32,509 nt of DNA, taken from contig JAFDBG010000009.1 of assembly GCA_019313385.1 (NCBI GenBank), forward strand, positions 1 to 32,509, written 5' to 3'. The number at the start of each line of letters is the position of its first letter. Positions within the stretch are counted from its first letter, which is position 1. The notes under the pieces are model-generated. The model saw only the letters and a list, made by a program, of their open reading frames with translations, was not told where the DNA came from and did no database searches. Below, piece after piece: positions 1 to 32,509 of this stretch. This DNA is from Deltaproteobacteria bacterium. Lineage in GTDB: Bacteria > Desulfobacterota > Syntrophia > Syntrophales > UBA2210. A program made the position numbers and the translations under genes.

Positions 1-96
1 GCCAAAGCCAAGGCCAGGGGATATCGTACAACGAGAAACCTGATCACGATGATTTACCTCATCGGTGGTAAACTTGAATTCAGACTACCCACATGA
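1..96 (+). CDS. C-terminal end of an ISL3-type transposase (partial, cut by window edge)
   Basis: Frame 1 is open from the first base to a TGA at 94-96 and encodes 31 residues containing AKARGYRTTRN and MIYLIGGKLEF, ending LPT. From memory this resembles the extreme C-terminus of ISL3 (IS204/IS1001/IS1165) transposases, where a basic ARG(Y/F)R motif is followed by a short hydrophobic tail. The stop overlaps the galE start (ATGA, 93-96). No non-coding terminal inverted repeat is visible between them, although one would be expected beyond the transposase stop in an intact element. It may be a remnant, or an intact copy whose right end extends into galE. The identification rests on a short tail only. 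Confidence 0.5.
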   Translation, partial: AKAKARGYRTTRNLITMIYLIGGKLEFRLPT

Positions 97-1118
97 AACA
101 GCGAGGAACCAAAAAGATACTATTGACAGGTGGCGCCGGGTATATAGGCAGTCATACCTGTTTGGCCCTGCTTGAGGCGGGGTATGATGTGATTGTTGTC
201 GACAACCTTGCAAACAGCAAGGAGGAATCGTTGAAAAGGGTTCAGCAGATCGCGGGTAAGACCCTGGAATTCCACAAGGTGGATCTGCTGGACAAAGACG
301 CGCTGAACAGGATTTTTGAAGGTGCTTCAGTCGATGCGGTGATTCACTTCGCGGGTCTGAAGGCGGTTGGAGAATCCGTCAGCACGCCGCTTCGTTATTA
401 TCACAATAACGTTACAGGAACGCTGCATCTGTGTGAGGCTATGCGTGAGCACGACGTCAGAAAGATGGTCTTCAGTTCTTCCGCTACTGTGTATGGAGAC
501 CCTCACACGGTTCCGATAATGGAGGATTTTCCGCTTGCGCCCACCAATCCATACGGACGTTCAAAACTTATGATTGAAGAGATCCTCCGTGACATCAATC
601 CTGCCGGGGAAGGGTGGGATATAGCGCTTCTTCGATATTTCAATCCGGTAGGAGCCCATTCAAGCGGCATGATTGGCGAAGATCCTAACGGCATACCGAA
701 TAATCTCTTCCCCTATATAACGCAGGTTGCCGTAGGTAAACGCAAGGCACTTTCAGTGTTTGGTAATGACTATCCCACTGTGGACGGAACGGGCGTCAGG
801 GATTATATTCATGTCGTGGATTTGGCGGACGGACACTTGAAGGCGCTGGAAAAACTGGCATCCGGTCCCGGCATTGTCACCTATAATCTGGGTGCCGGGC
901 AGGGACACAGTGTCCTTGAAGTTGTTGAAGCGTTCGAGAAGGTCTCCGGTCACAGAATACCATATAACATAGTGAACCGCCGCCCGGGTGATATAGCGGT
1001 GTGCTATGCCGATTCTTCGAAGGCGAAGGATAAAATGGGCTGGTCGGCGACAAGAGGTATAGACAAGATGTGTGCCGATGCCTGGCGCTGGCAGTCTCTA
1101 AACCCTGACGGCTATTGA
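93..1118 (+). CDS. galE: UDP-glucose 4-epimerase
   Basis: This cytoplasmic NAD-dependent short-chain dehydrogenase interconverts UDP-glucose and UDP-galactose and so supplies galactose units for LPS or exopolysaccharide. The protein is 341 residues, the usual GalE length. The N-terminal Rossmann motif TGGAGYIGSH spans residues 12-21 (GxxGxxG at 13-19). The catalytic Tyr and Lys are in NPYGRSK (Y154, K158), preceded by the SSSATVYG serine/threonine segment. VRDYIHVVDLADGH is the typical GalE substrate-side motif. The start at 93 has no good ribosome binding site and overlaps the stop of the transposase-like tail. The first six residues before KKILLTGG are extra compared with a typical MKILVTGG start. 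The 3' end abuts polA. Identification is confident; the exact start is less so. Confidence 0.95.
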   Translation: MKQRGTKKILLTGGAGYIGSHTCLALLEAGYDVIVVDNLANSKEESLKRVQQIAGKTLEFHKVDLLDKDALNRIFEGASVDAVIHFAGLKAVGESVSTPLRYYHNNVTGTLHLCEAMREHDVRKMVFSSSATVYGDPHTVPIMEDFPLAPTNPYGRSKLMIEEILRDINPAGEGWDIALLRYFNPVGAHSSGMIGEDPNGIPNNLFPYITQVAVGKRKALSVFGNDYPTVDGTGVRDYIHVVDLADGHLKALEKLASGPGIVTYNLGAGQGHSVLEVVEAFEKVSGHRIPYNIVNRRPGDIAVCYADSSKAKDKMGWSATRGIDKMCADAWRWQSLNPDGY

Positions 1119-1135
1119 AAAGGATTGCCGAAAAT

Positions 1136-3793
1136 ATGGCTGAAGAAAGATTAAAACCCATGTTATTTCTTATAGATGGGACAAATTATATCTACCGGGC
1201 GTTTTACGCGATCCGCGGGCTCTCTAATTCCAAGGGATTCCCCACCAATGCCATCTATGGTTTTACCAATATGCTCATGAAATTGTGTCGCGACTGGGGA
1301 CCGGATTATATTGCCGTTGTATTCGACGCGAGAGGCCCCACGTTCAGGCATGAGGCATATGATCAGTATAAGGCGAACCGCAGGGCGATGCCCGACGACC
1401 TCCGCCCCCAGATCCCGCATGTCAAGGATATTGTCCGCGGTTTTTCCATGGAGGTCATCGAGGAGCAGGGAGTAGAGGCGGATGATATTATAGGAACCCT
1501 GGCGAAGAGAAGTGAGCAGGCAGGGATGAAGGTAGTTATTGCCTCCGGTGATAAAGATTTTATGCAGCTCGTGTCGGACAATATCCTGATGGTGGATACC
1601 ATGAAAGACATGTCCTATGACGTAGATGGTGTCAGGAAGCGTTTCGGAGTTGGACCCGACAGGGTGATTGATATACTGGGCCTTGCGGGGGACAAATCGG
1701 ACAATGTTCCCGGTGTTCCCGGTGTGGGTGAAAAAACGGCGCTCAAACTGGTGCAAGAATTTGGTTCCCTGGAAAGTGTCCTGGAAAACGCCGGAAAGAT
1801 CAAGGGCAGGGGGCTGAGTGGAAAACTGAGGGAATTTGCCGATCAGGCGCGGATGAGCAAGGACCTGGTTACTATCAGAACGGATGTCCCCGTAGTACCC
1901 GATCTGGATGACCTTCGTTTCAGGGACCCCGATGTGGAAACATTAAAGAGGCTTTTCTGGGAATTTGAGTTTCCCGCCCTCATTGCGAGGCTTGAGATAA
2001 AAGAGGAGAAAGAGGCGGTTGATTACCGCCTGATCACCGGTGAAGTGGAGTTCGACAATCTGCTGGATGAAGTTCGAAGGTCTGGCAGGTTTACCTTTGA
2101 TCTGGAATTGACTTCAGATGAGGCGATGAGGGCTCAGATCGTTGGAATAGCTATCTGCAACGGTGCTAAAAGTGCTTGTTATATTCCCTTATCCAACACT
2201 TGTGACGGCCCCTACATGTCAGGGCTGGAGACGCTTTTCTCCGATGATAGCCTGAAAAAATACGGGCATAATCTCAAGACGGCTTCTCTTGCTCTCTCGC
2301 GGACAGGAATCGCGCTGAAGGGAGAGCTGTATGATGTCATGGTGGCATCGTATGTCCTCAATCCCTCCAGGCGCGGGTATGATCTGGCCGATATTGTTCA
2401 GGATCATCTTGGGCGCAGGATTGCCTCCCCCAAAGATCTGATGGGAAGCGGGGCGAAGGCGATTTTGTTTCAGGACGTACCCTTGGAAGATGCCTCGGAT
2501 TACGCGTGTCGCCGGGCGGACTTTATATTCAGACTCTCGCCCCTCTTGGGTGAAGATATGGAGAAAGCGGAACTGAAAGACCTTTTCCGTGACGTGGAGA
2601 TGCCTCTTGCCGGAGTGCTTGCCTTGATGGAGAAAAAGGGAGTTCTCCTTGATTGTGACCTTTTGGGAGAGATGTCGCTCCAGCTCGGGGAACTGCTCGG
2701 TGTCTCCGAGGAAAAGATATACCGTCTCGCGGGGGAGGAGTTCAATATAAATTCCCCGAAACAACTGCAGACCATACTCTTTGACAGGCTTGGCCTTCCC
2801 AGGGGGAGGAAGACAAAGGCCGGCTATTCGACGGATGTGGATGTATTGACAAATCTCGCAAAGTCTTATGACCTCCCGGCGGAGATACTCGTGTACCGGA
2901 GCATGGCAAAGCTCAAATCGACTTATGCCGATGCCCTGCCCGCACTTGTTAACCAGGAGACGGGGAGGGTGCATACATCGTATAATCAGACGGTGACAGC
3001 GACAGGGAGACTCTCCAGCAGTAACCCGAATCTCCAGAACATACCGATAAGGACCCCGGAAGGAAAAAAGATACGTCAGGCCTTCATCGCGCCTGATGGC
3101 TGCGAAATAGTGTCGGCTGACTACTCTCAGATAGAACTTCGTATTCTGGCACATCTCTCCGGGGACGAACTGCTTATAGAGGCGTTCGAATCCGGCGAGG
3201 ATGTACATACAAAGACGGCCTCTGACATATTCGGCGTGTTTCCCGGGATGGTCAGCGAGGAGATGCGCAGACAGGCAAAGGTGATAAACTTCGGCGTCAT
3301 TTATGGAATGAGTCCCTTCGGCCTTGCCAGAGAGCTGAATATAAGTCAGAAGCGCGCTAAAGATTACATAGATGGATATTTCTCCAGATTTTCCGGCGTC
3401 CGCACATTCATAGAAGAAACGCTGGAAAAGGCGAGGGAGAGGGGGTTTGTCACCACGCTTCTGAACCGCCGACGATATATACCGGAGATCAACAGCGGCA
3501 ATGTCCAAGTCCGCCAGTTTGCGGAGAGGATGGCTGTCAACACCCCTATACAGGGAACGGCGGCCGATCTGATAAAGGTGGCGATGCTGAATATCGCAGG
3601 CAGGATTAAGGAAAAGAAGCTTTCCGTGTCTATGATCATGCAGGTACATGATGAGCTCGTTTTTGAAGTTCCAGTGCGGGAGAAGGAAGAGGTTATGGAC
3701 CTCGTCAGATGGGAAATGGAGAATGTTATAGCCCTGAAAATTCCGATAAGGGTGGAGATCGCTTCCGGGAAAAACTGGGATGAGGCGCATTGA
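1136..3793 (+). CDS. polA: DNA polymerase I
   Basis: Family A polymerase used in Okazaki fragment processing and repair. In order it has a 5' nuclease domain (ADDIIGTLA, GDKDFMQL, GDKSDNVPGVPGVGEKTA), a 3'-5' exonuclease-like domain, and the polymerase with motif A (ADYSQIELRILAH), motif B (RRQAKVINFGVIYG) and motif C (QVHDELVFEV). Only part of the exonuclease site survives: FDLE (D322, E324) is kept. The exo II motif reads NLKTA (A383) where NLKYD is expected, and exo III reads YACRR (R460) where YxxxD is expected. Proofreading is therefore probably lost. The frame is open from a TTG at 1115 overlapping the galE stop. ATG 1136 is preferred because AAAAGGA lies about 11 bases upstream; ATG 1160 is also possible. 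Residue numbers count from 1136. Confidence 0.96.
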   Translation: MAEERLKPMLFLIDGTNYIYRAFYAIRGLSNSKGFPTNAIYGFTNMLMKLCRDWGPDYIAVVFDARGPTFRHEAYDQYKANRRAMPDDLRPQIPHVKDIVRGFSMEVIEEQGVEADDIIGTLAKRSEQAGMKVVIASGDKDFMQLVSDNILMVDTMKDMSYDVDGVRKRFGVGPDRVIDILGLAGDKSDNVPGVPGVGEKTALKLVQEFGSLESVLENAGKIKGRGLSGKLREFADQARMSKDLVTIRTDVPVVPDLDDLRFRDPDVETLKRLFWEFEFPALIARLEIKEEKEAVDYRLITGEVEFDNLLDEVRRSGRFTFDLELTSDEAMRAQIVGIAICNGAKSACYIPLSNTCDGPYMSGLETLFSDDSLKKYGHNLKTASLALSRTGIALKGELYDVMVASYVLNPSRRGYDLADIVQDHLGRRIASPKDLMGSGAKAILFQDVPLEDASDYACRRADFIFRLSPLLGEDMEKAELKDLFRDVEMPLAGVLALMEKKGVLLDCDLLGEMSLQLGELLGVSEEKIYRLAGEEFNINSPKQLQTILFDRLGLPRGRKTKAGYSTDVDVLTNLAKSYDLPAEILVYRSMAKLKSTYADALPALVNQETGRVHTSYNQTVTATGRLSSSNPNLQNIPIRTPEGKKIRQAFIAPDGCEIVSADYSQIELRILAHLSGDELLIEAFESGEDVHTKTASDIFGVFPGMVSEEMRRQAKVINFGVIYGMSPFGLARELNISQKRAKDYIDGYFSRFSGVRTFIEETLEKARERGFVTTLLNRRRYIPEINSGNVQVRQFAERMAVNTPIQGTAADLIKVAMLNIAGRIKEKKLSVSMIMQVHDELVFEVPVREKEEVMDLVRWEMENVIALKIPIRVEIASGKNWDEAH

Positions 3794-3840
3794 CAGTCAG
3801 TGGTCAGTGGGTAGTGGACAGTGGGTAGTTGGTAGTGGGT
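3794..3840. repeat. Degenerate short tandem repeat
   Basis: Immediately after the polA stop there are about four imperfect copies of a 10-12 base G/T-rich unit of the form CAGTGGGTAGT (with variants such as CAGTGGTCAGT and TGGTAGTGGGT). Only G, T, A and a few C occur here, unlike the flanking sequence. It is non-coding and its role is unknown. Confidence 0.7.
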
Positions 3841-3935
3841 GCGAAGATAATCCTCTAATCTTTTTATCTGATACTATTGCCTATTCAAAGAGCGCAGTTG
3901 TTGAAAATAACGGTTCTAATGCCCGTGGATGGTCG

Positions 3936-3955
3936 TTATTGCCCGCGGGTAATAA
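3936..3955. promoter_or_regulatory. 20-bp near-perfect palindrome upstream of the crotonase gene
   Basis: The half TTATTGCCCG meets its inverted copy CGGGTAATAA with no spacer. Nine of ten base pairs are perfect and the tenth is G-T. It lies 28 bases before the crotonase start codon. An operator for a dimeric repressor is the simplest reading, but a hairpin in the leader RNA is also possible. A related half-match (TAATGCCCGTGG) lies at 3918-3929. No regulator is encoded nearby. Confidence 0.4.
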
Positions 3956-3982
3956 ATAATACACGCTGAGGAGGAGACAGCT

Positions 3983-4699
3983 ATGGCGATTGTAGAATGG
4001 AAAAAGGATGGGACTGTCGCGGTTATGACTATGAACAACGGCGAGAACAGGCACAATCCTGACTTCAACAGAGCTATCCTGAACGCCTTTGATGAGATTG
4101 AGAATGACGAGACTGTCTCATCCGTGGTTATCACATCAAGCGATCAGAAAAACTGGTCACAGGGTATTGATGTTGTATGGATAATGGACGTCATGAATAA
4201 TAAGGAAACCCAGGCGATTAAGGATTTTTTGTATGGTCTGAACAAGGTATTTACGCGAATCCTGTGTTTTCCGATGCCTGTTATCGCGTCCATAAATGGG
4301 CATGTCTTTGGAGATGGAAGCATCATGGCCTGTGCCTGTGATTTCAGATTCATGAAGGCGGACATGGGATATTTCTGTTTCCCGGAGGTGGATATAAACA
4401 TCCCCTTTCTGCCGGGGATGCTCGCTATCATAAAAAAAGCGATCCCATACTACAAACTTGAAGAGCTTGTGTACAGCGGGAAGAGAGCGACCGCGAATGA
4501 ACTGGAGGCAAGTCACGTGATTGTGAAGGCGTCTGAAAACGAAGAGGCCCTCCTTGAAGACGCGATGGCGTTCGCGAGGACCTTCACCAAGAAGAGGGCG
4601 GTATTCGAACAACTGAAAAAGAGACTGCACAAGCATATCATTGAAATAATGGAGAGGGAAGACCCGGAGTTCATAGAGCCCCTCAATATAATGGCCTGA
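3983..4699 (+). CDS. Enoyl-CoA hydratase/isomerase (crotonase) family protein
   Basis: Crotonase-superfamily protein of 238 residues, slightly short for the family. The oxyanion-hole regions are visible: WSQGIDVVWIMD (normally A/S-G-x-D) and INGHVFGDGSIMACACDFRFM, the usual NGxAxGGGxxxxxxCDxR helix with Asp replacing one Gly. FPEVDINIPFLPGM follows. The EVDI segment and the short length recall delta3-delta2-enoyl-CoA isomerase-like members more than classical hydratases, so double-bond isomerisation of an acyl-CoA is possible; the substrate cannot be told. A strong GAGGAGG lies 8 bases before the ATG. The next gene begins one base after this stop, so the pair is co-transcribed with the flavoprotein. 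Confidence 0.85.
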   Translation: MAIVEWKKDGTVAVMTMNNGENRHNPDFNRAILNAFDEIENDETVSSVVITSSDQKNWSQGIDVVWIMDVMNNKETQAIKDFLYGLNKVFTRILCFPMPVIASINGHVFGDGSIMACACDFRFMKADMGYFCFPEVDINIPFLPGMLAIIKKAIPYYKLEELVYSGKRATANELEASHVIVKASENEEALLEDAMAFARTFTKKRAVFEQLKKRLHKHIIEIMEREDPEFIEPLNIMA

Positions 4700-4700
4700 A

Positions 4701-5942
4701 ATGGTGAAACGTAATGTTGTAGTAGTCGGAGGTGGCGCGTCCGGCATGATGGCCTCCGGACAGGCCGCAGGATTGGGTGCAGATACGCTGCTGCTTGAGA
4801 AGATGCACCGTCCGGGGCGCAAGCTTGGCATCACGGGCAAGGGGCGGTGCAACCTCACAAATGTGGCTTCACTTCCGGAGTTTATTTCGCACTTCGGGTC
4901 GAGCGGGATTTTTCTCCGGCAGGTCTTTCATCGCTTTTCGAATGATGAGCTTGTGGCGTTCTTTGAGGAACTAGATGTTCCAACTGTTGTCGAACGCGGA
5001 GGACGTATATTCCCGGTGAGCGGACAGGCGCGGGATGTGGTGGACGCGCTGACGGGATGGATGAAAAGGCAGGGAGTGATCGTGCGGCGGAAAATATCCG
5101 TGGATGGCCTGCTTATCGAAGGGCGCAAGGTCTGCGGTGTGCGTGATTCCGGGGGAGAGACATACCCCGCAGACGCTGTTATCATCGCGACAGGGGGTGT
5201 ATCTTATCCGACCACCGGTTCAACCGGCGACGGGTACCGTCTGGCACAATCAGCAGGGCATTCAGTAGTGCCCCTGCGCCCAGCGCTGATTCCTCTGGAG
5301 ACCGGTGGTGATGTGGCGCCACGTCTGCAGGGCCTGAGCATGCGCAACGTGAACGTCAGTGTCCTGGTTGACGGCAGAAAACAGGATGAAGCGTTTGGAG
5401 AAATGCTCTTCACGCATTTCGGTCTCTCCGGACCGATTATTCTTTCCCTCAGCGGCAGGGTGACGGACGCGTTGAATCTGGGTGGCCGAGTGACCATCTC
5501 CATTGATCTGAAACCCGCGCTGGATGAACACAAGCTGGATGAAAGACTGCTGCGCGAGTTTGACGCGCATGGAAAACGCAAGTTTCAAACGCTGCTCGAA
5601 GACCTGCTGCCCGGCAAACTGATACCTGTCTGTATGGAGCTTACTGGAATTCCTCCGGACAGGAGGGGCCACCAGATTACCGCGCGGGAGAGGGAATGTC
5701 TGCGGGCGTGGCTCAAGGACTTTCGCCTGGAAGTAACAGGAACCCGCCCCATTTCCGAGGCCGTCATCACCGCGGGCGGGATAAATACAGGGGAGATAGA
5801 TCCCCGAACGATGGCATCACGTCTTGTCAGCGGACTCTATTTCGCGGGTGAGGTGATGGACATAGACGCTGATACAGGAGGATATAACCTGCAGGCCGCG
5901 TTTTCCACCGGTTGGCTTGCGGGAAGATCAGCGGGAAAATAG
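4701..5942 (+). CDS. BaiN/YhiN-type (HI0933 family) FAD-dependent oxidoreductase
   Basis: A 413-residue flavoprotein. The N-terminal dinucleotide fold has VVVVGGGASGMMA (GxGxxG at residues 10-15), an acidic strand end LLLEK, and the family signature GRKLGITGKGRCNLTN. IIATGGVSYPTTGSTGDGY lies mid-protein, and AGEVMDIDADTGGYNLQAAF near the C-terminus is the second FAD-contact motif. The family contains E. coli YhiN and BaiN, which has been implicated in bile-acid reduction; most members have no known substrate. The one-base spacing after the crotonase gene suggests a joint role in acyl-CoA or a related metabolism, but this is inference. It faces the next genes convergently. Confidence 0.88.
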   Translation: MVKRNVVVVGGGASGMMASGQAAGLGADTLLLEKMHRPGRKLGITGKGRCNLTNVASLPEFISHFGSSGIFLRQVFHRFSNDELVAFFEELDVPTVVERGGRIFPVSGQARDVVDALTGWMKRQGVIVRRKISVDGLLIEGRKVCGVRDSGGETYPADAVIIATGGVSYPTTGSTGDGYRLAQSAGHSVVPLRPALIPLETGGDVAPRLQGLSMRNVNVSVLVDGRKQDEAFGEMLFTHFGLSGPIILSLSGRVTDALNLGGRVTISIDLKPALDEHKLDERLLREFDAHGKRKFQTLLEDLLPGKLIPVCMELTGIPPDRRGHQITARERECLRAWLKDFRLEVTGTRPISEAVITAGGINTGEIDPRTMASRLVSGLYFAGEVMDIDADTGGYNLQAAFSTGWLAGRSAGK

Positions 5943-5957
5943 GGACAATTCCCTTTT
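5941..5957 (+). terminator. Weak intrinsic terminator after the flavoprotein gene
   Basis: AGGGA and TCCCT form a 5-bp stem around a CAAT loop, with TTT following. It begins inside the stop codon and lies in the gap between convergent genes. The stem is short, so efficiency is doubtful. Confidence 0.35.
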
Positions 5958-5986
5958 AGTCTCCATCCAGAATGGATGATCACTAT

Positions 5987-6301
5987 TTAGAAAGTAGGCG
6001 TAATTACCGGGGAAGTGTCCCCTACCGAGAACTTTCCCTCTCTGATTTTCTCCACGATTCCTTCCAAGCCTACCTTACTGTCTTCAAATTTTACAGTGAT
6101 TGTTGATGTCGTGGAGTTTAGTTTGAAATCAAGAACACCCTCTGTCTTTTTCAGGATAGAACTTATCCTGGCCCTGCCTGCTCACCCCCAGCATCCGGAA
6201 ACATTTAGGCGATACATCTTCTCGGCGGCAATGGATGCCTGCGAAAAGATCATAAGCGTTGCGCAGAGGAGCATTGCTGTAATAATTTTTCTTATAGTCA
6301 T
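5987..6301 (-). CDS. Exported HMA-domain protein, probable selenoprotein (in-frame TGA at 6182-6184 read as Sec)
   Basis: The frame runs from ATG (6301-6299) to TAA (5989-5987) and is 104 residues long if the single TGA at codon 40 is read through. Residues 1-26 are a Sec signal peptide (basic MTIRK, hydrophobic core, SIAA cleavage site). Residues 29-95 match the beta-alpha-beta-beta-alpha-beta pattern of HMA/MerP metal-binding domains: MYRLNVSGC, then AGRARISSILKKTEGV, LDFKLNSTTS, TITVKFED and GLEGIVEKIREGKFSVGD. The metal motif, usually CxxC, reads C37-W-G-U40, with TGA exactly at the second cysteine. A SECIS-like hairpin follows. GGAGG lies 11 bases before the ATG, and the gene starts 3 bases after the ppiD-like stop, so it is co-transcribed. 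A periplasmic metal or redox role is likely. The alternative is a pseudogene or a sequencing error, but the position of the stop, the open frame after it and the hairpin argue for selenocysteine. Confidence 0.8.
6152..6184 (-). promoter_or_regulatory. Candidate bacterial SECIS element with its UGA codon
   Basis: Reading the minus strand, TGA (6184-6182) is followed by 11 bases and then CAGGATA, loop AGTTC, TATCCTG: a perfect 7-bp stem with a 5-base loop. The UGA-to-loop distance is 18 bases and a G sits at loop position 2. Both fit the published bacterial SECIS pattern (apical loop roughly 16-37 bases after UGA, G in the first two loop positions), which recruits SelB with Sec-tRNA. There is no T-run after it, so it is not a terminator. 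Confidence 0.7.
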
Positions 6302-6304
6302 TTG

Positions 6305-7894
6305 TTAAAGATCCTCCACTCTTTTGAGTATTTTCAGCTTTCCTTTGCTGAACATGTCTTCCCTTGTCCCCTCCAGCCATGACAGGAGGTGTCTTTCTTC
6401 TTTAAACCTGAGGATATAATCTTTTATGGAGCCTTTATTTTCCTCCCATTCTTTTTCGTCCAGCTTGCCCTCTTCCTTAAACCTTATTACAATATATTTT
6501 CCATTGACAAAGAAGACATTGTCAGGGAGGGGCTCTTTCTCGGACATCCTGATGAGGGCTTCTTCCAGTTCCTGGGAGTAGCCGATTTTCGGTATGCTGG
6601 GACCAGGCAGAAACAATCCGGTTTCCGACACCTTCAGACCTTTATCTCTGGAGAGCTTCGCCATATCCATTCCATTCTTCAGATGGCCAAGTATGTCTTC
6701 GGCCTCCTTCTTGGACAACTTTATGGATTCACTCTCTGTGTAACTCTTTTCAACCTTCTTCGCGACTTCCCTGAGTTCGGGTATATAAGAAGGTTTCAGC
6801 GATACAAGCTTGAATATGTAGTGTCCGCTGTTGTTGGAAAAGACGCGTCCCAGATCTCCTTCTTCCAGATTGAATACATATTCGCCCAGATCCTGAATGC
6901 CTGTTAATTGACCGGTTAGTGGGATACCGCGGAAGAATTCTGATGTCTCTATCGCGAGGCCCTTCCCCCGGGCATACTCCTCAAAGTTTTCCTCCTGGTA
7001 GATCGTATCGTGCGCCCTCCTTGCCTCTCCAAAGGCCGCGTCCGTACCCTTTGTTGATTTCAACCTGGAGACAATTCTGCTTCTTACTTCCGGCAGGGGT
7101 TTTGTCTTTCCGTTATCTTCGAAATCGCCTTTGTGATAGTCGTAATATTCCTCTATCTCTTCGTCTGATATATCAAAAGAGTCAGCGAAAGATTCCCCCT
7201 TGAAGGCGATGTACTCGATAACTGCCCTTTGCGGTATTCGGAATGCCTCACCATGTTCTTTAAGATATCTTTCAAGATCTTCTTCGGGGGGCTGTGCCTT
7301 GGCCTTGAGATCTACCTCTACAAAGTTTATATTGATCTTTCTGTTCTGTGTATTGTAGATGTCGCGGACTTCTTTATCGGACACCTTTACCGACTCCTTG
7401 ATAAGCCTTTCCAGTTTTCCTGCTTTTAGCGCCCTTCTCTGAGTGATCTCAAAATCCTCCGGCGTCATCCGCTGATACCGAAGGACTCGCTGGTACAGCT
7501 TATCGTCGAAGACGCCATTTCTCTGGAAAGCCGGATAGGAGAGAATGAATGTCTTCAGTTCATCGTCGCTTACGTCCAGTTTGAGATCGTCGGCTTTTGA
7601 CAGGATTATCGACCGATTTATGAGACTGTCGAATACCTGTTGTTTCGGGTTCATTTTTTTGAGCAGATCGTCGGTAAGATTGTCGCCATATCGCTGACGA
7701 TAGAAGTCCAGCAGATTCTGGTACTCCGTTCTGAATTCTGCGTAGGCTATCCGTGATCCGTCGATTTCAGCGATAGTTTCAGTTGCCTGTCTTCCCCGCA
7801 TGGATCCAAAGTAAAAGACGAAGACAAGGATAATGATACCCAGCACGACCTTCATCAGCCAGTTTTTGGCGTGTATCCGCATTAATTGAAGCAT
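6305..7894 (-). CDS. PpiD/SurA-like membrane-anchored periplasmic folding chaperone
   Basis: A 529-residue protein with one N-terminal membrane anchor (about residues 13-31, VVLGIIILVFVFYFG) after a short basic cytoplasmic end; the rest is periplasmic. The SurA_N/PpiD-type helical chaperone region occupies about residues 35-170 (EIDGSRIAYAEFRTEYQNLL, QQVFDSLINRSIIL, AFQRNGVFDDKLYQRVL). The middle and C-terminal parts are charged and helical with a parvulin-like segment (IPLTGQLTGIQDLGEYVFNL, GHYIFKLV). The isomerase site looks poorly conserved, as in PpiD. It probably assists folding of proteins leaving the Sec translocon. The gene is divergent from mreB, and the HMA selenoprotein gene begins 3 bases after its stop. 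E. coli PpiD is about 620 residues, so this is a shorter form. Confidence 0.82.
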   Translation of the reverse strand: MLQLMRIHAKNWLMKVVLGIIILVFVFYFGSMRGRQATETIAEIDGSRIAYAEFRTEYQNLLDFYRQRYGDNLTDDLLKKMNPKQQVFDSLINRSIILSKADDLKLDVSDDELKTFILSYPAFQRNGVFDDKLYQRVLRYQRMTPEDFEITQRRALKAGKLERLIKESVKVSDKEVRDIYNTQNRKININFVEVDLKAKAQPPEEDLERYLKEHGEAFRIPQRAVIEYIAFKGESFADSFDISDEEIEEYYDYHKGDFEDNGKTKPLPEVRSRIVSRLKSTKGTDAAFGEARRAHDTIYQEENFEEYARGKGLAIETSEFFRGIPLTGQLTGIQDLGEYVFNLEEGDLGRVFSNNSGHYIFKLVSLKPSYIPELREVAKKVEKSYTESESIKLSKKEAEDILGHLKNGMDMAKLSRDKGLKVSETGLFLPGPSIPKIGYSQELEEALIRMSEKEPLPDNVFFVNGKYIVIRFKEEGKLDEKEWEENKGSIKDYILRFKEERHLLSWLEGTREDMFSKGKLKILKRVEDL

Positions 7895-8027
7895 ATCTTA
7901 ACCTTCTACCTTTCAATTTTACTGAGCGACATTAGTAGTATAGTAACCTCCAAAATGCAATGATTTTTTGAAGGGTGACATCGTTGCCCCTCAGCGGGTA
8001 ACATACTGACGCGGGACACATTTCTAA

Positions 8028-8056
8028 TTGATTAGGTTGTTGAAATGCTGTATAGG
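8028..8056 (+). promoter_or_regulatory. Candidate sigma-70 promoter for mreB
   Basis: TTGATT, a 17-base spacer and TATAGG match the -35/-10 pattern at four of six bases each. It lies about 38 bases before the mreB start, in the 199-base gap between divergent genes. No convincing promoter was recognised for the ppiD-like gene on the other strand. Confidence 0.4.
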
Positions 8057-8075
8057 GGGGAGCCAGTCACAATAA

Positions 8076-9131
<1,056 letters not shown>

Positions 9132-9276
9132 CCATCAACGACTCGGAAGTGTCAGGATTTTTGCCTTCCCCGACACACCGGGGCATCCTTCATCCCTTCT
9201 TTTTCTGTTTCCCTTTCGTGTCTGATAGCCCCCTGTGAGGCAGTTGGAGTGCGGCTTTGCCGCTTTAGGATAAGGA

Positions 9277-10104
9277 ATGACATCTCCTAAAAGATATTAC
9301 AAGGTTGTTGCTGCTCTTGTTCTTATAGTTGTTTCCCTTACAATCTTTTCCCTGAATTTTAAATCACCTGGAAAAGCAGGCTTCTTTAAAAAGATCGTAT
9401 TAGAGATGGTTGCGCCTCTGGATTATGCAGTCAATTCGGTGTTCAGCTCCATCGGTGGTGCATGGGCAAGATATGTTATGCTGGTGGGACTGGAAAGAGA
9501 GAATAGAGAACTGAATGCAAGCGTTACCTCTTTGATGAAAGAGGTAAATAATTACCGTGAAATGTCCCTCGAATATGTAAGGCTGAGGAAGCTCATGGAT
9601 ATTAAAGGTGATTCAGGGCTTCCGACAGTTGCCGCCAGAGTGGTGGGAAGAGACAGACTCTCTGTTTTTAGGACGGTGTTAATAGATAAGGGAAGTGCTG
9701 ACGGGATAGATCCCGGCTTTCCGGTGATAACCGCAGAGGGTGTGGCCGGTAAAATAATGGAGGTTTCGTGGAATACATCCAGAGTCCTTCTTTTTGTGGA
9801 TTATAATAGCAATATTGATGCCCTGATCCAGAGAACCCGGTGTCAGGGGATACTCCGGGGGCTTGGCAGATCCGGGTGTGAATTGAAATACGTCCAGAGA
9901 TCAGAAGATGTAAAAGAGGGAGATGTAGTAATATCTTCCGGTCTTGCCGGAGTTTTTCCCAAGGGCCTGGTTCTCGGAAAGGTTACCGCGATTGATAAGG
10001 AAGAGGCCGGTTTGTTCCAGAGCATCAGAGTACACCCGGCAGTAGGTATTGCCAGACTGGAAGAGGTCCTTGTTATATTGAAAGGGACTGGAGAGGCCAG
10101 ATGA
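9277..10104 (+). CDS. mreC: Rod shape-determining protein MreC
   Basis: Bitopic inner-membrane protein that links MreB to the periplasmic wall enzymes PBP2 and RodA. The 275 residues comprise a basic cytoplasmic end, one membrane helix at about residues 9-28 (VVAALVLIVVSLTIFSLNF), a coiled-coil stretch at about 67-105 (ERENRELNASVTSLMKEV), and two beta-barrel subdomains with VVGRDRLSVFRTVLIDKGS and VISSGLAGVFPKGLVLGKV, both typical of MreC. An AGGATAAGGA ribosome binding site precedes ATG 9277. The stop overlaps the mreD start by 4 bases. The upstream gap holds a small hairpin (GCGGC-TTT-GCCGC, 9251-9263) just before the ribosome binding site. Confidence 0.95.
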   Translation: MTSPKRYYKVVAALVLIVVSLTIFSLNFKSPGKAGFFKKIVLEMVAPLDYAVNSVFSSIGGAWARYVMLVGLERENRELNASVTSLMKEVNNYREMSLEYVRLRKLMDIKGDSGLPTVAARVVGRDRLSVFRTVLIDKGSADGIDPGFPVITAEGVAGKIMEVSWNTSRVLLFVDYNSNIDALIQRTRCQGILRGLGRSGCELKYVQRSEDVKEGDVVISSGLAGVFPKGLVLGKVTAIDKEEAGLFQSIRVHPAVGIARLEEVLVILKGTGEAR

Positions 10105-10613
10105 TATTTTATCTTCTGTTACCGGTTTTCTCTCTGCTCCTGCTTACAATTCAGACAACTCTTTTTGACATACTTTTCTTCGGGAAGGCTGGGCTGGAGA
10201 TATCATTGATATTGGTTGTATATGCCGGCTTTCACCTGAGCCTTGCAAGGGGTGGGATACTGTCTTTTATCCTCGGATTTTTTCTGGATTGTATTACCGG
10301 TGTTATGCCGGGTTTTTTTGTGCTCAACTACATGCTGATATTCTCTATCTCTAAAGCCGTTTCATTCAAGGTATATGGAGGGGGAATGATCTTCACTGCC
10401 AGCTTCACGTTTATATGTGCCCTCTTCGGGAAGCTTTTGATAGTTTTGATGTATGAGGTCCTATACGGTGTCAATGTGTTTTATGATATATTGAATATCT
10501 CGTTTTTTCAGGCTGTAATTACCGGTGTGTCCGCGCCTGCGTTTTTTATCCTGTTTCATCGTTTTGAGGTTTTACTGAATGTTTGGGAAGCAAGATCGCC
10601 TGACCGGCTATGA
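10101..10613 (+). CDS. mreD: Rod shape-determining protein MreD
   Basis: Small integral membrane partner of MreC in the elongasome. The 170 residues are almost wholly hydrophobic, with about five to six membrane segments; FFLDCITGVMPGFFVLNYML matches the conserved MreD region (G-x-x-x-D-x-x, G-x-x-G). Assignment rests partly on position, since MreD sequences diverge quickly. It overlaps mreC by 4 bases (ATGA) and mrdA by 35 bases, which indicates translational coupling. Confidence 0.9.
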   Translation: MIFYLLLPVFSLLLLTIQTTLFDILFFGKAGLEISLILVVYAGFHLSLARGGILSFILGFFLDCITGVMPGFFVLNYMLIFSISKAVSFKVYGGGMIFTASFTFICALFGKLLIVLMYEVLYGVNVFYDILNISFFQAVITGVSAPAFFILFHRFEVLLNVWEARSPDRL

Positions 10614-12429
10614 TCCTGTAAGATTCAGGAATAAAATTAGAGTGATTATATGGCTGGTGTTTCTTGCCTTTTTCATTCTGATCGCCAGATTCTGGTATCT
10701 CCAGGCTGTCAGGGGGGATAATCTGAGGCAGCGGTCCGAGAACAATCGAATCCGCATACAGGAGATAAAACCTCTAAGGGGATTGATCATGGATACCCAT
10801 GGGAATATCCTGGTGGACAACCAATCCTCTTTTGATATATCCATAATTCCTGAGGCCGCAAAGGATATAGAGGGTGTTATGAATAAGCTGGCAGGCCTTT
10901 GTGATTGGGGGCCGAATGCGATATCCCGTGAGAGTGCTTCTCTTAAGTCCGGAAGGCCTTTTATTCCCGTCAGAGTCTGCAAGAATATAGACAGAGATCA
11001 GATGGCCGTAGTGGAAACCAATTCCCTGGATCTGCCCGGTGTGGTTGTCGATATTGTTCCTGTAAGGGAATATATATATGGAGAGATGATGGCCCACATC
11101 CTGGGTTATGTTGGGAATATAAGTGGTCCTGAGCTGGGGAGGGCTGTCTACTCCGATTACAGGTCAGATGACATAGTGGGAAAGTGCGGTATTGAGAAAT
11201 ATCTGGATGGATATTTCAAGGGTAAGAGTGGCGGGGAACAGGTGGAGGTGGATGCCGCCGGGAGAAGGCTGAATGTATTGGGAGGGGTTAAGCCTTCTCC
11301 CGGTTACAATGTTGTCCTCAATGTGGGTGCAGATCTTCAGAAGATCTGCTGGGATGCCTTTCAGGAAAAGGCAGGGACGGCGATTGTTATGGATCCGCGC
11401 ACCGGCGCTGTTATGGCAATGGTAAGCAGTCCGTCTTTTGATCCAAACCTGTTTAACCGCGGGATATCCGGGGACAGATGGAAGAAACTGACGGCAGATC
11501 CTTTATGCCCTTTACAGAACAGGGCTGTCTCGGGGCAATATCCTCCCGGTTCCACTTATAAACTGGTTGTCGCGGCCGCGGCTCTTGAGGAGGGTTTAAT
11601 AACAGAAAATACCGAAATATTTTGTGACGGCACATACCAGATGGGGGACAGGACTTTCAGGTGCTGGAAAAAAGGGGGTCATGGCAAGGTGAATCTGCAT
11701 CGCGCTATAGTAGAATCGTGTGATGTCTACTTTTATCATCTGGGAGAGATGCTTGGTGTTGATAAGCTGGCGGAGTATGCCGGAGAGTTTGGCCTCGGAT
11801 ATAAAACCGGCATAGCGCTTCCAGGAGAAAAAGGGGGATTGATTCCTACAAAAGAATGGAAACGGAAAAAATACGGGGAACCCTGGCAGAAAGGTGAAAC
11901 CACCTCGTTGTCCATAGGACAGGGGTTTGTCCTCGTTACACCCTTGCAGTTACTTCGGGCCTATTGCGCGATAGCCAATGGCGGAATTCTCTATAAACCA
12001 CAGCTTATAAAGAGGATTGAGACAGTGGACAGACAAACAGTCAGAGATTTTCCTCCTGAGAAAGAGGGGTTTATCTCTGTCAGCAGGAAAAATATCGATA
12101 TATTGAAATATGCCCTGCGGGGGGCGGTTAATGACCCCCACGGCACGGGCGGGGCCTTGAAGCGGCCGGAAAAGGATGTCTGTGGTAAAACCGGCACCGC
12201 GCAGGTCATAAGGATGCGGGAAGATACAAGTGATGATGTAGTAGGTGATATACAGTATAAATTCAGGGATCATGCCCTGTTTGTTTGTTTCGCGCCTTAC
12301 AAAGACCCCACGATAGCGATCCTGGTTATTGTAGAACATGGGGGGCATGGCGGGTCCGTGTCCGCTCCCATTGCGCGCAGGATCGTTGACGGGTATTTTA
12401 ATCTTGAGCAAAGAAGGAAAAAGAAGTGA
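10579..12429 (+). CDS. mrdA: Penicillin-binding protein 2 (peptidoglycan DD-transpeptidase)
   Basis: Class B PBP that cross-links peptidoglycan made by RodA during elongation. The 616 residues contain a cytoplasmic start, one membrane anchor at about residues 17-36 (VIIWLVFLAFFILIARFWYL), the PBP dimerisation domain (RGLIMDTHGNILVDNQ), and a C-terminal transpeptidase domain. All three active-site motifs are present: STYK (S325, K328), SCD (380-382) and KTGTAQ (from K537). The SxD form of the second motif is typical of PBP2. GAGG lies about 11 bases before ATG 10579, inside mreD. The last bases overlap the rodA start. Confidence 0.96.
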   Translation: MFGKQDRLTGYDPVRFRNKIRVIIWLVFLAFFILIARFWYLQAVRGDNLRQRSENNRIRIQEIKPLRGLIMDTHGNILVDNQSSFDISIIPEAAKDIEGVMNKLAGLCDWGPNAISRESASLKSGRPFIPVRVCKNIDRDQMAVVETNSLDLPGVVVDIVPVREYIYGEMMAHILGYVGNISGPELGRAVYSDYRSDDIVGKCGIEKYLDGYFKGKSGGEQVEVDAAGRRLNVLGGVKPSPGYNVVLNVGADLQKICWDAFQEKAGTAIVMDPRTGAVMAMVSSPSFDPNLFNRGISGDRWKKLTADPLCPLQNRAVSGQYPPGSTYKLVVAAAALEEGLITENTEIFCDGTYQMGDRTFRCWKKGGHGKVNLHRAIVESCDVYFYHLGEMLGVDKLAEYAGEFGLGYKTGIALPGEKGGLIPTKEWKRKKYGEPWQKGETTSLSIGQGFVLVTPLQLLRAYCAIANGGILYKPQLIKRIETVDRQTVRDFPPEKEGFISVSRKNIDILKYALRGAVNDPHGTGGALKRPEKDVCGKTGTAQVIRMREDTSDDVVGDIQYKFRDHALFVCFAPYKDPTIAILVIVEHGGHGGSVSAPIARRIVDGYFNLEQRRKKK

Positions 12430-13529
12430 AGATTGATCGCAGATTGTTTGCCAATTTTGACTGGGTCCTTCTGGGACTGTTGCTTCTGATAAGCGGCATA
12501 GGTATCCTGAATCTCTATAGCGCCGGTTATAACCTGGCCTCAGGGGGAGAACCCTTCTACACAAAACAGATGTATTGGGTCTTGCTGGGACTTGTTGTGA
12601 TGGTTGTCACCTTCAGTATCGATTATCATATTATCATACGACATGCCTATCTGATTTACGTGGTTTCGCTCTCCCTTCTTTTTCTGGTTTTTTTCTACGG
12701 GAACATTACCCACGGTTCACAGAGGTGGCTGGTCATATACGGATTTTCCTTTCAGCCGTCGGAATTGATGAAGCTGGCAATTATCATTGCTCTGGTAAGG
12801 TACTTTGATGATAATATGGGGAGAGGGTATTCTCCTGGTAATCTTGCGATCCTCCTGACAATTGTGGGGATACCTTTTTTTATGATAGCAAGACAACCGG
12901 ATCTGGGTACTGCAATGTTTATGATGATCCTGTTTCTTTCCATGGTGGTTTTTATTGGAGTCGGCAGGAGGCTTCTTATATATTTTACTCTGGGCGGTCT
13001 TATATTTGCTCCGCTGTGCTGGTTTTTTCTGAAGGATTATCAGAGAGAAAGGATTCTTACATTTCTAAACCCTGAACGGGATCCCCTCGGAGCGGGGTAT
13101 CACATCATACAATCCATAATCGCAATCGGCTCCGGCGGCATCTGGGGAAAGGGATTCCTGAAAGGAACCCAGACACAGCTGAGATTTTTGCCGGAGCAAC
13201 AGACGGACTTTGCATTTTCCGTTTTTGCAGAGGAATGGGGATTTGGAGGGGTATGTGCCCTGATGTTTATGTTTCTTATGTTGATACTGTGGGGTTTAAA
13301 GATCACACGATATTCCAGAGATTTGCCCGGGGCGTTGACAGCCTTTGGAGTGACAATGTTTGTCTTCTGGGGTATATTTATAAATGTCGGCATGGTTATC
13401 GGTATATTTCCTGTTGTGGGAATACCGCTCCCTTTTTTCAGTTATGGGGGGTCTTCGATGATTGCTCTGATGGCAGGGGCGGGTTTGTTGATGAATGTGA
13501 GCATGAGGAGGTTTATACTTCAACCATGA
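12426..13529 (+). CDS. rodA: Peptidoglycan glycosyltransferase RodA
   Basis: SEDS-family polytopic membrane protein that polymerises lipid II and works with PBP2. The 367 residues form about ten membrane segments. Family motifs are present: GSQRWL, FQPSELMKLA, RQPDLGTA and LPEQQTDFAFSVFAEEWGF, in which D261 corresponds to the essential Asp (D262 in E. coli), then PLPFFSYGGSSM near the end. The GTG start overlaps the mrdA stop (GTGA). It is the last gene of the elongasome run and is followed by a repeat element that may end the transcript. Confidence 0.96.
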   Translation: MKIDRRLFANFDWVLLGLLLLISGIGILNLYSAGYNLASGGEPFYTKQMYWVLLGLVVMVVTFSIDYHIIIRHAYLIYVVSLSLLFLVFFYGNITHGSQRWLVIYGFSFQPSELMKLAIIIALVRYFDDNMGRGYSPGNLAILLTIVGIPFFMIARQPDLGTAMFMMILFLSMVVFIGVGRRLLIYFTLGGLIFAPLCWFFLKDYQRERILTFLNPERDPLGAGYHIIQSIIAIGSGGIWGKGFLKGTQTQLRFLPEQQTDFAFSVFAEEWGFGGVCALMFMFLMLILWGLKITRYSRDLPGALTAFGVTMFVFWGIFINVGMVIGIFPVVGIPLPFFSYGGSSMIALMAGAGLLMNVSMRRFILQP

Positions 13530-13534
13530 TACAT

Positions 13535-13720
13535 TCGTAAAAAGTCGGTTTTCTTCGCTCAGAATCATTTTGGGGATGCTGTTATTGCCCGGCTGAATCC
13601 CGATAAATCGAGACTAAAACCCGTGCTAACGCACTCAAATAGTTAGATTTTCTTGGCGCCAGTCAATATCAACATCTTTTTCCCGCAATGCTTCGGTTCG
13701 CTACGAAAAGACTTTTTACA
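13535..13720. repeat. Palindrome-bounded dispersed repeat, long copy
   Basis: The left end TCGTAAAAAGTC is inverted at the right end GACTTTTTACA (10 of 11 bases complementary), bounding about 186 bases of non-coding sequence. The right part (about 13671-13720) matches the element at 27106-27154 almost base for base, including TTCGCTA followed by TGAAAAG or CGAAAAG and GACTTTTTAC. It fills most of the rodA to bactofilin gap. It resembles a small non-autonomous element or REP-like unit and could also end transcription in both directions. Confidence 0.65.
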
Positions 13721-13794
13721 CGCATATCAATCTTAACAGTTTTATGGGTCCCGCAGACACCCTTTTGGGGAGGGACGCGGAGAGGAGATCTTGA

Positions 13795-14166
13795 ATGATG
13801 AGCAGGAAAAAAGATAGAGATGAAGAAATAAAGGCCTTTTTGGGTAAGGGTGCGGAGTTCAATGGAAAACTTGTCCTGAATGGTTTGGTGAGAATTGATG
13901 GCGAATTCAGAGGTGAAGCGTTGGGCAGCGGTACATTGATCATAGGAGAAGGCGCCTATGTCGAAGCGGATATTGCGGTTGACAACATATTGATTTCCGG
14001 TGAGGTGAGGGGTAATCTCGATATCAGGGAAAAGACAGATATTTCGTCCACAGGCAGACTTCTGGGCAACGTGAAGACGGCGATTCTTGTGGTGAAAGAG
14101 GGCGCTGTAATCGATGGCGCATGCCAGACGTCGGGCAAAGATAAGGGTGAATATACAGCAGTTTAA
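13795..14166 (+). CDS. Bactofilin (polymer-forming cytoskeletal protein)
   Basis: A 123-residue DUF583/bactofilin protein. The central right-handed beta-helix is seen as repeating glycine and aliphatic patterns: EFNGKLVLNGLVRIDGEFRG, GTLIIGEGAYVEADI, NILISGEVRGNLDI and TGRLLGNVKTAILVVKEGAVI. The ends are short, charged and probably flexible. Bactofilins form nucleotide-free filaments at the membrane that scaffold wall or polar proteins. ATG 13795 is followed by another ATG (13798); GGAGAGGAG upstream suits either. It sits just before the ATP synthase operon, an arrangement I recall from other Desulfobacterota, although a functional link is not established. Confidence 0.92.
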   Translation: MMSRKKDRDEEIKAFLGKGAEFNGKLVLNGLVRIDGEFRGEALGSGTLIIGEGAYVEADIAVDNILISGEVRGNLDIREKTDISSTGRLLGNVKTAILVVKEGAVIDGACQTSGKDKGEYTAV

Positions 14167-14285
14167 ACAGATGGATAGAGTGGAGCCTCCCAGTGACCAG
14201 ACAGGTGAACATGGGCGGCTTCAGCTGCTCGGCAGCAGCAAAAGAACCCCCGAGATATATAACATGACCGTCGGTCAAAAAAAGC

Positions 14286-14314
14286 TTGACAAGGTTATGG
14301 AGTTGTGGTTAATA
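14286..14314 (+). promoter_or_regulatory. Candidate sigma-70 promoter for the atp operon
   Basis: A perfect -35 TTGACA (14286-14291) is followed after 17 bases by TTAATA, a weak -10 match (TAATAC at 18 bases is an alternative). It lies in the 253-base bactofilin to atpF' gap, about 105 bases before atpF' and upstream of a hairpin. The 65-codon open frame at 14171-14368 in this gap has no recognisable features and was not called as a gene. Confidence 0.35.
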
Positions 14315-14334
14315 CTTCCCGATTTTGGGGGAGG

Positions 14335-14366
14335 GACTTCGATGGAGGTCTCCCGGGGTTGTTTTT
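14335..14366 (+). terminator. Hairpin plus T-run in the atp leader (terminator or attenuator)
   Basis: GACTTC and GAGGTC pair around a GATG loop (6 bp with one G-T pair), with extra G-rich/CCC pairing outside, and then GGGGTTG and a run of five T (14362-14366). It may end bactofilin transcription. If the candidate promoter upstream is real, it would act as an attenuator in the atp leader. Confidence 0.4.
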
Positions 14367-14419
14367 GATCTTCAAACATTTTTCGCATAAATATTTAACT
14401 CAAGGAGTGGCGGAAGGTA

Positions 14420-14845
14420 ATGGTAGAGCTGAATTATACAGTCTGGATCCAGATGGCCAATTTTCTCTTGTTAATTGTTATACTCAATTTTCTCCTTTTC
14501 AAACCTGTTTTAAAGATCATCGAGAAAAGGAATAAAAAGATTGAAGAGTCGGATGAGGAAGTAGTGTCTCTCGATGAAACAATTGAGCGTAAAATAGCAG
14601 AATACGAGGAGAAAATACGTCAGGCGAGGACAGCGGCAGTTGCTCAGAAAAATGAAATTGAGGAAGAGGGGTCCGAGCAGGGAGATGTGATAACCGGAAA
14701 AGTAAGAGATGAGATCTCGAAAAAAATGGAAGCATTTAAGGCTAATATGCAGAAAGAGGTGGATGAAGCCATGGGTGTTCTGCGTGATCAAACCAGAACA
14801 ATAGCCGGGGAGATTTCTGAAAAGGTATTGGGAAGGGGTATATAG
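14420..14845 (+). CDS. atpF': F0F1 ATP synthase subunit b'
   Basis: First of two peripheral-stalk b-type genes. The 141 residues have one N-terminal membrane helix (about residues 8-27, VWIQMANFLLLIVILNFLLF, then KPV, typical of b subunits) and a long charged coiled coil. It would form a b/b' heterodimer with the next gene product. GGAAGG lies just before ATG 14420. It directly abuts atpF (stop 14843-14845, next ATG 14846). Paired b and b' genes occur in photosynthetic bacteria, cyanobacteria and Desulfobacterota. Symbol usage varies (atpX or atpF1). Confidence 0.88.
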   Translation: MVELNYTVWIQMANFLLLIVILNFLLFKPVLKIIEKRNKKIEESDEEVVSLDETIERKIAEYEEKIRQARTAAVAQKNEIEEEGSEQGDVITGKVRDEISKKMEAFKANMQKEVDEAMGVLRDQTRTIAGEISEKVLGRGI

Positions 14846-15544
14846 ATGAAGCGCCTTTTAGTTGTTTTTGGTTTGGCCTTGGCATTGTTGCTGGCGCCTG
14901 CTGTCCTTGTCGTTGCGGATAGTGGTCAGGGTGGTGAGAACGGTCTGCAAAGCGAGAAAGTTCTGCAGAGCATCGGGGCGAAGGAAGGCGTTGAAATAGA
15001 AGCCGAAGATATCGCCATGGAAGATATTGCCGAAGAGGAACACCCCGGAGAGGATCACGGCAAGGCATCACTTATCAACTTTGGGTGGAGATTTCTTAAT
15101 TTTGTTGTACTGCTTGCAATCCTTTACAAACTTTCAGCCAAAGCTATCCGGAATTTTTTTGCCGGGGGTCGTGAATCCATCAAGGCTTCGCTGGAAGGAG
15201 CAATAGCAGCAAAAGAGGAAGCAGAGAAGAGACTCAGGGAACATTCTGGCAGGTTGGATAAGGCCACTGCGGAGATACAGGGAATTGCCGATATGATAAA
15301 GGCACAGGGACTTGCCGAAAAGGATAAGATTATCGAAGAGGCAAAGAGAACCGCCGAGAAAATGAAGGAAGATTCAACGGCCAGGATGGATCAGGAATTT
15401 AAAGAGGCCCTTAAACAACTCAGGACGGAGGCCGCGGAACTTTCCGTTAAGATGGCTGATGAAATTTTAAAGAAGAACATCGAAGATAAAGATCACAAGA
15501 ATATGGTCAATGACTTCTTGGACAGGATGGTGAGCCGAAATTGA
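14846..15544 (+). CDS. atpF: F0F1 ATP synthase subunit b, with N-terminal extension
   Basis: Second peripheral-stalk subunit, 232 residues against about 156 in E. coli. The extra part is N-terminal: a signal-peptide-like segment (MKRLLVVFGLALALLLAPAV) and then an acidic linker (about residues 50-70). The true stalk helix starts at about residue 73 (ASLINFGWRFLNFVVLLAIL) and is followed by coiled coil (AAKEEAEKRLREH) and a delta-binding C-terminus. If the first segment is cleaved, the acidic linker would lie on the periplasmic side. Such extended b subunits are known in deltaproteobacteria. The gene abuts atpF' and overlaps atpH by 4 bases. Confidence 0.9.
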   Translation: MKRLLVVFGLALALLLAPAVLVVADSGQGGENGLQSEKVLQSIGAKEGVEIEAEDIAMEDIAEEEHPGEDHGKASLINFGWRFLNFVVLLAILYKLSAKAIRNFFAGGRESIKASLEGAIAAKEEAEKRLREHSGRLDKATAEIQGIADMIKAQGLAEKDKIIEEAKRTAEKMKEDSTARMDQEFKEALKQLRTEAAELSVKMADEILKKNIEDKDHKNMVNDFLDRMVSRN

Positions 15545-16086
15545 TAGGGAGCGATATTGCAAAGAGGTATGCGAGGGCGTTGTTTGATATAGCGCGGGAG
15601 GAAGATAAAATAGAGGTCATCTATGGCGAACTTGAGGGATTCTCTTCCATGGTGAAGGAAAATAAAGGATTAGCGGAATTTTTTGCCAATCCCGTATTCG
15701 ACAGTTCTGATAAATCTGCCGTTATAAAAGATATTCTTGATAAGATTGGCATGTCGATCACTACGTCGAATTTTCTGATGCTGCTGGTTGATAAGAGAAG
15801 GCTTGATGTTCTTGAGCAGATTGAAGAGTGCTATCAAAGATATATGGATGATGTCTTAAATAAGGTAAGAGTCGGCGTAAAAACGGCATTTCCACTGTCA
15901 AGTGAACTGTCCGTGAGGATCAAGAAACAGATGGAAGACCTGACCGGAAAAAACGTTGAGATGGTTGTTGACGAAGATCCGTCATTGTTGGGTGGGGTTG
16001 TTATAAGGGTAGGCGATACCCTTTACGATGGCAGTGTTAAAGCTCAGTTGAACAACATGAGGGAACTCATAAGGGAGGAGATGTAG
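15541..16086 (+). CDS. atpH: F0F1 ATP synthase subunit delta
   Basis: Stalk subunit that links F1 alpha to the b dimer. The 181 residues are the usual length. The N-terminal helical domain begins IAKRYARALFDIA, the family signature, and the C-terminal sandwich has DEDPSLLGGVVIRVGDTLYDGSV, the conserved delta motif. The start is TTG 15541 overlapping the atpF stop (TTGA), which indicates translational coupling. atpA follows after 3 bases. Confidence 0.95.
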   Translation: MIGSDIAKRYARALFDIAREEDKIEVIYGELEGFSSMVKENKGLAEFFANPVFDSSDKSAVIKDILDKIGMSITTSNFLMLLVDKRRLDVLEQIEECYQRYMDDVLNKVRVGVKTAFPLSSELSVRIKKQMEDLTGKNVEMVVDEDPSLLGGVVIRVGDTLYDGSVKAQLNNMRELIREEM

Positions 16087-16089
16087 AGG

Positions 16090-17604
16090 ATGGGTGCAAT
16101 CAGGGCAGAGGAAATAACACAGATAATTTCCAAACAGATAAAGGGTTATGAGAAAAAGCTGGATATCAGCGAAACCGGTACCGTCTTGTCGGTTGGTGAC
16201 GGTATCGCCAGGGTTTATGGCGTGGAAAATGCCATGGCTATGGAGCTCCTTGAGTTCCCCGGCGGTATACTGGGAATGGTTCTCAACCTTGAGAGAGACA
16301 ACGTCGGTGTTGCCATCCTGGGTTCAGATATGCACATCAAGGAAGGTGACGTGGTCAAGAGGACGGGCAAAATCGCGCAGATCCCTGTGGGAGAGGCTGT
16401 TCTTGGACGTGTTATTGGCGCCACGGGAGAGCCCCTGGATGGAAAGGGTCCCATAGAGACGGACACCTACAGCAGGATAGAAATGGTTGCGCCAGGTGTT
16501 ATCGAAAGACAGCCGGTTAATCAGCCGGTCTATACGGGGTTGAAATCCATCGACGCCATGACGCCGGTCGGAAGAGGACAGAGAGAACTAATCATCGGCG
16601 ACCGCCAGATAGGCAAAACGGCGATATGTGTAGATGCCATTATCAGACAGAAGGATACCGGAATCAAATGCGTATATGTTGCCATAGGACAGAAAAAATC
16701 GACGGTGGCGCAGGTGGTGGAAGTCCTGAGAAAAAACGATGCCATGAGTTATACGTGTGTCGTTGCGGCTTGTGCCAGTGATCCAGGAACGTTGCAGTAC
16801 ATAGCCGCGTTCGCGGGGTGCAGCATCGGAGAATACTTCAGGGACAGTGGACAGGACGCTCTGATCATATATGATGACCTCTCCAAGCAGGCAGTGGCCT
16901 ACCGGCAGATATCGCTTCTCCTGAGAAGGCCCCCCGGACGTGAGGCGTATCCCGGAGATATTTTCTATAATCACTCGAAACTTCTGGAACGAGCCGCCAG
17001 GGTGAGCGAAGACCTGGGCGGTGGTTCTCTTACGGCACTCCCCATTATTGAGACCCAGGCCGGGGATGTTTCCGCATTTATCCCCACGAACGTTATCTCC
17101 ATTACTGACGGCCAGGTTTACCTTGAGCCGGATCTGTTTTTTTCGGGTGTGAGACCCGCGATCAATGTCGGTCTGTCCGTCTCAAGGGTTGGCGGAGCGG
17201 CGCAGGTGAAGGCCATGAAGCAGGTTGCCGGCACACTGAAGCTCGACTTGGCTCAGTATCGAGAACTTGCCTCCTTCTCGCAGTTCGGGAGCGATCTCGA
17301 CAAGGCAACTCAGGCGCGGTTAAACAGGGGGGCCAGGCTTGTCGAAATCCTGAAGCAACCCCAGTATCAGCCGATGTCCCTGTCTCAGGAAGTTGTAATA
17401 TTGTATGCGGGTGTCAGGGGATTTACTGATAAATATCCTGTGGAGAGTCTCAAGAAATATGAGAAGGAGCTTCTGAGTTTTGTGGACAGCAAACATCTGG
17501 ATGTAATGAAGGAGATAGATGAGAAGCAGGAGCTAAGTTCTGATCTGGACAATAAGATAAAGGGCATGCTGACGGAGTTTGATTCGGTATTTGCCTCCGA
17601 GTAG
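16090..17604 (+). CDS. atpA: F0F1 ATP synthase subunit alpha
   Basis: Non-catalytic nucleotide-binding subunit of F1, 504 residues (normal). The Walker A motif reads GDRQIGKT (residues 170-177), with Ile where GDRQTGKT is usual; the essential GKT is kept. The signature near the end of the nucleotide domain is conserved: [17 protein letters not shown], with the arginine finger in [21 protein letters not shown] is the Walker B region. GGAGATG before the ATG supplies the ribosome binding site. The gene lies between atpH and atpG, the standard order. Confidence 0.98.
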
Positions 17605-17664
17605 AAAAACAGACATCTGACTAATACTGTATAATCCGGAGATGGTACAGGGGAGTGGTTGTTA

Positions 17665-18543
17665 ATGGGCGCATCGTTAAAAGACATTAAGAGACAATCT
17701 GTAGCCGTAGATAAGACCAGGCAGATCACCAGGGCTATGAACATGGTAGCGGCGTCGAAACTGAAGGCGGCGCAGCTGAAGATGGAGAATTTCAGGCCTT
17801 ACGCGGATAAGATCATGGATGTATTTGATAGTCTGGCCAGTAGGGTGACATCGTTCACGAATCCCTTGCTTGCCGTGCGTGAGCCACGCAGAGTCAGGGT
17901 AATTATGATGACATCGGACAGGGGTCTCTGCGGCGGATTTAATGCGAATGTAATAAAGGAAGTCAATAAATTCAAAAGAGAAAAGACGGCTGAGGGGAAG
18001 GAAGTTTCGTTGATCACCGCCGGTAAGAAGGGAAGGGATTCTTTCAGGAAAGAAGGAAATGTAGTTGGTGAATATGTAGATAAACTGGGCAATTTTGATA
18101 TAAGCCTGGCTGCAGGCATTGCGGGGGAGGCGGTACCGTCATTTATCGCTGAAGAATATGACGAGCTGTATCTCTGCTACAATGAATTCCGGAATATTGC
18201 TTCGCAGAAGCCCATAATGATTAGATTATTGCCCGCATCCTCCGTTGGTTCAGATGAGGGAGGGTCTGAGTCTACAGTTGATTACATCTACGAACCTTCC
18301 GAGGAAGACCTTCTGGCTCATATTATCCCCCTGTATTTGAGGGTACTGATCTACAGGGGACTGCTGGAGACATCGGCAGGTGAGCATGGCGCCAGGATGG
18401 TTGCGATGGATAACGCGAGGAGCAGTTGTGAAGATATGTTACAGAGCCTTACTCAACAGTTTAACAGGGCTCGGCAGGCAGCCATTACCTCCGAGCTTAT
18501 GGATATTGTAGGCGGTACAGAGGCTCTGTCGGCGGGAAAGTAG
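17665..18543 (+). CDS. atpG: F0F1 ATP synthase subunit gamma
   Basis: Rotor shaft of F1, 292 residues from ATG 17665. The N-terminal helix IKRQSVAVDKTRQITRAMNMVAASKLK and the C-terminal helix (DNARSSCEDMLQSLTQQFNRARQAAITSELMDIVGG region) are the two coiled-coil strands that enter the alpha/beta ring, and TSDRGLCGGFNANV is conserved. A TTG two codons earlier (17659) is in frame, but ATG 17665 is better spaced from GGGGAG (17650-17655). The 60-base gap after atpA has a TATAAT at 17629-17634 without a good -35. Confidence 0.96.
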   Translation: MGASLKDIKRQSVAVDKTRQITRAMNMVAASKLKAAQLKMENFRPYADKIMDVFDSLASRVTSFTNPLLAVREPRRVRVIMMTSDRGLCGGFNANVIKEVNKFKREKTAEGKEVSLITAGKKGRDSFRKEGNVVGEYVDKLGNFDISLAAGIAGEAVPSFIAEEYDELYLCYNEFRNIASQKPIMIRLLPASSVGSDEGGSESTVDYIYEPSEEDLLAHIIPLYLRVLIYRGLLETSAGEHGARMVAMDNARSSCEDMLQSLTQQFNRARQAAITSELMDIVGGTEALSAGK

Positions 18544-18567
18544 CCGCTCGCCATAAACGGATGATAG

Positions 18568-19998
<1,431 letters not shown>

Positions 19999-20014
19999 GC
20001 CGGAGGATTGTTAG

Positions 20015-20422
20015 ATGCCTGATGAACTGATGTTGGAAATAGTGACTCCCGATAGGCTTGCGTTCAGCGATGTCGTCGAAGAGGTGACGTTATCGGGGAG
20101 CGAGGGAGAATTCGGGGTATTGATCGGTCACGCGCCGCTTTTGAGTTCTATGAAGATCGGCGAGCTCAACTATACGAAAGACAATAAAAAGGCATATTAC
20201 CTTGTCGGTGAGGGATACGCGGAAATAACAGGTCTCAAGGCAACCGTCCTTGTTGAATCCATCGAGGGTGCCAGTTCCATAATAGTAGAAGAGGCGAAGA
20301 AGGCCCAGGAATCGGCGGAGGCCAAACTGGCCGCGATGGACAAGGATGATCTTGATTATGAGAAGGTGAAGAAATCTCTGGACATGGCTGCGGCAAGGCT
20401 TAAGGTCTCACAGAAGGTGTAA
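20015..20422 (+). CDS. atpC: F0F1 ATP synthase subunit epsilon
   Basis: Rotor-base subunit that also restrains ATP hydrolysis. The 135 residues comprise an N-terminal beta sandwich (LEIVTPDRLAFSD, GEFGVLIGHAPLLSSMKIGEL, VGEGYAEITG) and two C-terminal helices (AKKAQESAEAKLAAM, YEKVKKSLDMAAARLKV). CGGAGGA stands 7 bases before the ATG. It is the last gene of the operon; a strong terminator follows 57 bases later. Confidence 0.96.
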   Translation: MPDELMLEIVTPDRLAFSDVVEEVTLSGSEGEFGVLIGHAPLLSSMKIGELNYTKDNKKAYYLVGEGYAEITGLKATVLVESIEGASSIIVEEAKKAQESAEAKLAAMDKDDLDYEKVKKSLDMAAARLKVSQKV

Positions 20423-20479
20423 CTGGTTCTTCCATGTGTTTTTCTGTGTGTCCGCTGTGTTTAAGGGTATTCAGACATT

Positions 20480-20516
20480 CAAGCCAAGGGGGGTAGCTCG
20501 CTTGGCTTGTTTTCTT
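20480..20516 (+). terminator. Rho-independent terminator of the atp operon
   Basis: CAAGCCAAG and CTTGGCTTG form a perfect 9-bp stem around a 12-base loop, followed by TTTTCTT. It ends only 21 bases before the antiporter start, so the antiporter is expressed by readthrough or from a promoter that overlaps this region. Confidence 0.85.
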
Positions 20517-20537
20517 GTGGGGCGGAGGAGGTAGCTC

Positions 20538-22013
20538 ATGAGGAGTGCACGGGAGGGTTTGCTGAGCATACTGACATATGCCGTGATATGCTCGGTGTTG
20601 ACCCTTGTTTTCGCTGATCCCGCCGCTGCGGCTCATGCCCCTGGCGCACATAATATCGGGACGGAACTGCCCGTCTGGACGGCACTTCCCTTTGCCGGGA
20701 TCCTTTTGTCCATAGCACTGTGTCCGCTTCTTATGCCACATTTCTGGCATAACCACTTCGGAAAGATTTCGATTTTCTGGTCAGTACTCTTTGCCGTCCC
20801 CTTTCTCCTCTATTATCACCAGGTGGCGCTGTACCACATACTTCATATATATCTGATAGACTACATCCCATTTATTATACTTCTGTGGGGGCTGTTTACG
20901 ATAGCCGGTGGGATCGTCGTCAGGGGGTCACTGAAGGGCACCCCTGCCCTCAATACCATCATGCTGCTGATAGGGACGATATTGGCGTCGTGCGTGGGCA
21001 CGACGGGGGCGGCCATGGTCATGATACGGCCGGTTCTCAGGGCGAACAAGGACCGCCTGAAGAAGACGCATGTTGTTTGTTTCTTCATATTCCTCGTGGC
21101 GAATATCGGCGGTTCTCTCACGCCGCTGGGCGACCCCCCTCTTTTCCTTGGATTTCTCCATAATGTCCCATTCTTCTGGGTGACAACGAACATACTCCCG
21201 CATATGCTGACCGCTTCGGGGATACTGCTGGCCCTGTTTTTCATCGTTGACACCTTTTTCTACCGGAAGGAAAAGGGACACGTAGAGGGCGGACCCGAAG
21301 AAGAGAAGATTCCCTTCAAGATAGAGGGGGTTATCAACTTTCTGTTTCTACTGGGGGTTATCGGCCTCGTGCTGATGAGCGGGTACTGGAAACCGGGCCA
21401 CTTCAACGTGTTAGGAGTGCATCTGGTGTACCAAGGTGTCCTGAGGGATCTCGGCATCATAATGATGGGCGCCCTTTCCCTGGTATTTACCTCTAAGGTC
21501 TTGAGAGAGGCCAATGATTTCAGCTGGTTTCCCATTATTGAGGTGGCCAAGCTGTTTGCCGGCATATTCATGACGATCATCCCGGCGCTTGCAATATTGA
21601 AGGCGGGGAATGCAGGCGCCCTGTCCGGTCTTGTGTCTGCTGTAAAAGAACCCTATCACTACTTCTGGGTCACCGGCACATTGTCATCTTTTCTTGACAA
21701 TGCCCCCACATATCTCACCTTTTTCAATCTTGCTCTCGGTAAACTTGGTATTACAGAGGCTATGGTGCCCGGCGCTCTTGTGGTGAAGGCGGTCACGGCC
21801 AATCCGGAGTTTATACAGTATCTGAAGGCCATTTCCGTGGGAGCCGTTTTTATGGGGGCGAATACCTATATAGGCAATGCCCCTAACTTTATGGTCAAGT
21901 CGATAGCGGAAGAGGCGGGGATCAACATGCCCAGCTTCTTCGGATACATGATAAAGTACTCTATTCCAATCCTTATCCCTGTATTCATCCTCGTCACCTT
22001 CATATTCTTTTAG
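20538..22013 (+). CDS. NhaD-like sodium/proton antiporter (ion transporter superfamily)
   Basis: Polytopic inner-membrane transporter, 491 residues and about 12 membrane segments, starting with a signal-like helix (ILTYAVICSVLTLVFADPAAAA). Motifs recall the NhaD/ArsB/citrate ion transporter superfamily: GTTGAAMVMIRPVLRAN, ANIGGSLTPLGDPPLFLGF and FLDNAPTYLTFFNLALG (NhaD-type DNxPT), then GANTYIGNAPNFMVKSIAEE. The paired GDPP and GNAPN repeats match the inverted-repeat topology of the superfamily. The true substrate (Na+ or an organic anion) cannot be read from sequence; Na+/H+ exchange is the favoured guess. GGAGGAGGT precedes the ATG. Its position after atpC suggests a link to ion gradients. 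Confidence 0.8.
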   Translation: MRSAREGLLSILTYAVICSVLTLVFADPAAAAHAPGAHNIGTELPVWTALPFAGILLSIALCPLLMPHFWHNHFGKISIFWSVLFAVPFLLYYHQVALYHILHIYLIDYIPFIILLWGLFTIAGGIVVRGSLKGTPALNTIMLLIGTILASCVGTTGAAMVMIRPVLRANKDRLKKTHVVCFFIFLVANIGGSLTPLGDPPLFLGFLHNVPFFWVTTNILPHMLTASGILLALFFIVDTFFYRKEKGHVEGGPEEEKIPFKIEGVINFLFLLGVIGLVLMSGYWKPGHFNVLGVHLVYQGVLRDLGIIMMGALSLVFTSKVLREANDFSWFPIIEVAKLFAGIFMTIIPALAILKAGNAGALSGLVSAVKEPYHYFWVTGTLSSFLDNAPTYLTFFNLALGKLGITEAMVPGALVVKAVTANPEFIQYLKAISVGAVFMGANTYIGNAPNFMVKSIAEEAGINMPSFFGYMIKYSIPILIPVFILVTFIFF

Positions 22014-22052
22014 CGGGGAGGGACGGGGCATGGAGAGAAAGGCGTATCCGGC

Positions 22053-22643
22053 ATGAACAAGGAATACTGTGAAGTAGTAATGGAGGGATCGCTCGACCTC
22101 GTCAGGGGGTTTGTGGTTGGATTTCTTGAGGGGAAAGGGCTCCAGGGTGAGGCGATCTTCGGCGAGGATCACCATGTGGAAAATGAGGGAAAATTCGGCC
22201 AGTTGATGCGTCTTATCGGTGTCAAGGGAGACAGCGTTCACCTTATCATCGGCGTCGGATTCTACAAACTCCTGGAAGAAGCCCTGGAGAGGCGAAAGGG
22301 GGAGCTTGCGCTCAAGATAATCTCCGAGAAAAAGATTAAGCAGGCGTCGTTCGGGTTCCGTTACCGGGCCTATACCCGGGGACTGGGGGATGAACTGATG
22401 ACCCTGTTTGGTGAACCGCCGGGGGGGCTCCAGGTAAAAGATCACAAGCCCAGGGAGACCGTGTTGCCCGAGGGAAAGGGTGTGGAAGCCTACGCGCCCC
22501 TTCACGAATATGAGGTAAAGGCCTCGGGAACAATAAGCGGTCCGGTCAAGGATGTGGTCGATTTTTACGGCAGTGCGGAACACCATGACATGGTGGAACT
22601 TGATGCGATAAGACTGGAGTACAACGGAGTCTTAACCGTTTGA
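22053..22643 (+). CDS. Hypothetical protein, 196 residues, not recognised
   Basis: I do not recognise this protein. It has no signal peptide or membrane segment and is probably cytoplasmic. The N-terminal half looks mixed alpha/beta (EYCEVVMEGSLDLVRGFVVG, GDSVHLIIGVGFYKLLEEAL). The middle has GELALKIISEKKIKQASFGF, and the end is acidic (YGSAEHHDMVELDAIRLEY). Codon use and GC content match the neighbours, so it is a real resident gene. It starts 39 bases after the antiporter gene, with only a weak purine stretch (GGAGAGAAAGG) well upstream of the ATG, and probably belongs to the same transcript. A hairpin immediately follows its stop. Confidence 0.75.
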   Translation: MNKEYCEVVMEGSLDLVRGFVVGFLEGKGLQGEAIFGEDHHVENEGKFGQLMRLIGVKGDSVHLIIGVGFYKLLEEALERRKGELALKIISEKKIKQASFGFRYRAYTRGLGDELMTLFGEPPGGLQVKDHKPRETVLPEGKGVEAYAPLHEYEVKASGTISGPVKDVVDFYGSAEHHDMVELDAIRLEYNGVLTV

Positions 22644-22645
22644 GA

Positions 22646-22676
22646 ATATTTACCTCGTAAAGTCTGAGGCAAATAT
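22646..22676 (+). other. Hairpin directly after the hypothetical gene
   Basis: ATATTT-A-CCTC pairs with GAGG-C-AAATAT around a 9-base loop: 10 bp with one A-C mismatch. There is no T-run after it. It may stabilise the 3' end of the transcript or help Rho-type termination. Confidence 0.45.
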
Positions 22677-22714
22677 CCAGGGCGCGGTTCAGGGCGATAT
22701 GTATGTTTCCGCGT

Positions 22715-22901
22715 AACCGTTCACGGTTGTCGATTCACAGGTTTTTTAAACGCACTATGCAACAATTGAAGCATTTTTGATATTGATTTCAATCCTTGAA
22801 TTAATTTTTTCGCATATAAATCGGAAAATATATTGATAAAGCTCAAAAACTGTGACATCACGATATTTATAAATCTTCTGTTTTTTCAGCCGTGAACGGC
22901 T
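22715..22901. repeat. AT-rich block bounded by two related palindromes
   Basis: AACCGTTCACGGTT (22715-22728) and AGCCGTGAACGGCT (22888-22901) are each self-complementary around two central bases and are also inverted copies of each other (12 of 14 bases). The 159 bases between are clearly AT-rich compared with the genes. The block lies in the 496-base gap from 22644 to 23139, which otherwise shows only the hairpin after the previous gene and a candidate promoter near its right end. It looks like a small non-autonomous mobile element or a REP-like unit. Confidence 0.55.
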
Positions 22902-23079
22902 ACGAAAACAGGAATGATGTCTCCCGGCTTTTCGCAACCCTTCGTCCGTGACAGCGTGCACTTTTTCAAGGCGCAGATCCGGATTCCCTGTAATGTTTCT
23001 GTCCGCCCCATTAGCCACATCCCGGCGACCTATTCTAAATTAACAAATTACTTGTTTCCGGCAGGATTTGAGTTATTCA

Positions 23080-23108
23080 TTGACAAAGGGAAGCACTCAT
23101 TGTACTTT
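23080..23108 (+). promoter_or_regulatory. Candidate sigma-70 promoter for pgpA-cinA
   Basis: A perfect -35 TTGACA (23080-23085), a 17-base spacer and TACTTT as a weak -10 lie 31 bases before the pgpA start codon. Confidence 0.45.
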
Positions 23109-23139
23109 TGTGGGCAGTAAAGTGAGAGGGCATGGTACC

Positions 23140-23595
23140 ATGCATGACAGGTTCATAAGGATTGTGTCAACGGGTTTGGGCAGTGGCCTTTCGCCTTTTG
23201 CACCCGGTACGGCGGGGACGCTGGTTGGCATACCTGTATATATGGTTTTTTCCCGCTTTTCATGGTCGCTTTACCTCCTGTCAGTTGTTGCTTTTTCGCT
23301 TTTTGCCATTTATGCCTCACAGGAAGCGGAGAGAATATACAACGAGAAAGACCCTGGCCGGATCGTTATTGACGAAATAGCGGGATTTCAAGTTACCATG
23401 TTCCTGGTAGCACCGACTGTCTGGCATATATTCTGGGGATTTATAATCTTTCGGGCCTTCGACATTATCAAGCCATTTCCCATACGCCTCTGCGAAAGGA
23501 AATTTCCGGGGGGCTATGGCGTGGTGGGTGATGACATAGTTGCCGGCATTTATGGAAATATATTACTGATTTTGCTTATCAGATTTGTGATTTAA
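23140..23595 (+). CDS. pgpA: Phosphatidylglycerophosphatase A
   Basis: Membrane phosphatase that converts phosphatidylglycerophosphate to phosphatidylglycerol, the last step of PG synthesis. From ATG 23140 it has 151 residues, the family size. Motifs: GSGLSPFAPGTAGTLVGIP near the start, VIDEIAGFQVTM, FRAFDIIKPFPIR and GYGVVGDDIVAGIYGN, all hallmarks of PgpA, with three or four membrane helices. The frame extends upstream to 23068, but GAGAGGG lies 9 bases before ATG 23140, and the family similarity begins there. cinA starts about 9 bases after the stop, so the two are co-transcribed. Confidence 0.95.
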   Translation: MHDRFIRIVSTGLGSGLSPFAPGTAGTLVGIPVYMVFSRFSWSLYLLSVVAFSLFAIYASQEAERIYNEKDPGRIVIDEIAGFQVTMFLVAPTVWHIFWGFIIFRAFDIIKPFPIRLCERKFPGGYGVVGDDIVAGIYGNILLILLIRFVI

Positions 23596-23604
23596 GGAGA
23601 TATG

Positions 23605-24855
23605 ATGGATATCGGAATACTGGTCATAGGAAACGAGCTGACAAGCGGCATGACACAGGATACAAATTCTTCCTTTATTGCGCGTGAGCTGCATGCACAG
23701 GGATGGCGTGTATCGGCTGTGATGATCGTTGGTGACGATAGAGACGCGATCAAGAGAGGACTTGATTATCTCCTGGAAATCTCCGATGCTCTGGTCGTCG
23801 CGGGAGGGCTCGGTCCGACCGAGGACGATATAACGACAGCGGCTGTTGCCGGCGCATTTGAACTTGATTTATATACCGATGAGGCTGTCCTTCAACAGCT
23901 TAAGGGGCGATTCAGCAGCCTTGGCATCCCATGGACGGAAAATAACGCGAAACAGGCCATGTTTCCCGAGGGTGCCGATATCATAGATAATCCTATTGGC
24001 AGCGCCTGCGGTTTTCTCCAGGATAGAGACGGCAGGCCTGTAGCCGTCATACCGGGAGTTCCTGCCGAGGCAAGAAAAATGTTTTCGGACGGTGTGATTT
24101 CCATCTTCAGAGATAAGATCGCGTATCGTGAACATGTTGCGAAAAGAACGATAAAAATTTTTGGACGTACCGAGTCACGAATAGATCAGACTCTTTCGCA
24201 TGAAGATCTGGAGATTCTTGGAGTGAGTATCGGCTTTTACCCCCGGTTTCCGGAGACACATCTGGTCGTCACATCCAGAGGTGAATACAGGGAACGTGTG
24301 GAAGAGAATCTCAGAGTTATTTGTGAGAGAATAGAAGGAAAATTTCACAGATATATATTCGGTTATGATGATGATACCATGGAGGGAGTGGTGGCTGCTC
24401 TTCTAACGGATAGAGGGTTGACACTTTCGGTAGCCGAGTCGTGTACCGGGGGGCTGATAACCGACCGTATTACGGATGTGCCTGGCAGCTCGGTGTTCCT
24501 GGAAAGGGGGGTAGTCACATACAGCAATACCTCAAAGGTGGAGCTTCTCGGGGTGCCTGCTTCAATCATAGCGGAGCATGGAGCTGTGAGTGAAGAGACT
24601 GCCGTTCTGATGGCTGAGGGCGTAAAGGGGGTCGCAGGGACGGATATTGGATTGGCCACAACGGGTATCGCGGGTCCGGGGGGCGGAACGGAGGAGAAAC
24701 CCGTAGGGACCGTCTTTATCGCGCTGTCCGCCGGAGAGGATACCATATGCCGCAGGTTTCTGTTCAGATGGGATCGCAGGAGAATAAAAGAGATGTCGTC
24801 GCAGATAGCTTTGAATATGCTGAGGAGGTTTCTGGCCGGGGAGGAGATAGATTGA
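23605..24855 (+). CDS. cinA: CinA family protein: nicotinamide mononucleotide deamidase with MoCF-like domain
   Basis: Two-domain protein of 416 residues. The N-terminal MoCF_biosynth-like domain (ILVIGNELTSGMTQDTNSSF, VAGGLGPTEDDITT, AVIPGVPAEARKMF) is related to ADP-ribose pyrophosphatases of the COG1058 type. The C-terminal PncC domain (LSVAESCTGGLITDRITDVPGSS, GVVTYSN, GIAGPGGGTEEKPVGTVFIA) deamidates NMN, a pyridine nucleotide recycling step. AAGGAG suits ATG 23605 better than ATG 23602. In many bacteria cinA sits next to pgpA and near thpR and recA, as it does here. Confidence 0.94.
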   Translation: MDIGILVIGNELTSGMTQDTNSSFIARELHAQGWRVSAVMIVGDDRDAIKRGLDYLLEISDALVVAGGLGPTEDDITTAAVAGAFELDLYTDEAVLQQLKGRFSSLGIPWTENNAKQAMFPEGADIIDNPIGSACGFLQDRDGRPVAVIPGVPAEARKMFSDGVISIFRDKIAYREHVAKRTIKIFGRTESRIDQTLSHEDLEILGVSIGFYPRFPETHLVVTSRGEYRERVEENLRVICERIEGKFHRYIFGYDDDTMEGVVAALLTDRGLTLSVAESCTGGLITDRITDVPGSSVFLERGVVTYSNTSKVELLGVPASIIAEHGAVSEETAVLMAEGVKGVAGTDIGLATTGIAGPGGGTEEKPVGTVFIALSAGEDTICRRFLFRWDRRRIKEMSSQIALNMLRRFLAGEEID

Positions 24856-24914
24856 CAGAACAATACAGTAGCATGTAAAACTATCCATCAGCTCTAACAT
24901 TGAAAAGTGTTGTT

Positions 24915-25499
24915 ATGAATGACAGCAAACCCATAAGGACATTTCTGGCGATGGAGCTTCCGCCGGATATAAAAGATCTGATAGAAGGCCTTAAAGAGAG
25001 ATTAAGGCCTGTGTTGAAAGGAATAAGGTGGACCAGACCGGAGGGGATGCACCTTACGTTGAAATTTTTCGGCGATGTATTTCAGAATGATGTGGCCCGT
25101 ATTTCGGAGGTTGTCGGAAGAAACGTCAGAGACGTTGCCCCCATGGGGCTGAATGTAGGTTTGCCGGGAGGATTTCCCAGCCTGAAGAAACCGAGGGTAT
25201 TATGGCTCGGCATAGGTGGCGATGTACAGAAGCTGTTGGCCCTTCAGGCAGAGATTGAAAGGAATCTGGAGAAATGCGGTTTTTCGGGAGAAAAGAGGGC
25301 ATTTAAACCACACCTTACACTGGGGAGGGCCCGGTCGCGCGGCGGGATAATCTCCGGGACAGAAGACGTGATTACAGAAACAGGGGAACCTTGCACTCAC
25401 CGGTTTGATGCGCGGGAGCTTATACTCTTCGAGAGTGAACTGAAGCCCGATGGTGCGGTACACACGAAGCTTGCCACCTTTCCATTTGGCGGGTGTTAA
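24915..25499 (+). CDS. thpR: RNA 2',3'-cyclic phosphodiesterase (2'-5' RNA ligase family)
   Basis: 2H phosphoesterase of 194 residues from ATG 24915. Both catalytic HxT motifs are present: HLTLKFFG (H46) and HLTLGRAR (H133). IRTFLAMELP is the usual family N-terminus and RWTRPEGMHLTL the usual lead-in. It hydrolyses RNA 2',3'-cyclic phosphates in vitro; its role in cells is unclear. An in-frame TTG at 24900 would add five residues. No strong ribosome binding site is seen for either. The pgpA-cinA-thpR-recA order is a common gene string. Confidence 0.92.
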   Translation: MNDSKPIRTFLAMELPPDIKDLIEGLKERLRPVLKGIRWTRPEGMHLTLKFFGDVFQNDVARISEVVGRNVRDVAPMGLNVGLPGGFPSLKKPRVLWLGIGGDVQKLLALQAEIERNLEKCGFSGEKRAFKPHLTLGRARSRGGIISGTEDVITETGEPCTHRFDARELILFESELKPDGAVHTKLATFPFGGC

Positions 25500-25508
25500 T
25501 TTTAAATT

Positions 25509-25536
25509 TTGGATCAATTTTTTCAGAGGGTATAAT
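25509..25536 (+). promoter_or_regulatory. Candidate sigma-70 promoter for recA
   Basis: A perfect -10 TATAAT (25531-25536) is preceded at 16 bases by TTGGAT (25509-25514), 26 bases before the recA start. An 8-base palindrome TACCGGTA (25541-25548) follows between the -10 and the ribosome binding site. No recognisable LexA box of the CTGT-N8-ACAG or GAAC-N4-GTTC kind is seen. Confidence 0.55.
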
Positions 25537-25561
25537 CTTATACCGGTAAAGGGAGGTCGCT

Positions 25562-26584
25562 ATGATATCTGATACAGATAAGGAAAGGTCTGTGGAACTG
25601 GCTATAACACAGATCGAGAAGCAATTTGGAAAGGGTTCTATCATGAGGTTGGGCGGAGATGAATTTATATCGAATGTGCCCGCCATATCTACTGGTTCCA
25701 TAAGCCTTGATCTTGCCCTTGGTGTCGGCGGTGTTCCCAGGGGAAGGGTCATTGAGATATTCGGTCCCGAATCAGGAGGGAAGACTACCCTTGCGCTTCA
25801 AATTATCGCGGAGGCGCAGAAGGCAGGCGGCCTCGCGGCGTTTGTGGACGCGGAACACGCCCTGGACGTGACTTATGCCAGAAATATCGGTGTGAATACG
25901 GATGACCTTCTCATATCCCAGCCTGATACGGGGGAGCAGGCGCTTGAGATTGCCGAGGTGCTGGTGAGAAGTGGCGCGCTTGATGTCCTCGTTGTAGATT
26001 CCGTTGCCGCCCTGGTGCCGCGTTCGGAGCTTGAAGGAGACATGGGAGACGCGCAGATGGGACTTCAGGCGAGACTGATGTCGCAGGCGCTCCGGAAGCT
26101 CACCGGGACGATAGGCAAGACCATGACGACGGTTATCTTTATCAACCAGTTGCGTATGAAGATAGGGGTATTCTTTGGTAATCCTGAGACAACAACCGGG
26201 GGAAACGCCCTTAAATTCTATTCAACCATGCGCCTGGATATACGCAAGATCTCCGCGATAAAACAGGGGCAGGATGTAATAGGAAACAGAGTACGGGTCA
26301 AGGTTGTGAAAAACAAGGTTGCTCCTCCATTCAGGCAGACAGAATTTGATATCATCTTCGGAGAGGGCATCTCGAAGGCGGGCGACCTCCTTGATCTGGC
26401 ATCCGACAACGAAATTGTTGAAAAAGCAGGCGCCTGGTATTCGTACAGAGGGGAAAGGATAGGACAGGGCCGGGAAAACGCCAAGCAGTTTTTGAAGGAT
26501 AATCCCGATATAACAGACAGAATAATGGATGAAGTCTGCCAGAAATTCGGCCTGAAAAAGGATAAGGTAAAGGAAAAAGAATAG
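25562..26584 (+). CDS. recA: Recombinase RecA
   Basis: Strand-exchange ATPase for homologous recombination and activation of the SOS response. The 340 residues are typical. Walker A is GPESGGKT (residues 68-75), with Gly where Ser is most common. [29 protein letters not shown] (Walker B and L1) and [27 protein letters not shown] (L2 DNA-binding loop) are all intact. GGGAGG precedes the ATG. The stop overlaps the recX start by one base (TAGTG), so its own regulator is translationally coupled. Confidence 0.98.
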
Positions 26585-27078
26585 TGGACGATGATGATCC
26601 TTTGTATGAAAAGGCAAGGCAAAAGGCGCTGCGATATCTTTTATACAGGGGTAGAAGCATAAAAGAAGTACAGACCAAACTTGCCCAAAAGGGTTTCGGA
26701 GATGCTGTAATCAAGAAGGTTGTTGACAGATTTACCGATCTTGGGTATCTGGATGATAAGAATTTTGCAAGGCAGTGGGCAAAAAGCCTCGCCGTAAGCA
26801 GGTTGTGGGGTGACAGGAAGATAGAGATAAGCCTTATCGAGAAGGGAATCTCCCGCGATCTTATAAAAGAAGCTATCGCCGAGACAAGAGAAGAGAAAGA
26901 CGAAAGGCGCGCCATAGAGGAACTTGTTGAGAAAAGACTTCGCAGGGAATCTGAATGCGAGGTTTTTTCATATAAGGGAAAGAGGAGGCTGGCGCAGAGC
27001 CTCGCGGGCAGGGGATTTTCTGTGGGGCTTATACTGGATGTGCTCAAAGAGATGGTAGAAGGCCGCTGCGAGTCTTAA
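26584..27078 (+). CDS. recX: Regulatory protein RecX
   Basis: Inhibitor of RecA filaments. The 164 residues comprise three-helix RecX repeats: KARQKALRYLLYRGRSIKEVQTKLAQKGF, then VVDRFTDLGYLDDKNFARQWA (the signature LGYLDDxxFA) and RLWGDRKIEISLIEKGIS. The start is GTG 26584, overlapping the recA stop. It is the last gene before the repeat element at 27090-27154. Confidence 0.93.
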   Translation: MDDDDPLYEKARQKALRYLLYRGRSIKEVQTKLAQKGFGDAVIKKVVDRFTDLGYLDDKNFARQWAKSLAVSRLWGDRKIEISLIEKGISRDLIKEAIAETREEKDERRAIEELVEKRLRRESECEVFSYKGKRRLAQSLAGRGFSVGLILDVLKEMVEGRCES

Positions 27079-27089
27079 CCCCTGACACA

Positions 27090-27154
27090 GTCGTAAAAAG
27101 GCAGTCTTCTTTTCCCAGAATGCTTGGATTCGCTATGAAAAGACTTTTTACGAC
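27090..27154. repeat. Palindrome-bounded dispersed repeat, short copy
   Basis: GTCGTAAAAAG (27090-27100) is a perfect inverted match to CTTTTTACGAC (27144-27154), an 11-bp terminal inverted repeat around 43 bases. The right half is nearly identical to the right half of the element at 13535-13720. It lies between recX and alaS and could fold into a hairpin that ends transcription in either direction. Confidence 0.7.
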
Positions 27155-27183
27155 TTAAACCTTGAACGAGGAGATGTACATTG

Positions 27184-29823
27184 ATGACAGGCAGTGAGAT
27201 AAGAGAAAAATTCCTTGAGTATTTTAAAGAACGGGGTCACGCGGTTGTAGCCAGTTCATCGCTTATCCCCAGGGAAGACCCGACATTACTCTTTACAAAC
27301 GCTGGGATGGTTCAATTCAAGAGCCTTTTTCTGGGTCAGGAGAAGCGTGATTACAAGAGAGCCACCACATCGCAAAAGTGTGTCAGGGCCGGGGGAAAAC
27401 ACAATGACCTGGAAAACGTCGGGTTTACCGCGCGGCACCATACCTTCTTCGAGATGCTGGGCAATTTCTCTTTCGGCGACTACTTCAAGGATGAGGCTAT
27501 AGCATGGGGATGGGATTTTCTTGTGAATGTCATGGGCCTTCCCGAAGACAGGCTGTGGGTGAGTGTCTTCAGGGATGATGATGAGGCCTTTGAAATATGG
27601 AATAAAAAGATTGGGGTGCCGGCTGAACGCATCGTGCGTATGGGCGAAAAGGATAACTTCTGGATGATGGGTGATACCGGGCCATGCGGCCCCTGCTCGG
27701 AGATATACTACGATCTGGGTAAAGACGTTGGATGTGGAAGGCCCGAATGTAATCTGGAATGTGAATGCGGTCGCTATGTAGAGATATGGAACCTTGTATT
27801 TACACAGTATAACAGAGACGAATCGGGGACGCTGACGCCACTGCCGAAGCCCAACATAGATACAGGCATGGGGCTTGAACGGCTGGCGGCGGTTATGCAG
27901 GGAGTGGAAAGCAACTACGATTGCGACCTCTTCCGGAACATCCTTCTCCATATTGAAGGTGTGTCTGGCAGGAAATATAAGGATAACGAAGACGACGACA
28001 TATCCATCAAGGTTATAGCCGACCACTGCAGGGCCATAACATTCCTTATCAGTGACGGAGTTCTTCCAAGCAACGAGGGAAGAGGGTACGTTCTTCGGAG
28101 GATACTGAGAAGGGCCGCCCGGCATGGAAAGCTCCTGGGTCTTGGTAGACCTTTTCTGCATGACATGGTTCCTGTGGTTATAGGGGAAATGAAGGGTTTC
28201 TACCCGGAACTCATAGACAAAGAATCCTATGTAAGAAAAGTGGTCATTAACGAAGAACAGCGTTTCATGGAAACCCTTGATGCCGGTCTGCGGATATTGA
28301 ATGACGAAATGGAGTCTCTGGAAGAGAGGGGAGAGAAGGTAATTCCAGGCGGGATAGTGTTCAAACTCTACGATACCTTTGGCTTTCCGACCGATCTGAC
28401 CGGAGAGGCCGCGATGTCGCGCGGCATGTCCCTGGATATGGAGGGTTTTGAAAAATCCATGGAGGCCCAGAGGCAAAAAGCGAGAGAGGCATGGAAAGGC
28501 AGTGGTGAGGAAGAAGTTGCCGATGTGTACCGGGAGGTTTCCATGGATGGGACGAAAACGGAGTTTGTCGGATATGAAGGGAATACCGAGGCCACGGCGC
28601 GGATAGTTGCTATTCTTAAGGACAATAAACGAGCGGACACCCTTGCTGAGGGGGAACGAGGCGAGGTGTTTGTCGAAAAGACCCCCTTCTATGGCGAGAT
28701 CGGGGGGCAGGTCGGAGATGTCGGGATCATTAAAGCAGGCTCGGCACTCTTTGATGTGTGGGATACCCAGAAACCCCTGGATGACCTGTTCACCCATATC
28801 GGAAAAGTCAAGAGAGGAACATTAAGTGTCGGGGAGACCGTCGAACTGAAGACGGACGAAGGGATACGAAGGGCAATTGAGGCAAACCACTCAGGGACCC
28901 ATGTCCTCCAGGCAGCGCTGAAGCAGGTGTTGGGGGATCATATCAAACAGTCCGGTTCCCTTGTCAATGCGGAGAGACTCCGTTTCGATTTCACCCATTT
29001 TGCAAAGATCGAAGACGACGAGATCAAAGAAGTCGAGCATATCGCCAATGCCTATATCAGGAACAATATGCTGGTTGATACCCGGATTCTTGGACGGGAA
29101 GAGGCCATGAAGACCGGCGCGACGGCCGTCTTTGATGAGAAATACGGTGAAACAGTTCGTGTTGTCCGGATGGGGGACTACAGCATGGAACTGTGCGGCG
29201 GGACTCATGTCCTCAGGACCGGAGATATCGGCTTCCTGAAGGTGGTTGGTGAATCATCCATAGCCGCCGGCGTGAGAAGGATCGAGGCGGTGACAGGTGT
29301 AGAGGCCGTCAAATACGCAGAGGTGGTGGAAAAGGAATTGAAAACCTCGGCCAGGCTCGTCAAGGCGCTTCCCCTGGAGTTGAACAAAAGATTGGAAAAG
29401 CTGCTGAAAACCCAGAAAGATCTTGAACGGGAGATTGATACCCTCAAGGGGAAACTGGCGGCGAAGGACTCCTCTGACCTCCTTGATAAAATAAAAGAAA
29501 TAAAGGGTGTTAAACTGCTCGCATCCATGGTTGATGTGCCGGATGTGAGGACACTTCGTGATTTCGGGGATAAGGTGAGGGACAGGATTTCCTCCGGCGT
29601 TGTGCTGTTGGGAAGCAAAGTCGGGGATAAGGCCATGCTTCTGTGTATGGTAACGAAGGATCTTACAGACCGGTATAATGCTGGGAAGATAATTGGAGAG
29701 ATAGCGCCGGTTGTCGGGGGAAGAGGAGGAGGCCGTCCCGATATGGCCCAGGCCGGTGGGTCCAAACCTGAGAAACTGGGAGAGGCGCTGGGCAGGATGG
29801 AAGAGATCATGCTCAGAGATTAA
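27184..29823 (+). CDS. alaS: Alanine--tRNA ligase
   Basis: Class II synthetase charging tRNA-Ala, 879 residues (typical). The N-terminal catalytic domain has FTNAGMVQFKSLFLG (motif 1 region), ARHHTFFEMLGNFSFGDYFK (motif 2), GDTGPCGPCSEIYYD and DTGMGLERLAAVMQG (motif 3). The editing domain has HSGTHVLQAAL (about residues 572-582) and CGGTHVLRTGDIGF, whose His and Cys bind zinc. The C-terminal DHHA1-type domain ends with GGRGGGRPDMAQAGG. An in-frame TTG stands directly before ATG 27184; GAGGAG upstream could serve either. Confidence 0.98.
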   Translation: MTGSEIREKFLEYFKERGHAVVASSSLIPREDPTLLFTNAGMVQFKSLFLGQEKRDYKRATTSQKCVRAGGKHNDLENVGFTARHHTFFEMLGNFSFGDYFKDEAIAWGWDFLVNVMGLPEDRLWVSVFRDDDEAFEIWNKKIGVPAERIVRMGEKDNFWMMGDTGPCGPCSEIYYDLGKDVGCGRPECNLECECGRYVEIWNLVFTQYNRDESGTLTPLPKPNIDTGMGLERLAAVMQGVESNYDCDLFRNILLHIEGVSGRKYKDNEDDDISIKVIADHCRAITFLISDGVLPSNEGRGYVLRRILRRAARHGKLLGLGRPFLHDMVPVVIGEMKGFYPELIDKESYVRKVVINEEQRFMETLDAGLRILNDEMESLEERGEKVIPGGIVFKLYDTFGFPTDLTGEAAMSRGMSLDMEGFEKSMEAQRQKAREAWKGSGEEEVADVYREVSMDGTKTEFVGYEGNTEATARIVAILKDNKRADTLAEGERGEVFVEKTPFYGEIGGQVGDVGIIKAGSALFDVWDTQKPLDDLFTHIGKVKRGTLSVGETVELKTDEGIRRAIEANHSGTHVLQAALKQVLGDHIKQSGSLVNAERLRFDFTHFAKIEDDEIKEVEHIANAYIRNNMLVDTRILGREEAMKTGATAVFDEKYGETVRVVRMGDYSMELCGGTHVLRTGDIGFLKVVGESSIAAGVRRIEAVTGVEAVKYAEVVEKELKTSARLVKALPLELNKRLEKLLKTQKDLEREIDTLKGKLAAKDSSDLLDKIKEIKGVKLLASMVDVPDVRTLRDFGDKVRDRISSGVVLLGSKVGDKAMLLCMVTKDLTDRYNAGKIIGEIAPVVGGRGGGRPDMAQAGGSKPEKLGEALGRMEEIMLRD

Positions 29824-29988
29824 GCATGTAATTGAAACTCCCAGCAGCTCTGTATAAGAGGGGCCTTTGCTTTTACTCCGAAAAGTCGCGGCGAGGGGAT
29901 CGTTGTTCAACTCAAGTGCCACACGGTACACGACCCAGTTTGGTTTCATCAAATGGGGGACATCTATCCAGACATAGGGGGTGTTTGT

Positions 29989-30840
29989 ATGACCAGATCT
30001 TCTGCTGATTATGAAAGTTTTTTCATAGGTGAGGCCGATATAAAGATCTTCTACAGGAGGTATCAGGCCAATCCTGAGAAGGCCAGGATGGTGATTGTAC
30101 ACGGGCTGGGTGAGCATTCAGGACGCTATGGCAATGTTGTTGAGCGGCTTCTTCCCGAAGGTATAAGCGTATGGGCACTGGACCACAGGGGACATGGACA
30201 GAGTGAAGGTCGCAGGGGCCATATATCCTCCTTTTCCCAATATCTGGAAGACCTTCGCAAGCTTGTTGAAATTGCCAGGGATGGGATGGCTGAAGATGTA
30301 AAGATCTTTCTCCTTGGACATAGCCTCGGAGGGCTTATCTCACTGCGGTTTGCCGCCTGCTTTCCTGAAATGATGGATGGCGTGATTATCTCTTCACCAT
30401 CGCTCGGTGTGACTGTGGATATACCTGTCGTCAAGGCATTTGCCGGCAAAATAATGTCTACCCTCTGGCCGACTCTCAGTCTTTCCAATGAACTGGATGC
30501 ATCGAAGATCAGCCATGATGAAGAGGTTGTTCGCGCATACGTGGATGATCCTCTGGTTAATGATCAGGTGAGCGCCCGCTGGTTTACCGAGTTTTTGTCG
30601 GCCATGGAAGCGGCATGCTGTTCGGCAACCGAGATCAAAGTTCCCCTGCTGATGCAGTTGGCAGGAGATGATCACCTGACAAACGCCGACACGTCGGAAA
30701 CTTTCTTTGAGGGCTTAGGCTCTGGTGACAAAACACTTTACGTCTACGAAGACCTCTACCACGAGATATACAACGAGAAAGAGGAACAGAGAAAACAGGT
30801 ATTGGATGATCTGGACGCCTGGCTCTTGAAACACATTTAA
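29989..30840 (+). CDS. Alpha/beta hydrolase, monoacylglycerol lipase-like
   Basis: Serine hydrolase of 283 residues. The oxyanion region is VIVHGLGEHSGRY, then WALDHRGHGQSEGRRGH, both typical of monoacylglycerol lipases and lysophospholipases. The catalytic triad is visible: Ser112 in LGHSLGG, Asp228 in AGDDHL and His258 in LYHEIYNE. A lid-like insert (about 135-190) lies between strands. There is no signal peptide, so it is cytoplasmic or membrane-associated. GGGGG lies about 6 bases before ATG 29989; an in-frame ATG at 29953 would add 12 residues. glpK follows after 18 bases, which fits release of glycerol from acylglycerols and its phosphorylation. The 165 bases upstream show no gene. Confidence 0.88.
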   Translation: MTRSSADYESFFIGEADIKIFYRRYQANPEKARMVIVHGLGEHSGRYGNVVERLLPEGISVWALDHRGHGQSEGRRGHISSFSQYLEDLRKLVEIARDGMAEDVKIFLLGHSLGGLISLRFAACFPEMMDGVIISSPSLGVTVDIPVVKAFAGKIMSTLWPTLSLSNELDASKISHDEEVVRAYVDDPLVNDQVSARWFTEFLSAMEAACCSATEIKVPLLMQLAGDDHLTNADTSETFFEGLGSGDKTLYVYEDLYHEIYNEKEEQRKQVLDDLDAWLLKHI

Positions 30841-30858
30841 TATAAGAGGAGTCTGAAA

Positions 30859-32385
30859 ATGGCGGAATATATCGGTGCTGTGGATCAGGGAACAACCAGC
30901 ACCCGGTTTATTATCTTTGACCGCGGCGGAAAGATCATCGGTCTCGATCAGAAGGAACACAGACAGATCTTTCCCAAACCAGGGTGGGTGGAGCATGATC
31001 CTCTTGAGATATGGAGAAACACAGGGGATGTCATCCGTGGCGCGCTGAGCAAGTCCGGGATTTCCGGGGCGGACCTCGCCGCGATCGGTGTTACAAATCA
31101 GCGCGAGACCACGGTGGTCTGGGAAAAAGATACAGGCAGGCCTTGCACCAATGCTATTGTCTGGCAGTGTACGCGCACAGTGGAAATCTGTCGTGAATTG
31201 ACCAGGGATGGAGGCCAGGATAGATTCCGCGAGAAGACCGGTCTGCCCATAGCCACCTATTTTTCAGGGCCGAAGATCAAATGGATACTGGACAATATTC
31301 CCGGGGTGCGGGAAGACGCCCGCAGGGGCAAAGTCCTCTTTGGCACCATGGAGAGCTGGATAATCTGGTGGCTTACCGGCGGGCCTGACGGCGGAGTCCA
31401 TGTGACCGATGTGACCAATGCCAGCCGCACCATGCTCATGGATCTGAATACTCTCGAGTGGGATGATGACATCCTGAATATCCTGAATATACCGCGGCAG
31501 ATGCTGCCGACGATTGTTCCGTCTAGCGACGGGAATTCCCATTGCGTTACATCCGTGGAAGGACCGTTAGGGGCGAGTGTCCCGGTATGCGGTGCCCTGG
31601 GAGACCAGCAGGCCGCCCTTGTGGGCCAGGCCTGTTTTGAAAAGGGGGAAGCCAAGAATACTTACGGGACCGGCTGCTTCCTTCTGCTCAATACAGGTAC
31701 GACGCCCGTTCCCTCCAGCCAGGGCCTGATTACCACGCTGGCCTATCAGATAAACGATGACAAACCGGTCTATTGTCTGGAAGGCTCCATCGCGATTGCC
31801 GGGGCCCTTGTGCAGTGGTTGAGGGACAATCTTGGTTTGATATCCAGTTCATCAGAGATCGAAGCACTGGCCGGAACGGTTGAAGACAACGGCGGGGTCT
31901 ATTTCGTTCCCGCGTTTTCCGGACTCTTTGCCCCATACTGGCGCAGTGACGCGAGAGGCGTGATCGCGGGTCTTACACAGTACGCGAACAAAGGTCACAT
32001 TGCCCGGGCAGTGCTGGAGGCCAACGCCTATCAGACGAAGGATATAGTTGAAGCCATGAACAGGGATTCCGGTGTAGAACTGTCCGAGCTCAAAGTAGAC
32101 GGCGGTATGGTGCACAATGAAATACTTATGCAGTTTGTGGCGGATATGCTGGATGTCCCGGTTATCAGGCCTGTGGTTTCAGAGACGACGGCCCTGGGAG
32201 CCGCCTATGCCGCCGGGCTTGCGGTGGGTTTCTGGTCCAATCTCGGCGAGCTGAAGCAGAACTGGTCCGAAGAGAAGAGATGGCTTCCTGTCATGGCACA
32301 AAAAGCCAGGGAGGAAAAATATCTTGGCTGGCAGAAGGCGGTGCAAAAGACATTTGGATGGGTTGAAGAAGGCGGGGCCGGATAA
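30859..32385 (+). CDS. glpK: Glycerol kinase
   Basis: FGGY-family kinase that makes sn-glycerol 3-phosphate from glycerol and ATP. The 508 residues are normal. [15 protein letters not shown] is the N-terminal phosphate loop; [48 protein letters not shown] and [12 protein letters not shown] are GlpK hallmarks. [13 protein letters not shown], the [13 protein letters not shown] loop and [15 protein letters not shown] follow. AAGAGGAG is the ribosome binding site. No glpF or glpD is seen here. The gene is closed by a strong terminator. Confidence 0.97.
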
Positions 32386-32412
32386 GGGAAACTTCACTCT
32401 TTCCGCCCGGAC

Positions 32413-32451
32413 AAAAAAATCCCCCATCCTTGCACAAGGCGGGGGATTTTT
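32413..32451. terminator. Strong bidirectional intrinsic terminator after glpK
   Basis: AAAAATCCCCC pairs with GGGGGATTTTT (11 bp), and the loop contains a further CCTT/AAGG pairing. The A-run and T-run flank the G/C stem on both sides, so it can act in both directions. It starts 27 bases after the glpK stop. The remaining bases to the window end show nothing recognisable. Confidence 0.9.
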
Positions 32452-32509
32452 CTTACAGATTATATAAGGGAGGGAAATTATTTTTATTGTTTTTTCATGT
32501 ACATTCGCG

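What the first reader, a model, noticed from the sequence alone, without database searches (positions are those of the whole stretch)
5987..6301. Hidden selenoprotein: exported HMA domain with C-x-x-U in place of C-x-x-C
Seen: an intact start, signal peptide and complete HMA fold in one frame, interrupted only by TGA at codon 40, which sits exactly at the second metal-binding cysteine (C37-W-G-U40). The frame stays open for 64 further codons of HMA-like sequence. Known: selenocysteine often replaces a redox or metal-binding Cys, and Desulfobacterota are rich in selenoproteins. Inferred: a periplasmic selenolate-based metal or redox protein. Standard gene calling would miss it or truncate it at residue 39. 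I cannot tell from memory whether this exact family has been described.
Basis: partly seen in the sequence, partly recalled or inferred. Interest (0 to 1): 0.9.

Follow-up and report, generated by a model that had tools for sequence, protein, structure and literature searches.

The report
Exported selenoprotein with metal-chaperone fold
A small exported protein that gene finders would cut short at an in-frame TGA is a real selenium-containing protein: two thirds of the sampled relatives carry the same TGA at the same place, followed by the RNA hairpin that makes ribosomes insert selenocysteine, and the family appears in no selenoprotein catalogue I could check.

Summary
It is almost certainly a selenoprotein. 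In the 155 sampled genomes of its class, 101 carry the gene with one in-frame TGA. In the 90 loci read in full the TGA always falls in the same motif (80 CxxU, 7 CxU); only 3 paralogues have Cys, and on the tree they nest inside the Sec forms. A hairpin 11-30 bases after the TGA is conserved, with compensatory changes in 5 of 7 pairs and extreme codon bias (AGG in 77 of 79 at one Arg). The two CxxC paralogues lack it. The genome has selA, selB, selD and tRNA-Sec. The model has an HMA fold, closest to Atx1, MerP and CopZ. One correction: without gaps, Cys37 sits at the HMA Met position and Sec40 between the two canonical metal Cys positions. Function is open. MerT occurs in only 2 of 155 genomes and mer operons were not seen. 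PpiD, a Sec-DsbC, a thioredoxin fusion and a disulfide reductase occur next to some members. I lean slightly to periplasmic selenol/thiol exchange over soft-metal binding. The family is absent from the 2026 list of 119 families and from NCBIfam.

The parts
5987..6301 (-). Selenoprotein gene, 104 aa plus TAA stop; ATG at 6301, Sec codon 40
6313..6317 (-). Shine-Dalgarno-like GGAGG, inside the 3' end of the upstream gene
   Evidence: sequence around the ATG
6224..6301 (-). Predicted signal peptide, residues 1-26 (positive N-terminus, hydrophobic core, ASIAA|EK); no signal-peptide predictor was available
   Evidence: sequence; helix 4-19 in the model; same layout in the family
6029..6226 (-). HMA-fold domain, residues 26-91
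   Evidence: Pfam HMA; phmmer; AlphaFold2 and Foldseek
6191..6193 (-). Cys37 codon, invariant in the family alignment
6182..6184 (-). TGA read as selenocysteine (Sec40)
6152..6170 (-). Bacterial SECIS-like hairpin CAGGATA-AGTTC-TATCCTG, 11 bases after the TGA codon
6305..7894 (-). Upstream gene in the same direction, PpiD-like periplasmic chaperone (SurA_N and Rotamase_2), 3 bases before the selenoprotein ATG; probable operon

Best explanation
It is a genuine selenoprotein: an exported, HMA-fold (MerP/CopZ-like) small protein of what are most likely Syntrophales. SelB and tRNA-Sec decode the UGA with the help of a hairpin just downstream that also encodes Arg-Ile-Ser/Gly-Ser-Ile-Leu. The mature protein keeps one functional pair, Cys37 and Sec40, at the turn between strand 1 and helix 1. 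The most likely action, inferred and not shown, is that this pair cycles between selenol/thiol and a selenenylsulfide, exchanging with thiols of periplasmic proteins as part of protein folding or thiol homeostasis. In this genus it would be co-expressed with the PpiD foldase. The Sec step is about 0.97 likely; the redox reading over metal binding is about 0.5 against 0.35. The confidence below is for the whole statement.
For: Sec: the same TGA column in 101 of 155 class genomes; 87 Sec against 3 Cys in loci read in full. The hairpin forms 96% of pair cells, has 5 of 7 pairs with compensatory changes, 0 of 500 shuffles as good, and collapses when slid. At fixed positions Arg is AGG in 77 of 79 members and Ile is ATA in 59 of 60, against 15% and 17% elsewhere in the same genes. 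The two CxxC paralogues fold at only -3.8 and -2.7 kcal/mol there. Sec machinery. Redox lean: PpiD operon in the window genus and a sister genus; an adjacent DsbC with a Sec active site, DPDUPYC (L070); a CxU member fused to a thioredoxin-fold domain (L120; similar C-terminus in L083); an adjacent pyridine nucleotide-disulfide oxidoreductase (L058). No residue is conserved at the canonical metal Cys positions in the ungapped register, and MerT is nearly absent.
Against: The HMA fold is overwhelmingly a metal-binding fold and MerP is the closest named family (44 of 45 members match its model, though weakly). Each thiol-machinery neighbour occurs in few genomes; in more than 50 genomes the gene stands alone between maf/yggS and a mannose-1-phosphate guanylyltransferase gene, with no functional hint. 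No selenium incorporation or activity was measured.
Confidence: 0.48

Rival explanations
1. Selenoprotein that works like MerP or CopZ: Cys37 and Sec40 clamp a soft metal ion in the periplasm as chaperone, buffer or trap, but not as part of a mer operon.
For: HMA fold, best matches Atx1, MerP and CopZ; MerP model weakly matches 44 of 45 members and shares the VTFDDxKT stretch; other HMA selenoproteins exist (NF041115, NF045683); in G018 a Sec-containing metal ATPase lies about 3.4 kb away on the same contig.
Against: MerT in only 2 of 155 class genomes and not in this one; canonical Cys positions not conserved in the ungapped register, and both CxxU and CxU spacings occur; most loci show no metal gene next to it.
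Confidence: 0.35
2. The TGA is a real stop: a 39-residue leader-like peptide or a decaying pseudogene.
For: TGA is an ordinary stop here: 10 of 28 genes in the window end with it.
Against: Purifying selection after the TGA, one TGA and no other stop in homologues across many families of the order, conserved hairpin and codon bias.
Confidence: 0.02
3. Assembly or sequencing error (TGC or TGT in reality).
For: The window is from a draft assembly of 138 contigs.
Against: Same TGA in about a hundred independent assemblies, among them one single-contig genome of 3,179,300 bases (G073).
Confidence: 0.005

Closest known systems
MerP, periplasmic mercury-binding protein (TIGR02052; PDB 1osd, 1afi)
   Same: Exported single HMA domain of about 100 residues; similar sequence, including the VTFDDxKT stretch
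   Different: 21.7 bits against a cut-off of 92.55; GMTCxxC replaced by GCxxU, shifted two residues or with compensating indels; no MerT partner
UxxU metal-binding selenoprotein (NF041115; 'putative mercuric reductase' in PMC13188914)
   Same: HMA-like selenoprotein known from Deltaproteobacteria
   Different: Two Sec residues (UxxU; PMC13188914). A UxxU sequence here, GMIUPAU in L155, has both Sec at the canonical Cys places (its assignment to NF041115 was not tested). Ours has one Sec, another register, and scores 15.6 against 95 bits
MerT/CopZ fusion-like heavy-metal transport selenoprotein (NF045683)
   Same: Selenoprotein with a CopZ-like part; weak match in 7 of 45 members
   Different: By its name a MerT-type transporter fusion; ours is a small soluble exported domain
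Sec-containing 'mercuric transport protein MerP' of the Global Ocean Sampling survey (PMC2398784)
   Same: Name suggests an HMA-type selenoprotein; 2 sequences, no Cys homologues listed
   Different: Motif and sequence not shown in the text held, so identity cannot be tested; it may be an earlier sighting

Membership tests
Bacterial selenoprotein | In-frame UGA conserved in homologues or replaced by Cys | tested here: met
   87 TGA and 3 TGT in the same motif
Bacterial selenoprotein | SECIS hairpin just after the UGA | tested here: met
   no SECIS-specific program was available
Bacterial selenoprotein | selA, selB, selC, selD in the genome | tested here: met
Bacterial selenoprotein | Selenium shown in the protein | not testable with these tools
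   needs 75Se labelling or mass spectrometry
HMA domain (PF00403) | Score over the curated cut-off | tested here: met
   30.7 against 24.8 bits; 21 of 45 members match at E <= 0.01
HMA domain (PF00403) | Beta-alpha-beta-beta-alpha-beta fold | tested here: met
   model mean pLDDT 71.5, domain about 72-85; Foldseek E 4e-5 to Atx1, 9e-5 to MerP
HMA domain (PF00403) | MxCxxC metal motif in the loop before helix 1 | tested here: inconclusive
   ungapped: Cys at the Met place, Sec between the Cys places; gapped: CxxU on CxxC
MerP (TIGR02052) | Score over the equivalog cut-off | tested here: not met
   21.7 against 92.55 bits
MerP (TIGR02052) | MerT partner / mer operon | tested here: not met
   no MerT in this genome (control silent); 2 of 155 in the class; no mer genes seen adjacent in the window
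UxxU metal-binding selenoprotein (NF041115) | Score over cut-off and two Sec | tested here: not met
   15.6 against 95 bits; one Sec

The most novel reading that the evidence does not exclude
A selenium-based thiol-exchange protein built on a metal-chaperone fold instead of a thioredoxin fold: within this order Sec is the ancestral state, the metal-site register has moved, and the protein works with periplasmic folding factors (PpiD, DsbC, thioredoxin domains).
Probability: 0.35. Interest if true: 0.75.

Novelty: new variant of a known kind. Interest (0 to 1): 0.62.

Why it matters
It adds a widespread, probably uncatalogued selenoprotein family to organisms central to syntrophic degradation; ordinary annotation would truncate or miss it. 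It is almost always Sec, with Cys forms derived, the reverse of the usual Cys-to-Sec trend (PMC1794560). The deep-Sep authors say their method may not identify selenoproteins that lack Cys homologues (PMC12013277), which may explain the omission. It also makes a clean test case for what Sec does on a metal-chaperone fold.

Tried and rejected
The plus strand was translated first and is not coding. Rfam found nothing in the window, so SECIS evidence was built from the family. A nonsense mutation, pseudogene, sequencing error or reassigned UGA code was rejected: TGA ends 10 of 28 window genes, selection continues after the TGA, and the pattern repeats across the order. Membership in MerP and in UxxU NF041115 was rejected on cut-offs. 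A protein-pattern scan of genome contigs found only three same-genus relatives. The original O. algarvensis paper and the two Haft papers are not held. Three same-genus genomes lack a detectable copy (G106, G107, G108).

Full report
WHAT IS THERE. The feature is on the minus strand, 6301..5987. The frame starts with ATG, has GGAGG 11 bases before it, and lies 3 bases after the stop codon of a PpiD-like gene in the same direction. It encodes 104 residues with one TGA at codon 40 (6184-6182): a signal-peptide-like start (residues 1-26), then an HMA domain (Pfam 30.7 bits, cut-off 24.8). The downstream gene is a convergent HI0933-type flavoprotein.

WHICH ORGANISM. Three same-genus contigs in genome contigs are titled Deltaproteobacteria. 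The class has a single order in the sample and contains a one-contig genome of 3,179,300 bases, the size I remember for Syntrophus aciditrophicus SB. 'Syntrophales' in this report is therefore an inference, not a tool result.

IS THE TGA SELENOCYSTEINE? (1) Homologues. In 155 whole genomes of the class, 110 have a match to the protein, and 101 carry a form with a single in-frame TGA. 91 places were read in full; one is a metal ATPase. Of the other 90, 87 have TGA and 3 have TGT (Cys) in the same motif: 80 CxxU, 7 CxU, 2 CxxC and 1 CxC. Two of the three Cys genomes also carry a CxxU gene, and the third (G086) carries CxxU and CxU genes. On a tree the Cys forms nest inside Sec forms, so Cys looks derived (few columns, many forks weak). 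(2) RNA. The 64 distinct CxxU sequences align without gaps after the TGA. A 7-pair hairpin at columns 15-21/27-33 pairs in 96.2% of cells, 5 pairs show changes on both sides, no shuffle of 500 is as good, and slid structures fall to 25-50%. MFE beats synonymous-codon shuffles at this place (mean z -1.27) more than at three control places (-0.24 to -0.45). Codon choice is extreme: Arg at +5 is AGG in 77 of 79 and Ile at +6 is ATA in 59 of 60, against 15% and 17% elsewhere in these genes. The two CxxC paralogues lack the hairpin (-3.8 and -2.7 kcal/mol). The GG of the loop falls at the same distance from UGA as I remember for the E. coli fdhF SECIS (memory, not tested). (3) Machinery. tRNA-Sec 77.2 bits, SelA 601.5, SelB 349.1, SelD 383.2 and itself with a TGA, all over cut-off. 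In the class, 137 of 155 genomes have selA. The ten Sec-form genomes without a selA hit are drafts listed at 67-94% completeness, and the one near-complete genome without selA, G145, has no Sec form. (4) Selection. Beyond the hairpin dN/dS is about 0.1-0.6 among close relatives. Together these leave very little room for a true stop.

WHAT PROTEIN IS IT? An AlphaFold2 model from four sequences (mean pLDDT 71.5; domain blocks about 72-85) has strands 27-35, 56-62, 67-73 and 92-99 and helices 39-52 and 76-88. Foldseek's best PDB matches are Atx1 (4.2e-5), oxidized MerP (9.1e-5) and CopA/CopZ domains. phmmer aligns residues 26-89 to B. subtilis CopA without gaps: VSGCWGUAGRARI against VSGMTCAACAARI. 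In that register Cys37 replaces Met, and Sec40 lies between the canonical Cys places, which are mostly Ala, Ser, Gly or Thr in the family. The distance from the Gly before Cys to the Gly at the end of helix 1 is 19 in all 86 members where it could be read, as in CopA. A profile alignment to MerP instead puts CxxU on CxxC with two-residue gaps on either side. Invariant residues are Cys37, Arg45 and Leu50; Gly36, Sec/Cys40, Ile49, Gly55, Asp74 and Ile82 are nearly so.

CONTEXT. In the window genus and a sister genus the gene follows ppiD; in more than 50 genomes of other families it stands between divergent maf/yggS-type genes and a convergent mannose-1-phosphate guanylyltransferase-type gene (these gene names are from my reading of the sequences). 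Less common settings are informative. In G010 it follows, by 34 bases, a DsbC whose active site is itself DPDUPYC. In G091 (L120) a CxU form is fused to a thioredoxin-fold domain, and G092 has a similar C-terminal extension. In G079 it follows a pyridine nucleotide-disulfide oxidoreductase by 33 bases. MerT, the partner of MerP, is found in only 2 of 155 class genomes.

MECHANISM. Shown by computation: conserved Sec codon, SECIS-like hairpin, Sec machinery, HMA fold. Inferred: export (no signal-peptide predictor was available), operon with ppiD, and function. Two readings remain. Redox exchange is favoured slightly by the neighbours, by the loss of the canonical Cys positions in the ungapped register, and by tolerance of CxxU and CxU spacing. 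Soft-metal binding is favoured by the fold and the MerP similarity. I put 0.5 on redox, 0.35 on metal and 0.15 on anything else.

BREADTH. Outside the class, TGA forms appear sparsely in other lineages of the phylum: L145, L146 and L148 are CxU-type, L150 and L151 have Val in place of Cys. Other phyla were not searched with this profile.

NOVELTY. The 2026 inventory of 119 prokaryotic selenoprotein families (PMC13188914) lists UxxU metal-binding protein, MerT-type and ATPase selenoproteins, but no exported single-HMA CxxU protein. NCBIfam of June 2026 has no model that covers it. The GOS survey mentions two Sec 'MerP' sequences without a motif (PMC2398784), so a partial earlier sighting cannot be excluded, and several key papers could not be read. 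I therefore call it a new variant of a known kind.

Noticed in passing
L070:2198-2986 (G010): DsbC-like disulfide isomerase with Sec in its active site (DPDUPYC), 34 bases upstream of a CxxU gene.
   Followed up: partly
L120:2603-3337 and L083 (G091, G092): CxU member fused to a thioredoxin-fold domain (Pfam match for L120; L083 seen by similar sequence).
   Followed up: partly
L150, L151 (G260, G282): Homologues with Val in place of the invariant Cys (PGVVU), leaving Sec alone; not compatible with a simple two-ligand or selenenylsulfide site.
   Followed up: no
L155 (G177): Exported HMA protein with GMIUPAU: both canonical Cys are Sec, a different Sec register from the family studied.
   Followed up: no
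L113 (G018): Metal-transporting ATPase with GMTUASC, its first HMA Cys replaced by Sec, on the same contig as a CxxU member.
   Followed up: no
L059, L071, L101 (G086): One genome holds three paralogues: CxxU, CxU and a Cys form (CxC).
   Followed up: partly
G106, G107, G108 (same genus): No detectable copy although two of the genomes are listed as 97-98% complete: loss or assembly gap.
   Followed up: partly
L131 (G000:C119:5489-6409): The genome's SelD is itself a selenoprotein (one in-frame TGA).
   Followed up: no
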